Assembly (NCBI RefSeq): GCF_011044495.1
Contig: NZ_CP049143.1
Span: forward strand, 2,108,001-2,172,000
DNA length: 64,000 nt
Source: Roseimicrobium sp. ORNL1
GTDB lineage: Bacteria; Verrucomicrobiota; Verrucomicrobiia; Verrucomicrobiales; Verrucomicrobiaceae
Direction of reading: 5' to 3'
The notes beneath the pieces are model-generated. The model did not search any database and had not been told where the DNA came from. It saw nothing but the letters and a program-made list of their open reading frames with translations. Positions 1 through 64,000 of the stretch are shown piece after piece (within the stretch, counting starts at the first letter, position 1; every line of letters starts with the position of its first letter). Both the position numbers and the translations under genes were made by a program.

Positions 1-89
1 CCATCTATGAGAAGCCGGTGAAGTTTCTTGGAGAGAAAGCAGGCGGTGCCGCAGCAGTGGCAAAGGGTGAATCGGAAGAGCGAGAGTAG
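1..89 (+). CDS. 3' end of an unidentified CDS entering from the left
   Basis: An open frame runs from the window edge (first full codon at base 3) to a TAG stop at 87-89 and encodes 28 residues ending KGESEERE. The tail is Ala/Gly rich and then acidic, like a disordered C-terminus. It is followed by a repeat and a strong hairpin, which fits the end of a gene. The product cannot be identified from so short a piece. An antisense frame (5-196) also exists, so the call is tentative. Confidence 0.4.
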   Translation, partial: IYEKPVKFLGEKAGGAAAVAKGESEERE

Positions 90-177
90 CAGAGGGCGAT
101 TGGATATGTCTTCCCTGCCATCGTGATTGCTACCGCAGTGCGTGGCTTCTCGTTGGTGATATAACCCGCGCTTTGCG

Positions 178-238
178 TCTTGGAGAGCGGTGGCAAAGGC
201 CTCCCTTGAGGCCGCTACACCGCTTTGAGCGGAGCGAT
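178..238. repeat. Palindromic intergenic repeat (GCGGTG...CACCGC family)
   Basis: The segment has nested dyads: outer arms GCGGTG / CACCGC, and an inner hairpin GGCCTC CCTT GAGGCC. It ends CCGCTTTGAGCGGAGCG. The flanks TTGGAG and CCGCTTTGA(A/G)CGGAG are shared with both arms of the large inverted repeat at 10936-11260, where the middle reads GGTGC GAA GCACC. It is therefore a member of the same dispersed family with a variable centre. No coding capacity is evident. Confidence 0.55.
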
Positions 239-253
239 TCGGCGTGAATTGAA

Positions 254-283
254 AAGGGCGCGTTGACCATTCAACGCGCCCTT
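254..283. terminator. Bidirectional hairpin terminator
   Basis: A perfect 13-bp stem (AAGGGCGCGTTGA / TCAACGCGCCCTT) encloses the loop CCAT. It lies between the end of the plus-strand partial CDS and the end of the minus-strand FAD oxidoreductase at 347, the expected place for a shared terminator of convergent genes. The A and T bases at the stem foot give only short U-tracts. Confidence 0.7.
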
Positions 284-346
284 CTCACGATCTTCACTGG
301 AAAGTTTGCGTGACCAGTGTCCTGGGTCACGCCATCGCACTTTCTT

Positions 347-2437
347 TTACTTCGTCACCGGTACCCACTGCACTGCATCGATCACCACATAGCCTTGCGT
401 GCCCTTGTTGGAGATGGTCACGGTGGAGGGCTTGCCTGCGGCGAAGTCAAAGGTGCCGAGCGACACAAAGAGACCGTCGATGGTGGGAGGCTTGCGCTGA
501 TCCACGGTCACCTTCTCCACGCCGCCCGCGTGCTCGATTTCCACGGGCACGGAGGAAGCGCGGTTGTTGTTCGCGGGATAAGCAAGACGCACTTCGTATT
601 TGCCGGGCTTCGGAATGATGGCTTCGAAGGTGGCTGTCACCGTTTTGGTCTTGTCATTGCCATCGTGCTGATAGCCATTTTCCACGAAGACTTTGGCCGA
701 GCCGCTTTCCTCCCACTCGCCGGTCACCTTGGCCCGCTGGTCATCGATGACCACGCCTTCGAGTTTGCCGGCGTCCTTGCCCTTGCTGGAGGTAGGGCCG
801 CTGTAGTGCAGCACCTGGCCGTCCTTGAGCAGGCGTTCCTTGAGCTTTTCATAAGGCACATCCTGCACGGGGATGTTGCTGTCGATGGCCATCACAGCCG
901 CTGTGGCTGCGCTCTGGGCCAGGATCATGAACACGGGCTCCATGCGGATGCTGCCAAAGGCGATGTGCGTGCTGGAGACGCACACAGGCACGAAGAGGTT
1001 GTCCGCCTGGCCCTTTTTCGGCACCAGTGAACCGTAGGCGATTTCATACGGGCCCTTCGTGCTCACGCCGATGTCGCCCTCGTTCTGCACGTAGCCTTCT
1101 GGGGTGATGTAGCGTTGCACATTGTGCGAGTCGATGGTGTAGCTGCCCATGCCCACGGAGTCCGGGGTGGGGCGTTGCTTGGTGAGTTCCAGTTCCGTCA
1201 TCACGTAGTTGCCAATCATGCGACGCGCTTCGCGGATGTAGAGCTGCGGGGACCAGTTGCCATTGTCCTTGTACTCGTCCTTCGGCAGGCCCCACTTCTT
1301 CATTTCGTCCTGCACATCCTTGGGCACGCGAGGATCGTTGGCAATGAACCACAGCCAGCCCTGCTGGTAGGTCTGGTGCTCCTTGATGATCTCCTTGCGG
1401 CGCTCATAAGAGGCATCCGGATAGTCGTAGTTGAGGCCGATGTTGTCCGTGCTGAAGGGGCCGTGGTTGTTCGTGTCCGTCTTGTGGTTCGGAATCGGGT
1501 CGAACTTGCCAAACGTCTCGCGCCAGCCGGCGTCGAAGACGCGGAGGAGCAGTTCGTATTGCTTCGCGTCATAACCTTCCGGCTTGGGGAAGGGGATGCG
1601 GTTCTCCGGATGGTCCGTGAGGCACATGCGGAAGCAGTAGGCCTGCACGCGCTTGTCACCGGCACCGTATTCGCCCACGGGCTCGGCGCTTACGCGGGCT
1701 ACCACGCCGCTCTTCGGGTCGCCAGGCACCACATAGGCGCTGATGGGCTTCTTCACCGCACCGAAGTGATGGCGGTGATGCAGCACGCCCACCTGGATAC
1801 CGTTCCACTTTTCGCCGTACACGCTGTTCGCTTCGCGGCCCACGTGGTAGTCCACCTTCGCGGCAGCCATGAGGTCGCCCTCATAGGTGGCGTCGATGAA
1901 CATCTTCCCGCCGTACGTATTGCCGCTCAGCGTGGTGATGGAAGTGATGCGTCCACCTTCCTTCTTCACGCCCTTCTCGCGGTCCAGCCACTCGTCCCGC
2001 TTCACCGGGATGTTGAATTCCTTCACATAGTCCTCGAAGACCTGCTCCGCCGCGTGCGGTTCGAAGATCCACATGGTGCGCTCGGCACCGTCCATGGCAG
2101 GCGTGCCCTGGCCCTTGTTTCCGTACTCTTCCTTCTTCTGCTGTTTCCAGGACTCGGACTTGTCATAGTGCAGCCAGATGCGGTGGTAGAAGTCGCGGGA
2201 AAGGCCGCCGATGACCGCCTTGTTACCCGTGTCCGTGAAGCCCAGGCCGCCACTGGAGAGACCGCCGAGATGCTTGTCCGGCGAGACGATGATGGCAGTC
2301 TTGCCCATTTTCTTGGCCTGCACCGCAGCGATCACAGCCGCGCAGGTGCCGCCATAGATCACCACATCATGCTCTTCCGCTTGGGCGGGGGAGAGCAAGG
2401 CGGCGGCCAGGAGGGAGGTGAGGAGGAGGCGTTTCAT
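347..2437 (-). CDS. Secreted FAD-dependent oxidoreductase with C-terminal golvesin-like domain
   Basis: The predicted product is 696 residues from ATG 2437. That start begins a signal peptide (MKRLLLTSLLAAALL...AQA); the frame opens 25 codons earlier without one. After cleavage comes a FAD-binding Rossmann start, VVIYGGTCAAVIAAVQAKK, then LGGLSSGGLG, typical of the FAD_oxidored family (PF12831) that is common in Planctomycetes and Verrucomicrobia. The last roughly 130 residues look like the golvesin/xanthan-lyase-type beta domain (PGKYEVRLAYPANNN, GYVVIDAVQWVP), a likely carbohydrate- or surface-binding module. The substrate is unknown; export suggests extracytoplasmic sugar or polymer oxidation. 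The gene seems to stand alone, and the hairpin at 254-283 lies just past its stop. Confidence 0.85.
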   Translation of the reverse strand: MKRLLLTSLLAAALLSPAQAEEHDVVIYGGTCAAVIAAVQAKKMGKTAIIVSPDKHLGGLSSGGLGFTDTGNKAVIGGLSRDFYHRIWLHYDKSESWKQQKKEEYGNKGQGTPAMDGAERTMWIFEPHAAEQVFEDYVKEFNIPVKRDEWLDREKGVKKEGGRITSITTLSGNTYGGKMFIDATYEGDLMAAAKVDYHVGREANSVYGEKWNGIQVGVLHHRHHFGAVKKPISAYVVPGDPKSGVVARVSAEPVGEYGAGDKRVQAYCFRMCLTDHPENRIPFPKPEGYDAKQYELLLRVFDAGWRETFGKFDPIPNHKTDTNNHGPFSTDNIGLNYDYPDASYERRKEIIKEHQTYQQGWLWFIANDPRVPKDVQDEMKKWGLPKDEYKDNGNWSPQLYIREARRMIGNYVMTELELTKQRPTPDSVGMGSYTIDSHNVQRYITPEGYVQNEGDIGVSTKGPYEIAYGSLVPKKGQADNLFVPVCVSSTHIAFGSIRMEPVFMILAQSAATAAVMAIDSNIPVQDVPYEKLKERLLKDGQVLHYSGPTSSKGKDAGKLEGVVIDDQRAKVTGEWEESGSAKVFVENGYQHDGNDKTKTVTATFEAIIPKPGKYEVRLAYPANNNRASSVPVEIEHAGGVEKVTVDQRKPPTIDGLFVSLGTFDFAAGKPSTVTISNKGTQGYVVIDAVQWVPVTK

Positions 2438-2527
2438 GGAGAGGGAAATAGAGACAGGGACGGCAGCGTGGAAAGTCTGGGGGGAACTGGGAGAGAAGTC
2501 CAGCCCGGGCAATTTTGGACAGGGAAA

Positions 2528-2893
2528 CTACGGCAGCGTTTCCTGCTTCTGCGGCTTCTTCTGGGGAGTGCCTTGGTTTCCACCAAACATCGCTTCCAGA
2601 AATCCCAGCAAGATTCCTGCGCAGACGATCCCTACGCCGGTCCAGAACATAAGCTCCCATGGCCAGGAGAACTCGTGACTCCTGAGGATCACCACTTTCA
2701 CCACAGCCACGGAGATAAAGAGCAGCATGCCAAACAGACACAAAATCCCGGCCAGTTTCCGCTGCCGATCTCCCAGGTGTTCATTTAGCCATCTGGCTTG
2801 GTTTGGAAGAAAGCGCCAGGCGACCCACCGGATCCCACTGGCGATGCCGACGATGAGCGCCAAGAGTAGTGCTCTCTTGATGAATTCCTCCAT
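2528..2893 (-). CDS. Small integral membrane protein, unknown function
   Basis: The product is 121 residues from ATG 2893 (MEEFIKRALLL). A longer frame reaches 2941, but its extra N-terminus (Arg, Glu and Lys rich) does not look native. Three hydrophobic helices are visible: around residues 5-25, 47-70 and 78-102. The C-terminal tail is short, polar and Lys/Gln rich (GTPQKKPQKQETLP). The protein is therefore likely in the inner membrane with a soluble tail. No family is recognised. It lies 90 bp upstream of the FAD oxidoreductase on the same strand, so co-transcription is possible. Confidence 0.6.
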   Translation of the reverse strand: MEEFIKRALLLALIVGIASGIRWVAWRFLPNQARWLNEHLGDRQRKLAGILCLFGMLLFISVAVVKVVILRSHEFSWPWELMFWTGVGIVCAGILLGFLEAMFGGNQGTPQKKPQKQETLP

Positions 2894-2971
2894 GTGCTGT
2901 TCACCATCGTAGGGTCTTTTTCCTTCACGGCAACTGCGCACTTCCCGCGCGATCTCCGAATCTGCGCGTTT

Positions 2972-3397
2972 CTACTTCGTCCAGTCTTCCGAGTACAGCA
3001 GTTCCTCAATGCCCGGTGTCAGGGCGATTTCCCGGCGCTTCGCGATGAAGGTCAGGGCATCCTCTGGAGAGAGTTTGGCGGTGCGCATCATCCACACGGC
3101 CACGATCACCACCGAACGACTGCGGCCAGCGCGACAATGCACGAGGACCTTAGGTGACAGTCTCACAAACTTCTCCAGCGTGAGCACGGCCTGCCGGACC
3201 AGCCAGGGATCGTTTCCCGGTCCATCGATGAAGTCGTACACCTTCAGGGCCTCCACTCCACACTCCGCCGGTTCGCAGCCGACAAAGTGGCCATTGAGGC
3301 ATAAGATGGAACGGAACCCGTGCTCGGCAATCACCTTGGTGTCTGCGGCATCCAGACTGGTACCTATTGCGACGTCGGGCGTGATGAAGCTGACCAT
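2972..3397 (-). CDS. Dual-specificity / tyrosine protein phosphatase
   Basis: The product is 141 residues and carries the cysteine phosphatase signature HCRAGRSRS, with H87, nucleophile C88 and R94 of the CX5R loop. Upstream, FIDGPGNDPW holds the candidate general-acid Asp, as in compact atypical dual-specificity phosphatases. No signal peptide or membrane helix is present, so it is probably cytoplasmic. The family hydrolyses phosphate esters on proteins or small molecules; the substrate cannot be told here. It is divergent from the AlkC-like gene, with a 118-bp intergenic region that must hold both promoters. Confidence 0.85.
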   Translation of the reverse strand: MVSFITPDVAIGTSLDAADTKVIAEHGFRSILCLNGHFVGCEPAECGVEALKVYDFIDGPGNDPWLVRQAVLTLEKFVRLSPKVLVHCRAGRSRSVVIVAVWMMRTAKLSPEDALTFIAKRREIALTPGIEELLYSEDWTK

Positions 3398-3515
3398 GGG
3401 TGAGTGAAGTCTCCTGACGTAGGTGACGACGCCATCCTAGAACCGGATGGATGGCTCGACAATCGCTTGCGCGCGTTTCCTTTTCTTCGGCTCTATCCGA
3501 TGCTAACCCAACTGT

Positions 3516-4631
3516 ATGCCCCTCGAATCAGAAACCGAATCCACCGCCGCACCTGCACTGAAGGAGTGGTTCAATGAAGCCCGCTTTCGCACGATGGCGG
3601 CGGACGTCGCGGCGGTATATCCCAAGTTCGATTCGAAAGCCTTCCTCGCGGCCACGCTTCCCGGACTGGAGCCGTTGAATCTCATGCAGCGGCTACGGCG
3701 CATGACGGAGGGGTTGCACGCCACCTTGCCCTCCGACTACGAGAAGGCACTCGGAATTTTGCGCAAGGTCGCACCGCGCATCGATCACAACTTCGTCACG
3801 CTGGTGCTGCCGGACTATGTGAGCGTGTACGGGCTGGAGCATTTCGAGCCCTCCATGGACGCACTGAAGTTCTTCACGACGTTCGGTTCGGCGGAGTTCG
3901 CCATTCGTCCCTTCCTTCGACAGGACTTGAAGCGCACGCTCAAGGTCATGCACGGCTGGTCGCGCGACAAGGATGAGCATGTGCGTCGTCTCGCGAGCGA
4001 AGGATGCCGTCCGCGCCTACCGTGGTCCTTCCGCTTGGATGCGCTCATCAAGGATCCATCCCCCGTGCTGCCCATCCTCTCCAACCTCAAGACGGACCCG
4101 AGCCTGTATGTGCGCAAGTCCGTGGCGAATCATTTGAATGACATCACCAAGGATCACCCGGACTGGGTTCTGGAGCGTCTCGCGGAGTGGCCCATGGAGC
4201 ATGAGCACACGGCATGGATTGCAAAGCGCGCTTTGCGTACCTTGATAAAAAAAGGTGATCGCCGCGCGCTGACCGTGATTGGGGCAGGGGAGAAGGCTGA
4301 GGTGAAAGTGGTGGAATTCTCCGTGACCTCCCAAAAGGTGAAACTCGGTGAGCGCATGACCATGTCCCTGCACCTGCAGTCCAAGACGAAGAAGGCTCAG
4401 CGACTGGTCATCGACTACGCCATCCACTACGTGAAAAAGTCAGGCGCTACTTCCGCCAAGGTCTTCAAGTGGAAGGAATGTACGCTGGAGCCGGGCGCTG
4501 TCCTGACTCTAGCGAAGAGCCAGCGGATCGTGGACTTCACCACCCGCGAGCATCACCCCGGAAAGCACGCTGTGGACGTGATGGTGAATGGCGAAGTGAT
4601 GAGCAGCGCGGTGTTTGTGTTGGTGAAGTGA
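3516..4631 (+). CDS. AlkC-like DNA alkylation repair glycosylase (HEAT-like repeats plus Ig-like domain)
   Basis: The product is 371 residues. Residues about 15-255 are alpha-helical with ALK/HEAT-like repeats (WSRDKDEHVRRLASEGCRPR, DPSLYVRKSVANHLNDI, HTAWIAKRALRTLIKKGD), the pattern of AlkC/AlkD non-base-flipping glycosylases that excise alkylated adenines. The last roughly 100 residues form a beta-rich region (VVEFSVTSQKVKLGERMTMS ... HAVDVMVNG) matching the C-terminal Ig-like domain known in some AlkC proteins and absent from AlkD. This is why I prefer AlkC. It starts at ATG 3516, stands alone and is divergent from the phosphatase. No adaptive-response regulator (Ada) is seen nearby. Confidence 0.8.
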   Translation: MPLESETESTAAPALKEWFNEARFRTMAADVAAVYPKFDSKAFLAATLPGLEPLNLMQRLRRMTEGLHATLPSDYEKALGILRKVAPRIDHNFVTLVLPDYVSVYGLEHFEPSMDALKFFTTFGSAEFAIRPFLRQDLKRTLKVMHGWSRDKDEHVRRLASEGCRPRLPWSFRLDALIKDPSPVLPILSNLKTDPSLYVRKSVANHLNDITKDHPDWVLERLAEWPMEHEHTAWIAKRALRTLIKKGDRRALTVIGAGEKAEVKVVEFSVTSQKVKLGERMTMSLHLQSKTKKAQRLVIDYAIHYVKKSGATSAKVFKWKECTLEPGAVLTLAKSQRIVDFTTREHHPGKHAVDVMVNGEVMSSAVFVLVK

Positions 4632-4658
4632 ACTATGGGTAATGGCTCATCGTGGATC

Positions 4659-4800
4659 TCAACACAGCGCCGAGCGGAGCGAGACGACTGCGAAGCAGCC
4701 CGAAGGGTGAGGACGGCAGGACGAATCAAACACGAAGACACAAAGCTACGGAGTTTTTTTAAGTCTCTGTGCCTCTGCGTCTTTGTGTTTCTGTGTTGAA
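4659..4800. repeat. Compound dispersed repeat: 76-nt block plus inverted CACRGAG-type arms
   Basis: Bases 4659-4734 are identical to 47690-47765. This block holds small GAA-loop hairpins (CTGCGAAGCAG, CCCGAAGGG). It leads into an A-rich arm (cacgaagacacaaagctacg), a run of seven T, and then an inverted arm (tctctgtgcctctgcgtc...gtgttgaa) at about 4764-4800. Read on the minus strand, that arm is a copy of the TTCAACACRGAGACACAGAG element found at 6331, 7679, 38299 and 47690. It fills most of the gap after the AlkC-like gene and may fold as a terminator-like structure. Confidence 0.7.
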
Positions 4801-4870
4801 GTCGAGGAGTCACCTTCTTCCCAGGGCCGCTGGTAAAATCCCTTGACCAGCACACGCCCCATCCGCTTCA

Positions 4871-5959
4871 GTGCAGGGCATGAAGGGCCAGTCCATCCGT
4901 CCGCAACGCTCGTCTCTTGTCGCGGAGACGGTGCGGGTCTTGCGGCAGGGTATCCAGTCGGGACTGTGGCGGGGACATCTACCGGGGGAGCGTGTGCTCT
5001 GCTCCCAGTGGCAGATCAGCCGGCCCACCCTGCGTGCGGCCATGGAGGTGCTGCAGCGGGAGAAGCTGGTGGAGGTGGCGCATGGATGCCGCACCAAGGT
5101 ACTCATCAAACCACCGGCGAAGTCGCCCATCACTCTCACCGTGGGCCTTCTGAGCCCGGAGCCGCTGCATGCGATGCCGCCTTTTGTGATGTTGTGGGTG
5201 GATGAACTGCGCGGCCAGCTCGCGAATGAGGGACACCTTCTTCAGGTGGTGGTAGGACGAGCGGGCTTCGGAAGGAAAAATCCCGCGCGTGCGTTGGAGT
5301 CGCTTATCGCAGGCACGCCAGCCGCCGCGTGGGTGCTCTATCAGGCCACGGAGGCGATGCAGCGCTGGTTCTCAGAGCATGATACTCCCTGTGTGGTGGT
5401 GGGGTCGTCTTTCCCAGGTACGGATTTGTCAGCCGTGGACCGCGACTATCGCGCCGCATGCCGCCATGCCGTGGGCCTGTTCGCGGGCAGGCAGCACAAG
5501 CGCATCGCCCTGCTGATTCGCCGTGAGCAACTCGGCGGCGACATCGAGAGCGAGCGCGGCTTTCTGGAAGGGCTGGAATCCTTCGCGCAGCGCGGTGTTA
5601 GCGGCACCATCTGTCGGCATGATGGCACCAATGCCGGCCTCTGCGCGAAGCTGGATGACCTGCTCGCTGAGAAGCCGCGTCCCACCGCGCTGCTCATCGC
5701 ACGGTCCGCCTCCGCGCTCACCGTGCTCACCCATCTGCTGCGGCGCGGCGTGCGCATCCCGCAGGACATGGCACTGGTGTGCCGCGATGATGACACCTTC
5801 CTCGATAGCACCGAGCCCCGTGTGGCCCGCTACGCCGTGAGTCCCGCCGCCTTTGCCAAGCGCGTGCATCGCATGGTCGTGGGGCTTGTGCAGGACGGCG
5901 TGGTGCGCGAAGGGAATGTGCGTGTGATGCCGACCTTTACGCGGCGGGAATCGGTGTAA
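4871..5959 (+). CDS. GntR-type DNA-binding regulator with LacI-like ligand-binding domain
   Basis: The product is 362 residues from GTG 4871; ATG 4880 is an equally good start. The N-terminus (about residues 15-75) is a GntR winged helix-turn-helix with the usual LPGERVLCSQWQISRPTLRAAMEVLQ pattern. Residues about 90-355 resemble the periplasmic-binding-protein fold of LacI/GalR sensors (TVGLLSPEP, ALLIRREQLGGD, DMALVCRDDDTFLDS, ending in the family's NVRVMPTFTRRES). GntR-LacI hybrids of this kind are abundant in Verrucomicrobia and usually sense sugars. The effector and targets are unknown; no transport or sugar-utilisation gene adjoins it. Confidence 0.8.
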   Translation: MQGMKGQSIRPQRSSLVAETVRVLRQGIQSGLWRGHLPGERVLCSQWQISRPTLRAAMEVLQREKLVEVAHGCRTKVLIKPPAKSPITLTVGLLSPEPLHAMPPFVMLWVDELRGQLANEGHLLQVVVGRAGFGRKNPARALESLIAGTPAAAWVLYQATEAMQRWFSEHDTPCVVVGSSFPGTDLSAVDRDYRAACRHAVGLFAGRQHKRIALLIRREQLGGDIESERGFLEGLESFAQRGVSGTICRHDGTNAGLCAKLDDLLAEKPRPTALLIARSASALTVLTHLLRRGVRIPQDMALVCRDDDTFLDSTEPRVARYAVSPAAFAKRVHRMVVGLVQDGVVREGNVRVMPTFTRRESV

Positions 5960-5988
5960 GATAAGAATCCCAACCCTGAACTACCTCT

Positions 5989-6309
5989 GTGAATCCCGAC
6001 GAACTTGCTGCCCGTATGGCGGAGGACATGGCCGCCATCGAACGGATGCGCATGCCCTTCGGGAAATTTGGCCCGCAGAATTTCCCTCCGTACGGCGTGC
6101 CGATTTTTGATCTGCCAGTGGAGTACCTCGCGTGGTTCAACCAGAAGGGTTTTCCCAAGGGCCGGCTGGGAGAGCTGTTGAAAATCGTGTACCAGATGAA
6201 AGTGGACGGCAGTGACCTGGCCTTTGATCCCATGCGCAAGCGCAACGGAGGAAGAACCACGCTGCGTGAAGAACGGCGCAGGGAATGGACCGCGCCGGAT
6301 GCGAAGTGA
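5989..6309 (+). CDS. DUF3820 family protein
   Basis: The product is 106 residues from a GTG start 29 bp after the regulator's stop. The core MPFGKFGPQNFPPYGVPIFD...YLAWFNQKGFPKGRLGELL matches DUF3820 (PF12843), a small soluble family once called putative quorum-sensing-regulated virulence factor. The motifs MPFGK and WFNQKGFPKGRLGELL are the family hallmarks. The C-terminal tail is Arg rich (REERRREW). No enzymatic role is known. The short spacing suggests possible co-transcription with the GntR-type regulator. Confidence 0.75.
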   Translation: MNPDELAARMAEDMAAIERMRMPFGKFGPQNFPPYGVPIFDLPVEYLAWFNQKGFPKGRLGELLKIVYQMKVDGSDLAFDPMRKRNGGRTTLREERRREWTAPDAK

Positions 6310-6330
6310 CCGCGGAAGGCAACGTCGAGG

Positions 6331-6362
6331 ATTTCAACACAGAGACGCAGAGGCACGGAGGA
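6331..6362 (+). repeat. TTCAACACAGAGACGCAGAGG dispersed repeat (left of IS)
   Basis: The sequence reads atttcaacacagagacgcag then aggcacggag. It belongs to the same family as copies at 4659-4800, 7679-7716 (inverted), 38299-38330 and 47690-47790. With the inverted copy at 7679-7716 it brackets the IS3 element, as if the insertion had split a palindromic pair. Confidence 0.7.
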
Positions 6363-6441
6363 TTCGAGAAGACTTAGGAAATTCTTCCACGAGTGGCCAA
6401 CTGCCTATGAGGTGCAACGCATTTTTGGACCAGCGAGTGTC

Positions 6442-7296
6442 TTAGTTTAGGTTTCTGGATTGGGTCTCAAACTGATTGGGGGTGAGGTAACCGATGGCGG
6501 AGTGCTTGCGCTGGTTGTTGTAGTAGCCCTCGATGTACTCAAAGAGTTCCAGTCGTGCATCGGTGAGATCTTCAAAGCGGCCTCCTTGAAGCATCTCGCG
6601 CTTGAGGGTACCCATGAAGGACTCTGTCCACGCATTGTCATAGGGGTTGGCTCGCCCCGACATGCTCTGGCGCAGGCCGGCACGCGTGAGCACGGAACGG
6701 AAGGCAGTGCTGCCATACTGGCTGCCCCGGTCGCTGTGGAAGACAATGCCGCTGGCTTTGGGATGGGTTTGCAGGGCTTGTTCCAAGGCATGGACGACGA
6801 GTTCTGCACGCATATGTGATGCGAGACTCCAGCCCACAATGCGACGCGAGCCCAAATCCATGACCACGGCCAGATAGAGCCAGTTTGCCGTAGTGGGAAT
6901 GAAGGTGATGTCTGCGACCCAGGCCTCGCCGGGCTTCTGCGGCACGGGCTGCTGGGCCAGCAGATTGGAAGAGGGACGGTCTGCCCGGCCATCGCTGGTT
7001 TTGGGCAGGTAGTTCTTGGGTTGGATGGCCTTGAGGCCCCGTGTTTTGAGGATGCGGCGCAGCCTCGAAGGCGCACACACGATGCCATGGTCACACAGCT
7101 CCTCATGGATCCTGCGGTAGCCATAGCGGCACCGGTTGCGTTTGAAGATCTCCTCGATGAGTTCCCCCAGGCGAGCGTCTTGCTCATGGCGTGAGATAGG
7201 CTTTGCCGCATGGTAAAAGCTGCTGCGGGGCAGCTCCAGGACGTCGCAGATCTTGCGCACACTCCCACCGGTCTGGCGCTGGAGTTGCAGGATCAT
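6442..7296 (-). CDS. IS3-family transposase OrfB (DDE integrase)
   Basis: The product is 284 residues. An N-terminal HTH_21-like region (SRHEQDARLGELIEEIFKRN, YGYRRIHEEL) precedes the rve/DDE catalytic domain. The first Asp is in WVADITFIPT, the second in VFHSDRGSQYGS, and the Glu in TESFMGTLKRE, all with normal spacing. ATG 7296 overlaps the orfA stop as ATGA. The frame is also open upstream to the slippery heptamer at 7341-7347, so the active transposase is expected to be an OrfAB fusion made by -1 frameshifting, as in other IS3 elements. Confidence 0.95.
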   Translation of the reverse strand: MILQLQRQTGGSVRKICDVLELPRSSFYHAAKPISRHEQDARLGELIEEIFKRNRCRYGYRRIHEELCDHGIVCAPSRLRRILKTRGLKAIQPKNYLPKTSDGRADRPSSNLLAQQPVPQKPGEAWVADITFIPTTANWLYLAVVMDLGSRRIVGWSLASHMRAELVVHALEQALQTHPKASGIVFHSDRGSQYGSTAFRSVLTRAGLRQSMSGRANPYDNAWTESFMGTLKREMLQGGRFEDLTDARLELFEYIEGYYNNQRKHSAIGYLTPNQFETQSRNLN

Positions 7297-7613
7297 TTCG
7301 CGAGTTTGGACGGCGATGGCGTGCCCAGGATGACAGCGGCCTTTTTTAAAATGTCGTTCTCCAGGCGCAGGTTGGCGATTTCACGCCGCAGCCGGTGCAG
7401 CTCGTTGGCTTCGCCCTCCTCGCCTCCGGCTCGTTGGTCTGCGCCCACGAGCTGCACCGGCTGCCTTTGGGACCGGGTCCAACGGTAAAGGATGCCAGTG
7501 CCAATGCCGAGTTCTTCAGCCACCTCGGACACACTCTTGCCCATGCGGACCAACTCCACGGCATGGGTTTTAAAATCACTGCTGTAACGCTTTTTTCGGG
7601 TCACGGTACTCAT
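7293..7613 (-). CDS. IS3-family OrfA (HTH DNA-binding protein)
   Basis: The product is 106 residues. The N-terminus is an HTH_Tnp_1 domain (KKRYSSDFKTHAVELVRMG, SVSEVAEELGIGTGILYRW). It is followed by a leucine-zipper-like coiled coil (ELHRLRREIANLRLENDILK) of the kind used for OrfA/OrfAB oligomerisation. The frameshift heptamer lies in the codons for LKK just after the coiled coil. OrfA alone usually acts as a regulator of transposition and as the terminal-repeat-binding part of OrfAB. Confidence 0.93.
   Translation of the reverse strand: MSTVTRKKRYSSDFKTHAVELVRMGKSVSEVAEELGIGTGILYRWTRSQRQPVQLVGADQRAGGEEGEANELHRLRREIANLRLENDILKKAAVILGTPSPSKLAK
7341..7347 (-). promoter_or_regulatory. Programmed -1 ribosomal frameshift site (A AAA AAG)
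   Basis: On the minus strand orfA reads TTA AAA AAG, giving the canonical slippery heptamer A AAA AAG in the zero frame. After a -1 slip the frame continues without a stop (GGC CGC TGT CAT ...) into ATG of orfB at 7296. IS911, IS150 and other IS3 elements use this same heptamer to make OrfAB. Confidence 0.85.
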
Positions 7614-7678
7614 ACGGCTTGTCTCTTATCCCGTGGTCCAAGAAATTAGCGCACCTCACTATCCATTCCAAAATCAAA

Positions 7679-7716
7679 CTCTGTGCCTCTGCGTCTTCGT
7701 GTCTCCGTGTTGAAAT
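7679..7716 (-). repeat. TTCAACACGGAGACACGAAG dispersed repeat, inverted (right of IS)
   Basis: Read on the minus strand, this begins atttcaacacggagacacga and continues agacgcagaggcacagag. It is the inverted partner of the copy at 6331-6362 on the other side of the IS3 element and is nearly identical to the right arm of the repeat at 4764-4800. Confidence 0.7.
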
Positions 7717-7741
7717 CACGTGGCGCCGCAAGCATGCGTCG

Positions 7742-8161
7742 CTACTCTCCCACCACGCTCACCACCACATTCCGCGTATGCGGCGCACGGCGGTGCTCGA
7801 AGAGATAGATCCCCTGCCACGTTCCCAAGGTCATGCGTCCCTGCATCACCGGGATGACTTCACTGGTGCGGGTGAGCACCATGCGGATGTGGCTCGGCAT
7901 GTCATCCGGCCCTTCGCAGGTGTGCACGAACCACGGTGTGTTCTCCGGTACCAGGCGCTCAAAGAACTCATGCAGATCTGTCCTCGCGGAAGGGTCCGCA
8001 TTTTCATAGATCACCAGGCTGCAACTCGTGTGCTGCACGAAGACCGTGGCTGTGCCCACACGAATGCCGGAGGCACGCACGATACGCTCCACCTGTGAGG
8101 TGATGTCATACGTGCCCTTTCCCCGGGTAGTAATGCTAAACTGATCCGCGTGAGCAGGCAT
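7742..8161 (-). CDS. yjbQ: YjbQ family protein (UPF0047)
   Basis: The product is 139 residues, the normal family length. Conserved blocks are present: TVFVQHTSCSLVIYENADPS, the GPDDMPSHIRM segment, and GRMTLGTWQGIYLFEHR near the C-terminus. YjbQ proteins are small trimeric cytosolic proteins with a weak thiamine-phosphate synthase activity reported for some members; the real role is unsettled. It is last in a possible minus-strand run moaC-mogA-tfoX-yjbQ (58 bp after the tfoX-like gene), followed by the repeat and the IS element. Confidence 0.9.
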   Translation of the reverse strand: MPAHADQFSITTRGKGTYDITSQVERIVRASGIRVGTATVFVQHTSCSLVIYENADPSARTDLHEFFERLVPENTPWFVHTCEGPDDMPSHIRMVLTRTSEVIPVMQGRMTLGTWQGIYLFEHRRAPHTRNVVVSVVGE

Positions 8162-8219
8162 GGTGGGAGTGATGATGGTTGGACGGATGTCTATCGTGCC
8201 ACCGTCGACTCAGTGTACC

Positions 8220-8639
8220 TCATTTCTTCCGCGCCTTCTTCGCCGCGGTTTTCTTTTTGGCCTTTGGCCCCGGCTTCGCTTCCGGTTCCTGCTTCGGCTT
8301 CTTCTTTGCTTTCGCCTTCGGTTTCGCCTTGCGCAGGGACGCCTCTACTCCGAGCAGCGCCCAGGGTTTCATCTTCATTGGGCTGGAGAGGGCGCTCTCC
8401 GGCGGCTCCCAATAGCTCATCACGGTCTCGTTGCCGTCCTTGTCCACGAAGCGGAAGGGCTCGCAGCTCGCGTCGATGAATATCTGGCGATTCTCCTCGT
8501 CGGTTTTGAGAAAGAGCCTGCCGTACGCCTCCAGGGCAAACATGATGCCATTCTTGTAGAAGCCCGTGCCGCCGAACATCCGGCGCGGCGTCACTTCTCC
8601 CACGGAGGCCAGCAAGTCGAGCATGTCATCCACAGTCAT
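8220..8639 (-). CDS. TfoX N-terminal domain protein with lysine-rich histone-like tail
   Basis: The product is 139 residues. Residues 1 to about 95 match the TfoX_N domain (PF04993): VTPRRMFGGTGFYKNGIMFA, GRLFLKTDEENR, MSYWEPPESAL. The final 39 residues (from about 101) contain 17 Lys and 2 Arg among Ala and Pro, in blocks such as KAKPKAKAKKKPK and KAKKKTAAKKARKK. This resembles histone H1 or the AlgP/HU-type tails that bind DNA without sequence preference. Classical TfoX/Sxy proteins regulate competence but also carry a TfoX_C domain, absent here. It lies 30 bp downstream of mogA on the same strand. Confidence 0.85.
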   Translation of the reverse strand: MTVDDMLDLLASVGEVTPRRMFGGTGFYKNGIMFALEAYGRLFLKTDEENRQIFIDASCEPFRFVDKDGNETVMSYWEPPESALSSPMKMKPWALLGVEASLRKAKPKAKAKKKPKQEPEAKPGPKAKKKTAAKKARKK

Positions 8640-8669
8640 GGCGTCACTCCTTCTCTTCTTCGTTCGACA

Positions 8670-9188
8670 TTAGCAACTCGTCGGTTCCTTGCGTGCCACC
8701 TTCACGGTATGTGGAACGGCGCCGACCACAAAGCTGAGACACTCCACCGCACCCGACGGCTTGCCAGGAAGCGCGAGCACGAGCGAGTTCCTCACAATCG
8801 CGCCCATGCAGCGACTCAGGATGGCATTCGGCGTGATCTCCAGCGACTTCATCCGCATGAGCTCGCCAAAGCCGGGAATCTCCACGCGCATGATGCCACG
8901 AATAGCCTCTGGCGTGACATCGCGGTCAGCGATGCCGGTGCCGCCCGTGGTGAGGATGAGCCCACAACCCTGCGCCGCAAAAGAGAGCACTGCCTGTTGG
9001 ATAGCCACCACGTCATCCGGCACGAGCGCTTCCGCTTCCACGCTCCAGCCGTATTCGTTGCTGGCCTTCTTCAACGCAGGCCCTCCATGATCCTGATACA
9101 CACCAGCGCTGGCGCGGTCCGAGACGGTGATGATGCCAACCGTAATCGTGGCAGGCGTAGGAGCGGGTGCAGGAGCAGGTGTGGACAT
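8670..9188 (-). CDS. mogA: Molybdopterin adenylyltransferase (MogA/MoaB family)
   Basis: The product is 172 residues. After an Ala/Pro-rich leader (APAPAPTPAT) comes the MoCF-binding fold: ITVGIITVSDRASAGVYQDH, LILTTGGTGIADRDVTPEA, and LVLALPGKPSGAVECLSFV. TTGGTG and the following Asp form the molybdopterin/ATP site. The family adenylylates molybdopterin before molybdenum insertion in molybdenum cofactor synthesis. The gene begins 9 bp after the moaC stop, so the two are almost certainly one transcript. MoaB-type and MogA-type proteins are hard to separate by eye. Confidence 0.92.
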   Translation of the reverse strand: MSTPAPAPAPTPATITVGIITVSDRASAGVYQDHGGPALKKASNEYGWSVEAEALVPDDVVAIQQAVLSFAAQGCGLILTTGGTGIADRDVTPEAIRGIMRVEIPGFGELMRMKSLEITPNAILSRCMGAIVRNSLVLALPGKPSGAVECLSFVVGAVPHTVKVARKEPTSC

Positions 9189-9197
9189 GTGGGTGAG

Positions 9198-9662
9198 TCA
9201 GCCTTTCTCGGCCGGCTCCTTCGTCTTGCTCACCAGATGCACGCCGTCAAGCCGCATTGACTTGTCCACCCCTTTGCACATGTCATAGATGGTCAGCAGC
9301 GATACGGTCACCGCGGAGAGCGCCTCCATCTCCACGCCGGTCTGGCAAATCGTCTTCGCCGTGGCCGTGGCGGTGATGCCTTCCGGATTGAGCACGAAGT
9401 CGACACCCACCTTGCTAAGCGGGATCTGGTGGCAGAGCGGGATGAGATGCTGGGTGAGTTTTGCCGCCTGGATGCCGGCAATGCGCGCCACGGCCAGCAC
9501 ATCCCCCTTTTGGATTTGATTCTCTCGAATCAACTCCAGAGTCGCAGGCTGCAGCTTGATGTGGCCCGTGGCGACTGCTTCGCGACGGGAGACTGGCTTT
9601 GCCGAGATGTCCACCATCGCGGCTTCTCCATTGGCATTGGTGTGGGTGAGTAGCAGGGACAT
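9198..9662 (-). CDS. moaC: Cyclic pyranopterin monophosphate synthase MoaC
   Basis: The product is 154 residues, full length for MoaC. Signature parts are MVDISAKPVSRREAVATG at the N-terminus, LIPLCHQIPLSKV, GVEMEALSAVTVSLLTIYDM, and DKSM with the catalytic Asp and Lys of the active site. MoaC converts the MoaA product to cyclic pyranopterin monophosphate, the first stable intermediate of molybdenum cofactor synthesis. It heads the run with mogA; no moaA is present in the window. Confidence 0.95.
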   Translation of the reverse strand: MSLLLTHTNANGEAAMVDISAKPVSRREAVATGHIKLQPATLELIRENQIQKGDVLAVARIAGIQAAKLTQHLIPLCHQIPLSKVGVDFVLNPEGITATATAKTICQTGVEMEALSAVTVSLLTIYDMCKGVDKSMRLDGVHLVSKTKEPAEKG

Positions 9663-9806
9663 GGGCAGAAGAGTGTTGAAGTTCAGTCGCCTCTGGACGC
9701 GAAAAATCCACCAGACAAATCATGGGGCCATGGACGGATTCGCCGGAGGTGGCCTTTGTGGCCTGCCTATTTTCCTTCATCAGCCCTCGCCCTCGAACCC
9801 TTACCC

Positions 9807-10247
9807 TTACGACTCGCTCGTACGACGCAGGGCCTCCACCCGCTCAAACTCACATCGCTTGATCCCTTTGAGAAAAAATCCGTCAAATCTAAATCTAGGG
9901 AGGTCTAGTTTCAGCCTCATGACACCTCGTGTGAAGGTCACGTCCGACACGTCACGCCATGGAATTGAAATCAGCATGCGTTCCCCGCAATGGACTTCCA
10001 CATAGGTGGGAGTAACCTGCCAATGAAACAGGCTCTTTGATTGCACCCGCATCCAGTATCGAGCCATCAAGTATGCCTGCAGGATGTAGAAAAGTTCTGC
10101 CAAGACAATCACCTTCACCACGCTCACCGGGAAATGTCGCAAGCTGAAGAATGGGATGGAAAGCAACCCGACCAACAACAGCGACAGCCCTGCCAGGAAC
10201 AGCCAGAAGGCCCGCCAGAAAGTTAGTCTCTTGGATTCGATGCGCAT
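9807..10247 (-). CDS. Membrane protein with two N-terminal helices and PH-like C-terminal part
   Basis: The product is 146 residues from ATG 10247; GTG 10256 would add three. Two adjoining hydrophobic helices span about residues 10-35 and 39-62. The rest is a beta-rich soluble region (HWQVTPTYVEVHCGERMLIS, IPWRDVSDVTFTRGVMRLKL) resembling bacterial PH-like/YdbT-type domains found next to membrane helices. No function is known. It is divergent from the lipoprotein at 10472 and followed by moaC on the same strand after 144 bp. Confidence 0.6.
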   Translation of the reverse strand: MRIESKRLTFWRAFWLFLAGLSLLLVGLLSIPFFSLRHFPVSVVKVIVLAELFYILQAYLMARYWMRVQSKSLFHWQVTPTYVEVHCGERMLISIPWRDVSDVTFTRGVMRLKLDLPRFRFDGFFLKGIKRCEFERVEALRRTSES

Positions 10248-10471
10248 GGGATGCACGCCGGGAGGGAGAGAAAGCTACGCTATCTTCCGCGCAACGCCAC
10301 CGAATCAGGACGGCACCTTCGCTACTCGTGGCAAAGTCGGCACGAATCGCAAACCGAGGCTATTGCCGATTCCTTTGAAATTGTGCTACTAATAAAAATA
10401 CGACATTCCGGCGCGCGAAATTCAACACTCGGAAATCGACCATCATCGTTTAACTCCGAACCCTTTCCGCC

Positions 10472-10912
10472 ATGAAAACCCTTCCTGCCCTCTTTGCAGC
10501 GGCCACCTGCCTCCTGCTGGCCAGTTGCGTATCGCCCATTGCCAAGCGTATTGAGCGCAACCCGGAGATCTACAACAAGCTGAGCGAGCGCCACAAGGGC
10601 CTCGTGTCGCGTGGTGAGGTGGAGGAAGGCATGAGCAAGCAGGCCGTCTTCATCGCCTGGGGGCGTCCAGATCGCGCCTTCCGTGGTTCACGAAATGGTC
10701 GCGCCATGGAGCAGTGGTCCTACCTGGACTATGACGCCGTGCCTGGCGGATGGGGAGGCCCCGGCTGGGGCTACGGTGGCTGGTACGGTCCGCACGGGTA
10801 TGGCTACTGCTACGATTCCTTCTACTCCTACCAGCCCATGGTAGACTATGTTCCCTATGAACGGGCCACCGTGGAGTTTGCGAATTCCAAGGTGACGGCG
10901 TGGAAGAGGTAA
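10472..10912 (+). CDS. Small lipoprotein, BamE/SmpA-like
   Basis: The product is 146 residues. A lipoprotein signal peptide ends in LLASC, so the Cys near residue 19 should be lipidated. The segment GLVSRGEVEEGMSKQAVFIAWGRPDR resembles the SmpA/OmlA (BamE) motif in which a short helix is followed by a (W)G.P. turn. A Gly/Tyr/Trp-rich stretch follows (GGWGGPGWGYGGWYGPHGYG), and the protein ends in a beta strand (ATVEFANSKVTAWKR). It is probably an outer-membrane-anchored periplasmic protein. An AT-rich stretch (10375-10405) with TTGAAA as a possible -35 lies upstream. Confidence 0.75.
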   Translation: MKTLPALFAAATCLLLASCVSPIAKRIERNPEIYNKLSERHKGLVSRGEVEEGMSKQAVFIAWGRPDRAFRGSRNGRAMEQWSYLDYDAVPGGWGGPGWGYGGWYGPHGYGYCYDSFYSYQPMVDYVPYERATVEFANSKVTAWKR

Positions 10913-10935
10913 GGGGGAACGGGAGATAAAGACAC

Positions 10936-11260
10936 CATCAAACGTCTCGTGAGTCAATCGCGGCATGGCGCATGTCATGTCCTTGAGTGAACCACCTTGC
11001 GCGCAGCGCTTTGGAGTGCGTGTGCGTAGCACCGCTTTGAACGGAGCGCTGGCGTATTACTCACCATGAAGTCCCGAGTGGAATGATAGACACGGCACAT
11101 CAGTGATTGCTGTAGGTTCACTTTGGGGGAAGCTATCATGCGACATTCCTCCGTTCAAAGCGGTGCTTCGCACCGCACTCCAAAGCGCTACGCGCAAGGT
11201 AGTACATCGTGAGGTCTACTCCACATGGGGAGTGCAACTTTCCTCACGAGACGTTCGATG
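10936..11260. repeat. Large inverted repeat, about 120-nt imperfect arms
   Basis: The inner arms are 10994-11046 and 11149-11200, about 52 nt each with few mismatches (accttgcgcg...agcgctttggagtgcg...accgctttgaacggag). The outer arms are 10936-10953 (catcaaacgtctcgtgag) and 11243-11260, which match at 17 of 18 positions when inverted. Between outer and inner arms the two sides differ but have similar length. The centre (about 11047-11148) is unrelated and noncoding. Each inner arm carries a local hairpin, clearest on the right arm as GGTGC GAA GCACC. The structure fills the gap between the lipoprotein and the convergent acyltransferase gene, and could be a miniature inverted-repeat element or a pair of REP-type units. 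Confidence 0.75.
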
Positions 11261-11277
11261 AGGAGAAAGCGTTTCAC

Positions 11278-13170
11278 TCACGCGCGATTCGCGGACGTCG
11301 ACGTAGCCGCACCCGCAGCGCCCTCCGCCGTCGCCACATCGCTCTTCGGCTCAATGCCATGATGCTTCAGGTACTCTCCGCAGGCTGCTTCACCCATGTA
11401 TTTCCCAAGCAGGCGAGGATCCGTCTCAGTGACATCCACGAGGATGAGTCCATCCAGGCATGAGGAGAAGTCCTTGTCCACGTTGAAGCTCAGCAGCGTG
11501 CCATTCAGCCGCAGGTAGTGCTTCAGCAGGGTGGGGATGCCCTTGCCGTCTTCTTCGAGACTGGAGATGAGTGCGGAGAAGTCATCCACATTGCCCAGTT
11601 CCGCGGAGATGAACTCACGCAGGAGCTTGCGATTCTTCCCATAGCGGAAGGGCTTGCGCGGCTTCACAAGGGTGGCGAGGTCGGGATGCAGATTGTTGTC
11701 GCTCAGGAACTCGACCATGAGCTTGCGCGAGAGTCCTTGATACTCGCCGCTGATGCTCACCGGTCCGAAGAGCTTCTTGTAGTGCGGATACCGCGTGACC
11801 CAGGTGAGCACGCCCTTCCACAGCAGGGGGAGAGCCGCGATGCTGCGCTGGTAGTTCGGAGCGATAAAGCTGCGTCCCATCTCCAGCGCGTCATCGAGGT
11901 GCGACAGGAATGGCTTCTGAAATTTGAAGAGGGTGCTCGTATACAGCCCCTTCCTACCATAGCGGCGCAGGATTACATCCGCACGGCCCAACCGGTAGGC
12001 GCCGGCCACACGGTGCTCCTTCTCATCCCAGAGGAAAATGTGCAGGTAGTGGTCGTCGAAGCGATCGAGGTCGATCTCTTCGCCTGTGCCTTCGCCCACC
12101 GCGCGGAAGGTCACCTCGCGCAGACGGCCGATTTCACGCAGCAAGGAAGGGATCTCCGCGGCAGATCCGACGAAGACACTCAGGTTTCCCTGGCTCGCCA
12201 GATGACTGCCCTGCGCACGCAAGGCTTCCACCTCGCGCTCGAAGGCCTCCTGCTGGCTCTCTGTCTGCGGCGCGATCACCGGCTTGATGTTGTCGCGCGG
12301 CTCGTTCGCCTCATCCGCTTCCTTGTGACGAACCTCGGGCTTGCCACGCTGGCTCATGATAAAGGTATGCAGCCTCAGGTAGCGTGTCAGGCTCTCGTCA
12401 TCTTCAAACTTCTTCAGCCGTGAGAAGGGAATGGGCTGGCCCACCTTCACCTGCACTGGTTCTTTGCAGCGCTGGAACAGTTCACGGAAGATCAGGCCCG
12501 TGCGAGCCAGCGGATGCAGCATGCCGGCAGCGTGGAAAAGCGGACTGTTGTGCCCTTCAAAGTACACGGGCAGCACGGTTGCTTTTGTCCGGCGTACGAG
12601 GGCGCCAACATGAGAGCTCCAAGGACTCTCCTCAACCCCGCGCCCCATCTTGTAGTGGGCCACTTCACCACTGGGGAAAATGGCGAGCGCGCCACCCTGG
12701 CGAAGGAAGCGCAGCGCCTCCTTCATGGGCGCGAGATTGCGCTGCGCACTGTTCTCTCCATCGAAGGGATCCACCGCGATGATCCACGGACGCATCTCCT
12801 CCATGGTGCCGAGGAGATAGTTCGTCATGAATCGCACATAAGGGCGAAACGCAGACACGAGATCGGCGAGAATCACCGGATCCAGAATACCGAACGGGTG
12901 ATTCGACACCACGATGAGCGGCCCCTCGGCGGGAAGATTGAAGTTCGCGGGCCAGTCCACTTCATAGCGCGCGCCGAGTTCCTTCAGTCCTGAAGAGAAC
13001 CACGCACGGGACGAGGGATAGTCCGGATGGTTGACGTAAGCGCGGCGGGTGCGCTCGTACAAATCATTGAAACTCCGAATCGCCAAACCGCGCTCTACGA
13101 GAGGAGCCGCGAGTTTGTAAAGATTGCGCTGGAGTGGCTGCTGGATGCGGGAGGAAAGGTCAATCACCAT
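11278..13170 (-). CDS. Bifunctional acyltransferase: PlsC-type plus OlsB-like GNAT (OlsF-like)
   Basis: The product is 630 residues in two parts. Residues about 70-290 form a PlsC lysophospholipid acyltransferase-like domain: VVSNHPFGILDPVIL carries the HX4D-type motif, and LAIFPSGEVAHYKMGRG is the second motif. Residues about 325-600 resemble hemolysin/OlsB N-acyltransferases (LRDVTF-like LREVTFRAVGEGTG, HYLHIFLWDEKEHRVAGAYRLG, FIAPNYQRSIAALPLLWKGV). This O-acyl plus N-acyl order is that of OlsF, which makes ornithine lipids in Serratia and Flavobacterium. An aminolipid product is likely but the amino acid cannot be told. A low-complexity Ala/Ser/Thr tail ends the protein. Confidence 0.8.
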   Translation of the reverse strand: MVIDLSSRIQQPLQRNLYKLAAPLVERGLAIRSFNDLYERTRRAYVNHPDYPSSRAWFSSGLKELGARYEVDWPANFNLPAEGPLIVVSNHPFGILDPVILADLVSAFRPYVRFMTNYLLGTMEEMRPWIIAVDPFDGENSAQRNLAPMKEALRFLRQGGALAIFPSGEVAHYKMGRGVEESPWSSHVGALVRRTKATVLPVYFEGHNSPLFHAAGMLHPLARTGLIFRELFQRCKEPVQVKVGQPIPFSRLKKFEDDESLTRYLRLHTFIMSQRGKPEVRHKEADEANEPRDNIKPVIAPQTESQQEAFEREVEALRAQGSHLASQGNLSVFVGSAAEIPSLLREIGRLREVTFRAVGEGTGEEIDLDRFDDHYLHIFLWDEKEHRVAGAYRLGRADVILRRYGRKGLYTSTLFKFQKPFLSHLDDALEMGRSFIAPNYQRSIAALPLLWKGVLTWVTRYPHYKKLFGPVSISGEYQGLSRKLMVEFLSDNNLHPDLATLVKPRKPFRYGKNRKLLREFISAELGNVDDFSALISSLEEDGKGIPTLLKHYLRLNGTLLSFNVDKDFSSCLDGLILVDVTETDPRLLGKYMGEAACGEYLKHHGIEPKSDVATAEGAAGAATSTSANRA

Positions 13171-13256
13171 GAGCGCGTGCGGGCGTTGGTGGAGACAAGG
13201 GCTCTTTCGTTCAAGGAATTCGTTTGGGAACCTCTAAAGAAATGGCCCAAGTCGTG

Positions 13257-13286
13257 GGGAGGGCGGATCCTCGCTCCGGCCCTCCC
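13257..13286. terminator. Hairpin downstream of cimA (possible terminator)
   Basis: An 8-bp GC stem, GGGAGGGC / GCCCTCCC, has a 14-nt loop that can itself pair GGA/TCC. It lies 52 bp beyond the cimA stop and ahead of the acyltransferase gene. No U-tract follows on the minus strand, so it is either a weak terminator or only a stable hairpin. Confidence 0.35.
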
Positions 13287-13337
13287 AATGTCAACATGGA
13301 CGAAGGCGTCCTTTATGACACCTTTGTCATCTTGCCA

Positions 13338-14924
13338 CTACGCTTCCCGCTGGGATTTCTTCCTCAGCAGGTAGTACTCAAGGCTCTCACGCAGAGCCTC
13401 CCAGCTCGCGTCGATGATGTTGAAGTCCACGCCCACGGTGCCCCAGCTATCCGTGCCATCGGTGCTCTCGATGAGCACGCGCGTCTTCGCCGCGGTGCCG
13501 GACTTGCTGTCCAGGATACGCACCTTGAAGTCGCACAGGGACACTTGTGCCAGCTCGGGATGCGCGACGGCCAGGGCCTTGCGCAGGGCGCGGTCCAGGG
13601 CGTTCACCGGACCGTCCCCTTCTTCCACCGTGTAGACTCGCTCGTTGTTGAGCTCAAGCTTCACGGTGGCTTCACAGGTATCCAGTCCGCGCTCGCCATG
13701 CTGGCGGTGTGTGGTGTGATACTCCAGCAGCTTGAAGCTGGGCTGGTAAAGGCCAAGCTCACGGCGCAGCAGCAACTCAAAGGAGGCATCCGCGGCTTCG
13801 AACTCGTAGCCGTCATTCTCACGCTGCTTCACCTGCTCAAGGATGCGGCGGGACTCTTCACCACGCTTGAGATCGAAGCCCAGCTCCTGGGCCTTGCGCA
13901 GGATGTTGTCCTGGCCGGACATGTCACTCACCAGCACCACCTGGCGATTGCCAACAGAGGCAGGCTGGATGTGCTCATAGCTGCGTGCGAGCTTTTGCAC
14001 GGCATTCACGTGCGTGCCCCCCTTGTGGGAGAAGGCCGTGCTGCCCACGAACGGAGCGCGGTTGAAGTGCGGCAGGTTCGCCACATCATCGACGAACTTC
14101 GAGAGCGCGGTGAGCTTGGTCAGGTCCGGCACCAGGCCTTCGTAGCCCATCTTCAGAGCCAGGTTCGGGACCACGGTGGTCAGGTTGCAGTTGCCCGTGC
14201 GTTCACCGTATCCGTTCATCGTACCCTGCACCTGCACGGCGCCGGCGCGGATGGACGCGAGCGCGTTGGCCACGCCAAGACCGCCGTCATCGTGCGAGTG
14301 GATGCCGATCTTGGCCTCCGGGAAGCGGGCCTGTACCTTTCTCGTGATCTCCTCGACCTCATGAGGCAGGCTGCCACCATTGGTCTCGCAGAGCACCAGG
14401 AAATCCGCCCCGCCTTCCAGCGCCGCGGCCAGGGTGGAGAGGGCGTACTCAGGCTCATCCTTGAAGCCGTCGAAGAAATGCTCCGCATCGTAGATCACCT
14501 CGCGTCCAGCCTCTTTGCAGAAGCGCACGGTATCGCGGATCATCGCGCGGTTTTCTTCGGGCGTAGTACGCAGGACTTCCGTGACGTGCAGCAGCCAGCT
14601 CTTCCCGTAGAAGGTGACGACCGGCGTGCCGGCATCGATGAGCATCTTCACCTGTGGATCCTCTTCCACGGCGAGGTTCGCCCGGCGCGTGCTGCCGAAG
14701 GCCGCGATCTTCGCGTTCTTAAAGGTCTGGGTCTTCGCCAGCTCGAAGAACTCCATGTCTTTCGGATTGGAGCCGGGCCAGCCGCCCTCGATGTAGTGCA
14801 TGCCGAACGCGTCCAGTTCGTGGGCGATGCGGAGTTTGTCGTGCGCGCTGAAGTTGACGCCCTCGCCCTGCGTGCCGTCACGGAGGGTGGTGTCATAGAG
14901 GGAAACTGCGGGTGACTTTGACAT
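13338..14924 (-). CDS. cimA: Citramalate synthase CimA
   Basis: The product is 528 residues from ATG 14924 (MSKSPAVSLYDTTLRDGTQG); the frame continues upstream but the family begins here. The HMGL-like TIM barrel shows YDTTLRDGTQGEGVNFS with the metal-binding Asp, the IGIHSHDDGGLGVANALASI block and GTMNGYGERTGNCNL. The C-terminal LeuA_dimer-type regulatory domain starts near residue 410 and includes VNALDRALRKAL. CimA condenses pyruvate and acetyl-CoA to citramalate, opening a threonine-independent route to isoleucine. A related LeuA-type activity cannot be ruled out, but DTTLRDGTQ and the length favour CimA. Confidence 0.92.
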   Translation of the reverse strand: MSKSPAVSLYDTTLRDGTQGEGVNFSAHDKLRIAHELDAFGMHYIEGGWPGSNPKDMEFFELAKTQTFKNAKIAAFGSTRRANLAVEEDPQVKMLIDAGTPVVTFYGKSWLLHVTEVLRTTPEENRAMIRDTVRFCKEAGREVIYDAEHFFDGFKDEPEYALSTLAAALEGGADFLVLCETNGGSLPHEVEEITRKVQARFPEAKIGIHSHDDGGLGVANALASIRAGAVQVQGTMNGYGERTGNCNLTTVVPNLALKMGYEGLVPDLTKLTALSKFVDDVANLPHFNRAPFVGSTAFSHKGGTHVNAVQKLARSYEHIQPASVGNRQVVLVSDMSGQDNILRKAQELGFDLKRGEESRRILEQVKQRENDGYEFEAADASFELLLRRELGLYQPSFKLLEYHTTHRQHGERGLDTCEATVKLELNNERVYTVEEGDGPVNALDRALRKALAVAHPELAQVSLCDFKVRILDSKSGTAAKTRVLIESTDGTDSWGTVGVDFNIIDASWEALRESLEYYLLRKKSQREA

Positions 14925-15311
14925 GTGATGCAATGAAAAAAAGTTTGGCTCAAGGGGTGCGGCGGAAACCGCGGAATCAGTTGGCGGTGAGCTGTCCCGA
15001 AGTGCCGTGGAGCCTTTGCTTATAGGCCGCCTGTGGGGCGGGAAAGGCAGTGCCACGAGGCACGCGGACGGGCAGCAAAGCTGAAAGGGGCCTCCAATGC
15101 AAGCGCACAAAACCTCAGTCTGGCGCGACGGAAGCCCTACCTAATTCGAATGAGCCGGATGCTGACGGCAGCGAAATGCATGAGCCGGAGAGTTTAGCGC
15201 GCACTTGCATGCGTGCAAATGGTTTTACGTCAGCCGCCGGTCGCCGGATGAAAAGCCCAGTCCAGGCGACAATCCGCGGGAAAATCCTGCGGCTGAACTC
15301 GTTCTGGAAGG
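14925..15311. other. 387-bp divergent intergenic region with a TTGCA/TGCAA dyad
   Basis: This is the shared upstream region of cimA (minus) and the CocE-type hydrolase (plus). I see no supportable gene or RNA. A 14-nt dyad, TTGCATGCGTGCAA (15205-15218), lies about 95 bp before the hydrolase start and could be an operator. A run of A (14936-14942) sits just upstream of cimA. Confidence 0.35.
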
Positions 15312-17051
15312 ATGCCCCGTCTCTGCCGCCTCGCCTTCTGGTATTGCCTGCTCGCCGCCCTAGTTCCTGTCACCCTCCTTGCCGGAGCTGTCTCCAAGCC
15401 TTTGCCAAAGCTCGATGTCCCAGGCGTTCGCGAAGAGCACGTGATGATCCCCATGAGGGACGGCGTGAAGCTCTCCGCATACCTCTATTTCCCGGAGTCC
15501 GCTTCGCAGGAAAAGCTGCCCGCCCTCTTTGAGCAGCGTTACGCAGAAATCACCGGCCTGGGCACGCGGAAGGCCGCGGCGTCACTGGCGGCTCAGGGCT
15601 TCGTGGTGGCCATGGTGAACTACCGCGGCACCCATGAGAGCGAGGGCGTCTGGGTGAGTTACCGCGCCACCCAGTGGGGGAAGGAGCGCGATGGCTGGGA
15701 TGTGTGCGAGTGGCTCGCGACCCAGCCGTGGAGCACGGGGAAAATCGGCACCTTCGGCAGCTCGCAGGGTGGCTATGTGCAGAACTATCTCGCCGTCACG
15801 CAGCCTCCCCACCTGGTGGCCCAGTACATGGTGGACACCGGATTGAGCCTCTTCCACGAAGGCTACCGCCTCGGCGGCGCCACACGTCCGGAGCGCTACA
15901 AGGCCATGGGCAAGGTGGCAAGCAACTACGCCGACCATGAGGCCCTGCTCAAGACATGGGACCGCCATCCGGACTACGACGGCTATTGGAGGGCAGAGGA
16001 CTGCAAACCCTACTTCGGCAAGATGAACGTGCCCTGCTTCACCATCGGAAGCTGGTATGACTTCATGAATCAGGGCAGCATCATGAGCTTCCAGGGAAGG
16101 CAGAAACTCGGCGGCCCAAAGTCCCGCGACAATCAATGGCTGCTGCTCGGCCCGTGGCTCCATGGACGCCTCAACAAAGGCAGCAAGGTGGGTGAGCTCA
16201 CCTACCCGGAGAATGCGACGTGGCCGGAGCTGGAACACATGACCCGCTGGTTCAACTACTGGCTCAAGGGTGAAGCGAACGGCATTGAAAAGGAACCCAA
16301 GGCCCGCTGGTATGTGATGGGCGCGACGGGCGAGAATGGCTCTCCCGGAAACACGTGGAGCGAAGCTGCCGATTGGCCACCTGCCCTGAAGGAGAAACGC
16401 CTCTTCTTGAATGCCGATGGTCTGCTGGGCATGCGACGCAGCAATGCGGTGGGTTCACGCACGAGCTATGCCAGCGATCCGCGCAAGCCCATGAATATTC
16501 CCGGCACCTCATTCCCCGGTGCGAAGGATGCGAGTGCTTTCGAGCAGCAAGCCGAAGTGCGTACTTGGACCACCGAGCCTCTCACCGAGCCCATGGAGTG
16601 GACCGGTGAAGTGAAGGCAGAGCTGTACATCTCCTCCACGGCACCGGACACCGACTTCATCGTGCGCGTGAGTGACGTGTATCCGGACGGCCGCAGCATG
16701 CTGCTCATGGATTACCCCATGCGCGCCCGCTACCGCGATGGCTTCGACAAGCAACGCCTCCTCACGCCGACCAATGCTGAGGCACTCGCCACACGCAACG
16801 ATCCCCGCACCGATGAAATAGCGAAGCTCAGCATGCACGTCGGCTGGACGAGCATCATCTTCAACAAAGGCCACCGCATCCGCATCACCATCGCCAGCAC
16901 CGGCGCCCCTTTGTATGAGCCCAACAATCAAACCGGTGGACGGCAGACGATGGATTGGATGAAGGACACGCAGACTGCCATCAATACCATCTGGCATGAT
17001 CGCGCACGTCCCTCGTGCCTTCGTGTGCCGTTGCGAGTGGTGGGGAAGTAG
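15312..17051 (+). CDS. Secreted CocE/NonD family hydrolase (X-Pro dipeptidyl-peptidase S15-like)
   Basis: The product is 579 residues. An N-terminal signal peptide (LAFWYCLLAALVPVTLLAGA) is followed by the alpha/beta hydrolase fold MIPMRDGVKLSAYLYFPE. The nucleophile elbow is FGSSQGG (Ser151). WYDFMNQG holds the candidate Asp and LLGPWLHG the candidate His. The C-terminal third is the PepX_C-type jelly roll (TEPMEWTGEVKAELYISSTA, DTDFIVRVSDVYPDGRS). The family hydrolyses acyl, ester or amide bonds (cocaine esterase, X-Pro peptidase, glutaryl acylase); the substrate here is unknown. Export to the periplasm is expected. Confidence 0.9.
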   Translation: MPRLCRLAFWYCLLAALVPVTLLAGAVSKPLPKLDVPGVREEHVMIPMRDGVKLSAYLYFPESASQEKLPALFEQRYAEITGLGTRKAAASLAAQGFVVAMVNYRGTHESEGVWVSYRATQWGKERDGWDVCEWLATQPWSTGKIGTFGSSQGGYVQNYLAVTQPPHLVAQYMVDTGLSLFHEGYRLGGATRPERYKAMGKVASNYADHEALLKTWDRHPDYDGYWRAEDCKPYFGKMNVPCFTIGSWYDFMNQGSIMSFQGRQKLGGPKSRDNQWLLLGPWLHGRLNKGSKVGELTYPENATWPELEHMTRWFNYWLKGEANGIEKEPKARWYVMGATGENGSPGNTWSEAADWPPALKEKRLFLNADGLLGMRRSNAVGSRTSYASDPRKPMNIPGTSFPGAKDASAFEQQAEVRTWTTEPLTEPMEWTGEVKAELYISSTAPDTDFIVRVSDVYPDGRSMLLMDYPMRARYRDGFDKQRLLTPTNAEALATRNDPRTDEIAKLSMHVGWTSIIFNKGHRIRITIASTGAPLYEPNNQTGGRQTMDWMKDTQTAINTIWHDRARPSCLRVPLRVVGK

Positions 17052-17061
17052 GATGATGTAA

Positions 17062-17085
17062 TGCCCATGCAAAGGAGCATGGGCA
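17062..17085. terminator. Bidirectional hairpin between CocE-type gene and metX
   Basis: A perfect 9-bp stem, TGCCCATGC / GCATGGGCA, has the loop AAAGGA. It fills the 39-bp gap between two convergent genes. There is no long U-tract on either side, but position and symmetry suit a shared terminator. Confidence 0.6.
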
Positions 17086-17090
17086 CGCCC

Positions 17091-18314
17091 CTACAGCCCC
17101 AGATTATCCCCTTCCCACGCCGCATCTGTCGTCACCCCACGCTTCAGCGTGTAGGCCAGGTGCGGCGTGTACAGTGCCGGCTCCAGCAGGAAGGAGTCAT
17201 GCCCCTTCTCTGAGTGCACGGTGATATGCATGTTTGATACTCCGGCCTGCTCCAGCCAGCGTACAAGCTCGGCCTGCTCTTCCGGATAGAAACAGAAATC
17301 CGAGTCGATGCTGAAGACCAGCCAGTGATGTCCAGCCTTCCGGCTGATGGCGAAGAGCTCGCCGTGATTGTCCAATCCGGCATCACGCAGTGGATCGTAG
17401 CGCAGCCACATGTCGCAGATGCGCAGGTACGTGTTGGCATCGAAGCGCTTCACGAACTTCTTTCCCTGGTGGAGCATGTAGCTCTCCACATTGTGGCCCA
17501 CCTTGTACCAGGCGAGGCGGTCGCTGGCCTGCATCACATCTCCACGCGCGCGGCGTTCGATGGCATCCAGGTGCACAAACGTCTTGTGTGAGATCATGCG
17601 CGCCAGTGCCAGACCATACTCTGGCTCCGGGCCGCCGTAGAAATCGCCGCCCTTGAAGTGCGGATCGTTTTCAATCGCCATCACCTGCTCGAATACGCCA
17701 AGGCGCGAGAGCACCGTGGTCTTCATGCCGCTGGCGATGGAGACGACGAGGCGCACACGCTCGGGGAAGAGGGACGCGAAGTTCAGCGTCATCATGCCAC
17801 CCACCGAAGGCCCAATCACCGCATGCAGTTTCTCGATGCCAAGGAGGTCGAGCAGCCGTGCTTGGGAACGTACCACGTCCGCCGTGCTCACCTGTGGGAA
17901 GGCTGCGCCATACGGCTTGCCGGTCTTGGGGTTGGTGGATGCCGGTCCCGTGCTGCCGTAGCAGCCTCCGGGGAAGTTTGCGCAGACAATGAAGAACTTG
18001 TCCGTGTCCAGCGCCTTGCCTGGCCCGATGAAAAGCTCCCACCACCCACGATGGCAGTCCTCCGTCCATCGGCCATTGGTGCCCGGCACGGTAGGGCAGT
18101 ACCCGGCGGCATGTTGATTGCCGGAGAGGGCGTGGAAAAGGAGGATGCCGTTGGTCTTGTCCGTGTTGAGCGTACCGTAGGTCTCGTAGGCCAGCGTCAG
18201 GTCATCCAGCTCCATCCCGCAGGTGAAGCGGAACGGATTTTCAGGAGTGGCCACACGCGCGAACTGCGCCTGGGTCGTATTGCTGGGAGGGACGGCCATG
18301 GGGATGACAAACAT
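17091..18314 (-). CDS. metX: Homoserine O-acyltransferase (MetX)
   Basis: The product is 407 residues from ATG 18314; ATG 18299 (MAVPPSN) is also plausible. The alpha/beta hydrolase family shows LLFHALSGNQHAAG, the oxyanion-region FPGGCYGSTGPAS, the nucleophile elbow VIGPSVGGMM (Ser170), the acid in VFSIDSDFCFYPEEQ and the base in KGHDSFLLE. MetX activates homoserine with acetyl- or succinyl-CoA for methionine synthesis; the acyl donor cannot be fixed by eye. The elbow reads GPSVGG where many homologues have GGSMGG. No metY or metW neighbour follows, and no SAM riboswitch is recognisable upstream. Confidence 0.92.
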   Translation of the reverse strand: MFVIPMAVPPSNTTQAQFARVATPENPFRFTCGMELDDLTLAYETYGTLNTDKTNGILLFHALSGNQHAAGYCPTVPGTNGRWTEDCHRGWWELFIGPGKALDTDKFFIVCANFPGGCYGSTGPASTNPKTGKPYGAAFPQVSTADVVRSQARLLDLLGIEKLHAVIGPSVGGMMTLNFASLFPERVRLVVSIASGMKTTVLSRLGVFEQVMAIENDPHFKGGDFYGGPEPEYGLALARMISHKTFVHLDAIERRARGDVMQASDRLAWYKVGHNVESYMLHQGKKFVKRFDANTYLRICDMWLRYDPLRDAGLDNHGELFAISRKAGHHWLVFSIDSDFCFYPEEQAELVRWLEQAGVSNMHITVHSEKGHDSFLLEPALYTPHLAYTLKRGVTTDAAWEGDNLGL

Positions 18315-18444
18315 GGCTGCGATGCTCTCACGGGCAAGCGGAATGCTGTCCGCTGCTGGCCCTCAGCCGCGTATGCTTCTTCGAGCATAGACAAAAGTCA
18401 CCACCGCAGTACATTTAATACTCCAGTCTCCTGCGCCGTCAGCC

Positions 18445-19389
18445 ATGGTCGCCATGCAATCCCCAGATGCATCCGAGGACCCCGTCCTGAACGAGGGTGC
18501 CGTGCTGACGGTTTGCTGGACGGAGGAACTACTGCGCAACCTGGACTGGAAGCGTCTCTTGGAGGTCGTCCGCGCCCTATCCGTCTACTCCGGCTACGAG
18601 CCCGGCAGCACCGCGATTGAGCCCACGGGAGCGGCCCAGTTTTTCATCGAAGACCCCAAGGCGCGACAGAAGGGAAGAGCCCTGGTACGGCTCGCCCCGT
18701 GGAGTCGTTGGATGGCCACGGTCGACTGCGTGACCGGCTTTGTGGAGACCCTCGCTGCAGAGGGGCAGATTCCCGGCATCTACATCGCCCCGGCCGGTTC
18801 TACCCCCGGTGCCCAGACCGCGGCCCGGAGCCGGGGGATTCAGCTTCTGGATGCCCGCCTGCTCGCCGCCCGGCTGAATGAGCTGCCGCAGGAGTACAGC
18901 GAGTACTTCCATGACCGGACCGTCTCCGGCGTGGCCACGGTACCTACCTGTCCGATCTGCTTCCGGCCCATGACCAGCGCCGAGGAGCCTGACCCCGGAA
19001 AGGTGAATGTGGATGACCTGCCGGACCTGCGTTACGCCACCCAGGACATCGTGGGCGAACCCATCCACGCCCGCCGCATTGAGGTGCTACAGAGCGGGGA
19101 GGTGCATTTCCTGCGAGAAGTGCGCGCCCAGGACGTGGTGGTGAATGGCGTGGTGAAGGGCGACTTCGTCTGTGACCGCTCCCTCCTCCTGAATCCCGGT
19201 GGCGTGCTCTACGGAAGCGTCGCTGCCCGTTCTGTTCTGGTCCGCCCCGGCGGCGCCCTCAACGGCGAAACCCGCATCCTGCAGGGTCCCCTTGAGCCCA
19301 TCGCCAAACTCGCCCGCCCTTGGGCCTGGCGCTGCGAGCACACCCCCAGCCAGCCCGGCTGTGAGAAGGTGGTGTTCCACCCGCATTGA
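18445..19389 (+). CDS. Degenerate Mrr-like domain fused to a Cys-pair segment and a bactofilin domain
   Basis: The product is 314 residues. Residues about 25-145 resemble the Mrr/restriction-endonuclease-like fold (LDWKRLLEVVRALSVYSGYE ... IPGIYIAPAGSTPGAQ, AARSRGIQLLDARLLAARL). Where active Mrr proteins have QxK, this one reads LVRLAPWSRW, so the catalytic Lys is missing. A short CPICFRPM segment follows near residue 169. Residues about 205-285 form a polymer-forming bactofilin-type beta solenoid (ARRIEVLQSGEVHFLREV, GDFVCDRSLLLNPGG, GSVAARSVLVRPGGALNGE). It is probably a cytoskeletal or membrane-associated scaffold. It is divergent from metX with 130 bp between. Confidence 0.7.
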   Translation: MVAMQSPDASEDPVLNEGAVLTVCWTEELLRNLDWKRLLEVVRALSVYSGYEPGSTAIEPTGAAQFFIEDPKARQKGRALVRLAPWSRWMATVDCVTGFVETLAAEGQIPGIYIAPAGSTPGAQTAARSRGIQLLDARLLAARLNELPQEYSEYFHDRTVSGVATVPTCPICFRPMTSAEEPDPGKVNVDDLPDLRYATQDIVGEPIHARRIEVLQSGEVHFLREVRAQDVVVNGVVKGDFVCDRSLLLNPGGVLYGSVAARSVLVRPGGALNGETRILQGPLEPIAKLARPWAWRCEHTPSQPGCEKVVFHPH

Positions 19390-19413
19390 GTCGGCGCGCA
19401 GATGCAGTGCGGC

Positions 19414-20511
19414 TTACTTGCTGAACATCGTCTCCCTCACCACGCCCTTCAGCAACCGGCCCATGGTGGAGAAGTAGCTGTTGGCGATATCTGAGGTCAG
19501 GAAGGCGAGGTAGACGTCGTTGGAGGGCAGGGGACTGTTCGAGGCAAAGTACACGGGACGGTCGGTGCCGCGGTACTTGGACTTGTGGAAGGACAAGCCC
19601 TTGAAGTTGTAGATCTCGTTGCCGTAGCGCTCGCTGATGGCGAAGAACATCCTCGTGGCCCAGTCATCATTGTAGATGCCTTGCTCCAGCTTCACGAAGG
19701 GGCACATCAGCAGATTCAGCACTTCGATGCCTTCGGGTTTGAAGACATCCATGGCGGTCATGTGGATTGCGGTGGCGAGGCGTCCGTAGCGTTGTTCGTC
19801 GCAGCGCACCGTGTTTGCCGAGTAGCCGAAGGGTTTCCCGTTCCGATACATCGGATCGTAGAACACATAGCCCACGGCCACGCCATCTTTGTCGAAGGCC
19901 ACGAACTTGCGCACGCCGTGTTCAGGCTCATACACCGGCCGGCGCGCATAGACCCAGATCTCGCGATCGTTCACCTTCTTGCCGCCAATCCAGCGGGCGG
20001 AGAGATCGTTGAGCTGATCCTGGGACACGGTGGAGATGTCCACCTCGCGGATGGTGATGCCCTCGCGCTTTGCCTCGTTGCGCGCGCGCTTGATCATGTC
20101 CAGTTCCTTCCAGTTGCCCTTGGTGTTGTAGGACTGGACGTCCAGCACCGGCTCATAGCCCACGGTGTTTGCCTTGAAGCCAATCTGGCGCAGGATGCGC
20201 GCGCACTCCTCGGAGATCACCGCGAAGACCGCGGATGGATTCTCCTTCATGAAGGCCTCGATCAAGGCCCGCATGTTCCCCGGTGCGCAAACCGGATCCG
20301 AAAGAACAATGCGCTTCAGTTTCCGGGCAAAAACCGGATGCGTCACGCTGGTGAAGGAAATGTATCCCAGGTCATGGACGAAGTATTCCATGCCCTGCTG
20401 CAGGGTCGCGTAAGCCAGCGCTTCCGTGCCGTGATTGAGAAAATGCGGAGCAAGCATCCGCCATTTCTCTTCACGGTTGAAGTTCTTTGCATCGGCACCC
20501 AGAATCATCAT
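19414..20511 (-). CDS. DUF2156 protein (MprF C-terminal, aminoacyl-lipid synthase-like acyltransferase)
   Basis: The product is 365 residues from ATG 20511 (a GTG at 20529 is also open). It matches the LPG_synthase_C/DUF2156 domain, a double GNAT fold: FLNHGTEALAYATLQQGMEY near the N-terminus, FAVISEECARILRQIGFKAN and EPVLDVQSYNTKGNWKELDM in the middle, and FVAFDKDGVAVGYVFYDPMY later. In MprF this domain moves an amino acid from aminoacyl-tRNA to phosphatidylglycerol. Here there is no membrane flippase, so it is soluble and the substrate is open. It lies 57 bp downstream of the alpha/beta hydrolase on the same strand. Confidence 0.8.
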   Translation of the reverse strand: MMILGADAKNFNREEKWRMLAPHFLNHGTEALAYATLQQGMEYFVHDLGYISFTSVTHPVFARKLKRIVLSDPVCAPGNMRALIEAFMKENPSAVFAVISEECARILRQIGFKANTVGYEPVLDVQSYNTKGNWKELDMIKRARNEAKREGITIREVDISTVSQDQLNDLSARWIGGKKVNDREIWVYARRPVYEPEHGVRKFVAFDKDGVAVGYVFYDPMYRNGKPFGYSANTVRCDEQRYGRLATAIHMTAMDVFKPEGIEVLNLLMCPFVKLEQGIYNDDWATRMFFAISERYGNEIYNFKGLSFHKSKYRGTDRPVYFASNSPLPSNDVYLAFLTSDIANSYFSTMGRLLKGVVRETMFSK

Positions 20512-20586
20512 GACCTCGACAGAGAACACGGGTGGTGACGGTGCGCAACAACCGTCTGAGAATCGCGCACTAAAACGCAGGATGCA

Positions 20587-21483
20587 TCAAGCAAGATGCT
20601 TGCGCAGCCAGGACGCAGTGAGTTCAAACACACGCTCACGGTTGCGATCCAGATGACCCACATGCCCGTTGCCCGCCACAATCTCAAGGCCCTTCACGCA
20701 CTTCAGGGAGTCGTGCAGGCGATGTGCGGTGCTGATGGGATCAAGTTCATCATCCTCACCCCAAATCACAAGGGTGGGAACCTTGATCTGATCCACGCGT
20801 TTGATGGTATTGACGATAAAAGCCTGGGCGGCGCCGGGCAGTGGGAAGGCCGCGAAGGCACGAAGCTTGCCCGGATCCTTTTGCAGACGCTTGTTGATCT
20901 CAGGGTCGGAAGCCAGCTTCAGGCCATCCAACATGGAGATCAGGGAAATGCGAAGGTGCTTGCCGGTGAAAAGATGCTTGAGGCCGCCAAGGGCAGACAG
21001 GCTGCGCATGAGCACCGAGACACCGAAGGGCAGCGTGTCCATGACGGTGGCATCCAGCGTCACGAGTGCCTTGAGGCGGGTCTCCACCACAGCAGCTTCG
21101 AGAATGGCAGTACCACCGGAGGACAGGCCGAAGGCAGCCACGCGGTGGTTGTCTAGATCGACGCGTTGCTCGGTGAAATCGATGGCGGCCTTGATGTCGG
21201 AGACCCACTCCTTCATCTGGATGCAGTACTCCGGTCCTTCGCTTTCACCATGACCGTGCATGTCCAGCATCAGCGTGGCGATACCCCGGTGTGCGAGGTA
21301 CTCGGCCAGCTCGATGTAGTTTTCCTTAAATTCACCGGCGCCATGGCTGACGATGAGCACCGGGTAGGGCGCTTCTTCGTCTTCCACCGGAAGCTGTAGT
21401 AGACCTTGAATACGTTGCCCGAGTGAGAGGAAGGAAACCTTCTCCCTGCGGGAGTTCATCGTGGTGGTTGGCGCTGCGGTCAT
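20587..21483 (-). CDS. Alpha/beta hydrolase
   Basis: The product is 298 residues with no signal peptide, so it is probably cytoplasmic. It has the classic order: VLIVSHGAGEFKENY (oxyanion region), TLMLDMHGHGESEG, nucleophile elbow AFGLSSGGTAI, then VIWGEDDELDPIS with the acid and VAGNGHVGHLD with the His. It resembles esterase/acylhydrolase types acting on small lipophilic esters. It follows the Phc-like operon after a 150-bp AT-rich gap, so it may have its own promoter. A role in turning over a fatty-acid methyl-ester signal is conceivable but is only inference from position. Confidence 0.85.
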   Translation of the reverse strand: MTAAPTTTMNSRREKVSFLSLGQRIQGLLQLPVEDEEAPYPVLIVSHGAGEFKENYIELAEYLAHRGIATLMLDMHGHGESEGPEYCIQMKEWVSDIKAAIDFTEQRVDLDNHRVAAFGLSSGGTAILEAAVVETRLKALVTLDATVMDTLPFGVSVLMRSLSALGGLKHLFTGKHLRISLISMLDGLKLASDPEINKRLQKDPGKLRAFAAFPLPGAAQAFIVNTIKRVDQIKVPTLVIWGEDDELDPISTAHRLHDSLKCVKGLEIVAGNGHVGHLDRNRERVFELTASWLRKHLA

Positions 21484-21633
21484 CAGGAAGGGATGAAGAT
21501 GATGGCTTCACCCAAACATCAGTTTACGATGCCCTGAATAAATACACAGCTTTTAGAAAAGGTCTAACAATTTCAGGTTTAGCGGAAATAATTCGGAGTT
21601 GATTCCCAAAAGTGAGAACATCCCCAAGGGAGG

Positions 21634-22878
21634 CTAATGAATCGGCAACAGCCTCTCCCACAGCGAGTCATTCATCAGCACCTTGCTTACAAAGTCACGA
21701 GTGGTGAAGGCCTTTGCCCCTTCTGCGGCGGACACTGGTACGGTCACTTCGAGGTTCAGTCCGCCTCTCTCACCGGAGGTGATGCTGCCGCCCAGATGAT
21801 GCGCGATGAGGTGCGCGCCAAGCAAGGCAACTGCTGAGGGATGGAGCCCCTCGGGGCTGTCATAGAAGGGGTCAAACACCGACCGCAGCGAGTCGATGGA
21901 GAGGCCGGGACCGTTGTCCTGGTACTGCACTGTCACCGCGTCAGCACCGCCTTGAGTCGAGGCAGGCTTGACGGAGAGGGTGGCTTTGGCACCCGGGGTG
22001 TCGGCGGTCAGCGCAGCGTCCAACAGCAGGTCGACCAGCTTTCGGAAGGTACCGGCGTCGACATTCACGGCAGGAGCCGAGGCGTCTATCTGGGTGGTGA
22101 GTTCCACGCCCTTCGCTGCTGCTGCGTCTTTCTTGGCCGCTGCAGCCTCTTCCACAATCGATGCCGGATTGCTGGATGCCCCAGCCGCCGCTCCTACACC
22201 TTGCAGATCGCCCAGCAGAGTGCCGACCTGATTCAGGCGCACGCTGATCTGGTCGTGGAAGTCACGCCAGAAGAGAGGATCGCGGAGGCGGTCCTGAGCG
22301 GTATCCACAGGACGCAGGCGTCCGGGCGTCAGTTCCAGGAAGGACTGCACCGCGTGCAGAGGATTATTCAGATCGCGGCTCACGCCGCTGGCGAGCACAC
22401 CGAGGCTGATCACCCGGTCACTGATGAGCACGTTCTGCAGCACGGAGAGCTTCTCACGCAGCAGTTCGTCACGCTCCTGCTGGAGAATGTAGAACTCCAT
22501 GGCGCGGTGCAGGGTGTTGCGCATATCGTCCACCTGCAGGGGCTTGGAGATGTAGCGGAAGATGCTGCCAAGGTTCACCGCATCCACGGTCACGCCGAAG
22601 TCAGCATAGGCGGTGATGAGCATGCGCACGAGGCGGGGCCGCAACTGGCGGGCGCGCTCCAGAAGGTGCACTCCCTTCTCGCCCGGCATGCGCTGGTCCG
22701 TGATGAGCACGCCCAGTTCGTCACCCTTTTCCTCGATGATCCTCAGGCCATCCGCAGCGTTGTTCGCGGTGAGGATCTTGAATTCTCGGCCAAAGGTTTT
22801 TTCGAAGTACTTCAAGGCCATCTCCTCGTCATCGACGTAGAGGACGGTGTAGCGCTTCATATCGTAGAAGTTGTGCAT
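21634..22878 (-). CDS. PhcQ-like protein: receiver domain plus histidine-less kinase module
   Basis: The product is 414 residues. Residues about 8-125 are a receiver domain with VLYVDDEE, phospho-acceptor D61 in LITDQRMP, and a Lys in YISKPL. A coiled linker leads to a DHp-like helix GVLASGVSRDLNNPLHAV, in which the usual His of the GVAHEINNPL-type motif is Arg168. The ATPase part keeps DNGPG but the N-box Asn is replaced (LLLDAAL) and the G2 region is weak. It therefore looks like a pseudokinase output of the receiver. Domain order and position after the fused PhcSR-like kinase match PhcQ of the Ralstonia phcBSRQ operon. The gap to the upstream gene is 35 bp. Confidence 0.75.
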   Translation of the reverse strand: MHNFYDMKRYTVLYVDDEEMALKYFEKTFGREFKILTANNAADGLRIIEEKGDELGVLITDQRMPGEKGVHLLERARQLRPRLVRMLITAYADFGVTVDAVNLGSIFRYISKPLQVDDMRNTLHRAMEFYILQQERDELLREKLSVLQNVLISDRVISLGVLASGVSRDLNNPLHAVQSFLELTPGRLRPVDTAQDRLRDPLFWRDFHDQISVRLNQVGTLLGDLQGVGAAAGASSNPASIVEEAAAAKKDAAAAKGVELTTQIDASAPAVNVDAGTFRKLVDLLLDAALTADTPGAKATLSVKPASTQGGADAVTVQYQDNGPGLSIDSLRSVFDPFYDSPEGLHPSAVALLGAHLIAHHLGGSITSGERGGLNLEVTVPVSAAEGAKAFTTRDFVSKVLMNDSLWERLLPIH

Positions 22879-22913
22879 GGCGTCGTGGGTTGCTCGGGCG
22901 GTTTTTCGGGGGG

Positions 22914-25592
22914 TTATTCAAACGCTCCCCTCGCGTCAGGGGAAGGGAATTCCAATTCAAATTCGGTAAAAAGACCGGGTTGGCTGCGGACATCAATGCG
23001 CCCGCCGTGCTCGGAAACGATGCGATGGCAGATGGAAAGGCCCAGTCCCATGCCGGAGCCGACGTCCTTGGTCGTGAAGAAGGGGTCAAAGACCTTGCTC
23101 CGAATCTCCTCGGAGATCCCGGGGCCATTGTCTCGCAGGGTTACCATGACCTTGCTGCCGGCCGGTGCCGCGCTGATGGAAATGAGAGGGGATTCGCCGT
23201 CGGCATACTTCTTCGTTCGCATGGCGTCAATGGCGTTCTGGACCAAATTAACCAGCACCTGCACAATCTGATTGCTGTCACCCCGGATTTCCAATCCTTC
23301 CGGCACGTTGATCTCCGCGGAAATGCCGTCCTTCCACTCGTGGGAGAAGAAGCGCAGCACCGTTTCCGCCACCGGCCTGAACACGAACACCTGGGTGGTC
23401 TCGTGAGTCATGCGGGTGAATCCACGCAGGTCCGAGATGATGCGGGCCACGCGCTTCACGCCATCATGCACGTCCTTGAGGGTATCGGCGAAGTCCGCAC
23501 GCTCCTCTTCGGGCAGCATCTCCGTCACCTGGCCCAGCAGGTGCAAACCCTGGCTGGCATAGTTGAGGGGATTGTTGATCTCATGGATCAGGCCGGCGCT
23601 CATGCGGCCCAGAGCGGCGAGCTTTTCATTCCGCACCATGAGCACCTCGGTTTCCTTCACTTGCTCCAGAGCGGCTTCGAGCTGCTGCTTCTGCACGGAG
23701 AGCTCCCTCTGGTAGAGGTGGGAGTCCACCAGGTTCTTCAGGCGCACGGAGACTTCCGTCAGGGAAAATGGCTTGCCGAGGAAGTCGCTCGCCCCGGCCT
23801 GGAGGCAGTCCATCTTGGTCTTCTCATCCGCGCGTGCAGTGAGCAGCACGATGGGAATGGAGCGCGTGGAAACACGCTCGCGCAGTTCGCGGCAGACCTG
23901 CAGACCATCCTTCTCCGGCATCATCATGTCTGAGAGGATGATGTCGGGCAGGAACTGGGCCGCCTTGTCCACGGCTTGCAGACCATCCACGGCTTCCAGC
24001 ACTTCGAAGTTGGCGGAGAGCTGACCCTTGAGGAAGCGAAGCATGTCCGGCTCATCGTCCGCGATGAGCAGCTTCGGCTTGCGGCTGCGACCAACGCCGG
24101 TCTCGATGGGGCGCAGGCTGGCCTGCAGGGACGTGATGGCGGGGAACAGTTCCGCGCGGCGGTACAGGCTGCTGATCCATTCCTGGGTGGAACCGTTGCT
24201 TTCTGCTTCCACGTCCTTTGTCTCCACGGCGTGTTCGGGTTCCTCGACTTCCCCCTCAGGAGCCTCCACGTAGGGCAGTCTTACGGACATCGTCGTGCCC
24301 CGGCCCACTTCGCTGGTGGCTTTCACCGTGCCACCCTGGGCTTCCGCGAGTTCTTTCACCAGCGCCAGACCGATGCCCATGCCCTGGAACTTGCGCTGGG
24401 AAGAGGTGTCTCCCTGCCAGAAGCGGTCAAAGATGTGCGGCAGCTGGGCGGGATCGATGCCCATGCCGGTGTCCCGGATGTCGAATTCCAACCAGTTTCC
24501 ATCCCGGGTTGCGTTGAACTCCACCTTGCCACCGGCAGCGGTGAACTTCATGGCGTTGAAGAGTAGGTTGAGGCTGATGCGTTCCAGCTTTTCCGAGTCG
24601 AGCTTCGCGGCGCCCAGGCTGGGATCCACGTGTGTCTCCAGCCGGATGCGCTTGTCCTTGGCCATGGCGCGCACTGCCGTGCCGATGCCCTCTACGAATT
24701 CCTTAACTTCCACGCGGCGTTCCTTCACCTCCACGCGTCCGGACTCCAGGCGAACCAGATCGAGCAGGTCATTGATGAGCTTGAGCAGGCGCATCGAGTT
24801 GCCGTGCATCGTTTCCAGCAGCTCCTTTTGCTCGGCATCAGACTTCGGTTTGGGGTTGAGCATCGCCTCCAGCGGGGCGATGAGCAGGGTAAGCGGCGTG
24901 CGGAGTTCGTGGCTGATGTTTGCAAAGAACCGGCTCTTCACCTCATCCATTTCCCGGAGCTTCTGGTTGGTCCGCTCGAGCTCTTCGCGATTTTGATCCA
25001 ACCGGGAGCGCAGCTCAAACTCCGAGCGCCGCACCCCGTTGTACTGCCAGGTGCCCGCCACGATGATCACACCGGTCAGGATCAGGAAGTACACGTTGTT
25101 ATAGAAGGTGCCCCAGTCCGTGATGCGTCCGTGGGCCAAGCCTGCTGTCCCGTAGGCAATGAGCGTGAGTAACAAGATGATCACGCTGTCCAGCAGCGGC
25201 CATCGCATGACGATGGCGGAGCCCAGCATCACCAGGTTGAGCGCCGCATAGTAGGGGGATACCGCGCCGTCCTTGGAATAGATCATCAGGCACATACAGA
25301 TCACCGGGACAAACATCGCCATGATGCCCACCGCCCGGTAAAACCTGGTTTCCGGTCTTAGGTGCAGGATCAGCCACAGGATAACGAGCACTCCGGAGGT
25401 GGCGAAGCGCATGGGCAGCCACTGCCACATGGTTTCCTGCCCGTACACCAGGATGTCCACGCTGGCGCCCAGCGGCATGAAGGTGCCAGCCAGAATGCAA
25501 CCCAGCTTGTAGTTGCGAATCCGGATCGGACGCTCGTATGCGTCGAACGAACTCTGCAAGCCGCCTCGCGGCTCTATGGATACATTAGCCAT
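22914..25592 (-). CDS. PhcS-PhcR-like fused hybrid kinase (6 TM, HK, receiver, HK)
   Basis: The product is 892 residues. Residues about 28-185 hold six predicted membrane helices. Next come a coiled coil and HisKA (H228 in FFANISHELRTPLTLL) with an HATPase (DTGMGID, GMGIGLALVKEL), a receiver (D555 in LSDMMMPEKDG, Lys in FLGKPF), another coiled coil, and a second HisKA (H670 in AGLIHEINNPLNYA) with HATPase (DNGPGIS, GMGLGLSICHRI). Ralstonia makes these as two proteins, PhcS (sensor kinase) and PhcR (receiver-kinase); here they form one chain. It overlaps the methyltransferase stop by 8 bp, so translation is probably coupled. Confidence 0.85.
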   Translation of the reverse strand: MANVSIEPRGGLQSSFDAYERPIRIRNYKLGCILAGTFMPLGASVDILVYGQETMWQWLPMRFATSGVLVILWLILHLRPETRFYRAVGIMAMFVPVICMCLMIYSKDGAVSPYYAALNLVMLGSAIVMRWPLLDSVIILLLTLIAYGTAGLAHGRITDWGTFYNNVYFLILTGVIIVAGTWQYNGVRRSEFELRSRLDQNREELERTNQKLREMDEVKSRFFANISHELRTPLTLLIAPLEAMLNPKPKSDAEQKELLETMHGNSMRLLKLINDLLDLVRLESGRVEVKERRVEVKEFVEGIGTAVRAMAKDKRIRLETHVDPSLGAAKLDSEKLERISLNLLFNAMKFTAAGGKVEFNATRDGNWLEFDIRDTGMGIDPAQLPHIFDRFWQGDTSSQRKFQGMGIGLALVKELAEAQGGTVKATSEVGRGTTMSVRLPYVEAPEGEVEEPEHAVETKDVEAESNGSTQEWISSLYRRAELFPAITSLQASLRPIETGVGRSRKPKLLIADDEPDMLRFLKGQLSANFEVLEAVDGLQAVDKAAQFLPDIILSDMMMPEKDGLQVCRELRERVSTRSIPIVLLTARADEKTKMDCLQAGASDFLGKPFSLTEVSVRLKNLVDSHLYQRELSVQKQQLEAALEQVKETEVLMVRNEKLAALGRMSAGLIHEINNPLNYASQGLHLLGQVTEMLPEEERADFADTLKDVHDGVKRVARIISDLRGFTRMTHETTQVFVFRPVAETVLRFFSHEWKDGISAEINVPEGLEIRGDSNQIVQVLVNLVQNAIDAMRTKKYADGESPLISISAAPAGSKVMVTLRDNGPGISEEIRSKVFDPFFTTKDVGSGMGLGLSICHRIVSEHGGRIDVRSQPGLFTEFELEFPSPDARGAFE

Positions 25593-27039
25593 TCTCGGGC
25601 TTGCGTACTTCGAGGAAAATGTTCACTCCCGTCGTATCCGAGCTTACCGAGCAGCTTCCAGGCGGCGCACTTTCCGGCGCCAGGCGCAGGAACTGCTGTT
25701 TGTTCCGATATACCAGATGCCATTCCACCACATATTCCATCCACAGGCGGGACGGATTGGAGGTATCCACGTTGGTGGCCACGAGCAGGCCCCCAGGCGC
25801 GAGCAGATCGTAGAACACCTCCAGGAGCCGGCGGCAGATGCGGTCGGAAAGGTAGTCAAACAACCCGGCGCAGTAGACAAAGTCGTAACCTCCCACCTCA
25901 AATCCGGCACCCTTCTTCGAGGATTCCTTCAGGATCTGGTGCACGGAGCGTTTCACAAACTTCAGTTCCGTGCGGCGACGGTGCCGGGTGCGCAGGTCCT
26001 CGAGGATGCGCGTGGTGTTGGTGATGGTCTCGTCGTTGAAGTCGAGCAGGGAGATGTCCGCATTATCACTCAGTCCATCGGTGGCGAGGAACTGCTGCAC
26101 CTCCTTCGCCGGACCGCAACCCAGGTTGAACACCCTGGCCATCTTGCCCTTCTGTGCTGCACGCGAAGTTTCTTCGTGCAGGCGTTCGGTCAGGTAGGTG
26201 ATGCGGTTTCGGTGGGCCACTACCGGCGGGATGTCGAGGAACAGCCGGTTCAGAATCTTGGCAAACATGGAGCTCCCTTCGTAGGGATCACGCAGCATCA
26301 TGCTTACCATTTCGTAGTCGCCTGCGTAGCCCAGCGGCTTCTGGAAAATGCGGTACACAAACGGGGAGCACAGCACCAGGGGATGAATCTGTCTCTTGAT
26401 GTAACTGCTGTGCACCGGCTGCAGTTCCGGGGTGATGCTCACCGCAGTCGTTTCAAACCGTTCCAAAAGCGGAGTCACTGCGGGAAGGATGGGCACTTCC
26501 AACTGCCGGATGGTATCCCGCTCTGCGGTCAGGCGATCTCCTGCAGGAAGTGAACGCACGCCCAGTTCCACCTGTTCCATCCACCGACGCAGATCCGAGA
26601 GCAGCGTGTGAATGTCCGCCACCACCAGTTTGAAGTCGGGAGCGACCGAGTAGGTCTTCTCCGTTTCACGCAGGAACTCGGCAAACTCAGCCAGCAACCG
26701 GTCCTTGTTTTGCGCCGGTGCCAGGATGTCGACATCGATCCATCCTTCATCCGCGAGCGAAGCCTCGCAGATGAGCATGATGCCCGTGTTCACCAGGTTC
26801 GCGATGACCGCCCGCCCCGAGTACACCACGCGCTCATTCATGAGAATGCGGAAGTCGTTCAAGACTTCCGAAAGCTGCACAATGCTGTACGGATTGTAGA
26901 CTTCGAAAACCGCCAGGTAGCGCGTCAGTCGATGCAGCGTGCCGCGAACCTCCGCGCCTTGGCTGTTCCGGCAGATGATGAGACTGAGCCGTTCTCCGCC
27001 AGAGGTGTTTATGGGCAGGGGATTTTCAGAATTCTCCAT
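25585..27039 (-). CDS. PhcB-like SAM-dependent methyltransferase with N-terminal PilZ-like domain
   Basis: The product is 484 residues. Residues about 15-110 are beta-rich and PilZ-like (GTLHRLTRYLAVFEVYNP, FRILMNERVVYSGRAVIANL). Then comes a helical segment, the family motif QKPLGYAGDYEMVSMM (about 233-248), and a class I SAM fold with motif I VFNLGCGPAKEV (303-314), LLDFND and YDFVYCAGLFDYLSD. The motif and layout recall proteins annotated as PhcB, which methylates 3-hydroxy fatty acids to the methyl-ester quorum signal in Ralstonia. It is first in the minus-strand unit with the fused kinase and the PhcQ-like gene. The substrate is inferred, not shown. Confidence 0.75.
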   Translation of the reverse strand: MENSENPLPINTSGGERLSLIICRNSQGAEVRGTLHRLTRYLAVFEVYNPYSIVQLSEVLNDFRILMNERVVYSGRAVIANLVNTGIMLICEASLADEGWIDVDILAPAQNKDRLLAEFAEFLRETEKTYSVAPDFKLVVADIHTLLSDLRRWMEQVELGVRSLPAGDRLTAERDTIRQLEVPILPAVTPLLERFETTAVSITPELQPVHSSYIKRQIHPLVLCSPFVYRIFQKPLGYAGDYEMVSMMLRDPYEGSSMFAKILNRLFLDIPPVVAHRNRITYLTERLHEETSRAAQKGKMARVFNLGCGPAKEVQQFLATDGLSDNADISLLDFNDETITNTTRILEDLRTRHRRRTELKFVKRSVHQILKESSKKGAGFEVGGYDFVYCAGLFDYLSDRICRRLLEVFYDLLAPGGLLVATNVDTSNPSRLWMEYVVEWHLVYRNKQQFLRLAPESAPPGSCSVSSDTTGVNIFLEVRKPENG

Positions 27040-27160
27040 GTTAGCACGCCGTTGGCATCACGCAATCAATGGCAAAAAGAGTGACGGTGGTGGTTGTTGC
27101 GATGTTTATACACGTGTCCGTGATCAGGTCCATCTTGCAGCGTGGAAATTTCATGTTTTG

Positions 27161-27174
27161 CAGTTGTTCAACTG
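27161..27174. promoter_or_regulatory. Dyad CAGTTGTTCAACTG upstream of the Phc-like operon
   Basis: Perfect 6-bp arms CAGTTG / CAACTG flank a TT centre, about 122 bp upstream of the methyltransferase start, in the AT-richer 225-bp gap after the adjacent kinase gene. It has operator-like symmetry. No regulator can be assigned, and no LysR (PhcA-like) gene is present in the window. Confidence 0.35.
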
Positions 27175-27264
27175 AGGAAATTTATCAGACTGCATTTACA
27201 AGGTGCATGCATGGGACCGAGCTGTCGGCAAAGCGGGATCAATGGGTTAGAACATAGCCTTACG

Positions 27265-28527
27265 TTATGCGTCGGCGTTTGTGTGCCGCGAGTTGAGAAA
27301 TTGGTTCATGGCCATTTCGAGCTGCTTGATGCCAAATGGTTTTACGAGACAGGCATCCGCTCCTGCGATCATGCATTTGTCTCGCTCTGCGGGTACCGCG
27401 AGTCCAGACATGGCGATGATGGGAACCTGTGAGAGCGCTGGATTGCTGTGGGTCCGTATCTTCTGGAGCGCTTCCATGCCGTCCATGATTGGCATGAGCA
27501 TGTCCATGATCACCAGATCCGGCGTTTCCTGACTGGCCAGTTCGAGCGCCTCCTTGCCGTTGGTTGCTGCCATGACACGGAAGCCCACACTCTCCAGATA
27601 GTCGTGAGTGATGTTCCGCAGCACATCTTCGTCATCCACCAGCAGAATCAGCGGAGACTCGGAATGGTGCGTATCTATCTCGCCACCCGCAGGCGAAGAC
27701 GTTTCTTCGGTATCAGCGATGACGCTTTCCAAAACGGCAGGTTCATGTGAGCTGGTTGTCGAAGGCGAGCATTTCAAGGGAAGGCGGACTTTTACGAGCA
27801 GTCCGCCGCCCGGCAGTTCGCACGCGTCGAGCTCACCGCCGTCGTGCAGGGCCAGCAGGGAGTTGATGAGACTGATGCCAATTCCCTTGAGCTTGCGCAG
27901 CCGCTCCATCACAGGTGGAGAGGAGACTGCTTTTTCCACGGTTGTTGACTGCAATTCTGATGGGCCTCCCCAGGCGCGGATGAGCAGCACTTGGCCTGGG
28001 AGATCGGTACTCACATCCAGGTTCACTTTCCCCTTTGCCGGCACCGTTGCCACCACGCAGCCCAGCGCCTCGGTCATGATTTGCAGGATGCGCTTTCCGT
28101 CCCCTTCACCGGTGATGTTTTGAGGAGAGGTCGAGTGCCGCAACGCCAGGGACCTGGCCTCCGCTGGACCCCGCAATTGCCTGGCCGCCTGCGCTGAAAT
28201 TTCATCAAGCTCAAACGAGGCATTTTGCAGCGCGAGGGTTCCTGCGTGGATTTTCTCCACATCCAAGAATCCATTGATCAACGTCAGCAACCGTTGGGCA
28301 TTGTCCGCAATGGTGCCAAGTGCTTCGCTTTGGCGCAGACCGATGTCCCCATAAATGCCATCCTGAATGCCCTCCACCAAGGCGAGGATATTGGAGAGGG
28401 GATTGCGCATCTCATGGCCGGCACGGGACAAAAACATCCCCCGCTCTCCGTTGTTGGCCACTTGGGGGGCTGGTGAGGCTGAACTGACGGGGGAATCCTT
28501 GGAAGGCGAGGCCAGAGTCGTAGTCAT
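27265..28527 (-). CDS. Hybrid histidine kinase with degenerate ATPase and C-terminal receiver
   Basis: The product is 420 residues and soluble. HisKA begins near residue 30 with H38 in LSRAGHEMRNPLSNILAL. The following ATPase-like region is poor: the N box reads LQIMTEALGCVVATV and the G1 box reads IRAWGGPSELQ in place of DxGxG, so ATP use is doubtful. A normal receiver follows (LLVDDED, D342 in VIMDMLMPIMDG, Lys in CLVKPFG). It may serve as a His-Asp carrier rather than as a kinase. It lies upstream of the Phc-like operon on the same strand (225 bp) and is divergent from the receiver gene at 28814. Confidence 0.8.
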   Translation of the reverse strand: MTTTLASPSKDSPVSSASPAPQVANNGERGMFLSRAGHEMRNPLSNILALVEGIQDGIYGDIGLRQSEALGTIADNAQRLLTLINGFLDVEKIHAGTLALQNASFELDEISAQAARQLRGPAEARSLALRHSTSPQNITGEGDGKRILQIMTEALGCVVATVPAKGKVNLDVSTDLPGQVLLIRAWGGPSELQSTTVEKAVSSPPVMERLRKLKGIGISLINSLLALHDGGELDACELPGGGLLVKVRLPLKCSPSTTSSHEPAVLESVIADTEETSSPAGGEIDTHHSESPLILLVDDEDVLRNITHDYLESVGFRVMAATNGKEALELASQETPDLVIMDMLMPIMDGMEALQKIRTHSNPALSQVPIIAMSGLAVPAERDKCMIAGADACLVKPFGIKQLEMAMNQFLNSRHTNADA

Positions 28528-28813
28528 TTGTTGCTGCTACTGAGAGAGGACGCGGGGTGGCTTTGGGGGCGCTTGTCAGAAAAAGATGCTTCCGCTGAAC
28601 TTTCGCTTTGTAAAAAAGCAATGAGGAGGTGCAATGCGGTGCGGTCAAGCAAGGGCAAGGAGTCTGAGCATTCCCTTACCGTGAGATGCGGTTCCGCTTA
28701 CGCGGACAACTTATCAGAATAAACGAAGTTCATTGATCTTTTAGACGCTGCCGCTGATATTTTATCATTCCTACCCTTCCTTTTCCCAGGTCCACCTTGC
28801 CCAAAATTCCCCT

Positions 28814-29281
28814 GTGAATACCCCCTCCTTGGAATCATCGCAAATCAAGACCATCCTGCTCGTGGAAGATAACGATGGCTACAGACAAATCGTGGCAGCA
28901 TCGCTGGCCAAGGCGCTGCCCGAGTGCCGGATTGTGGAGGCGGACAGCGTTGCGACTGCCCGCGCAGTTGTGCCTGTGGAATCCCTAAATGTGGCTCTTT
29001 TGGATATGACGCTGCCTGACGGCATGGCCACGGACATCATGGAGGGGTGGCAGCCAGCTATTGGAAAGGGGCTTAAGGTGGTGGTTTTCAGCAGCTACGA
29101 CGCTGAAGAAGTGGCGCCAGCCCTGCAACGGTTCGGGGTGCATGAGTATGTAAACAAGGAGCGCGGCATGAGAGCTCTGGTTCAGGCGGTTCAGACTGCG
29201 GTTCAGAGCGTTCCAGAGGGAAAAGACGTGCAAATTGGCCGATCCAGCCCCACCTTAGCGGCGGACAGCCTGAGCCATTGA
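28814..29281 (+). CDS. Single-domain response regulator
   Basis: The product is 155 residues from a GTG start. It is a receiver domain only: acidic pair in ILLVEDNDGYR, phospho-acceptor Asp in VALLDMTLPDG, Ser in VVFSSYD, Lys in YVNKERG. The C-terminal 30 residues are disordered (VQIGRSSPTLAADSL) with no output domain, as in CheY- or Spo0F-like carriers. Its stop lies 42 bp before the ATG of the giant hybrid kinase, so the two are very likely co-transcribed and partners. A 286-bp divergent region separates it from the minus-strand kinase. Confidence 0.88.
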   Translation: MNTPSLESSQIKTILLVEDNDGYRQIVAASLAKALPECRIVEADSVATARAVVPVESLNVALLDMTLPDGMATDIMEGWQPAIGKGLKVVVFSSYDAEEVAPALQRFGVHEYVNKERGMRALVQAVQTAVQSVPEGKDVQIGRSSPTLAADSLSH

Positions 29282-29323
29282 TTGGCATATTGCTGCGTCC
29301 CCCCCCCTATTCATTGCCCTACC

Positions 29324-32300
29324 ATGGAAGGTCTGATCACTCGACGTGCTGGAAGCAGCCTCTCGGCTGAGCCGGCGCGCCCTGCCATGGGCTGGGTCCA
29401 GGGGGTGTTCGACTGTCTCGGCGATGCTATTTTCATTCACGACGCCTCCACCGGCGCCATCTTGCACGCCAACAGCCGTGCGTGCGAACTCTATGGCTAC
29501 AGCCCTGGTGAACTGTGCCGCTGCTCAGTAGCAGACATCAGCTCCAACGTATCGCCTTACAGTCAGGAGGATGCCCTGCGCTGGATGCAGCGCACCTTCC
29601 ACGATGGGATGCAACTCTTCGAATGGCAGGCGAGAGCCCGCTCCGGTTCCCTGTTCTGGGTGGAGGTGCACATGAGCCAGGCGGTGCTGGACGGCCATGT
29701 CCGGTTGGTGGTTTCCGTGCGTGACATTTCCCGGCGCAAGCTCGCAGAGCATGCGCTGCGGCAGAGTGAGGAGCGCTTCCGCCTGCTCTTGGGCAGCAGC
29801 CGTGATCCGGTCTACTGTCTGAACCTGCAGAGCCTCACCTACGACTACCTGAGCCCTGCGGTGGAGCAGATGTTGGGCCTCTCCATGAATGAGCTCATGG
29901 AGGGCGGTCTGCGTCTCTTTGTGTCCCGCATCCATCCGGATGATATGGATGCCCACTGCGCCCGGCTGGACCGCCTGGTGCTGGAGGCCTCTGACGACCG
30001 CTACAAGCCCGTGGTGGAGTATCGCTTCCTGAACCGCAGCATGGGTTTCCGCTGGATGAGCGACAGCTGCTCCGTGGTACGCGACCCCTCCGGCAGGCCC
30101 ACCGCCATCATTGGGAATATTCGTGACGTCACCCTGCGTCGTGAGCATGAGGAAGCGCTACAGAAGGCGCACGCGGCACTGCTCTTCCACCTGGAGAGCA
30201 GCTCCCTGGCACTGGTGGAGACGGATGCGAACTTCCGCGTGAAGAACTGGTCTCCGCAGGCCGAGCGCATCTTTGGCTGGAGAGCAGAAGAAGTGCGCGG
30301 ACGCCTTCTTGCTGAGCTGGATTTCATCCATCCGGAAGATGAGGCCCTGGTGGCTTCGAACATCCGGCGGCTGCAGGAACGCAGTGAATCCCGCAATAGC
30401 TGCGTCAGCCGCAACCTGCGCAAGGACGGGCGCGTGCGCATCTGCGAGTGGCACAACTCAGCCATCCTGGATGAGAAGGGGGAGTTGCTGTCCATCCTGT
30501 CGCTGGCCACGGACATCACGAATGAACGGCGGATTGAAGATGCCCTGCGGGCCATGGCCCAGGGGGTGGCCGGATCGAGTGACGAAGCGTTCTTCCAGTT
30601 CCTGTGCCTGAATCTCGCCCGCATTCTGGAAATGAAGTTTGCCTGCGTGGCCATGCTGGTGCCAGAGCGGGATCGGATGGCGCGCACCCTGGGCTTTGCC
30701 GGCGACGGCGTGATCCTGGACAACATGACCTACTCGCTCGTCGGCACTCCCTGCCACAAGGCGTTCGACGGTGAGGTGTGTTACTTCTCCTCTGGCGTGC
30801 AGGAGCAGTTCCCGGATGACCTGTACTTCAAGGATCAGGGCGTGGTGAGCTACATCGGCGTGCCGTTGCACAGCGGGGACGGTCGTACCATCGGCATTCT
30901 CTCGGCCTTCAGCGATCGGCCGATGGATCAGATCGAGCAGTTCCAGACCATCTTCCAGATCTTTGCCGCACGCGCGGCGGCCGCTCTCGAGCGCCACCTC
31001 GCTGAGAGTGCGCTGCGCATCAGTGAAGAGCGCTATGCCCTGGCTGCCAGTGCCTCCGCCGCGGGGGTGTGGGACTGGGATCTGGTCTCCGGTGTGGTGT
31101 ATTATTCTCCACGATTCCGTGAGATGACTGGATACAGCCAGGATGAGCTGCCCAACACGGTCTATGCCTGGGAGCGCCGCATCCATCCGGACGACCTGCC
31201 CATTGTGCGTGAGTCCATGGAGCGGCACCTGCATTTCAAGGAGCCGTACCGGGTGGACTACCGCTTCCTCACGAAGAAGGACGGCTACCACTGGTTCTCC
31301 GCCCGTGGCCAGGCCATCTGGAATGCGGATGGTGACCCCTGCCGCATGGCGGGTTCCCACCTGGACATCCATGACTTGAAGATGTCCGAGGAGCGAGTGC
31401 GGCGCCTCAACCGGTTGTATGCCGTGGCCAGCGGCATCAATGACGTGATGGTCCGCGTGCGCGAGCCGCAGAGGGTGTTTGCGGCGACCGCCCAGATTGC
31501 CGTGGATACGGGCATGCTGAAAATGGCCTGGGTGGCGCTTTATGATTCGGCGTCCGGAAGGGTTGCTGCCATCGCCAGATCCGGTCAGGACCAGGGCTTT
31601 GTGAAGCTCGTGTCCGAGGCGCCCGGACTGGTGGAGGAGGGGCTCGGCGTCTGCGGGCAGACACTGCGCACCAGCCAGACGTCCGTCTACAACGACGTCG
31701 AAGCGGACGAGTCATACGTCTTCCGGGAGGAAGCCATCAAGCGTGGCTACCGTTCTTGTGCCGCATTCCCCATCAAGCCCGCGGGCAAGTGTGTGGGATG
31801 CCTGGTGCTCTATGCGGATGAGCCACACTTCTTCAAGCACGAGGAACTCCGCGTGCTGAACGTGCTCGCGGAGAACCTCTCCTTTGCCATCGAGTCCTCT
31901 GAGAAGGAAATGGCGCGCCTGCGTGCGGTGGATGCCCTCGCAGAGAATGAGCGCATGCTCTCCACCCTGCTGAGCAACCTTCCAGGCGCCGCCTTCCGCT
32001 GCCGTCAGGACCACGCTCGTACCCTGGAATTCATCAGCGAGGGTTGTACAGAGCTCAGCGGCTATGAGCCTGCGGATCTGATTGGCAACAGCAAGGTCAG
32101 CTTTGCCAGGCTGATGCATCCGGATGACCTGCCCACGGTGCAGGGCGCCATCGCGGAGGCGCTCGCGGCAGGCCGCACCTATGAAGCCACCTACCGCATC
32201 CATGCCAAGGATGGCAAGGAACGCTGGATCTGGGAGCGCGGGCAGGGCATCTCCTCGGAGAATGGCAGAGTGGATTTCCTGGAGGGCTTCATCACAGACG

Positions 32301-33493
32301 TCACGGAGAAGCGCCAGCTTGAGTCGCAGTTCCTGCGTGCACAGCGCATGGAGAGCATCGGCACCCTGGCCGGCGGTATTGCCCACGACCTGAACAACAT
32401 CCTCGCGCCCATCATGATGGCGCTGAGCATCCTCAAGATGAAGCTGGGCGCTCCACGCGACAAGGAGATGCTCAAGACGCTCGAGTCGAACACCAACCGC
32501 GGTGCGGACATGGTGCAGCAGATCCTGAGCTTTGCGCGCGGGGTGGAGGGCAAGAGCATCCACCTGCGCCCGAAGAACATCGTCAAGGAAATCGAGCGCA
32601 TCGTGAAGGAGACCTTCCCGAAGAACATTGAGTTCAAGGTGGCGTATGCCGATGATCTCTGGGAGCTGAATGGCGACCCCACGCAGCTCCACCAGATGCT
32701 GCTGAACCTTTGCGTGAACGCACGCGACGCGATGCCCAACGGCGGCATGCTCAGCATCTCCCTGAGCAACACCGTCATTGATGAACGCTACGTCCGGCTC
32801 CATCCCGAAGCGAAACCCGGATCGTGCGTGGTCTTTGCGGTGAAGGACACCGGCATGGGAATCCCCCTGGACATCCGCGACCGCATTTTCGAGCCCTTCT
32901 TCACGACCAAGGAATTTGGCAAGGGCACCGGTCTGGGCCTGTCCACGACCATTGGTATCGTGAAGTCGCACCATGGGGTCATTGAGGTCGACAGCCAGCC
33001 GGGACAGGGGACAGTGTTCCGCATTTTGCTTCCGGCGAGGCCGGGAGGGCCGGAAACCAAGGAGCCTGAGAAGCAGCGGGGGAACCGGAAGGGTCACGGC
33101 GAACTGGTCCTCGTGGTGGATGACGAAAAGCCCATCCGGGACACAGGCAGCCACATCCTCGAAACGTTCGGCTACCGCGTCATGACGGCTGCCAATGGGG
33201 CGGAGGCGGTGGAAATGTTCCGGAACAGCAAGGAACGCCCCTCCATCGTTTTTACGGACATGATGATGCCCATCATGGACGGGCCAGCCATGATCCGTGA
33301 GTTGCGCAGCCTGGATTCCAGCGTCCGTTTTGTGGGAGCCAGCGGATTGAACAATGAGTTGGCGGCTGAAGCTAGAAGTTTGGGGGTGAGGCACTTCCTG
33401 CACAAACCCTACACGACGGAGGACCTCCTGATGGCCCTCGCCGACACCATCGAAGGGGTAAGCGGACCGGTGGTCGCTTCCGTTCATCATTAA
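29324..33493 (+). CDS. Giant soluble hybrid histidine kinase (PAS/GAF repeats, HisKA, HATPase, receiver)
   Basis: The product is 1389 residues from ATG 29324; a TTG at 29282 directly after the previous stop would add 14. The order is PAS-PAS-PAS-GAF-PAS-GAF-PAS-HisKA-HATPase-REC. PAS/PAC ends are seen as SVRDISRRKLAEHAL, NIRDVTLRREHEEAL, TDITNERRIEDAL, SHLDIHDLKMSEE and ITDVTEKRQLESQ. The phospho-His is in AGGIAHDLNNILAP (codon 32384). The ATPase keeps DTGMGIP and GTGLGLSTTIGI. The receiver Asp is in VFTDMMMPIMDG (codon 33257). There is no membrane helix, so it should sense cytoplasmic cues such as redox, light or ligands; no cofactor residues are assigned. Confidence 0.92.
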   Translation: MEGLITRRAGSSLSAEPARPAMGWVQGVFDCLGDAIFIHDASTGAILHANSRACELYGYSPGELCRCSVADISSNVSPYSQEDALRWMQRTFHDGMQLFEWQARARSGSLFWVEVHMSQAVLDGHVRLVVSVRDISRRKLAEHALRQSEERFRLLLGSSRDPVYCLNLQSLTYDYLSPAVEQMLGLSMNELMEGGLRLFVSRIHPDDMDAHCARLDRLVLEASDDRYKPVVEYRFLNRSMGFRWMSDSCSVVRDPSGRPTAIIGNIRDVTLRREHEEALQKAHAALLFHLESSSLALVETDANFRVKNWSPQAERIFGWRAEEVRGRLLAELDFIHPEDEALVASNIRRLQERSESRNSCVSRNLRKDGRVRICEWHNSAILDEKGELLSILSLATDITNERRIEDALRAMAQGVAGSSDEAFFQFLCLNLARILEMKFACVAMLVPERDRMARTLGFAGDGVILDNMTYSLVGTPCHKAFDGEVCYFSSGVQEQFPDDLYFKDQGVVSYIGVPLHSGDGRTIGILSAFSDRPMDQIEQFQTIFQIFAARAAAALERHLAESALRISEERYALAASASAAGVWDWDLVSGVVYYSPRFREMTGYSQDELPNTVYAWERRIHPDDLPIVRESMERHLHFKEPYRVDYRFLTKKDGYHWFSARGQAIWNADGDPCRMAGSHLDIHDLKMSEERVRRLNRLYAVASGINDVMVRVREPQRVFAATAQIAVDTGMLKMAWVALYDSASGRVAAIARSGQDQGFVKLVSEAPGLVEEGLGVCGQTLRTSQTSVYNDVEADESYVFREEAIKRGYRSCAAFPIKPAGKCVGCLVLYADEPHFFKHEELRVLNVLAENLSFAIESSEKEMARLRAVDALAENERMLSTLLSNLPGAAFRCRQDHARTLEFISEGCTELSGYEPADLIGNSKVSFARLMHPDDLPTVQGAIAEALAAGRTYEATYRIHAKDGKERWIWERGQGISSENGRVDFLEGFITDVTEKRQLESQFLRAQRMESIGTLAGGIAHDLNNILAPIMMALSILKMKLGAPRDKEMLKTLESNTNRGADMVQQILSFARGVEGKSIHLRPKNIVKEIERIVKETFPKNIEFKVAYADDLWELNGDPTQLHQMLLNLCVNARDAMPNGGMLSISLSNTVIDERYVRLHPEAKPGSCVVFAVKDTGMGIPLDIRDRIFEPFFTTKEFGKGTGLGLSTTIGIVKSHHGVIEVDSQPGQGTVFRILLPARPGGPETKEPEKQRGNRKGHGELVLVVDDEKPIRDTGSHILETFGYRVMTAANGAEAVEMFRNSKERPSIVFTDMMMPIMDGPAMIRELRSLDSSVRFVGASGLNNELAAEARSLGVRHFLHKPYTTEDLLMALADTIEGVSGPVVASVHH

Positions 33494-33650
33494 GTCGATT
33501 TAGTGGCCGGAGCTGCCATGACGGCACTTAAATTGCAATAAGACAAGCATCTAAAGTGAGGCCCTACACGGTTCATTTAACATAAGGTCCTATTTAGATG
33601 TCCCAGTGCATTTTAGTGCTTTCATAGAGCCCATAATTTCCCGGTAAGCG

Positions 33651-33679
33651 CACCAAAGCTTCGCCAACGAAGTTTGGTG
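33651..33679. terminator. Hairpin after the giant kinase gene
   Basis: CACCAAA(G)CTTCG / CGAAGTTTGGTG forms a 12-bp stem with one bulged G and the loop CCAA. It is followed on the plus strand by a T-rich stretch (tttctatgctttccttttct). It lies 158 bp after the kinase stop and 55 bp before the next start. It may instead be a leader structure of the next gene. Confidence 0.4.
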
Positions 33680-33733
33680 TTTCTATGCTTTCCTTTTCTT
33701 TAGCGCTAATTTAGTCTTGCAGGCAAACCCCTC

Positions 33734-34474
33734 ATGAACGTAGCACCGCCAGTCCCTATGCAGGTAGACGAGGATGGTGTGACCGACGGCACGATGATCG
33801 AGGCGCTTTGCGCAGATCTTCCATGCATGGCTGTAGGCGAACTTCTGGCGGAAGACGACCGCCGCCGTCTCTCGCTGGCGCAGCATCTCCACAGGGATGT
33901 GGCAGGCGGCCTGGTGGTATGCACCACGCTCAATGAGATGGCCCGTATTGGCTGCGAGCAGGGCGATGACCTTGCGACCATCAAAGAATCTCTCGCTAAA
34001 CTGGAAGGCTCCCTCAAGCAGACCATCCAGGTGGTCCGTGAGATTACCGAGGAACAGTATCCGCTGGCGCTTAAAGCCTTCGGACTGGCCTTTGCCCTGG
34101 ACAAGCTTGCCAAGAAGATGAGCGAGTCTGGAGAGGCGGAGGTCAGTGTGACCGTTGAGGGGAATGAGTTCTCCCTTCCCCTGGAGAAGCGCCTCAGCGT
34201 CTATCGCGTTCTGGAAGCCCTCGCTGGCAGATGCGTACGGAGCGGTCTTGCTTCCATGGTTTCCATCCACTGCCGTTTTTCAAGCGGCGAACTGGAATTC
34301 GTGCTACTACATGATGGTGATGCTCCGGTGGTGGCCGCAGATGCCGCCGATGCAGAACTCGCCTGGGTCAAGGCGCGCATTGCCGTCCTGCCTGCCCAGC
34401 TTTTTGTTTCCTCCGCGGATCCGGATGGTGCCAGCACCCTCCGCCTGCGCCTGCCAGTTTCAACTCAGTCTTGA
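33734..34474 (+). CDS. Sensorless NarX-like protein (HisKA_3) with degenerate ATPase
   Basis: The product is 246 residues with no membrane helix or sensor domain. A HisKA_3-like dimerisation helix is seen in DDRRRLSLAQHLHRDVAGGL (candidate phospho-His H53), followed by REITEEQYPLALKAFGLAFA, as in NarX/UhpB kinases. The ATPase part is eroded: the N box reads LEALAGRCVRSG without the Asn and the D box reads LLHDGDAPVV. It may act as a Spo0B-like phosphotransferase between the neighbouring kinases and the response regulator. Its stop overlaps the start of the LuxR-type regulator by 4 bp, so the two are translationally coupled partners. Confidence 0.75.
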   Translation: MNVAPPVPMQVDEDGVTDGTMIEALCADLPCMAVGELLAEDDRRRLSLAQHLHRDVAGGLVVCTTLNEMARIGCEQGDDLATIKESLAKLEGSLKQTIQVVREITEEQYPLALKAFGLAFALDKLAKKMSESGEAEVSVTVEGNEFSLPLEKRLSVYRVLEALAGRCVRSGLASMVSIHCRFSSGELEFVLLHDGDAPVVAADAADAELAWVKARIAVLPAQLFVSSADPDGASTLRLRLPVSTQS

Positions 34475-35166
34475 TGATGACCCCACCTGCTCAAAACTCC
34501 CCTTCAATGACTCTAAACATGAAAACAGGATCCAACTTCAACATCCTTGTGGTTGACGACCATGCTCTGGTACGTGAGGCCTTTGCCTCCATGCTGCGCA
34601 GAGAATTCCCCGACGCCAACGTCGAGGTCACCGGCTCGTGCACGGAAGCGCTCGGCGCTGCTCGTCGCAATAACTATGAAGTTGCCCTCGTGGATATCGA
34701 GCTCGGCGACCGCTCTGGCATGGAGCTGACCATGGAACTCCGCACCCTGCCGAATCCCCCGGTGGTGATCGCTGTGTCCGTGCATCAGGAGTCGACCTTT
34801 GTCTCCCGCTCCATGCAGCTTGGCGCCAAGGCCTATGTGGCCAAGGACGCTCCTTCCTCCGAACTGTTTGATGCCATCCGCTCCACGCGCGACGGCCGCT
34901 CCTACATCTCCAAGGACCTCGCGGAAAAGTATTCCCAGGATACCCGCGCGAAGAATTCCACCCCGCTCGCCCATGAGCGCCTCTCCAACCGTGAGCTGGA
35001 AGTCATGCTCCAGATCGCCCGCGGCAAGACGCCCAAGCAGGTCGCCAGCGACCTCTGCCTCAGTCCGAAGACGGTGGCCGTGCACAAGCACAACCTGTGC
35101 TGCAAGACCGGTCTCCGCACCACGGTGGACATTCTCAAGTACGCCCAGACCCACGGTCTGGTGTAA
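34471..35166 (+). CDS. NarL/FixJ-type response regulator (REC plus LuxR HTH)
   Basis: The product is 231 residues; alternative ATG codons at residues 2, 3, 13 and 17 are open. The receiver is NILVVDDHALVREAF, with D75 in VALVDIELGDRSG, Ser in VSVHQES and Lys in YVAKDAPSSEL. The LuxR_C helix-turn-helix spans about residues 165-228 (LSNRELEVMLQIARGKTPKQ, LCLSPKTVAVHKHNL). It is a DNA-binding transcription factor controlled by phosphorylation. The 4-bp overlap with the preceding pseudokinase gene marks the cognate partner. A strong terminator follows at 35230. Confidence 0.93.
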   Translation: MMMTPPAQNSPSMTLNMKTGSNFNILVVDDHALVREAFASMLRREFPDANVEVTGSCTEALGAARRNNYEVALVDIELGDRSGMELTMELRTLPNPPVVIAVSVHQESTFVSRSMQLGAKAYVAKDAPSSELFDAIRSTRDGRSYISKDLAEKYSQDTRAKNSTPLAHERLSNRELEVMLQIARGKTPKQVASDLCLSPKTVAVHKHNLCCKTGLRTTVDILKYAQTHGLV

Positions 35167-35229
35167 GAAGGGGGATCTGACGATTCTTGTAGGCCGGGTA
35201 AGTCCGACCATCTGACTACTGACTGAGTG

Positions 35230-35261
35230 AAAAAAGCCGCCGGGAGACTGGCGGCTTTTTT
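35230..35261. terminator. Strong bidirectional rho-independent terminator
   Basis: The stem AAAAAAGCCGCC / GGCGGCTTTTTT (12 bp) has the loop GGGAGACT and a T6 run on the plus strand, with A6 opposite so that the minus strand also ends in U6. It lies between the convergent response regulator and the minus-strand membrane protein gene. Confidence 0.92.
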
Positions 35262-35277
35262 GTGCTCAGAGCGGGCG

Positions 35278-35823
35278 TCAAACCTGGAACGCACCGGCAT
35301 GGGTCTGCCGAAGCAATGCCTCCACCGATTTGGCATCATCAAGGCCAAAGAAGCCGATGTCACGATATACCGATCGGCCCTTGCTTCCTTTGGAGGCCTC
35401 GCGCTCGAAGATAATTTCCCCGTGTCCGTGTTTGTCTTCACGCCGGATCACGGTTGCCAGGCGCTCACCGGTGAAGGACTGGATCGTGCGTTTCCTGTAG
35501 CGGGCTTCAATGAGCAGTGCCCTGCGATCGGTGATGACATAGATCGTACGCCGTGCCTCCCACCAAGCCCAAAAAGGCGACAAGACGATGTTGCCTGTGA
35601 AGAGCATGAACATGCCGCCCATGAAGATACCGCCCCAATTTGGCCACACGCCCATAGTCCAGAAGGTGGCGAAGGCGAAAAGGAGAATCCCTTGGAGAAA
35701 TGCGCTCAACGAAGCCTTCACCCGGCTGGCTGGCACGGGCATGGCCTGCCAGATGACTCGTTCGCCAGATGCGAGTTCGCGTTCGAGCAACTGCAGCAGG
35801 AAAGGAGGCACATGGTTGGTCAT
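35278..35823 (-). CDS. Membrane protein with bacterial PH-like domain
   Basis: The product is 181 residues from ATG 35823 (MTNHVPPFLLQLLERELASG); the frame continues upstream without family support. ELASGERVIWQAMPVP precedes two hydrophobic helices (about residues 42-61 and 66-86), then a PH-like segment YVITDRRALLIEARYRKRTI. This YVITDRR motif is the usual mark of the bPH2/YdbS-like group. The role is unknown. The shared terminator at 35230 closes the gene. Confidence 0.7.
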   Translation of the reverse strand: MTNHVPPFLLQLLERELASGERVIWQAMPVPASRVKASLSAFLQGILLFAFATFWTMGVWPNWGGIFMGGMFMLFTGNIVLSPFWAWWEARRTIYVITDRRALLIEARYRKRTIQSFTGERLATVIRREDKHGHGEIIFEREASKGSKGRSVYRDIGFFGLDDAKSVEALLRQTHAGAFQV

Positions 35824-35911
35824 CTCTGTCGGGAAATCGAAACAGAGTACATCATACGAAATGCAGCGGACGGTGCAGAAAAAAACTTGGCTTCCTTGAT
35901 GACGCAAGGGG

Positions 35912-35934
35912 AGTGCTCGCGAGGTGCGAGCACT
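35912..35934. terminator. Hairpin AGTGCTCGC / GCGAGCACT
   Basis: A perfect 9-bp stem with the loop GAGGT lies 66 bp past the stop of the minus-strand gene at 36000 and upstream of the PH-like gene. It has no U-tract. It is possibly a terminator for the two-gene unit at 36000-37216. Confidence 0.4.
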
Positions 35935-35999
35935 ATCTCACCCTTTGTTGTCTCGCACTGCTCCCTGGGGGGGGGAAGAGTGTTCTTCAGGTGTCCTCG

Positions 36000-36524
36000 T
36001 TAGGTGATCCTAAGATGAAATTGCGTGACAAGCTCGCGGATGGCTCCCTCGAGCTGCGCGTCTCCCGTCCACACGTCCACCAGATCTCCCTCCCAGAATT
36101 GTATTGTCACTGCTCCGCTGGGAAGATAAAGATACGCACTCCACCCAAACAGGATGGACAGATAGCAGTGGCCAATCGCTTCCGCTTCTTCCTGTTTGCC
36201 GAACAAGTGGCCGGGCGCATCAATCAGGTGCCTCCGATCACCGTGACCTCGTCTGAGGCCTGTGATGATTGCCATCTCATCTGGTTCGTAGAGGGGCCAG
36301 TCGGAGAATACCACGAGGGCGCCGTTGAATTCGCCGAACGTTCCAAACAGCCGCCGCACAAGGGCGGATAGGGCTCCTCTTTTTTCCGGCGTTTCGAATT
36401 GAAGGCGGAACGCCCGGTGTGCCTCCTCTTTTCGGTATGGTTCCTCAATGATTTGGTGTTGCCGGAGCCACTCGGAGCATTGGGGCTGGGTAAGGCACTG
36501 CATCTTGCGAAAGGATGTATTCAA
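36000..36524 (-). CDS. Unknown protein, second gene of a coupled pair
   Basis: The product is 174 residues from a TTG that overlaps the preceding stop (TTGA); ATG 36503 (MQCLTQPQC) is an alternative. No known family is recognised. Visible features are a polar helical N-terminus, a mixed segment FGEFNGALVVFSDWPLYEPD, and a hydrophobic beta stretch GHCYLSILFGWSAYLYLPSG followed by TIQFWEGDLVDVWTGD. No signal peptide or membrane helix is clear. The pattern of a small acidic beta protein after a larger helical one recalls immunity-type pairs, but nothing in the sequence proves it. Confidence 0.6.
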   Translation of the reverse strand: MNTSFRKMQCLTQPQCSEWLRQHQIIEEPYRKEEAHRAFRLQFETPEKRGALSALVRRLFGTFGEFNGALVVFSDWPLYEPDEMAIITGLRRGHGDRRHLIDAPGHLFGKQEEAEAIGHCYLSILFGWSAYLYLPSGAVTIQFWEGDLVDVWTGDAQLEGAIRELVTQFHLRIT

Positions 36525-37216
36525 GCCAGCAGCATCGCTCGCAACAGCAACAGTGACTCGTTTTCAGTCTGAGTTGGGAATGCGAGATCCACGAGTGCTT
36601 TCCAGCGATCATGCAGCTGGTCGAAGCCCGTGCATGTCCATAGAAACTCTCCGGTGCTATTGTTTCTAGTAGAGCGACTCTCTTCCGCGATCAAGCGATC
36701 GCACCATACCTGTATATCGGCGTCTGGCACGTGGCCCATGAGAGCGAGGAGAAGCTGGCCCAAGGTGAGGAAGGGCTTCTCGTCTTCTCCCCAAAGAACA
36801 TTGTTGGTGGAACGGTGCAGTTCACCGAATACGGGATGGAGCAAGCTCAGGAGCTCTGTGTCGCCCAAGGCGTGGGCATCATCCAGCAACGCGATGGCGG
36901 TGTAGTTGGCTGGCATCGTTTCACTGGGTCCTTCATCGCTCAAATACAGCATCACTGCGACGGCATTGGTAAAGATACGGAAACGACGAAACCGCTCGGG
37001 GGCTCTCTCTTCTTCCGCCTTTCCCCAGAGTGTGAGGTTGATGGTTTCCGTGAGCTCGAAATTCGACGAAGTGGGAGGTCTTCGACTTTTGAGGATGGAG
37101 GTGAACTCCCTCACGTATCCGGGATAGCCCGGGTCATCAGGGCAGTAGTTCGCGATGTCCTTCGGAGTTACGAAGTGCAATGCATGCGCGAAAAGCTTCC
37201 AGTCGGCAGAAGACAT
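36521..37216 (-). CDS. Unknown helical protein, first gene of a coupled pair
   Basis: The product is 231 residues from ATG 37216. No family is recognised. It is rich in helix-forming, Leu- and Glu-containing stretches (FGELHRSTNNVLWGEDEKPF, LTLGQLLLALMGHVPDAD, LLLLRAMLLA) and has no signal peptide, membrane helix or metal motif. Its TGA stop overlaps the TTG start of the 174-residue gene, so the two are co-translated. Upstream, a palindromic stretch with CTGCATATGCAG (37242-37253) lies in the 59-bp gap to apbE. Confidence 0.6.
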   Translation of the reverse strand: MSSADWKLFAHALHFVTPKDIANYCPDDPGYPGYVREFTSILKSRRPPTSSNFELTETINLTLWGKAEEERAPERFRRFRIFTNAVAVMLYLSDEGPSETMPANYTAIALLDDAHALGDTELLSLLHPVFGELHRSTNNVLWGEDEKPFLTLGQLLLALMGHVPDADIQVWCDRLIAEESRSTRNNSTGEFLWTCTGFDQLHDRWKALVDLAFPTQTENESLLLLRAMLLA

Positions 37217-37275
37217 GAGTAGTCCACCTTATTTGCTGCGTCTGCATATGCAGCAAAAACCGGAAGCATGGTTGC

Positions 37276-38118
37276 TCACGCCGCCGCCGGAAACCGTACC
37301 ATCTCGCCCTTCGATGTGACAAACACTGCGCTGGCTTTTTCTTTTGCGAGCAGTGATTGCCAGGACTGCGGTTCATCAAACAGCACCACCCAGGCGAGGG
37401 CGTCGGCTTGCACGCAGGTGTTGGCGAAGACGCTCACGCTCACGTTCGACTTCATTGGCTTGAGCGTGCGGGGGTGCAGGATGTCGCTCACCCTTTTCCA
37501 GTGATGCCGGCGATTGGCGATGCAGGCAGCGGTGGTGGAGACGGCGGGGCCGGTCACTTGCGCGTGAAGCTGCACCTGCTGCGATGCCACGGGGGTGCCG
37601 ATGGAGAGATTGGAGGGACGGGTACCGATGAAACGGATGTCGCCTCCGGCATTGATGGTGGCTCGCTGGACGTTCTGGGAGGCGAGCAGGTCGGCAGCCT
37701 TGTCCACGGCATAGCCGCGGGAGATGATGCTGAGATCCAGCGAGAGCTGGCGGCGGAAGCTCACGCGGCCATCACGGTGCAACACGATGTCGCGGAAGTT
37801 GCCCTTCAGTTCTTCCTCAGGTGCCGGAGGTGACGCGATATCGAAGATGCCCTCTGAGACACGGCTGAGGCGCACGGCTTCGCCAATGACCTCACGCGTC
37901 CACTCGTTCACCGGCAGCGGATGGAGGTGGCCGCAGGCATTGAGGCGCGAGAGTTCGCTGGAGGGGTCATGAAAGCTCATCAGCGACTGCACCCGTGCAA
38001 TCCGCCCGAAGGCAAGCTCGGCCATGGCTTCCAACTCCCGCTCGGGAAGACTGGGGTCGGACAGGGAGATTTCCACGAAGGTACCCAGCAGTGGACGGCT
38101 GCTCTTGATGAAAGACAT
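37276..38118 (-). CDS. apbE: ApbE-like FAD:protein FMN transferase, divergent
   Basis: The product is 280 residues from ATG 38118 (MSFIKSSRPLLGTFVEISLS), shorter than many ApbE proteins and without a lipobox. Family parts are RPLLGTFVEI at the start, LSLDLSIISRGYAVDKAADL, INAGGDIRF, ILHPRTLKPM and VQADALAWVVLF. The last block is ADALAT in typical members, where Asp and the Thr four residues later bind Mg2+; here the Thr is Trp. ApbE attaches FMN covalently to proteins such as NqrB/C and other flavoproteins. No target is encoded nearby, and activity is in question. Confidence 0.8.
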   Translation of the reverse strand: MSFIKSSRPLLGTFVEISLSDPSLPERELEAMAELAFGRIARVQSLMSFHDPSSELSRLNACGHLHPLPVNEWTREVIGEAVRLSRVSEGIFDIASPPAPEEELKGNFRDIVLHRDGRVSFRRQLSLDLSIISRGYAVDKAADLLASQNVQRATINAGGDIRFIGTRPSNLSIGTPVASQQVQLHAQVTGPAVSTTAACIANRRHHWKRVSDILHPRTLKPMKSNVSVSVFANTCVQADALAWVVLFDEPQSWQSLLAKEKASAVFVTSKGEMVRFPAAA

Positions 38119-38298
38119 GGCGGGGAGGGTAGGAAGGGCCGGAACGCAGGGGTTGGTTGATAGAATGTTGGCAGGGATGGCGGAATGCGCAAGAAGATAA
38201 TGAGACTCGGTCGCAATTGTAAAATGAAGAGTTGGGCGATGTTGAGGTCCGAGGGCTCTATTTCGCTGGGAATCGTGGGTGTGGTCGCGTGCGTGGGA

Positions 38299-38330
38299 TT
38301 CAACACGGAGACACAGAGACGCAGAGGAAA
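38299..38330 (+). repeat. TTCAACACGGAGACACAGAG dispersed repeat
   Basis: This copy continues ACGCAGAGG after the 20-nt core and is nearly identical to those at 6331, 7679 (inverted), 4764 (inverted) and the 3' part of 47690. It is noncoding and lies upstream of apbE. Confidence 0.7.
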
Positions 38331-38379
38331 CTTCGGAGATTGGGGCTGACGAGTGGGAGTGACGTGGCTCTGCGAGAAT

Positions 38380-38515
38380 GGAGAGCGGCCTTTCCAGGCC
38401 GCCGTGTGCCACTTGCGGGGACGCGTACAACTGGCGGTCGTCAACATGCAGCACCACCAGCCCGCTTCTGCGCACCATGCGTGAACAACCCAGCGGCCTG
38501 GAAAGGCCGCTCTCC
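38380..38515. repeat. Pair of inverted REP-like units (perfect 23-nt arms)
   Basis: The arms 38380-38402 and 38493-38515 are exact inverted copies. Each contains the self-complementary hairpin GCGGCCT TTCC AGGCCGC. The 90-nt spacer is noncoding. Lying in the 427-bp gap between apbE and the ABC-F gene, the pair has the form of a REP/BIME-type element (head-to-head palindromic units with a linker). Confidence 0.75.
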
Positions 38516-38545
38516 TTTGCGTGCGTGCTAGCTTCGCCTCGCTCC

Positions 38546-40162
38546 TTACAGCGACGCAATTACTGCCGCGCGTGCATCTTCTTCGGCCACGCCAGCCTTC
38601 TCCAGGTAGTAGTCATAGCCACCAGCATAGGGCATGACCTTGCCGTTGTTGATGTGCAGCACCTTCGTCGCGATCGACCGGATGAAGTGCACATCGTGGC
38701 TGATGAAAACCAGCGTGCCTTCGAAGCGCTGCAGGGCGAGGATGAGGCCTTCGATGCTCCAGATGTCCAGGTGCGTCGTAGGCTCGTCCATCAGCAGGAT
38801 GTTCGGCGGGTCCACGAGGAACTTCACGAGGTTCACGCGGCTCTTCTCACCACCGCTGAGCACCTTGGTCTTCTTGAACACGTCTTCGCGCTTGAAGAGG
38901 AAGGAGCCGAGGATGGAGCGGATGTCGTCGTCGCGCAGTTCCGGTGAGGCATCGCGCACCTCTTCGAGAATGGTCTTCTCAGGATCGAGTGTGTCCGCGC
39001 GGTGCTGGGAGAAGTAGCCGAGCTTCGTATTCGTTCCGAGGCGGCGCTCACCCTTCTGAAAGGGGATGATGCCGGCGAGAATCTTCAACAGCGTGGACTT
39101 ACCAGCGCCGTTTGGTCCCACCAAGGCAGTGCGCTCGCCGCGCTCCACATCGAGGTCGAGGTTCTCGTACACTTTCTTTTCCCCATACGCCTGGTGAATG
39201 CCAGTGAGGCCGATGACGCGCTGGCCGCTGCGGGCGGGCTGGGGGAAGTTGAAGCGGAAGGCTTTTCTCAGCGGCTTGGGCTTGTCGAGTTTGTCCATCT
39301 TCGCGAGCTGCTTCTCGCGGCTCTGTGCCTGCGCGGCCTTGGAGGCGACGGAGCGGAATTTGTCGATGAAGTCCTGAATTTGCTCGATCTCGCGCTGCTG
39401 GTTCTTGTACGCCATCATCGCGCGTTCGTGATTCTCTTCGCGCTGCTTGAGGTACTCCGAGTAGTTCCCGCTGTAGGCGGTGAGCTGGCCGTCATCCACC
39501 TCGTATACCTGCTCGATGAGCTCGTCCATGAAGTCACGGTCGTGCGAAATGAGGAGCAGCGCGCCGGGGTAGTGCTTCAGGTAGTTGCGGAACCACATGA
39601 GGGACATGAGGTCCAGGTGGTTCGTCGGTTCGTCCAGCAGCAGCAGGTCAGGCTCGATGACGAGAAGCTGTGCCAGGTGCGCACGCATGATCCAGCCACC
39701 GCTGAACTCACGCGCGGGCTGGTTGAGGTGCTCCGGTTTGAAGCCGAATCCCGCGAGAATCTTCTTCGCCTTCGCCTCGGCCTTGGGGTCCTGCAGGGCA
39801 TCGTGTTTCGCATGCGCTTCGAGGTACTCCGGAGCGGAGACGTCACTGCGTGATTCGTAGTCCTTCAGGATGGCCTCCAGCCGTTCCATTTCGCCCGCCT
39901 TGCCGACGGCGATGTCGAGGATGGTTTCGTTGCCCGTAGGCTCGGCTTCCTGACGCAGGTGGCCCAGGGTCGTCCATTCATCGCGCTGAATCTCGCCCGA
40001 ATCCGCCGTGTCCTGCTTGAGGATGAGGGAGAAAAGTGTCGACTTGCCGGCGCCATTCGGCCCCACCAAGGCGGCCTTTTCCGCATAGTTGATGGTCATG
40101 GCCGCATCCTTGAAGAGGACGCGGTTGGCGAAGGACTTGGTGACTTTGTGCAGCGTGAGCAT
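38546..40162 (-). CDS. ABC-F family ATPase
   Basis: The product is 538 residues from ATG 40162 (MLTLHKVTKSF). It has two ABC cassettes in one chain, each with Walker A GPNGAGKST; signature FSGGW in the first and LSGGEKSR in the second; Walker B LLLLDEPTNHLD and ILLMDEPTTHLD. Between them is the charged helical P-site linker (REENHERAMMAYKNQQREIE, KAAQAQSREKQLAKMDKLD). No membrane domain is present. ABC-F proteins act on the ribosome as translation factors or antibiotic protectors; length and linker are closest to the housekeeping YbiT/Uup/EttA-type group. The subgroup cannot be fixed by eye. Confidence 0.93.
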   Translation of the reverse strand: MLTLHKVTKSFANRVLFKDAAMTINYAEKAALVGPNGAGKSTLFSLILKQDTADSGEIQRDEWTTLGHLRQEAEPTGNETILDIAVGKAGEMERLEAILKDYESRSDVSAPEYLEAHAKHDALQDPKAEAKAKKILAGFGFKPEHLNQPAREFSGGWIMRAHLAQLLVIEPDLLLLDEPTNHLDLMSLMWFRNYLKHYPGALLLISHDRDFMDELIEQVYEVDDGQLTAYSGNYSEYLKQREENHERAMMAYKNQQREIEQIQDFIDKFRSVASKAAQAQSREKQLAKMDKLDKPKPLRKAFRFNFPQPARSGQRVIGLTGIHQAYGEKKVYENLDLDVERGERTALVGPNGAGKSTLLKILAGIIPFQKGERRLGTNTKLGYFSQHRADTLDPEKTILEEVRDASPELRDDDIRSILGSFLFKREDVFKKTKVLSGGEKSRVNLVKFLVDPPNILLMDEPTTHLDIWSIEGLILALQRFEGTLVFISHDVHFIRSIATKVLHINNGKVMPYAGGYDYYLEKAGVAEEDARAAVIASL

Positions 40163-40442
40163 GTGACCCGTTTCTACTGCGGTCAAAGGAGACGCAGTGC
40201 AAGGGGAATGCGGTCAAAACCGCCGCTGGATTCGGAGCAGCCACTGGCCTGGGCGGATGTCACTGCTCATGTGGAGGTGGGAGCGATGATGCCCGGGGTG
40301 TCGTAGGCACGGTGATCCATGCTCAGGGCTCGGTCGTGCTGACTGGTTTCATCGTGCCCGACCCCCGATGGGGTTCCTTCTCCTTCTCCTTCTCGGCTTT
40401 TCTCCGCTCATTTTGCAATGACGGAGAAGCGCCCGGTCTTTG

Positions 40443-40787
40443 TCACTCGGACAAAGAACCGCTTGAAAAGACATGGCACACCCTGAAGGAGGCTGGACCT
40501 CGGGCGTAGGCGTCGCGGGAGACCTGGCCCGATACGTCGCTTGGGGTCCCGTTGGCCCTGAAAGAGTGGGGCATATCGGAAGGCGTGTCTGCGGGCCCGG
40601 CGGAGGAATTCTCCAGTTCGCGGACGCATTCCTCGGCAGCGGCGATTTGCTGCAGAAACGCCTGCTCCTGAATGGCCCAACTTTCCGTGTGAAAATGGCC
40701 TGCCGTTCGGTGAGCCTCAAGAATGCGGTGTAAAAAATGAACCCTCCACCTGGCGTGGCCCAGCTCAGTGCACTCGTCGGCATTCAT
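40443..40787 (-). CDS. Hypothetical protein, possibly decaying
   Basis: The product is 114 residues from ATG 40787. The first 60 residues look protein-like and helical (MNADECTELGHARWRVHFLH, WAIQEQAFLQQIAAAEECVR), while the second half is low in structure (SSAGPADTPSD...). Other frames overlap it on the same strand. No family is recognised. It could be a genuine small gene or a remnant. The 280-bp gap to the ABC-F start (40163-40442) holds no other supportable feature. Confidence 0.4.
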   Translation of the reverse strand: MNADECTELGHARWRVHFLHRILEAHRTAGHFHTESWAIQEQAFLQQIAAAEECVRELENSSAGPADTPSDMPHSFRANGTPSDVSGQVSRDAYARGPASFRVCHVFSSGSLSE

Positions 40788-41055
40788 GAGATTAAGAGCG
40801 TTGGGAAAATATTCGCAGCGATTGCAGTGAAACGCAAGCGCGAGATAAATAATTATTCGCTTCCGGGAGGCTTTACCCAGGATTGAGGAGCCCCTGCGCG
40901 GGATGTGCAGGCCGTTTGTGGGGTGTTTTCTTACCCCGCATTCTTTGCGTGTGCGCAGTTAAGCCGCATGTCGGCGCGAGTCCCGCCACGTGCTTAGTCA
41001 TGATGAAGGTCGACTTAGGATTGATCATTTTGGAGTCATTCGGCAGACTTTCTTT

Positions 41056-41337
41056 ATGCCCCTAAAAATCGCTGCAATGCGTCGTGCCGTGCAAGCCGTG
41101 CACGGATGCGAAGCGGAGCATTTGCAGAGTACCCTCGTACAAGAGGTTCAGGAGGGACACACGCTGTGGTCCGGGCAGGTGGAGATCTTCCGCTTGAGTG
41201 GGCACCATGCTGCCGACCGCGCCTATGTATGGGCCCAGTGGGAGGAAGGCGAAGAACGGTACATCTCTGTGCTGAATCTTCCCCCCATCTCCTCCGCACG
41301 CGAGGCCGTGCTGACAACGCTCGTCAGGACGGTGTAA
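41056..41337 (+). CDS. Hypothetical small protein
   Basis: The product is 93 residues from ATG 41056 (MPLKIAAMRRAVQAVHGCEA). It is soluble with an alpha/beta pattern: a helix (AVQAVHGCEAEHLQSTLVQE), strands (LWSGQVEIFRLSGH, RAYVWAQWEEGEERYISVLN) and a C-terminal helix (SAREAVLTTLVRTV). The composition fits a real protein. No family is known to me. A hairpin (GTGGGGT...ACCCCGC, about 40917-40940) lies upstream in an AT-richer region that may carry the promoter. Confidence 0.6.
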   Translation: MPLKIAAMRRAVQAVHGCEAEHLQSTLVQEVQEGHTLWSGQVEIFRLSGHHAADRAYVWAQWEEGEERYISVLNLPPISSAREAVLTTLVRTV

Positions 41338-41677
41338 GCAGGCGGTGCCTCCGCTCCGGCTGATCTATTTTGGGGGCGCTAAAAAGGGGCCGCCTGGCTA
41401 TATGAGTCTCCCGCTGGCGCTCGCAGTGTGACTTGATGCGTGCGAAATGCGAACTTGGACTTTGGTGAGGGTGCGCCTGTAACGAAGCTCACCACGGTAG
41501 GTGGCAAGAGGTTTGCGGGCAACGCTGCGGACAAATTCGAGACGGCTGAGCCTTTCAAGTTCATGCCGGCGGACGCGAATTTGAGGCGGTGCGAGGGGGT
41601 GCCAAACGTCACCATTTCCGCTTGGTGATCTGGCGGGGTTCGGCCATGTTATTTGCCCTTCCAGTCCAGTTCAGTCC
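41338..41677. other. 340-bp intergenic region, nothing supportable
   Basis: Between the small hypothetical gene and thrC. Short open frames exist on both strands (41379-41615 minus, 41440-41628 plus), but they overlap each other and match nothing recognisable. No hairpin terminator or repeat of the families seen elsewhere was found. A remnant of a longer element is possible. Confidence 0.4.
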
Positions 41678-43036
41678 ATGCAGTACATTTCCACACGCGG
41701 CCTCACGCACCCCCACACCTTTTCCCAAGCTGTAGAAGCCGGTCTCGCTCCGGATGGCGGTCTTTTCCTGCCGGATACGTGGCCGGACATCAGCGGCAAG
41801 CTCGCCGGATGGGAGAAGCTGGGCTACGCGGAACTGGCGGCGGAATTTTTCACGCTCTTCGCGCCGGACATCCCGCGTGAGGAGTGGCACTCGCTGACGC
41901 AGAGGGCATATGAGCGCTTCGACTCGCCTGATGTGGCGCCGCTGCGGAAGCTGGATGAGAAGACGTATGTGCTGGAGCTCTTCCACGGGCCCACACTGGC
42001 CTTCAAGGACTTCGCCCTGCAACTCCTCGGCCTGCTGTACAAGCGCCAGGTGGAGCACACCGGCAAGCGGCTCGCCGTGCTGGGTGCCACCTCCGGAGAC
42101 ACGGGCTCCGCGGCCATCCACGGCTGCATGGGGCAGGACGGGATTTCCATTTTCATCCTGTATCCGAATGGCCGTGTGGCTCCGCTTCAGGAACGCCAGA
42201 TGGCGTGTACGGGTGCGGCGAATGTTTTTGCCATCCCGGTGCCGGGTACGTTCGATGATGCTCAGCGCGTGGTGAAGGAGACGTTCGGTGATACCGCGTT
42301 TGCCGCGACGCATCACCTCTCCGCGGTGAATTCCATCAACATCGCCCGCGTACTCGCCCAGTGCGTGTACTACATCTGGGCATGGTTGCGTCTGCCGGCG
42401 GAGGCGAGGGGGGGCGTGGAGTTTGTGGTGCCCACGGGGAACTTCGGCAATGTGCTCGCCGGCTGGATGGCGCAGCGCATGGGCTTGCCCGCCGGAACTT
42501 TCCGCGTGGCGACGAACCAGAATGACATCCTGTACCGCTTCTTCACCTCAGGTGAGTACCGCCAGGGGGACGTGCATCCCAGCTACGCGCCCAGCATGGA
42601 CATCCAGGCGGCGTCGAACTTCGAGCGCTTCCTCTACTTCCTGCTTGGCGAAGATGCCGCGAAGGTGCGCGAGACCATGGAGCAGATGCGTAGCGGTGAT
42701 CCCGTGACCATTCCTGCCGGTCACTCCGCCATGAAGGCCTCCCGCATGACGGACGCAGAAATCCGCGAGACCATTGGTCGCGTGCATGCCACCTATCGTT
42801 ATGTGGTGGACCCGCACACTGCGTGTGGATTCACCGATCTGGCGACGGACCGCGTGAGCGTGGTGCTGGCCACGGCCCATCCCGCCAAGTTCCCGGAGGT
42901 GGTGCAGTCCGCCACCGGCACGGAGCCCACGCATCCCACGCTTGAGGCATTGAAGAGCAAGCCGCTGGAGACGCATCCTCTGGACGCGACTCCGGAAGCG
43001 GTGAAGGCCTTCATTGCGACGCAAAAGCGGGCGTGA
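41678..43036 (+). CDS. thrC: Threonine synthase
   Basis: The product is 452 residues, full length for the ThrC type with the N-terminal Thr_synth_N domain (MQYISTRGLTHPHTFSQAVEAGLAPDGGLFLP). The PLP lysine is in HGPTLAFKDFALQLLG, the phosphate/substrate loop is GATSGDTGSAAIHG, and FVVPTGNFGNVLAGW is conserved. The enzyme converts O-phosphohomoserine to threonine with PLP in the cytoplasm. It is not adjacent to hom or thrB here. With metX and cimA in the same window, three branches of aspartate-family and isoleucine synthesis are represented, but not as one operon. Confidence 0.95.
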   Translation: MQYISTRGLTHPHTFSQAVEAGLAPDGGLFLPDTWPDISGKLAGWEKLGYAELAAEFFTLFAPDIPREEWHSLTQRAYERFDSPDVAPLRKLDEKTYVLELFHGPTLAFKDFALQLLGLLYKRQVEHTGKRLAVLGATSGDTGSAAIHGCMGQDGISIFILYPNGRVAPLQERQMACTGAANVFAIPVPGTFDDAQRVVKETFGDTAFAATHHLSAVNSINIARVLAQCVYYIWAWLRLPAEARGGVEFVVPTGNFGNVLAGWMAQRMGLPAGTFRVATNQNDILYRFFTSGEYRQGDVHPSYAPSMDIQAASNFERFLYFLLGEDAAKVRETMEQMRSGDPVTIPAGHSAMKASRMTDAEIRETIGRVHATYRYVVDPHTACGFTDLATDRVSVVLATAHPAKFPEVVQSATGTEPTHPTLEALKSKPLETHPLDATPEAVKAFIATQKRA

Positions 43037-43206
43037 GTGGCGGCGCGCATCTGTCAGAATGCGAAGATACGCAGGGGGTTGTTCCTCAAGCGTGTAGGTA
43101 TGGCGTGTGCTGCGATGGCACGTTCATGACAACCTGTGATAGTCACATTCTCCAAATGTGATGCAAAAATGCTCCTGAGTCCGCGTATTGTGCCTCCCGT
43201 TTTTTC

Positions 43207-46200
43207 ATGAAGCTCACCCTAGTTTCGCTCGCCGTCCTCATCACCAGCGCCTTCACGGCGACGGTCTACTCCGCAGAAGCCAAACCTCTCCGCGCGCTGC
43301 TCGTGTGCGGTGGCTGCTGCCATGACTATGCCAAGCAGCATGTCATCCTGAAGGATGGTATCCAGGCCCGGGCGAATGTGCAGGTGAGCGTGATCCACGC
43401 GGAGGACCGCGGCACAGCTCCATACTTCCCCATCTACGAGAACAAGGACTGGTCCAAGGGCTATGACATCATCATCCACGATGAGTGCGCGGCCAGCATG
43501 AAGGAGCCGCAGTATGTGCAGAACATCCTGGATGCCCACCGCAACGGCCTGCCCGCGGTGAACCTGCACTGCGCCATGCATTCCTATCGTATCGGGAAGA
43601 ATGACTGGTTCGAGTACATCGGCCTGCAATCAGCGAGCCATGGCCCGCAGGAGCCGATTGAGCTCAAGTTTGTGGATACGGAGCATCCCATCACGAAGCC
43701 GCTCAAGGACTGGACCACCATCAAGGAGGAGTTGTACAACAATGTGAACGTCTTCGGCGCGCATCCGCTGGCCATGGGCAAGCAGCGCATCAAGCAGAAG
43801 GACGGCAGCATTAAGGACGTGGACTACATCGTCGCCTGGACGAATGAATATGGTGACAAGAAGACGAAGGTCTTCAGCACCACCATCGGCCACAACAACG
43901 ACACGGTGGCGGATGCCCGCTACCTCGACCTCGTGACTCGCGGTCTGCTCTGGGCTGCCGGCAAGCTTAATGACGACTATCTCAAGCCCTATAAGGGTGA
44001 GGCGGGAACGTTTGTGAATCTTCCCAAGCCCGACGCACCTGTTGCCACCGCTCCCGCTCCTGTGGCGCAACCCGGCGCGATTGCGAAGGACGCGACTCCC
44101 GTGAAGCTCACCGCTTCCAGCGAGGAATCCGGCAAGGGCAACTTCACCTGGCGCGCGGTGGATGGCGACAAGAACACCCGCTGGTGCGCGGGCAGTGGCG
44201 GCTTCCCGCAGTGGCTGCAGCTTGAGTTTGAAAAGCCCCAGCAACTGACCGGTGCGAGCATCGTGTGGGAGGGCGGCAACAACGCGTACAAGCACGTGAT
44301 TGAAGGCTCGGCCGATGGGAAGACGTGGACTGTCCTGGCTGATGCAAAGGAAAACCAGAAGGGTGGCGACAGCGCGCACACCTTCACGGGCAAGGACATC
44401 AAGTTTGTGCGCATCAACGTGCTCGGCACGTCGCAAGGTGGCTGGGCCAGCATCCGTGAAGTCTCGCTGAAGGGCGAGGGTATCAAGTCTCTCGGTGCCA
44501 AGGTGGATGCCAAGCAGGTGGCCGCAGCGAAGAAGGAAGAGGCGAAGGCCGCTGATCCATTCGCGAAGGAAGGGAACGTCGCGCCGAAGATCGTGAAGCT
44601 TACTCCGGCTCAAGAAGCGGAGATCCTGAAGGATGTGAAGGTGCCGGATGGCTTCGATGTCACCCTCTTCGCCCCTCCGCAGTCGGCGAACTATCCGGTA
44701 TTCATCGCCGCCGCGCCGAATGGTGACCTGTATGTCTCCAGCGATGGCAATGGCTCCCTGGGCCGCAACCCGGGTCGTGGCCGCATCCTGCGTCTGCGCG
44801 ACAAGGATGGCGATGGTCGTGCTGATGAAGTGACGGAGTTTGTGAAGGATCTCGATGCGCCTCGCGGCCTCGTGTGGGACAACGATCGCCTCTACGTGAT
44901 CCATCCCCCGGACATGAGTGTCTTCATCGACAAGGATGGCGACGGTGTGGCGGAAGAACGCAAGACGCTGGTGAAGGGCATTGCGTTTGGTTATGCGGAT
45001 CGCCCCGCGGACCACACCACGAATGGTCTGAGCCTTGGCATTGATGGCTGGCTGTACATCGCCGGTGGGGACTTCGGTTTCATGGATGCGGAAGGCACCG
45101 ATGGTACGCGCCTGCAGCATCGTGGTGGTGGTGTGATTCGTGTGCGTCCGGATGGCTCCGGTCTCTCGCTGTATGCCACCGGCACGCGCAATATTCTGGA
45201 AGTCGCCGTGAGCCCGCTCATGGACATCTTTACGCGTGACAACACCAACGACGGCGGTGGCTGGAATGTGCGCTTCCACCATTTCACCGGTGGATTCGCC
45301 GACCACGGCTATCCTCGCCTGTACAAGAACTTCAATGATGAAGCCATCCAACCGCTGGCGGACTACGGCGGTGGCTCCGGCTGCGGCGCGGTGTACATCG
45401 ATGAGCCTGGATTTGGCACCTGGAACAATGCTCCTTTCACCGCGGACTGGGGCACCGGCGCATTGTGGCATCACAGTGTGAAGCGCAAGGGCGCGACCTA
45501 TGAGGAGACGGAAGCTCCGAAGCCCTTCATCAAGATGACGCGTCCCACCGATGGTGATGTGGATGCGATGAGCCGCGTGTACTGCGCAAGCTGGAAGGGC
45601 GCGACCTTCAACTGGGAAGGTCCGGATGTGGGCTACATCGTCTGCGTACGGCCGAAGGATTACAAGGCGGAGGCGCTGCCGGAGTTTGCCAAGGCCAGCG
45701 ATGCTGAACTGGTGAAGCTTCTTGAGTCGCCAAGCAATCGTCGCCGCATGGAAGCGCAGCGGGAACTGGTACGCCGTGGCTTGCCGAAGAACACTTTTTC
45801 GACCTTGCAGACTCTGGCGTTTGACAAGACGGTGCCCATGGCGACGCGGGCGGCTGTGATTTTTGCAGCCTCGCAGGTGCCCGAAGCGGGCAAGGAAATC
45901 ATTGGAACCCGTCAGGTTGAAAATGGCGATGCCGAATTTGCCGGCATCGTGGCAAAAGCGTTGGCGGATGTCGCTCTCCTGATGCCAAGCCCCAATGTGT
46001 CGGAGAACTTCACCATCCCTGATGCCTACAAGACATCGGCAGGGCTTGCAGAACTTTCGCGTTTCATTTCCAATGCGAAGGCTTGGCCCACAAAGACGTT
46101 GGTGGACTACGCTAAGCTTGCCTTCGGAGATGCTGATGCCGTGACCCAACACGTGGCCGTGCAGGCGCTTGCGAAACTGAAGGCTCAGGAAGCCTGCTTC

Positions 46201-47664
46201 ACCCTATTCGACAGCGCAGACAGTTCCGCGCAGATCAAACTCAATGCCACGCGTGCCCTGCAGAAGATGCATGAGCCTGCCGTGGTGGACGGCCTCATCA
46301 AGCGCATCAACGAGACGACCGCGACCGAGCCGCGCAAGCTGTTGCTCTCCGCTCTGTGCCGCCTGCATTTCCATGAAGGCGAGTGGAAGGGTGACTCGTG
46401 GGGTACGCGTCCCGACACGCGCGGACCGTACTATCAGCCCGAAGCCTGGGCTGAGACTCCGAAGGTCGCCGCTGCGATCAAGGAGGTGCTGAGCAAGGCT
46501 ACGCCTGAGGAGTCTTCCTTCCTCGTGAGCGAGCTGAACCGCAACCGCATCCAGTTCAATGAAGCGCTGGAGCGCATCCTCACGCTGGCGAAGAATGATG
46601 CGAAGCTCATCCCGGATGCTGTGGGCCAGCTCGCCGCTGCAGAGAATATTCCTGCTGCCGGTGTGCCGCTGCTGATTGCTGCCGCATTGGACGAATCGAG
46701 CAGCGCGACCGTGCTTTCACAGGCGGTGGCTGCACTTGCCAAGACGGATAGCGCGGAAGGTGCGCGGGCGTCTTTGACCGCACTGGTCACGCTGGGCAAG
46801 GCCCAGGGTGCCGGTAAGGAACAGGAAGCCGCACGCAATGCCTTCCTCACTTCGCCCAAGCTGGAGAATCATCATCAGCTTCTCGAAGTAGAAGCGGAGA
46901 AGATCGGCACTCCCACTGCGCAGTGGGCGGACATGGCTCTGCTGAACCTTAGCGCCCGCACCAGCGGAAGCCCTGAGTCGCGTGAACTGTCTGGCAAGGC
47001 GCTCAATGCAGGTTGGGAGCATGATGTGAAACGCCGTACGCAGATCCTCAAGGCCGTGGCTTCGCTGAAGCACAACCCTTATGCGGACAAGGTGCTTGCT
47101 GCTATGGACGACCCAGACAAGTCGGTGGCTTCCGCTGCGCAAAATGCGGCGAAGGCCATGAAGCTGGAAAAGAAGACCGCTGCCAGCGGTCCGCTCATTG
47201 GCACACTGAAGCCCGAAGACGTGATTGCCCAGGTGCTGAAGACCAAAGGTGATGTGGCACTCGGTGAACAGATCTTCTCCCGCGCTACTTGTGTGGCCTG
47301 CCACACCACCAGCATGGATCAGCCACAGAAGGGCCCCTACCTGGGCAACATCGCACAGACCTACAAGCGTCCTGAACTGGCTCAGAACATCCTCGATCCG
47401 AACAAGACCATCGCCCAAGGCTTCGCCTCGGAGGTCTTTACGCTGAAGGACGGCACCCAGCAGCTGGGCTTCATCACGCTGGAAAGCGCCGACAGCGTGA
47501 AGGTGCGCAACATCGCCGCGCAGGAATTCACCTTCGCCGTGAAGGACATCGCCAAGCGCGACAAACTTCCCATCTCCATGATGCCGCCCGGTTTGGCGAA
47601 TAACCTCACCGTGCGCGAGTTCGCGAGCCTGCTGGATTATCTGGAAGCGCTGGCGAAGAAGTAG
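43207..47664 (+). CDS. Large secreted ThuA / PVC-type dehydrogenase / HEAT / cytochrome c protein
   Basis: The product is 1485 residues. A signal peptide (MKLTLVSLAVLITSAFTATV) precedes a ThuA-like domain to about residue 260 (LLVCGGCCHDYAKQ, NLHCAMHSYRIGKNDWFEY). Residues about 290-425 look like an F5/8 type C/discoidin module (EESGKGNFTWRAVDGDKNTR, ASIREVSLKGEG). Then comes a beta-propeller dehydrogenase of the PVC type (PDGFDVTLFAPP, LRLRDKDGDGRADE, GLSLGIDGWLYIAGGDFGF), a long HEAT-repeat region, and a C-terminal cytochrome c with CVACH (C1362). Such proteins are frequent in Planctomycetes and Verrucomicrobia and are thought to oxidise sugars or derivatives outside the cytoplasm. The substrate is unknown. 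Confidence 0.9.
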   Translation: MKLTLVSLAVLITSAFTATVYSAEAKPLRALLVCGGCCHDYAKQHVILKDGIQARANVQVSVIHAEDRGTAPYFPIYENKDWSKGYDIIIHDECAASMKEPQYVQNILDAHRNGLPAVNLHCAMHSYRIGKNDWFEYIGLQSASHGPQEPIELKFVDTEHPITKPLKDWTTIKEELYNNVNVFGAHPLAMGKQRIKQKDGSIKDVDYIVAWTNEYGDKKTKVFSTTIGHNNDTVADARYLDLVTRGLLWAAGKLNDDYLKPYKGEAGTFVNLPKPDAPVATAPAPVAQPGAIAKDATPVKLTASSEESGKGNFTWRAVDGDKNTRWCAGSGGFPQWLQLEFEKPQQLTGASIVWEGGNNAYKHVIEGSADGKTWTVLADAKENQKGGDSAHTFTGKDIKFVRINVLGTSQGGWASIREVSLKGEGIKSLGAKVDAKQVAAAKKEEAKAADPFAKEGNVAPKIVKLTPAQEAEILKDVKVPDGFDVTLFAPPQSANYPVFIAAAPNGDLYVSSDGNGSLGRNPGRGRILRLRDKDGDGRADEVTEFVKDLDAPRGLVWDNDRLYVIHPPDMSVFIDKDGDGVAEERKTLVKGIAFGYADRPADHTTNGLSLGIDGWLYIAGGDFGFMDAEGTDGTRLQHRGGGVIRVRPDGSGLSLYATGTRNILEVAVSPLMDIFTRDNTNDGGGWNVRFHHFTGGFADHGYPRLYKNFNDEAIQPLADYGGGSGCGAVYIDEPGFGTWNNAPFTADWGTGALWHHSVKRKGATYEETEAPKPFIKMTRPTDGDVDAMSRVYCASWKGATFNWEGPDVGYIVCVRPKDYKAEALPEFAKASDAELVKLLESPSNRRRMEAQRELVRRGLPKNTFSTLQTLAFDKTVPMATRAAVIFAASQVPEAGKEIIGTRQVENGDAEFAGIVAKALADVALLMPSPNVSENFTIPDAYKTSAGLAELSRFISNAKAWPTKTLVDYAKLAFGDADAVTQHVAVQALAKLKAQEACFTLFDSADSSAQIKLNATRALQKMHEPAVVDGLIKRINETTATEPRKLLLSALCRLHFHEGEWKGDSWGTRPDTRGPYYQPEAWAETPKVAAAIKEVLSKATPEESSFLVSELNRNRIQFNEALERILTLAKNDAKLIPDAVGQLAAAENIPAAGVPLLIAAALDESSSATVLSQAVAALAKTDSAEGARASLTALVTLGKAQGAGKEQEAARNAFLTSPKLENHHQLLEVEAEKIGTPTAQWADMALLNLSARTSGSPESRELSGKALNAGWEHDVKRRTQILKAVASLKHNPYADKVLAAMDDPDKSVASAAQNAAKAMKLEKKTAASGPLIGTLKPEDVIAQVLKTKGDVALGEQIFSRATCVACHTTSMDQPQKGPYLGNIAQTYKRPELAQNILDPNKTIAQGFASEVFTLKDGTQQLGFITLESADSVKVRNIAAQEFTFAVKDIAKRDKLPISMMPPGLANNLTVREFASLLDYLEALAKK

Positions 47665-47689
47665 CTGGGAGAAGTTGGGATCAGGGATT

Positions 47690-47790
47690 TCAACACAGCG
47701 CCGAGCGGAGCGAGACGACTGCGAAGCAGCCCGAAGGGTGAGGACGGCAGGACGAATCAAACACGGAGACACAGAGACACGGAGGATTTT
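47690..47790 (+). repeat. Dispersed repeat: second copy of the 76-nt block plus CACGGAG tail
   Basis: Bases 47690-47765 are identical to 4659-4734, about 43 kb away and in the same orientation. The tail continues gagacacagagacacggagg, matching the TTCAACACRGAG family. Both copies sit just after a plus-strand stop codon (27 bp and 26 bp), which suggests a fixed relation to gene ends. Confidence 0.8.
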
Positions 47791-47791
47791 T

Positions 47792-47819
47792 GGTGGAGAT
47801 GCTAAACGGCATCTCCACC
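47792..47819. terminator. Hairpin between convergent genes
   Basis: A perfect 11-bp stem, GGTGGAGATGC / GCATCTCCACC, has the loop TAAACG and is preceded by a T5 run. It lies between the ends of the ThuA/PVC gene and the thioesterase gene. No U-tract follows in either reading direction, so efficiency is uncertain. Confidence 0.55.
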
Positions 47820-47841
47820 TCACGGCCTGCATGAGAAGGCA

Positions 47842-48252
47842 TTAGACCGAGTACTTCTCGATGATCCAATCCGGGATGGATTCCGGCCGGCCGGTGTCGA
47901 GCTTCACCATGGTGAAGACGCACCAGCCCACACAGGCAGGGCGCCGTGTTGTTCCCTTCAGTATTTCAAATCGCACCTCTACGTCCGGGCTGCGGATGTC
48001 CTCCACCCAGGTGCGCACCACGAAGCGCTCGGCCATGTCCAGTGCGCGCTTGTACTCGAAGTGCGAGGTCTTCACATACCAGCCCAGTCCTTGCTTCAGG
48101 AACTCTTCCATGCTCATGCCGTAGCAGCGCTCCATCTGGTCAAATCGCGCCGCCAGCAGGTAGTCCAGATAGCGACTGCTGTGCACGTGACGGAAGAGGT
48201 CGATGTCGTCCGGACGGACTTGGAGTTCGGTTTCGAACTTGGAGCGTTGCAT
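47842..48252 (-). CDS. Acyl-CoA thioesterase (4HBT/YbgC-like)
   Basis: The product is 136 residues in a hot-dog fold. The catalytic Asp region is RPDDIDLFRHVHSSRYLDYL, followed by the long helix ARFDQMERCYGMSMEEFLKQ and paired strands (YKRALDMAERFVVRTWVEDI, DVEVRFEILKG). The family hydrolyses acyl-CoA thioesters in the cytoplasm; the substrate chain is unknown. It lies 104 bp downstream of the sulfatase stop on the same strand, with a hairpin between, so it is probably transcribed separately. Confidence 0.88.
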   Translation of the reverse strand: MQRSKFETELQVRPDDIDLFRHVHSSRYLDYLLAARFDQMERCYGMSMEEFLKQGLGWYVKTSHFEYKRALDMAERFVVRTWVEDIRSPDVEVRFEILKGTTRRPACVGWCVFTMVKLDTGRPESIPDWIIEKYSV

Positions 48253-48282
48253 GGGGGAAGGGTTAAGGATTAGGAGTTATTG

Positions 48283-48333
48283 GTTAAGAGCCTCAGGTTC
48301 GTTACTCATAACATCTAACCCATAGCTCTTAAC
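48283..48333. terminator. Inverted repeat after the sulfatase gene
   Basis: The arms GTTAAGAGC (48283-48291) and GCTCTTAAC (48325-48333) enclose a 33-nt loop that can form GTTA CTCA TAAC. It lies 24 bp past the sulfatase stop on the minus strand. The surrounding ggttaagga / ggttaagag copies make it look like a short low-complexity repeat. It may be a terminator. Confidence 0.45.
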
Positions 48334-48356
48334 ATGGAATTCGCGCACAGGGCTCG

Positions 48357-49988
48357 TCACTTCCCTTGCGTGGTCGCCGGAGCACTGTCCTCCGCATCCT
48401 TCACAAACTGCTCATCAAGCTTCTTCCACTCTGTCGCCATGTCGCGGACGCGGTCAGGATCTGCACCGGCGAGATTGGTCGACTCGCTGCGGTCCTTGGA
48501 GAGGTCGTAGAGTTCCCAGGGCTTGTCTGGTGAGTCGCGGACGATTTTCCAATTCTCCATGCGCAGACCGCTGTTGTTCTCGTGGCGGAAGTAGAGTGAC
48601 TCATGCGTGACGGAGCCGTCAGTGGAGAACGCTGGCACTAAGCTCTTGCCAGGGAATGGGGGAGCGGTGGCGTTGTTCCACTGCAGGTCGGGGTGCACAC
48701 CGGTTGCGTCGAGGATGGTGGGAAGGATGTCGACGACGTGGCCGGTATTGGTGCGCAGTTCATTGCGTGCTGAGATTCCCGCGGGCCAGTGCGCGATGAG
48801 CGGTGTGGAGATGCCGCCTTCGTGCACCCAGATTTTGTGGCGTCGGAAGGGCGTGTTGCAAGCGGTTGCCCAGCCGGGGCCGAGGCAGAGGTAGGAGGCG
48901 GCGGAACCCATGGGCGCGGTGTGGTCGTGCCCATCGCCCCGTACAAGGATCTCGGCGCTGGCACCGTTGTCGGAGAGGAGCAGGATGAGTGTATTCTCTG
49001 CGGCGTTCATGGCTTTCAACTGGGCCAGTACGCGTCCTACTTCCTGATCCATGCGGTCAATCATGGCTGCGTGGATGGCCATCTTCGTGGCTTGAAACTC
49101 CTTCTGCTGGGGCGTGAGCGAATCCCACGGCACTGCGTACAGCGTTTCCGCTGGGCCCAATTTCATGAGCGTGTCTGGCGCTCCGCTGGGCGCTTTGATT
49201 TCCGGTTCCGGCTTGGAGAGGGGGCTGTTCACCAGATTGAGCGAGCGCATCTTCTCATAGCGTCGCTGGCGGATGATCTCCCACCCCTCAAGATACTTCG
49301 TCTTGTAGCGTTCGATATCCGCCGCTGGAGCTTGCAGTGGGAAGTGGGGCGAGGTGTAGGCAAGGTAGAGGAAGAAAGGCACGCTGCCGTGTTCCTCTGC
49401 ATGTCCCTTCAGGTATTTCAGTGCATAGTCCGTGATGGCGGTGGTGGCGTAATAGCCGTCTTCGCGCTTCACAGGAGGCAGGTGCCTATCATCTTCCGTG
49501 TGACTCTTGGGGTCGAAGAAGCGGTTCTGATCTTCCAGGGCGTAGCTGTGGTCGAATCCCGCATCCTGCACCTGGCGTGGTGCCGCGGTTACGTGCCACT
49601 TGCCACTGTGGTAGCTGCGATAGCCGGCGGGCTTCAGGTACTTCGGGAGCGTGCGTGTCCAGTCTGGGAGCTTGCGTCCGCGTTGTTGCGGATCCATGCG
49701 CACCTGCTGCGGATAGTAGCCGGTCATCAGCGCGGCGCGGGTGGGCCAGCAACGAGCGGTGTTGTAGAACTGGGTGAAGCGCAGACCACCATTGGCCAGG
49801 CTGTCCAGATTGGGCGTGGCGATCTCGCTGCCGTAGCAGCCGAGGTCCGAGTATCCCAGATCATCTGCAACGATGAGTACGATGTTCGGCTTGGATGCAG
49901 GTGCTGCTGATGCCCCCGTCCCGATCATGATAAGAACCGAAAAGAGGCATGCGCCAAAAGTCGACAAAAGGGAAGAGTATTGCGTCAT
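48357..49988 (-). CDS. Secreted type I sulfatase (arylsulfatase family)
   Basis: The product is 543 residues from ATG 49988, which begins a signal peptide (STFGACLFSVLIMIGTGASA). PNIVLIVADDLGYSDLGCYG supplies the metal-binding Asp pair. The active-site signature is CWPTR (C80), whose Cys becomes formylglycine. It is followed by AALMTGYYPQQ and LLSDNGASAEILVRGDGHDH. The family removes sulfate esters from glycans or small esters in the periplasm and needs a formylglycine-generating enzyme, not seen here. It is divergent from the PVC-type cytochrome gene across 180 bp, suggesting a common polysaccharide-degradation context. Confidence 0.93.
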   Translation of the reverse strand: MTQYSSLLSTFGACLFSVLIMIGTGASAAPASKPNIVLIVADDLGYSDLGCYGSEIATPNLDSLANGGLRFTQFYNTARCWPTRAALMTGYYPQQVRMDPQQRGRKLPDWTRTLPKYLKPAGYRSYHSGKWHVTAAPRQVQDAGFDHSYALEDQNRFFDPKSHTEDDRHLPPVKREDGYYATTAITDYALKYLKGHAEEHGSVPFFLYLAYTSPHFPLQAPAADIERYKTKYLEGWEIIRQRRYEKMRSLNLVNSPLSKPEPEIKAPSGAPDTLMKLGPAETLYAVPWDSLTPQQKEFQATKMAIHAAMIDRMDQEVGRVLAQLKAMNAAENTLILLLSDNGASAEILVRGDGHDHTAPMGSAASYLCLGPGWATACNTPFRRHKIWVHEGGISTPLIAHWPAGISARNELRTNTGHVVDILPTILDATGVHPDLQWNNATAPPFPGKSLVPAFSTDGSVTHESLYFRHENNSGLRMENWKIVRDSPDKPWELYDLSKDRSESTNLAGADPDRVRDMATEWKKLDEQFVKDAEDSAPATTQGK

Positions 49989-50168
49989 GACAAGGAAGTG
50001 AGTTGGAGCCGTCCTCTGCAACGAAGACAAGCATCGGAAGATTGCATCAAGCTTCGAGTGAAAAAGAAGTGGTGACATGGTGTTGTCTGAAATGGCATAA
50101 AAGTCGTCCGAAGAATGAAGTCGTCTTCCGGCGTTGAATGTGGCGAAATAACTGGACTCGCTCACTTC

Positions 50169-53114
50169 ATGAAACGTCTTCTTGTCTTGCTCAGCCTCTT
50201 TACGCTTGTCTCATTTACCCAAGCGGCGGAAGGGCCAATTCGTGTCCTGTATGTGGACCCTGATGCGATTGAGCAGATGGCCACAGGGCCGCTGCATGAA
50301 GCGATGGAGGCCTTGGGGCGGGATGCAATCTGGTTCGACTATCTGAACGATGAGAAGCAATGCACCGCCGCGCTACTGAAGCACTACGATGTGGTGTGTG
50401 AGCGTCGCAAGGCGGGTGCTCCCACGAAGCTCAACGGGACTGGCAATGGCATCCTTACCGCCGTCAACGGGCGTGAGTTGAATGCGGTTCCGGTGCAGGA
50501 CATGAGCAGTGCGCAGGAGATTCGCGAAAAGGTACTCGCGTCCCTGTCTCCTGAGCGCAAAGCGGCATGGGAGACATTTCTCAAAGACCGCGAACCCGAG
50601 AAGCGCGAGGCGAATCCCAACGTGGCGAACTATGAGAAGCGTCCCGAGCCCATCACCTACCAGTTCCCCATGAGTGTGAAAGCGAGCATGCAGCGCACCC
50701 AGGTGCCTGCGGACATGGAGTTGCAGCTCTTCGCGTCCGAGCCGGACATTGCCAAGCCCATCGCCATGGCGTGGGATGAGCGCGGCCGCTGCTGGATTGC
50801 GGAGACACGTGACTATCCCCACGGCCATGTGGAGAACGGCGAAGGGCACGACTCCATCAAGATTTGCGAAGACACCGATGGCGACGGCCGCGCGGACAAG
50901 TTCACAGTCTTTGCGGACAAGCTGAATCTGCCGACCAGCCTTGTCTTTGCGAATGGCGGACTCATCATCACGCAACCCCCGCGTTTGATTTTCCTCAAGG
51001 ACACCAATGGCGATGACAAGGCCGATGTGCGCGAGGTGCTGATGGATGCGTGGGGCGTGCGCGACACCCATGCGCAAGCCAGCAGCCTGCACTATGGTCT
51101 CGACAACTGGATCTACGGATGCGTGGGGTATTCGGGCTTCAAGGGCACGGTAGGTGGCAAGGACATGGAGTTCGCCATGGGCACGTATCGTTTCCGCCCG
51201 GATGGATCCAGCATTGAGTTCCTGCATCAATTCACCAACAACGCCTGGGCACACAGCGCGAATGAAGCGGGGGATCAGTTTGGTGGCACGGCGAACGGCG
51301 CTCCCATCTTCTACGGAGGTATTCCCAATGCGGTCTTTCCCCAAGGCTTGCGTCCCGTGAGCGCGCGGAAGATCAATGTGGTGGACAAGTGCCACGCCAT
51401 CACCATGAACCATCGCCAGGTGGACGTGTTCGGTGGATACACCTCCGCGGCGGGCAGTGCCTTCATTGACTCGGATCAAGTGCCAGCGCGCTTCCGTGGC
51501 AAGGCCATGGTGTGCGAGCCCACGATGAAGGTGGTGGCGCTCATGGATGTGCAGCCGCAGGGCGCGGGCTATGTGGCAAAGGACTACATGAACCTCGTGG
51601 CGAGTACGGATGAATGGATGTCACCTGTGTTCGCGGAAGTGGGGCCGGATGGCGCGGTGTGGTTCGCGGACTGGCAGAACTTCATCATCCAGCACAACCC
51701 CACACCGAGCATTGAGCGCGGTGGCTACAAGGCAGAGACGGGCCCCGGCGGCGCGCATCTCAATGACCTGCGCGATCATGCGCGTGGCCGAATCTATCGC
51801 GTGGTTGGGAAGGACCACACCCTGATGGGCAAGGAACTCAAGACACTGAAAGGCGTGCCTGAGGAGGTAAAGCTCGCGGCACTGGGCAATCCCAATCCCT
51901 TCTGGCGTCTCACCTCGCAGCGCATGCTGGTGGAGGAGCCGACGATGGCGATCGAACCCTTGCGCAAGATGGTCACCGCAAATGATGGCGACATCGCTGC
52001 GCTGCATGCCTTTCGGACGCTGCAAGGTGTGGGCCAGCTCGACGAGGTCACGCACAAGGCCGCACTGCTGGCGAAGGATGCGCGTCTGCGCCGCAACGCC
52101 ATCCGCGCGCTGGGTGAAGACAGCAAGTCACTGGCGCTTTTCTTCGGCACGGGTGTGGTGTCCGATCCAGAGCCGCATACAAGGCTGGCTGCACTGGTGA
52201 AGCTGGCGGCATTTCCCACCACGCCTGAAATCAAGACGTTGGTGTCGCGCGTCAGTTCGGATGCTGCGATGAAGCAGGACGAGTGGCTGGGCGACACGCT
52301 TCGCATCCTGGCGAAGAAGCATGGTGCCAATGCGTGGAAAGAGGGGCCGAATCTCCTGCCCAACCCTGGATTCGAAGAGCTCGCAGAGAATGGTCTGCCC
52401 AAAGGCTGGACACGACGTGACTACGGCAAGAACCCCGGCAATGAGAAAGCGGAATGGAAGGTGATGAATGGCGCCGACCGTGCCCACAGCGGCGGGCAGT
52501 TCGTGCGCATTATCACCCGAGATGATGCCGACACCAGCCTGTACGCGGACGTGACGCTGAAGCCGAATACGCAATACCGCCTGAGCGCCTGGGTGCGCGC
52601 GCATGCCATGAAGGGCAAGGTGAGTCTGAATGACCACATCGGCCGCGCTGAAACTGAGAAGCTCACGGCGAAAGAGAGTGGCTGGGTGGAGGTGGAAACC
52701 ACCTTCGACAGCAAGGAACGCGCGAAGGCGAGCATCAACTTGCTGCATGTCGCGAAGGGTGATGGCTTCTTCGATGACGTGAAGCTCTGCGAACTCCTGC
52801 CGGTGGAGGATGCCGAGGAAAAGGTGTTGGCTGGTGATCCGAAACGCGGTGAGGAAATCTTCTGGAAGCATCCCGTGGCGGCCTGCATGAATTGCCATGT
52901 GCTTCATGGAAAGGGTAGCCCGGTGGGACCTGCGCTGGATGGCATCGCCTCACGCAAGGATGAAGCCTATCTGTGGAAGAGTCTCACCGAGCCAAATGCG
53001 GTGCTGGCAGAAGGCTACACCGCCACGCCAGTATCTCCCATGCCGCCGATGAATCTGATCCTCAAACCCCAGGAACTGGAGGACATCAAGGCTTTCATCC
53101 TTTCACTGAAATAG
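50169..53114 (+). CDS. Secreted PVC-type dehydrogenase with carbohydrate-binding and cytochrome c domains
   Basis: The product is 981 residues from ATG 50169 (signal peptide MKRLLVLLSLFTLVSFTQAA). Residues about 20-95 look like a shortened ThuA-type fold (IRVLYVDPDAIEQMATGPLH). Then comes the PVC dehydrogenase propeller (DMELQLFASEPDIAKPIAMA, DTDGDGRADKFTVF, LHYGLDNWIYGCVGYSGF), a short HEAT-like stretch, a CBM4_9-like jelly roll from about residue 725 (NLLPNPGFEELAENGLPKGW), and a C-terminal cytochrome c with CMNCH (C906). It probably oxidises sugars outside the cytoplasm. The Gfo/Idh gene follows after 32 bp in the same operon. Confidence 0.92.
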   Translation: MKRLLVLLSLFTLVSFTQAAEGPIRVLYVDPDAIEQMATGPLHEAMEALGRDAIWFDYLNDEKQCTAALLKHYDVVCERRKAGAPTKLNGTGNGILTAVNGRELNAVPVQDMSSAQEIREKVLASLSPERKAAWETFLKDREPEKREANPNVANYEKRPEPITYQFPMSVKASMQRTQVPADMELQLFASEPDIAKPIAMAWDERGRCWIAETRDYPHGHVENGEGHDSIKICEDTDGDGRADKFTVFADKLNLPTSLVFANGGLIITQPPRLIFLKDTNGDDKADVREVLMDAWGVRDTHAQASSLHYGLDNWIYGCVGYSGFKGTVGGKDMEFAMGTYRFRPDGSSIEFLHQFTNNAWAHSANEAGDQFGGTANGAPIFYGGIPNAVFPQGLRPVSARKINVVDKCHAITMNHRQVDVFGGYTSAAGSAFIDSDQVPARFRGKAMVCEPTMKVVALMDVQPQGAGYVAKDYMNLVASTDEWMSPVFAEVGPDGAVWFADWQNFIIQHNPTPSIERGGYKAETGPGGAHLNDLRDHARGRIYRVVGKDHTLMGKELKTLKGVPEEVKLAALGNPNPFWRLTSQRMLVEEPTMAIEPLRKMVTANDGDIAALHAFRTLQGVGQLDEVTHKAALLAKDARLRRNAIRALGEDSKSLALFFGTGVVSDPEPHTRLAALVKLAAFPTTPEIKTLVSRVSSDAAMKQDEWLGDTLRILAKKHGANAWKEGPNLLPNPGFEELAENGLPKGWTRRDYGKNPGNEKAEWKVMNGADRAHSGGQFVRIITRDDADTSLYADVTLKPNTQYRLSAWVRAHAMKGKVSLNDHIGRAETEKLTAKESGWVEVETTFDSKERAKASINLLHVAKGDGFFDDVKLCELLPVEDAEEKVLAGDPKRGEEIFWKHPVAACMNCHVLHGKGSPVGPALDGIASRKDEAYLWKSLTEPNAVLAEGYTATPVSPMPPMNLILKPQELEDIKAFILSLK

Positions 53115-53146
53115 TCCGCAGGTCAGCAGCTTTCTAACGCACGCGT

Positions 53147-54460
53147 ATGAACTCGCATCCTTCCCGCCGTTCCTTTCTCGCACAGATCCTCGCTGCCGGT
53201 GTGGCGCCCTGCGTGGTTCCTGCCCATGTGCTTCGCGCACAGTCCGCACCCTCCAACAAGATCACCCTCGGGGTCCTCGGCACGGGATCACAGGGCATCG
53301 TGGACATGCGGGCCTTTCTCAATCATGACGACGTGCGGGTGACCGCATTGTGCGATGTGAATACGAAGAACCTCGAGCGCGCGAAGTGGCACATCCAGGA
53401 GCGCTACGCCAGCGCCGATGTGAAGGTGTACAAGGATTTCCGCGAGCTGCATCGCGACCCCTCCATCGACGCCGTCCTGATGGCGTTGCCGGTGCACTGG
53501 CACAGCATACCTGCGACAGACGCCGTGCTGCAGGGGAAGCACATCTACCACGAGAAACCCATGGGCATGTCCATCGAAGAGTCGAAACACGTGCGCGCTG
53601 CCGTGAGGAAGAAGGGTATCGTGTTTCAGTTCGGCACACAGCAACGCTCCGACCTGAAGTTCCGCTGGGCCTGCGAGTTGGTGCGCAACGGACGACTGGG
53701 GAAGATGAAAGAGATCCGCGTGGGCGTGCCCGGTGGCAAGAAGGCCGCTGCCTTTGAAGAACAGCCTCTGCCGGATTTCGTGGACTGGGAGCGCTGGGTG
53801 GGCCCGGCGCCCTTCACCGCGTACAATGAAAAGAAACTGCAGCGCGATAACCACGAGAACATCACGAACTTCTCCCTCGGCATGATTTCCTGTTGGGGTA
53901 TCCATCACTTGGATATCGCCTCATGGGGGAATGATACGGATGCTACCGGTCCTGTAAGCATCGAAGGGGCAGGGGAGTATCCAGACGGCGGCGGATGTGA
54001 TGCCGTACTGAGCTGGAAACTTCGCTATGAATTCGCGAATGCCGCTCCCATCACCTTTGTGAATGAAGGCAGGGACAACATCAGCCACGGCACCACCTTC
54101 GAGGGCGAGAACGGCTGGGTGCACGTGAAGCGCGGCGCCATCACGGCGAGCTCACCCGACCTCCTGCGCGATCCTGCGAACAAGGTGGGAAGCATGTCGA
54201 TCAAGCTTCCGGAGAGCCTTGAGCACACGCGGAACTTTGTGGATGCGGTGAAGTCCGGCGGCAGCATGAAGCCTATCTGCGATATCGAGACCGCCGTGCG
54301 CTCAGATGCCTTGTGCCAGCTTGCATCAGTGGCCTTGAAAGCGAAGCGTGCCCTGAAATGGGATCCTGTTGCGGAGAATTTCGGTGCGGATGCGGAGGCG
54401 AATGCGCTCCTCGCGGCACGGCCATTCCGTGGTGAGTGGAAGTTGCCGGAGGTGGGGTGA
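53147..54460 (+). CDS. Tat-exported Gfo/Idh/MocA family oxidoreductase
   Basis: The product is 437 residues. A twin-arginine signal (SRRSFLAQILAAG) is followed by the Rossmann motif LGVLGTGSQG, the EKP catalytic-Lys motif (HEKPMG, residues 135-140), and a C-terminal alpha/beta dimerisation domain (WERWVGPAPFTAYNEKKL, GMISCWGIHHLDIASWG). The family performs NAD(P)-dependent sugar or inositol oxidoreduction; Tat-exported members carry the cofactor out already folded. It is co-transcribed with the preceding PVC-type cytochrome protein and likely acts in the same sugar-degradation pathway. Confidence 0.93.
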   Translation: MNSHPSRRSFLAQILAAGVAPCVVPAHVLRAQSAPSNKITLGVLGTGSQGIVDMRAFLNHDDVRVTALCDVNTKNLERAKWHIQERYASADVKVYKDFRELHRDPSIDAVLMALPVHWHSIPATDAVLQGKHIYHEKPMGMSIEESKHVRAAVRKKGIVFQFGTQQRSDLKFRWACELVRNGRLGKMKEIRVGVPGGKKAAAFEEQPLPDFVDWERWVGPAPFTAYNEKKLQRDNHENITNFSLGMISCWGIHHLDIASWGNDTDATGPVSIEGAGEYPDGGGCDAVLSWKLRYEFANAAPITFVNEGRDNISHGTTFEGENGWVHVKRGAITASSPDLLRDPANKVGSMSIKLPESLEHTRNFVDAVKSGGSMKPICDIETAVRSDALCQLASVALKAKRALKWDPVAENFGADAEANALLAARPFRGEWKLPEVG

Positions 54461-54490
54461 GATTTCGGACCGCAACGTAGCCGATTGCAG

Positions 54491-54587
54491 CCCTGGGAGC
54501 GCTGGCCTCCGGCCGGCGTATTGGGGTGACGAACCTGTAGTGTGATGAATCACGTCACACGCCGGCTAGAGGCCAGCGCTCCCAGGG
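54491..54587. repeat. Inverted REP-like pair (29-nt arms)
   Basis: The arms 54491-54519 (ccctgggagcgctggcctcc...) and 54559-54587 (...ggccagcgctcccaggg) are inverted copies with one or two mismatches. They carry inner palindromes (AGCGCT, GGCC, GCCGGC) and a 39-nt spacer. The pair lies in the 174-bp gap before the DUF3142 gene. The core GGGAGCGCTGGCC looks like another family of palindromic units distinct from the one at 38380. Confidence 0.7.
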
Positions 54588-54634
54588 CCGCGTCCGCGTT
54601 TGCATGTTCGTCGGGGCTTTTCTATGTTTGCGCG

Positions 54635-55933
54635 ATGCCCCGTTTATTCAGCACTTCGTTTCTCGGCGCGGTGCTATTGCTGAGCGCATGCAGGGAGGCT
54701 GAACCTCACCCCTCTTCCGCTAGCCTCCCAGACGGTGCACCCCTCTCACAGCGCGCCTACATCTGGCGGCGTGATTGGAATGCACCCGTGGCTGCGAGTC
54801 TGGCAGAGGGCAGGGAAGTGCTGGATGGCTGTGTAGTACTGGGAGCCGAGATCGAATGGAAGAGCGGCAATCCCCGCGCGATCAAACCGCGTGTCGACTG
54901 GCTGGCACTGCGCGCCTTTGGCAAGCCCGTGAGCGTGGCCATGCGCATCGCGCCTTCGCCGGGACCGTTCAGCGAGACTGGATCCATCACCGAAGCGCTC
55001 TGCGCCACGGCTCGAGAACTCACAGCGGAGGCGAAGTCTGCGGGGGTGAGCCTTGCGGAGTTCCAACTCGACTTTGACTGTGCGCAGAAAAAGCTCGCAG
55101 GGTATACCCAGTGGGTGCGTGCCATCCGCCGTGCGGTGGAACCGGCGCCGCTCGTCATCACCACGCTGCCGTCGTGGCTTCCGGAACCGGCATTTCCAGC
55201 GCTCGTATCGGAAGCTGGGGCATATGTGCTGCAGGTGCATTCCGTGGCTTCTCCACGCGGTGATGAGAACACCATGATCTGCAATCCAGTCGAAGCACGA
55301 CAGTGGGTAGCGCAGGCGGTGAAGCTTGGATTGCCCTTTGAGATCGCGCTGCCGACGTACCGTTCGGTGGTCGGCTACAGTCCGGATGGAAAGCTGCTGG
55401 GCGTGGTCTCAGATTCCGTTCGGCCCACATGGCCCCCGGGCACGCAGTTGAAGGAATACTCCGCGGACGCCGCAGCCATGGCGGCGCTCGTGGCGGAGTG
55501 GCAAAAACAAAAGCCTGCCACGTGTCGGGGACTCCTGTGGTACCGCCTTCCTGTGGCGACGGACGAGAACAACTGGCGCTGGCCTACACTCCGCGCCGTG
55601 ATGGCGGGACGTGCTCCCAAGGGATCGTGGAAGGTGCGTGTGGAAGGAGCCACTCCCTCCCCAGCGGGGAATCCAAATCCGGCGGACTTTGTTCTGATGA
55701 ATGACGGAGAAAGCGATGGTCCACCCGGCTGCAGCATCGTGGCCCGCTGGGAGGGGGACGCTGTGCCCACCGCGGAAGCCCTGCCGGGCTGGGAAGTGAA
55801 GATGGAGTCACAGCAGGCCACGTTTTTCCCCACCGTGACGAATCAACGCCGATTGCCGCCGGGGGAGGAGTGTGCTATTGGGTGGCTGCGCCTCGAACCG
55901 GCCGCACCGCTGCATGTGGAAGTTGTCCGTTAA
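54635..55933 (+). CDS. DUF3142 lipoprotein
   Basis: The product is 432 residues from ATG 54635, which begins a lipoprotein signal (MPRLFSTSFLGAVLLLSAC). The body matches DUF3142 (PF11340): AYIWRRDWNAPVAASLAEG, FQLDFDCAQKKLAGYTQWVR, LPSWLPEPAFPALVSEAG and YRLPVATDENNWRWPTLRAV, a TIM-barrel-like pattern near glycoside-hydrolase-like folds. The biochemical role is unknown. The longer upstream frame would run into the REP-like repeat and is rejected. The last 20 bp overlap the TPR gene, so the two are translationally coupled. Confidence 0.8.
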   Translation: MPRLFSTSFLGAVLLLSACREAEPHPSSASLPDGAPLSQRAYIWRRDWNAPVAASLAEGREVLDGCVVLGAEIEWKSGNPRAIKPRVDWLALRAFGKPVSVAMRIAPSPGPFSETGSITEALCATARELTAEAKSAGVSLAEFQLDFDCAQKKLAGYTQWVRAIRRAVEPAPLVITTLPSWLPEPAFPALVSEAGAYVLQVHSVASPRGDENTMICNPVEARQWVAQAVKLGLPFEIALPTYRSVVGYSPDGKLLGVVSDSVRPTWPPGTQLKEYSADAAAMAALVAEWQKQKPATCRGLLWYRLPVATDENNWRWPTLRAVMAGRAPKGSWKVRVEGATPSPAGNPNPADFVLMNDGESDGPPGCSIVARWEGDAVPTAEALPGWEVKMESQQATFFPTVTNQRRLPPGEECAIGWLRLEPAAPLHVEVVR

Positions 55934-58133
55934 AGTTGGGCTGGCGATTTTTATCGCGAGCATCAGTAGTCCCACTCTTTTTGCCACGGGCATGTGGATG
56001 CCGCGCTCGTGGATTGGTGAGCGAGGTGAGCCCATGGTGGCGCCTCCGGAGTTCTTCTGGGAACTGGAGGTGAAGCGCATTGCCACCGAGTTCACTCCAC
56101 CGGAGAAACGCGTGCCCGCGCCGCTGCCAGCGGATGCTGATCCAACCAACACGGAGACGATGGTCGGCTTTCGCGATGCCTTCACGGCGAAGGTGGATAT
56201 CGCAGAGTTTGAAGCCGCGCTGAAGAACGGCGAGGTGAAAAGCGCGGATGACGCTAAGGCACTCCAGGCGCACAAGCACGCGCGTCAGACCTTGAGCGGC
56301 ATCGCTGAGGGTGATAAGGAAGTTGCGGAAGCGCAGGAGGATCCCGGTGAGTTTGCTGATTATCATCGGGGAGCACTGGCCATGGCAGACTCGAAGCTGC
56401 CCGAGGCGAAGGCTGCGTGGGAAGCACTGCTGAACCGGCCAGCTGCCGAGCGGAAGTACCGCTCCACGTGGGCTGCCTACATGCTGGGGAAACTCGCCAT
56501 CGATGAGAAACGCTACGCGGATGCCGTGCAGCATTTTCAGCAGTGTCGCCAGCTTGCGAAGGACGGCTTTGTGGATGGATTGGGACTGGCGGCGGAAAGT
56601 TATGGCTGGGAGGCGCACGCGGAGCTGGAGTCCGGTCATGCGGAGAAGTCAGCGCGGCTGTACCTCACCCAGCTTGCTCTCGGCGATCCTTCTGCGGTGG
56701 TATCGCTGAAATTCCTGGTGCCAGATCGTGATGAGGTGGCGAGTTTCAGTGATGAGCTGCAGGCGCTTGGAGCGACGGTCGCTGTCGCCTACGGCGTGGA
56801 AAACGTGGAAGATGCCCTCGCCAAGGCAGCCGCGGATCCCGTGCTGCGCCAGCTCGTCACAGCACACGTGCTCGCCGGTGGTGTGGATACGATCTGGGAG
56901 GACGGTGCGACCAAGTCCAAGCCGAATCCGATGAGGCAGGCTCGCTGGCTTGAAGCAGTGGCGAAGGCTGGTGCGAAGGAAACGCCGGACGCTGAGCACC
57001 TCGGTTGGGTGGCTTACAGCATGGGGAAGTATCAGGATGCCGAGCGCTGGCTGAAGCTCTCCAAGGGGAAGACTCCAGCGGCCCAGTGGCTTCGAGCCAA
57101 GCTGGCTCGTAGAAACGGCGACCTGAAGTTGAGTGCCACGCTCATGTCCGAAGTGGTGCACGGGCTTCCCAAGAATGAAGAAATGGAAGCCAGCATCGGT
57201 GAAGGTGATCTGCCACTTCCCTCCGTGAGTGCCTGGGAGGACTTGGGAGCGCTTCAGCTCGGTCGTGGTGAGTTCTTGCTCGCACTGGACAGCTTCATGG
57301 CTCTTCCAGACATGTGGGATGATGCTGCGTATATCGCGGAGCGTGTGCTCACCACCCAGGAGCTTCTCGACTACACGGAGAAAAAATATCCGAAGCCACA
57401 GCCGAAGAAGGAAGAGGACTACAGTGTGGATGTGCCCGCACGCTTCCGGGCGCTGGTGGGTCGCCGTCTCGTGCGCGAGGGACGCTATGAAGATGCGAAG
57501 GCGTATCTCCCGGAAAAGGAGCTTCCCCATTTGGAAAGATACATTGCTGCGCTCAAGGTGGGGAACAACGAGAAGACCCCAAAGAAGGAGCGTGCCCGTG
57601 CACTCTTCACTGCCGCATGGGTGGCGCGGTACCATGGCATGGAACTCATGGGCACTGAGGGCGGCCCAGACTCAGCTTCCGATGGCGGCATGTTCGCCGC
57701 AATGAATGTGGCCATGGAACGCCTGTCAGGGCAGAAGCAGTTTTCCGGATTTGCCGATGAAGAGGAGGACTTCAAGCCCGGTCCCGTGAGCACGGTCATC
57801 CCGGTGACTGCCGCAGAGAAGAAGCGTCTTGCTGCCACGAAGCTGAATCCCGAGAAGCGCTATCACTATCGCCACATCGCAGCGGGCCTGGCGTGGAAGG
57901 CTGCATCACTCCTGCCGGATCAATCAGCCGAGGCTGCCGACGTGCTGAATACCACGGGTAACTGGCTCAAGGCGCGGTATCCAAAAGAGGCGGATCGTTT
58001 TGTGCAGGCGCTCGAACGACGCTGCGACAAAACCGAAATCGGCGCCGAGGTGATCAAGAAGCACTGGTTCGTCGATGTCGGCGGACCGTGGAGTGCGGAG
58101 GAGCTTGCGAAGGATCCTCCTGAGCCGAACTGA
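55914..58133 (+). CDS. Exported TPR/Sel1-like repeat protein, partner of DUF3142
   Basis: The product is 739 residues from ATG 55914, 20 bp inside the DUF3142 gene. A hydrophobic N-terminal segment (VGLAIFIASISSPTLFATG) acts as a signal or anchor. The rest is helical with TPR-like repeats (YHRGALAMADSKLPEAKAAW, AAYMLGKLAIDEKRYADAVQ, AYSMGKYQDAERWLKLSKG, DLGALQLGRGEFLLALDSFM). No catalytic motif is seen. The shared overlap implies equimolar production and probably a periplasmic complex with DUF3142. Confidence 0.8.
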   Translation: MWKLSVKVGLAIFIASISSPTLFATGMWMPRSWIGERGEPMVAPPEFFWELEVKRIATEFTPPEKRVPAPLPADADPTNTETMVGFRDAFTAKVDIAEFEAALKNGEVKSADDAKALQAHKHARQTLSGIAEGDKEVAEAQEDPGEFADYHRGALAMADSKLPEAKAAWEALLNRPAAERKYRSTWAAYMLGKLAIDEKRYADAVQHFQQCRQLAKDGFVDGLGLAAESYGWEAHAELESGHAEKSARLYLTQLALGDPSAVVSLKFLVPDRDEVASFSDELQALGATVAVAYGVENVEDALAKAAADPVLRQLVTAHVLAGGVDTIWEDGATKSKPNPMRQARWLEAVAKAGAKETPDAEHLGWVAYSMGKYQDAERWLKLSKGKTPAAQWLRAKLARRNGDLKLSATLMSEVVHGLPKNEEMEASIGEGDLPLPSVSAWEDLGALQLGRGEFLLALDSFMALPDMWDDAAYIAERVLTTQELLDYTEKKYPKPQPKKEEDYSVDVPARFRALVGRRLVREGRYEDAKAYLPEKELPHLERYIAALKVGNNEKTPKKERARALFTAAWVARYHGMELMGTEGGPDSASDGGMFAAMNVAMERLSGQKQFSGFADEEEDFKPGPVSTVIPVTAAEKKRLAATKLNPEKRYHYRHIAAGLAWKAASLLPDQSAEAADVLNTTGNWLKARYPKEADRFVQALERRCDKTEIGAEVIKKHWFVDVGGPWSAEELAKDPPEPN

Positions 58134-58165
58134 CTGGTCAAGGCATCCCTCCAGCCAGCCAGGGC

Positions 58166-58381
58166 TCAGTCTCTCCAGCCCTGATAGAAGCCGATGTTCA
58201 TCCTGCCTCCGCGTCTCTCGACGTTCTGCGCGAGCATCACCATGTCAGGATCGTCATAGCCCGACTCGATGGGGCGAGGCCGCTGTTGTGTGGCGCGCGT
58301 GGGATGCTGCTGCGGAGTGGTGCAGTTGGCCAGCGTCATCGTGAGCACCGCGGCTGCGAGGAGATAAGAGCAAGCTTTCAT
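58166..58381 (-). CDS. Small lipoprotein
   Basis: The product is 71 residues from ATG 58381 (MKACSYLLAAAVLTMTLANC), a standard lipoprotein signal with lipobox LANC. The mature part is short, polar and probably unstructured (TTPQQHPTRATQQRPRPIES), ending in RRGGRMNIGFYQGWRD. No family is recognised. The frame is open further upstream, but only this start gives an export signal. It is convergent with the TPR gene, with 32 bp between. Confidence 0.6.
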   Translation of the reverse strand: MKACSYLLAAAVLTMTLANCTTPQQHPTRATQQRPRPIESGYDDPDMVMLAQNVERRGGRMNIGFYQGWRD

Positions 58382-58533
58382 TGGCGGGGGAAATGGCTGC
58401 TTTCGGGACGAGTGTACCACACGGAGGCAAATCGTCCATCCACGCGGGTGCAAATCACGTACCGCTCTTGCCCGGAAATGAATGGCCTTTTGCACGATGG
58501 CAGGGCGTCGTGTTCAACATCAATCATCTCTGC

Positions 58534-58583
58534 GGAAAAAAGAAAACCGCCCCACCGGAGCAAGCTCAACAGTAGGGCGGTTT
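58534..58583 (-). terminator. Rho-independent terminator of pheT
   Basis: Read on the minus strand, a 9-bp stem AAACCGCCC / GGGCGGTTT encloses a 22-nt loop (with an inner GAGC AA GCTC hairpin) and runs into TTTTCTTTTTT. It is correctly placed for pheT, whose stop is at 58831. Confidence 0.85.
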
Positions 58584-58830
58584 AGGATCCCACGTGTGCC
58601 GTCTGGGCAGCTGGCTGCCGTTCCCAAATAGAGCGACAGGGTGGGGATCCGCTGGCAGGTACGTTTGCAGTCCAGTTAAGGCGTGGCATTGGCACCAGAT
58701 GCGCAACCCCCGGTGCTTTCAATTATCGGTTCGGGCCATGTGCGACCCAAAAGACGAGCACTGCAGGAGAGTGGTTTCCGTTTCCGGAAAAATGGGGTGA
58801 TGTGAAAAGAGCGAGAGGAAAAGTCTGTTA
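58584..58830. other. pheT downstream region, no supportable gene
   Basis: This 247-bp stretch lies between the pheT stop and its terminator. A plus-strand frame (58594-58800, 68 codons) is Trp/Cys/His rich, has no recognisable domain and would lie antisense to the pheT 3' untranslated region. Together with the short gap 58382-58533 it completes the 449-bp interval between the small lipoprotein gene and pheT. Confidence 0.5.
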
Positions 58831-61233
58831 TCAGCGAATGGTAGCGGGGAGCGTGCCAACCAGTGCCTTGAGCACCCGGCTGTGCGCTTCGTCCACTTCC
58901 TTCGACTCCAATGTTCGATCTGTGGCGCGATAGGTCAAGCTCCAAGCGACTGACTTTTTGTCGCTTGCGAGTTTCTGGCCCGTGTGATCTGCGAAGACGT
59001 CAAACACTTCTGCACCAGCGAGGAGCGGTTCTTTTTGCGAAGCGAAGAAGGCGGCAATCTTCGAGGTGGGAAGATCTGCCGGCACCTCCAGTGCCACGTC
59101 GCGCGTAATGCTCGGGTAGCGTTGCAGTTCGGTGAATTTCGTCGTGCCCTGAGCGCCTTGTTGCAGCGCGCTGAGCGAGAGCTCGGCGACATACACAGGA
59201 TGACGAGCATCGAGTTCACGCACGCGTGCAGGATGCACTTGGGCGATCCATCCGAGTGTCTTGCTGCCGCGCTTCACTTCGGCGGAGAGCAGCCAGCCTT
59301 CGAGCGGCTTCGTCACGAGTTCGATGCTGCTGCCTGCGATGCCCGGCAGTGTTTCCAGCACGCCACGCAGGTGGAAGATATCCACCGCAGGGCTTTCCTG
59401 TTGCGCCCAGCTTGAGGCATCGGCAGGACCGCTGAGCAGCACGGCAATGCGCTCCTCTTCACGGTTCGTGCCGTTCGGGTTCATCAGGAACACACGGCCA
59501 ATCTCAAAGAAACGCAGGCGCTGCAGACCCTGGCGGATGTTCAGCGCTGCGGTGGCGAGCAGACCTGGGACCAGACTCGGGCGCAGCGTGGTGTGATCTT
59601 CGCTGAGGGCATTTTTCACGGCCACGGACTTCTCGGGCGTGACCGGCTGGCCAAGCACATCGTTGAGCTGTGAGGTGGCGATGAGGCGTAGCGTTTGCGC
59701 TTCGAAGAATCCACGCTCCACCAGCGCATTGCGCAGCGTCATGGTGAAGTCATAGGTGCGATCCGTGGCCTGCGCGGGAGAGAAGGCGCCTGCTGCACGG
59801 CTCGGCACACGATCCAGTCCGACTACGCGTGCGACTTCTTCGACAAGATCGATGGAGCGCTGCAGGTCGAGACGATGCGAGGGAATCTGCCACTTCGAAG
59901 AGTCGCGTCCCTTGGCGCCGAGAAGTTGGAGGCCGAGTGAGGAGAGCACCTTGTGCATTTCATACCGATCGAGATCCGGAATGCCGATGAGGGCCTTCGC
60001 TTTGAGTTCGTCGAACACGATGTCCTTCACGAGCACGGGCGCCTTGCCTGCGACGAGTACTTCTTCATCAGCCTTGCCACCGGCGATCTCGAGGATCAGC
60101 TTCGTGGCGAGTGCGGAGGCTTCCAGCACACCCTGCGGATCCACGCCGCGCTCGAAGCGGTAGCTGGAGTCGCTGCTGAGAATGAGGCGGCGCGAAGTGC
60201 GGCGCACCTGGCTGGGGGTGAAGTAGGCGGACTCCAGGAGGATGTTCGTGGTGCCATCCACCACGCTCGTGGCATTACCGCCCATGACGCCGGCGATGGC
60301 CACGGCACAGGCTTTGTCCGCGATCACGAGGTCTTCGGTGGTGAGCGCGTAGCTGTTGCCATCCAGCGCCACCATGGTTTCACCTTCTGACGCGTGGCGC
60401 ACGATGATGCCGCCTTCCAGCTTGTCGGCGTCGAAGGCATGCAGCGGCTGGCCGACCTCGTGCAGTACGTAGTTGGTGATGTCCACCACGTTGTTGATGG
60501 GACGAAGGCCCACACTTTCCAGTCGGCTGCGCAGCCACTCTGGACTCGGTCCCACCTTCACGCCACGGATGTAGCGGGCGGTGTAGTAGGGGCAGGCATC
60601 CGGCGCATCGAGGCGCACCTGGCTCTTGGAAGCTTTCTCCTCTTCTGGAAGAGCGATTTCAGGAGTGCTCTTAAGAGCCTTGCCAGTGAGCGCTGCGAGT
60701 TCGCGGGCCAGACCCGTGTGGCTGAGGAGGTCCGAACGATTCGGGGTGATTTCGAGGTCGAAGACCACATCCGGGGGCACGATGTCCTTGAAGAGACTGC
60801 CAACCTTCAGCGCGGGGTCGAGAATGAGCAAGCCGCCGTGGTCATCGCCAATGCCGAGCTCGCGCCCGCTGCACATCATGCCCATGGACTCCACATCGCG
60901 GAGTTTGCCTGCCTTGATTTCGATGCCGCCGGGCAGCTTCGCGCCGGGGAGGGCGAGTGGGACCTTGTCACCCACCTTGTAATTCTTCGCGCCGCACACG
61001 ATCTGGCGCTTCGTGCCGCTGCCGTCATCCACCTGCGCCACGCTGAGGCGGTCCGCATTCGGGTGCTGCACGGACTCCAGAATCTGCGCCACCACAATCT
61101 TGTCCGTGTCCACGCCGCGCACTTCGATGCCTTCCACTTCAATGCCAGCGAAGGTCAGCAGGTCGCGCAGGGATTCCACGGACGCATCGGCCAGGTCGAG
61201 GTGCGTCTTGAGCCAGGAGAGGGAGACTTTCAT
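58831..61233 (-). CDS. pheT: Phenylalanine-tRNA ligase beta subunit
   Basis: The product is 800 residues from ATG 61233 (MKVSLSWLKTHLDL), normal for PheT. The order is: N-terminal part, tRNA-binding OB domain (KIVVAQILESVQHPNADRLS, VCGAKNYKVGDKVPLALPGA), B3/B4 domain (DLEITPNRSDLLSHTGLARE, LHAFDADKLEGGIIVRHASE, with the editing site), B5 domain (HRLDLQRSIDLVEEVARVVG), and C-terminal ferredoxin-like anticodon-binding domain (YPSITRDVALEVPADLPTSK). It pairs with PheS to charge tRNA-Phe. pheS is not adjacent in this window. Confidence 0.97.
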   Translation of the reverse strand: MKVSLSWLKTHLDLADASVESLRDLLTFAGIEVEGIEVRGVDTDKIVVAQILESVQHPNADRLSVAQVDDGSGTKRQIVCGAKNYKVGDKVPLALPGAKLPGGIEIKAGKLRDVESMGMMCSGRELGIGDDHGGLLILDPALKVGSLFKDIVPPDVVFDLEITPNRSDLLSHTGLARELAALTGKALKSTPEIALPEEEKASKSQVRLDAPDACPYYTARYIRGVKVGPSPEWLRSRLESVGLRPINNVVDITNYVLHEVGQPLHAFDADKLEGGIIVRHASEGETMVALDGNSYALTTEDLVIADKACAVAIAGVMGGNATSVVDGTTNILLESAYFTPSQVRRTSRRLILSSDSSYRFERGVDPQGVLEASALATKLILEIAGGKADEEVLVAGKAPVLVKDIVFDELKAKALIGIPDLDRYEMHKVLSSLGLQLLGAKGRDSSKWQIPSHRLDLQRSIDLVEEVARVVGLDRVPSRAAGAFSPAQATDRTYDFTMTLRNALVERGFFEAQTLRLIATSQLNDVLGQPVTPEKSVAVKNALSEDHTTLRPSLVPGLLATAALNIRQGLQRLRFFEIGRVFLMNPNGTNREEERIAVLLSGPADASSWAQQESPAVDIFHLRGVLETLPGIAGSSIELVTKPLEGWLLSAEVKRGSKTLGWIAQVHPARVRELDARHPVYVAELSLSALQQGAQGTTKFTELQRYPSITRDVALEVPADLPTSKIAAFFASQKEPLLAGAEVFDVFADHTGQKLASDKKSVAWSLTYRATDRTLESKEVDEAHSRVLKALVGTLPATIR

Positions 61234-61469
61234 GAACGGGAAGGATCCGGAGTTTCGCCCCTGGGCGGGGGCGGGGATCACCGTCCGATTCAGGGGGGAA
61301 GATAGGTACGGATGGCGGGGCTTTGGGCAAGGGGAAATGCAATCTGCCGGGAGCGGCAGACACGGGCGGGAGAGTCGGCCTTGACCAGTGCAACAATGGT
61401 TTCACAATGGCGCACTGGCGGTTGTGTCGCGGAAATCCGCTGCCGCTGCCGTCTGCCAGCCATCCACCC

Positions 61470-62357
61470 ATGTCCGGTCCCACTTCCATCCGTGATGAGG
61501 CGCAGCGAGGGCAGGGTGGCGTGCCCCGGGTGCTGGGGCCGAAGGTGAAGGCGGGCATCAGCCTCCTGATAGTGGCGCATTTCGCGGCGATGCTGCTGAT
61601 GGTGGGCACCACCGAGGGCGGGCGCTACACGGCCCCGCCGCTGCTCCAGAAAGCGGCCGAGCCTGTCATGCCGTACGTGCGTTTCCTGGGGGTGAACAGC
61701 GGGTACCGTTTTTTCGCGCCGGACCCGGGACCTGCGAGCTTGATCTGGGCGCGGGTGGAGCGTGCCCAGGGAGGGGCGGTGTGGGTTGAGTATCCCTCAC
61801 GGGAACGGCAGACGTGGACCCTGGCCTACCAGCGGGAGCTCTATCCGGCGATGCTGCTGGGCGCTCAGGTGGCGCCGGGGGATATGGTCATGGCGCCGGG
61901 GCGGCCACGCGTTTCGGAAGTCGGCCTGACCTACGCCATGGCCTTTGCGAGACGACTGGCGCGGCTGCATGGAACTGCGGCCAATCCGGTGACGCGGGTG
62001 GAACTGTACTCAGTCTCCCATGCCATTCGGATGCCGCAGCAGGTCCGGAGTGGATGGGATGCGGAAGACCTACGCCTCTACTTTCCGGCGAGCGTCGGTA
62101 CCTACTCTGCCGAAGGCGTGCCGCTTGGCGCGGCTGCCAGCATTGGCCATGATCGTCGCGGCATCTTGGAATTGGCTGAGCGCATGCTGCGTGACGTCGG
62201 AGCCTCTGGTGCGCCGTTACAGCAGCAGAGCCCTGACATGCCCGGCACCCTCCGTCGACTGCTGCGGGAATACCCGGAACTCACTGCCGCAGGCGATGGC
62301 AGACCTCTGCAGGAGCGCATCGGCTCGGCGGTGATGAGCCGGGATGTGAATCCATGA
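61470..62357 (+). CDS. Membrane-anchored protein, partner of HTTM protein
   Basis: The product is 295 residues from ATG 61470 (MSGPTSIRDEAQRG); ATG 61407 or earlier would add a Trp/Arg-rich leader. One N-terminal membrane helix is visible (AGISLLIVAHFAAMLLMVGT) and the rest is extracytoplasmic. No catalytic motif is recognised; FLGVNSGYRFFAPDPGPASL and WTLAYQRELYPAMLLGAQVA are the most ordered parts. It lies 43 bp upstream of the HTTM gene on the same strand, and such single-helix proteins often accompany HTTM proteins. It is divergent from pheT across 236 bp. Confidence 0.7.
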   Translation: MSGPTSIRDEAQRGQGGVPRVLGPKVKAGISLLIVAHFAAMLLMVGTTEGGRYTAPPLLQKAAEPVMPYVRFLGVNSGYRFFAPDPGPASLIWARVERAQGGAVWVEYPSRERQTWTLAYQRELYPAMLLGAQVAPGDMVMAPGRPRVSEVGLTYAMAFARRLARLHGTAANPVTRVELYSVSHAIRMPQQVRSGWDAEDLRLYFPASVGTYSAEGVPLGAAASIGHDRRGILELAERMLRDVGASGAPLQQQSPDMPGTLRRLLREYPELTAAGDGRPLQERIGSAVMSRDVNP

Positions 62358-62400
62358 AAGAGACTGGCTGCGACTGTGATGCATCATGGGATGACCTGAG

Positions 62401-63507
62401 ATGAAAAATACCACCACCGGCAGAACGACGACCTCCCACATTTGGTGGCACAGCCTCTGGCACTCCTGGGATGCGTTCTGGTTTGCCGTGGCCCATCCAG
62501 CGCCGCTGGCGCTGGTGCGCATCCTCACGGCTGGTGTCTTGCTCTGGATCCATGCAGTCACCTGGACGCAGATCTCCGCGGTGGTAGGGGAGACGGCGTG
62601 GCTGGATCGGAAGGGGATGCAGGAGATGCGTCTCCTGGCGGAAGGCAACCACATGAGAGACTACCGTGACCCTGCGGGCACACTGGTACCTCTCTCGGGG
62701 CCACTTTTGGATGACGCTGGAAACCTCAAGCGGGATGCTGCGGGCAATCCCGTGCTCCCCACCAATCGCTGGTGGGGCACCTTTTCCCTCTGGCATCTGC
62801 TGCCTGAGTCACCGGGCATGGTGATGGCTGTGCAGGTGGGGCTCATCCTGGCCGCGGTGTGTGTGTTGATTGGAGTTGGCACACGCTGGGCGCTGCTCCT
62901 CACCTGGCTGGGACATGTGAGCTACGTCCAGCGCGGCATGGTCATCTACTCGGGCATGGACGCCATTCTCCTGTTGCTGCTCTTGTACCTGAGTGTGGGG
63001 CCGGCGGGCGCGGTGTGTTCCATCGATGCGTGGCTGAAGTCTCGCGGCAAGAGTGGACCAGGGATCGTTGTGCCCAGTACCTTTGCCAATATCTCACTCC
63101 GGCTCATTCAGGTGCACCTTTGCCTCATCTACTTCTGCGCGGGTGCGGCAAAGCTGCAGGGCCCCACCTGGTGGAATGGCACGGCGGTGTATTTGCTCAT
63201 GATGAGTCCCGAGTACGGTGGGGTACCCGTGGAGTGGATGGCGCAGCATGAGATGCTGTGGCAGTTCGTCTCCCTGGCGGGCGGTATTTTCACGGTGGGA
63301 TTCGAGTTGAGTTTTGCCTTTCTGGTCTGGCATCCACGGCTGCGACCGGTGGTGCTGGTGGCGGGACTCTTCCTTCACGTCATGCTCGCCCTTCTCAGTG
63401 GCCTCGGCGCTTTCCAGATGACGATGGTCGCGGCGCTGCTGGCGTTTGTGCCTGCCGAGACGGCCGGACGGATATTGCGGCAGCCTTTGCCCTTATCCCG
63501 CGGGTGA
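62401..63507 (+). CDS. HTTM domain integral membrane protein
   Basis: The product is 368 residues with several membrane helices (LVRILTAGVLLWIHAVTWTQ, VGLILAAVCVLIGVGTRWAL, AILLLLLLYLSVGPAGAVCS, VVLVAGLFLHVMLALLSGLG). The pattern, including RLIQVHLCLIYFCAGAAKLQ and GPTWWNGTAVYLL, matches the HTTM family (horizontally transferred transmembrane), related to vitamin K-dependent gamma-carboxylase but without its lumenal domain. The function in bacteria is unknown. It forms a pair with the single-helix protein upstream. Confidence 0.85.
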   Translation: MKNTTTGRTTTSHIWWHSLWHSWDAFWFAVAHPAPLALVRILTAGVLLWIHAVTWTQISAVVGETAWLDRKGMQEMRLLAEGNHMRDYRDPAGTLVPLSGPLLDDAGNLKRDAAGNPVLPTNRWWGTFSLWHLLPESPGMVMAVQVGLILAAVCVLIGVGTRWALLLTWLGHVSYVQRGMVIYSGMDAILLLLLLYLSVGPAGAVCSIDAWLKSRGKSGPGIVVPSTFANISLRLIQVHLCLIYFCAGAAKLQGPTWWNGTAVYLLMMSPEYGGVPVEWMAQHEMLWQFVSLAGGIFTVGFELSFAFLVWHPRLRPVVLVAGLFLHVMLALLSGLGAFQMTMVAALLAFVPAETAGRILRQPLPLSRG

Positions 63508-63595
63508 AGGCCCGAAGGTGCTTGATTCCCTCCACCAGTTGTCTTGACAAACAGCTGGCCCGGTGTTGCAATCTGCCCGGTTCCCTTTTTCCATC

Positions 63596-64000
63596 ATGAA
63601 GACGCTCACCATTGCGAAGACAGGGGTGCTGGCTCTTATTCTCCTCGCTATCGGCGGGGTCATCACCAGTACCAGCCACGCGCAGGGGTTCCAAGGCGGA
63701 GGGTTCAATTTCAACTTCGGCGGCGGTGGAGGATTCCAAGCCGGTTTTCAAGGAGGCGGGTTCAACCAATTTGGCGGAGGAGGAGGCTTTCAGGGAGGTT
63801 TCGGTGGCGGAGGTGGATTCCAAGGTGGTGGCAGTTTCAATTTTGGCGGCCAAGGGGGATTCCAGGGCTTCCAGCAATTCGGTGGACAGAGTGGCTTCCA
63901 GGGCGGTGGTGGTGGTGGATTCAATCAGTTTGGTGGCGGTGCCGTGCAGCCGTTTAGCAGCTCGGCCACGGCCAATGCGACCTTTGCAGCTGGCAGCGTG
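63596..64000 (+). CDS. Secreted Gly/Phe/Gln-repeat protein, truncated by the window end
   Basis: At least 135 residues are encoded and the frame is still open at the last base. A signal peptide (MKTLTIAKTGVLALILLAIG, then ...STSHA) precedes low-complexity repeats of GGGFQGG, NFGGG and FQGFQQFGG types. About one residue in seven is Phe and Gly dominates. The tail seen is PFSSSATANATFAAGSV. The FG-rich composition resembles FG-nucleoporins, but the signal peptide points to export, where such proteins may form matrix or adhesive material. The 3' end is outside the window. Confidence 0.8.
   Translation, partial: MKTLTIAKTGVLALILLAIGGVITSTSHAQGFQGGGFNFNFGGGGGFQAGFQGGGFNQFGGGGGFQGGFGGGGGFQGGGSFNFGGQGGFQGFQQFGGQSGFQGGGGGGFNQFGGGAVQPFSSSATANATFAAGSV

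What the first reader, a model, noticed from the sequence alone, without database searches (positions are those of the whole stretch)
21634..27039. Phc-type quorum-sensing operon outside Proteobacteria
Three adjoining minus-strand genes encode a SAM methyltransferase with the LGYAGDYEMV motif, a six-helix sensor kinase carrying a receiver-kinase, and a receiver-pseudokinase. This is the gene order and domain logic of Ralstonia phcB-phcS-phcR-phcQ, which makes and senses 3-hydroxy fatty-acid methyl esters. An 8-bp overlap and a 35-bp gap support one transcript. A fatty-acid methyl-ester signalling circuit in a verrucomicrobium would be new to me. Identity is by domain order and motifs, not by alignment.
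Basis: partly seen in the sequence, partly recalled or inferred. Interest (0 to 1): 0.85.

Follow-up and report, generated by a model that had tools for sequence, protein, structure and literature searches.

The report
Phc-type signalling operon beyond Proteobacteria
A bacterium outside the Proteobacteria carries the enzyme, membrane sensor and relay protein of a cell-density signalling system best known from the plant-wilt bacterium Ralstonia, and genes beside it in some relatives hint at what the signal is made from.

Summary
In detail: three minus-strand genes (8-bp overlap, 35-bp gap). Homology to Phc is now shown by alignment. The methyltransferase is full-length homologous to Ralstonia-type PhcB (39.7% over 456 aa, E 2e-113) and has no close second copy. 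The hybrid kinase has the PhcS membrane sensor domain (profile E 5e-40; three controls null) and the PhcS kinase, with an extra kinase-receiver cassette between them. The third gene is the reciprocal best hit of PhcQ. The operon has no separate PhcR, so the best match is 'phcB-S(+cassette)-Q'. Carriage is patchy (22 of 387 genomes sampled from the phylum), but where the methyltransferase occurs the trio is usually intact. In a related order a one-module polyketide/fatty-acid synthase gene sits directly upstream; elsewhere a FadL-type transporter does; the window itself has neither. Trees place PhcB and PhcQ of Cupriavidus's phylum next to synthase-linked operons. Best reading: a phosphorelay that makes and senses an acyl methyl ester. 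Signal, receptor binding, density dependence and output are untested. No tool named the host organism.

The parts
25585..27039 (-). PhcB-type SAM methyltransferase (484 aa), predicted signal synthase
   Evidence: 39.7% identity over 456 aa to Ralstonia-like PhcB (L155), E 1.7e-113; only other own-genome match is a short one at E 0.003; trees
26755..26985 (-). N-terminal six-stranded beta domain of the methyltransferase (residues 19-95), shared with PhcB
   Evidence: AF2 strands E19-24 to E88-95; PhcB R22 (published R22C mutation) aligns with R32, Arg in 24 of 31 rows; PilZ-like fold is my inference, no Pfam hit there
26305..26340 (-). KPLGYAGDYEMV motif (residues 234-245)
   Evidence: K234 P235 G237 A239 G240 D241 invariant in the 31 rows of A8
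22914..25592 (-). Hybrid sensor kinase: PhcS-type sensor, HK1-receiver cassette, PhcS-type kinase
25008..25592 (-). Membrane sensor domain (residues 1-195), homologous to the PhcS sensor; motif (D/E)GA.SPYY..LNL
   Evidence: hhalign 100%, E 4.6e-40, 192 columns; reversed, shuffled and unrelated 7-TM controls E 0.34, 0.8, 0.14
24270..24938 (-). First kinase (residues 219-441), phospho-acceptor H228 in ISHELRTP; not present in the PhcS of L155 and C. necator
   Evidence: Pfam HisKA/HATPase; motif position; PhcS lengths 442-443 aa
23748..24068 (-). Internal receiver domain (residues 509-615)
   Evidence: Pfam Response_reg
22938..23639 (-). PhcS-type second kinase (residues 652-885); H670 in LIHEINNP aligns with the published phospho-acceptor H230 of PhcS
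   Evidence: PhcS finds it at 160.3 bits, next own-genome place 91.6; alignment
21634..22878 (-). PhcQ-type protein: receiver, linker, then kinase-like domain with His to Arg
   Evidence: PhcQ finds it at 129.2 bits, next own-genome place 32.5; reverse search best hit PhcQ in both genomes; tree
20587..21483 (-). Alpha/beta hydrolase (possible signal esterase; association weak)
   Evidence: Pfam Hydrolase_4; best NCBIfam hit a lactonase model far below its cut-off; next to the operon also in L031 and, divergently, in L038
19414..20529 (-). LPG_synthase_C-domain protein paired with the hydrolase (association weak)
   Evidence: Pfam; same pair in L031 and L038
27265..28527 (-). Upstream soluble HisKA-receiver protein, possible extra input; among the loci its close match sits there only in L031 (69%)

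Best explanation
The three genes form a Phc-type cell-cell signalling operon. The PhcB-type methyltransferase esterifies the carboxyl of an acyl chain (most likely a 3-hydroxy fatty acid or a related chain) with SAM. The hydrophobic methyl ester leaves the cell and is sensed by the membrane domain of the hybrid kinase. That domain drives an internal relay (HK1 H228, internal receiver, PhcS-type HK2 H670) which phosphorylates the PhcQ-type receiver-pseudokinase; like PhcQ, this has no DNA-binding domain and would act by protein-protein contact. Shown here: gene structure, full-length homology of the enzyme, homology of sensor domain, second kinase and PhcQ-type receiver, conservation of the trio where it occurs, neighbours in relatives. 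Inferred: the reaction, the signal, export, sensing, phosphotransfer order, density dependence, output.
For: PhcB: 39.7% identity over 456 aa, E 1.7e-113, no close second copy. PhcS sensor domain: profile E 4.6e-40, three null controls; PhcS finds the second kinase at 160 vs 92 bits. PhcQ: 129 vs 32.5 bits in a genome with 97 receiver matches, and back again in two Phc genomes. Published functional residues conserved: PhcB R22 = R32, PhcS H230 = H670, PhcQ R154 = R155 (residues from passages of PMC6989110 and PMC11960443). Acyl-type context in relatives: a type I PKS/FAS module directly upstream of the methyltransferase in 9 of 44 loci, 7 genera, all nine typed by Pfam; FadL-family transporters near it in 16 of 44, directly upstream in 8. 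Receiver-methyltransferase fusions tie the enzyme family to phosphorelay control.
Against: No chemistry or expression data. The window's own locus and its sister genome (L031) have neither PKS nor FadL beside them. In C. necator the hybrid kinase's top hit is another hybrid kinase (236.7 bits, residues 208-644), because HK1-receiver is a common module; PhcS is best only for the second kinase there (138.7). In the Ralstonia-like genome PhcS is top by a small margin (154.6; next 146.5 through HK1). In the unrooted receiver tree the hybrid kinase's own receiver lies on the PhcR side of a supported branch, which leaves a fusion reading open. PhcQ similarity stops near profile column 190. No PhcR in the operon; neither PhcR nor PhcA was searched for in the genome. 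The FadL background rate is not known, many FadL loci are near relatives, and 7 of the 16 built the HMM.
Confidence: 0.66

Rival explanations
1. Not exclusive with the above: the operon works as a Phc-type relay, but the signal is a different acyl or polyketide ester, or a free or hydroxylated chain, made by lineage-specific synthases; the Ralstonia compound itself is not made.
For: Synthase types differ between linked loci: KS-AT-DH-ER-KR-ACP in eight, and AMP-ligase-ACP-KS-AT-methyltransferase-KR-ACP without DH/ER in L058. The window's sensor domain is only 21-24% identical to those of eight Phc loci.
Against: The window's own family has no synthase beside the operon in the loci examined, as in Ralstonia and Cupriavidus, where ordinary fatty-acid synthesis supplies the chain (recalled).
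Confidence: 0.45
2. The methyltransferase is the output of the relay, not a signal synthase: an environmental cue sensed by the hybrid kinase switches methylation of a membrane lipid or protein.
For: In L046, L067, L070, L048 and L049 a receiver domain is fused to the methyltransferase; in L048 a sigma-54 response regulator is next door. Only generic methyltransferase families are hit, and the one PDB sequence match of the family profile is a protein lysine methyltransferase at E 1e-4.
Against: The sensor domain is homologous to the one reported to sense PhcB's product in Ralstonia, and it travels with the enzyme. The fused forms sit on their own supported branch of the tree (99/98), though that branch is not shown to lie outside a clade of window plus PhcB.
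Confidence: 0.22
3. Ordinary two-component genes beside an unrelated methyltransferase; the Phc likeness is domain-level only.
For: Receivers and kinases are abundant (97 receiver matches in the genome).
Against: Reciprocal best hits, with large margins for PhcQ and for PhcS in the own genome, a shared sensor domain with no Pfam name, synteny in 37 of 44 loci.
Confidence: 0.03

Closest known systems
Phc quorum-sensing system (PhcB, PhcS, PhcR, PhcQ, PhcA) of Ralstonia and Cupriavidus
   Same: PhcB-type enzyme with the same N-terminal domain and motif; PhcS sensor domain and kinase; PhcQ-type receiver; same gene order and strand
   Different: Extra HK1-receiver cassette inside the PhcS homologue (also missing from L064 of the window's own class); no PhcR in the operon; third protein keeps a kinase-like domain; target regulator unknown; some relatives add PKS or FadL genes
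LvrA-LvrB relay of Leptospira
   Same: Hybrid kinase plus receiver-kinase relay; the LvrA model is the best NCBIfam hit of the hybrid kinase, far under its cut-off; passages of PMC13269768 seen
   Different: That paper's main text holds no 'methyltransferase' or 'quorum' and reports an anti-sigma-factor partner; homology beyond the kinase modules not tested
RpfF/RpfC DSF system (recalled; RpfC is named in a passage of PMC6989110)
   Same: Fatty-acid signal, hybrid sensor kinase
   Different: Unrelated synthase (recalled); no sequence test made here

Membership tests
Phc quorum-sensing system | PhcB-family methyltransferase | tested here: met
   39.7% over 456 aa, E 1.7e-113; PhcB clade placed among its relatives
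Phc quorum-sensing system | PhcS N-terminal sensory region (PMC7567580, passage seen, flags PhcS homologues without it as possible false positives) | tested here: met
   hhalign E 4.6e-40 over 192 columns, controls null
Phc quorum-sensing system | PhcS-type kinase with the autophosphorylated His (H230) | tested here: met
   H670 in LIHEINNP aligned with LLHEINNP; best place in the own genome by margin
Phc quorum-sensing system | PhcR, receiver plus intact kinase, as a separate gene of the operon | tested here: not met
   The next same-strand gene after the PhcQ-type gene is a hydrolase; the third gene is on the PhcQ side. PhcR was not searched for in the whole genome
Phc quorum-sensing system | PhcQ | tested here: met
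   Reciprocal best hit; R154 equivalent kept; similarity covers receiver and linker only
Phc quorum-sensing system | Target LysR regulator PhcA | not tested
   No genome search was left; LysR proteins are too common for a simple call
Phc quorum-sensing system | Makes and senses a 3-hydroxy fatty acid methyl ester, density-dependent | not testable with these tools
   Needs mass spectrometry and reporters

The most novel reading that the evidence does not exclude
The Phc system of Ralstonia and Cupriavidus is one offshoot of an older, more varied acyl-ester signalling family in the phylum of the window genome. There the full-length hybrid kinase is the common form, PhcS is a version without the HK1-receiver cassette, and some operons carry their own iterative PKS/FAS to build the acyl chain and FadL to move it across the outer membrane: a set of polyketide or fatty-acyl methyl-ester autoinducers not yet described.
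Probability: 0.33. Interest if true: 0.88.

Novelty: new variant of a known kind. Interest (0 to 1): 0.76.

Why it matters
The one survey I found (PMC10653808, passages seen) reports Phc gene clusters from Betaproteobacteria and looked only inside Proteobacteria. Finding enzyme, sensor and relay together in another phylum gives that phylum a concrete quorum-sensing candidate and bears on where the Ralstonia system came from. The synthase-linked operons make the signal's chemistry more predictable and testable. The comparison also suggests, without showing it, that PhcQ's uncharacterised C-terminal part is an eroded kinase-like domain.

Tried and rejected
Considered and disfavoured: hybrid kinase = PhcS fused to PhcR. 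PhcR matches the third gene better (E 2e-30) than the hybrid kinase (E 1e-22), and the internal receiver does not group directly with PhcR; but it was set as outgroup there, has a long branch, and in the unrooted tree lies on PhcR's side of a supported branch, so the fusion is not excluded. Considered: a protein methyltransferase; one PDB match at E 1e-4 over the SAM-binding part only; the Foldseek top hit is a Bordetella protein titled only as a possible exported protein, and the 50 rows shown are a mix, mostly methyltransferases.

Led nowhere: Foldseek of the sensor domain (no match at E <= 0.001; best 8wcn, ImcA, E 0.089, TM 0.64 by query length). Plasmid tblastn: 131 records, only one covers 80% of the query, the Paraburkholderia one; the 39 other rows shown are partial matches at 24-27% identity. 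Papers: searched for PhcB or Phc terms and their listed titles name no member outside Proteobacteria; (Verrucomicrobia with quorum sensing and methyl ester) listed 12 papers with no such title; one search listed 10 of 630, none holding 'phcB'. My motif scan of the synthase domains was poorly tuned and is used for one remark only: the KR of L058 has His (QANHAAAN) where the catalytic Tyr usually stands (recalled), which weakens the idea that L058 makes a 3-hydroxy chain.

Corrected while checking: an early note put a sigma-54 regulator beside both L048 and L049; Pfam shows it only in L048, the L049 neighbour being an MgsA-type ATPase. Of the seven rows labelled 'REC-MT', Pfam finds a receiver in L046, L070, L048 and L049 and none in L047, L068 and L069.

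Rows dropped or capped: one search left out 14 of the 63 rows (L050, L072, L073, L180; L176, L048, L049; and L031, L044, L075, L102, L141, L157, L158). The AU test was chosen after the first tree was seen. The receiver tree used about 180-residue cuts and no PhcR from L163. The adjacency count misses L044. One search gave loci for its 30 best matches only.
Full report
What is there. One search confirms the three adjoining minus-strand genes with an 8-bp overlap and a 35-bp gap. The window is part of a 7.96-Mb single-contig genome. Pfam sees only generic methyltransferase models, just under their cut-offs, in the 484-aa protein; two kinase modules plus a receiver in the 892-aa protein; and a receiver plus weak kinase domains in the 414-aa protein.

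Reference Phc proteins. A plasmid tblastn gave a full-length relative in Paraburkholderia graminis with a kinase and two receiver genes behind it. Cupriavidus necator L100 shows the order methyltransferase, membrane kinase, receiver-kinase, receiver protein. PMC2842291 (passages seen) reports a complete Phc system in Cupriavidus JMP134, 56-75% identical to R. solanacearum. I use L155 as 'Ralstonia-like'; its genus is inferred.

Enzyme. The window methyltransferase matches L155 PhcB at 39.7% identity over 456 aa, E 1.7e-113, including the N-terminal domain. The only other own-genome match is a short one at E 0.003. AF2 gives a six-stranded N-terminal beta domain, a helical part and a Rossmann-type methyltransferase (mean pLDDT 86.7). 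The position of the PhcB R22C mutation is Arg32 here, Arg in 24 of 31 aligned rows.

Sensor and relay. The membrane region aligns with PhcS sensors at hhalign E 4.6e-40 over 192 columns; one reversed, one shuffled and one unrelated 7-TM control gave 0.34, 0.8 and 0.14. The shared motif is (D/E)GA.SPYY..LNL. PhcS searched in the own genome finds the second kinase at 160.3 bits against 91.6 for the next place. In the Ralstonia-like genome the hybrid kinase finds PhcS best (154.6 bits; next 146.5 through HK1), and its membrane region makes a separate match to PhcS (42.5 bits); in C. necator its top hit is another hybrid kinase through HK1-receiver (236.7 bits), and PhcS (138.7) is best for the second kinase. 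So the window protein reads as a PhcS with an HK1-receiver cassette between sensor and kinase. L064, in the window's own class, has the short form with one kinase and no receiver. PhcQ searched in the own genome finds the third gene at 129.2 bits, next 32.5, though the genome has 97 receiver matches; the reverse search finds PhcQ (129.2 and 127.0), then PhcR (95.8 and 100.9), then about 55. Profile comparison aligns receiver and linker, columns 12-190, E 6e-53. The receiver tree puts the window gene in a supported group of 35 rows with PhcQ (96/96) and leaves PhcR outside; the other side of that branch holds PhcR, the hybrid kinase's own receiver and six further receivers.

Distribution. Among 96 relatives (the own genome included), 53 match at E <= 1e-3, ten of them only weakly, mostly through the C-terminal part. 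In a phylum-wide sample 22 of 387 match at 1e-10; in the phylum of C. necator 9 of 398 at 1e-15, seven of them full-length; in a related order 9 of 223. No handle listed is among those listed; both lists are partial. In the 44 longer loci I fetched from the window's phylum the hybrid kinase (or its short form) directly follows the methyltransferase in 37 and a PhcQ-type gene follows that in 34.

Neighbours that bear on the signal. In 9 of 44 loci (7 genera) a type I synthase gene of 2,082-2,603 aa lies directly upstream on the same strand, offset -28 to 78 bp. Pfam reads eight of them as KS-AT-DH-ER-KR-ACP and L058 as AMP-ligase-ACP-KS-AT-methyltransferase-KR-ACP; L058 also has an AMP-ligase/ACP/thioesterase protein nearby. 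FadL-family outer-membrane proteins (seven checked by Pfam) occur near the operon in 16 of 44 loci by an HMM built from those seven: directly upstream, 13-145 bp, same strand, in 8; past the PhcQ-type gene in 5 (three on the other strand); beyond the synthase in 3 (two on the other strand). The same HMM finds none in 94 Phc-type loci of Cupriavidus's phylum, 81 of them named, but may miss distant FadL. FadL is tied to long-chain AHL signals in rhizobia (PMC9938287, search listing and abstract start only). L036 also has a LuxR-type response regulator just upstream of FadL, a candidate output. In L046, L067, L070, L048 and L049 a receiver is fused to the methyltransferase.

History. The PhcB rows from Cupriavidus's phylum form one clade (100/100). 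Its sister is a clade of seven synthase-linked rows plus L176, which has no synthase (98/98), or the seven alone in a leaner set (100/98); L058 sits apart with L057. Holding the 27 non-fused rows of the window's phylum together is rejected (AU p 0.004). PhcQ is likewise sister to the first receiver of two synthase-linked operons, L060 and L063 (97/98). So, unless the root lies on the PhcB branch itself, PhcB is nested among the window-phylum sequences sampled. Other phyla were not sampled, and the root was set by me on distant or receiver-fused relatives, so this does not show the direction of transfer.

Mechanism. By homology the enzyme makes an acyl methyl ester that the membrane domain senses, and phosphate runs to the PhcQ-type protein. 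PhcQ is reported to bind and stabilise PhcA (PMC13320629, passages seen), which shows how such a protein can act without DNA binding. PMC6989110 (passages seen) reports that PhcQ affects signal production; the receiver-methyltransferase fusions fit receiver control of the enzyme. None of this was measured here.

Verdict. Phc homology outside the phylum of Cupriavidus: about 0.95. That it makes and senses an acyl methyl ester: about 0.66. Novel as a variant (cassette-bearing PhcS, no PhcR in the operon, synthase- and FadL-linked relatives); not a new kind.

Noticed in passing
L058 770-8581; L059 2049-8327; L060 10220-16468; L061 2267-8539; L062 1379-7714; L063 10160-16504; L173 3874-10197; L174 3886-10149; L175 10898-17290: Type I polyketide/fatty-acid synthase genes directly upstream of PhcB-type methyltransferases in relatives (9 of 44 loci).
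   Followed up: partly
L036 7278-8585, L045 7525-8766, L035 7348-8730, L051 2998-4326 and others: FadL-family outer-membrane transporters near the operon in several arrangements.
   Followed up: partly
L046 8492-10549; L067 2089-4146; L070 8670-10682; L048 8498-10507; L049 7600-9471: Receiver domains fused to the N-terminus of the methyltransferase (partial receiver match in L049); in L048 a sigma-54 response regulator lies next door.
   Followed up: partly
L057 10589-13306: The hybrid kinase is split here into membrane kinase and receiver-kinase genes, and no PhcQ-type gene follows.
   Followed up: partly
L064 7358-8719: A short PhcS-like kinase without the HK1-receiver cassette in the window's own class.
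   Followed up: partly
L050 8300-9253 and other genomes: A short (about 320 aa) distant methyltransferase paralogue without the N-terminal domain is common in the family; the own-genome search at E 0.01 did not find one.
   Followed up: no
window 18445-19389: Protein with Mrr_cat and bactofilin Pfam hits in one chain, an odd pairing.
   Followed up: no
window 28814-33493: Small receiver protein followed directly by a 1403-aa kinase-receiver protein on the plus strand, divergent from the operon; probably independent signalling genes.
   Followed up: no
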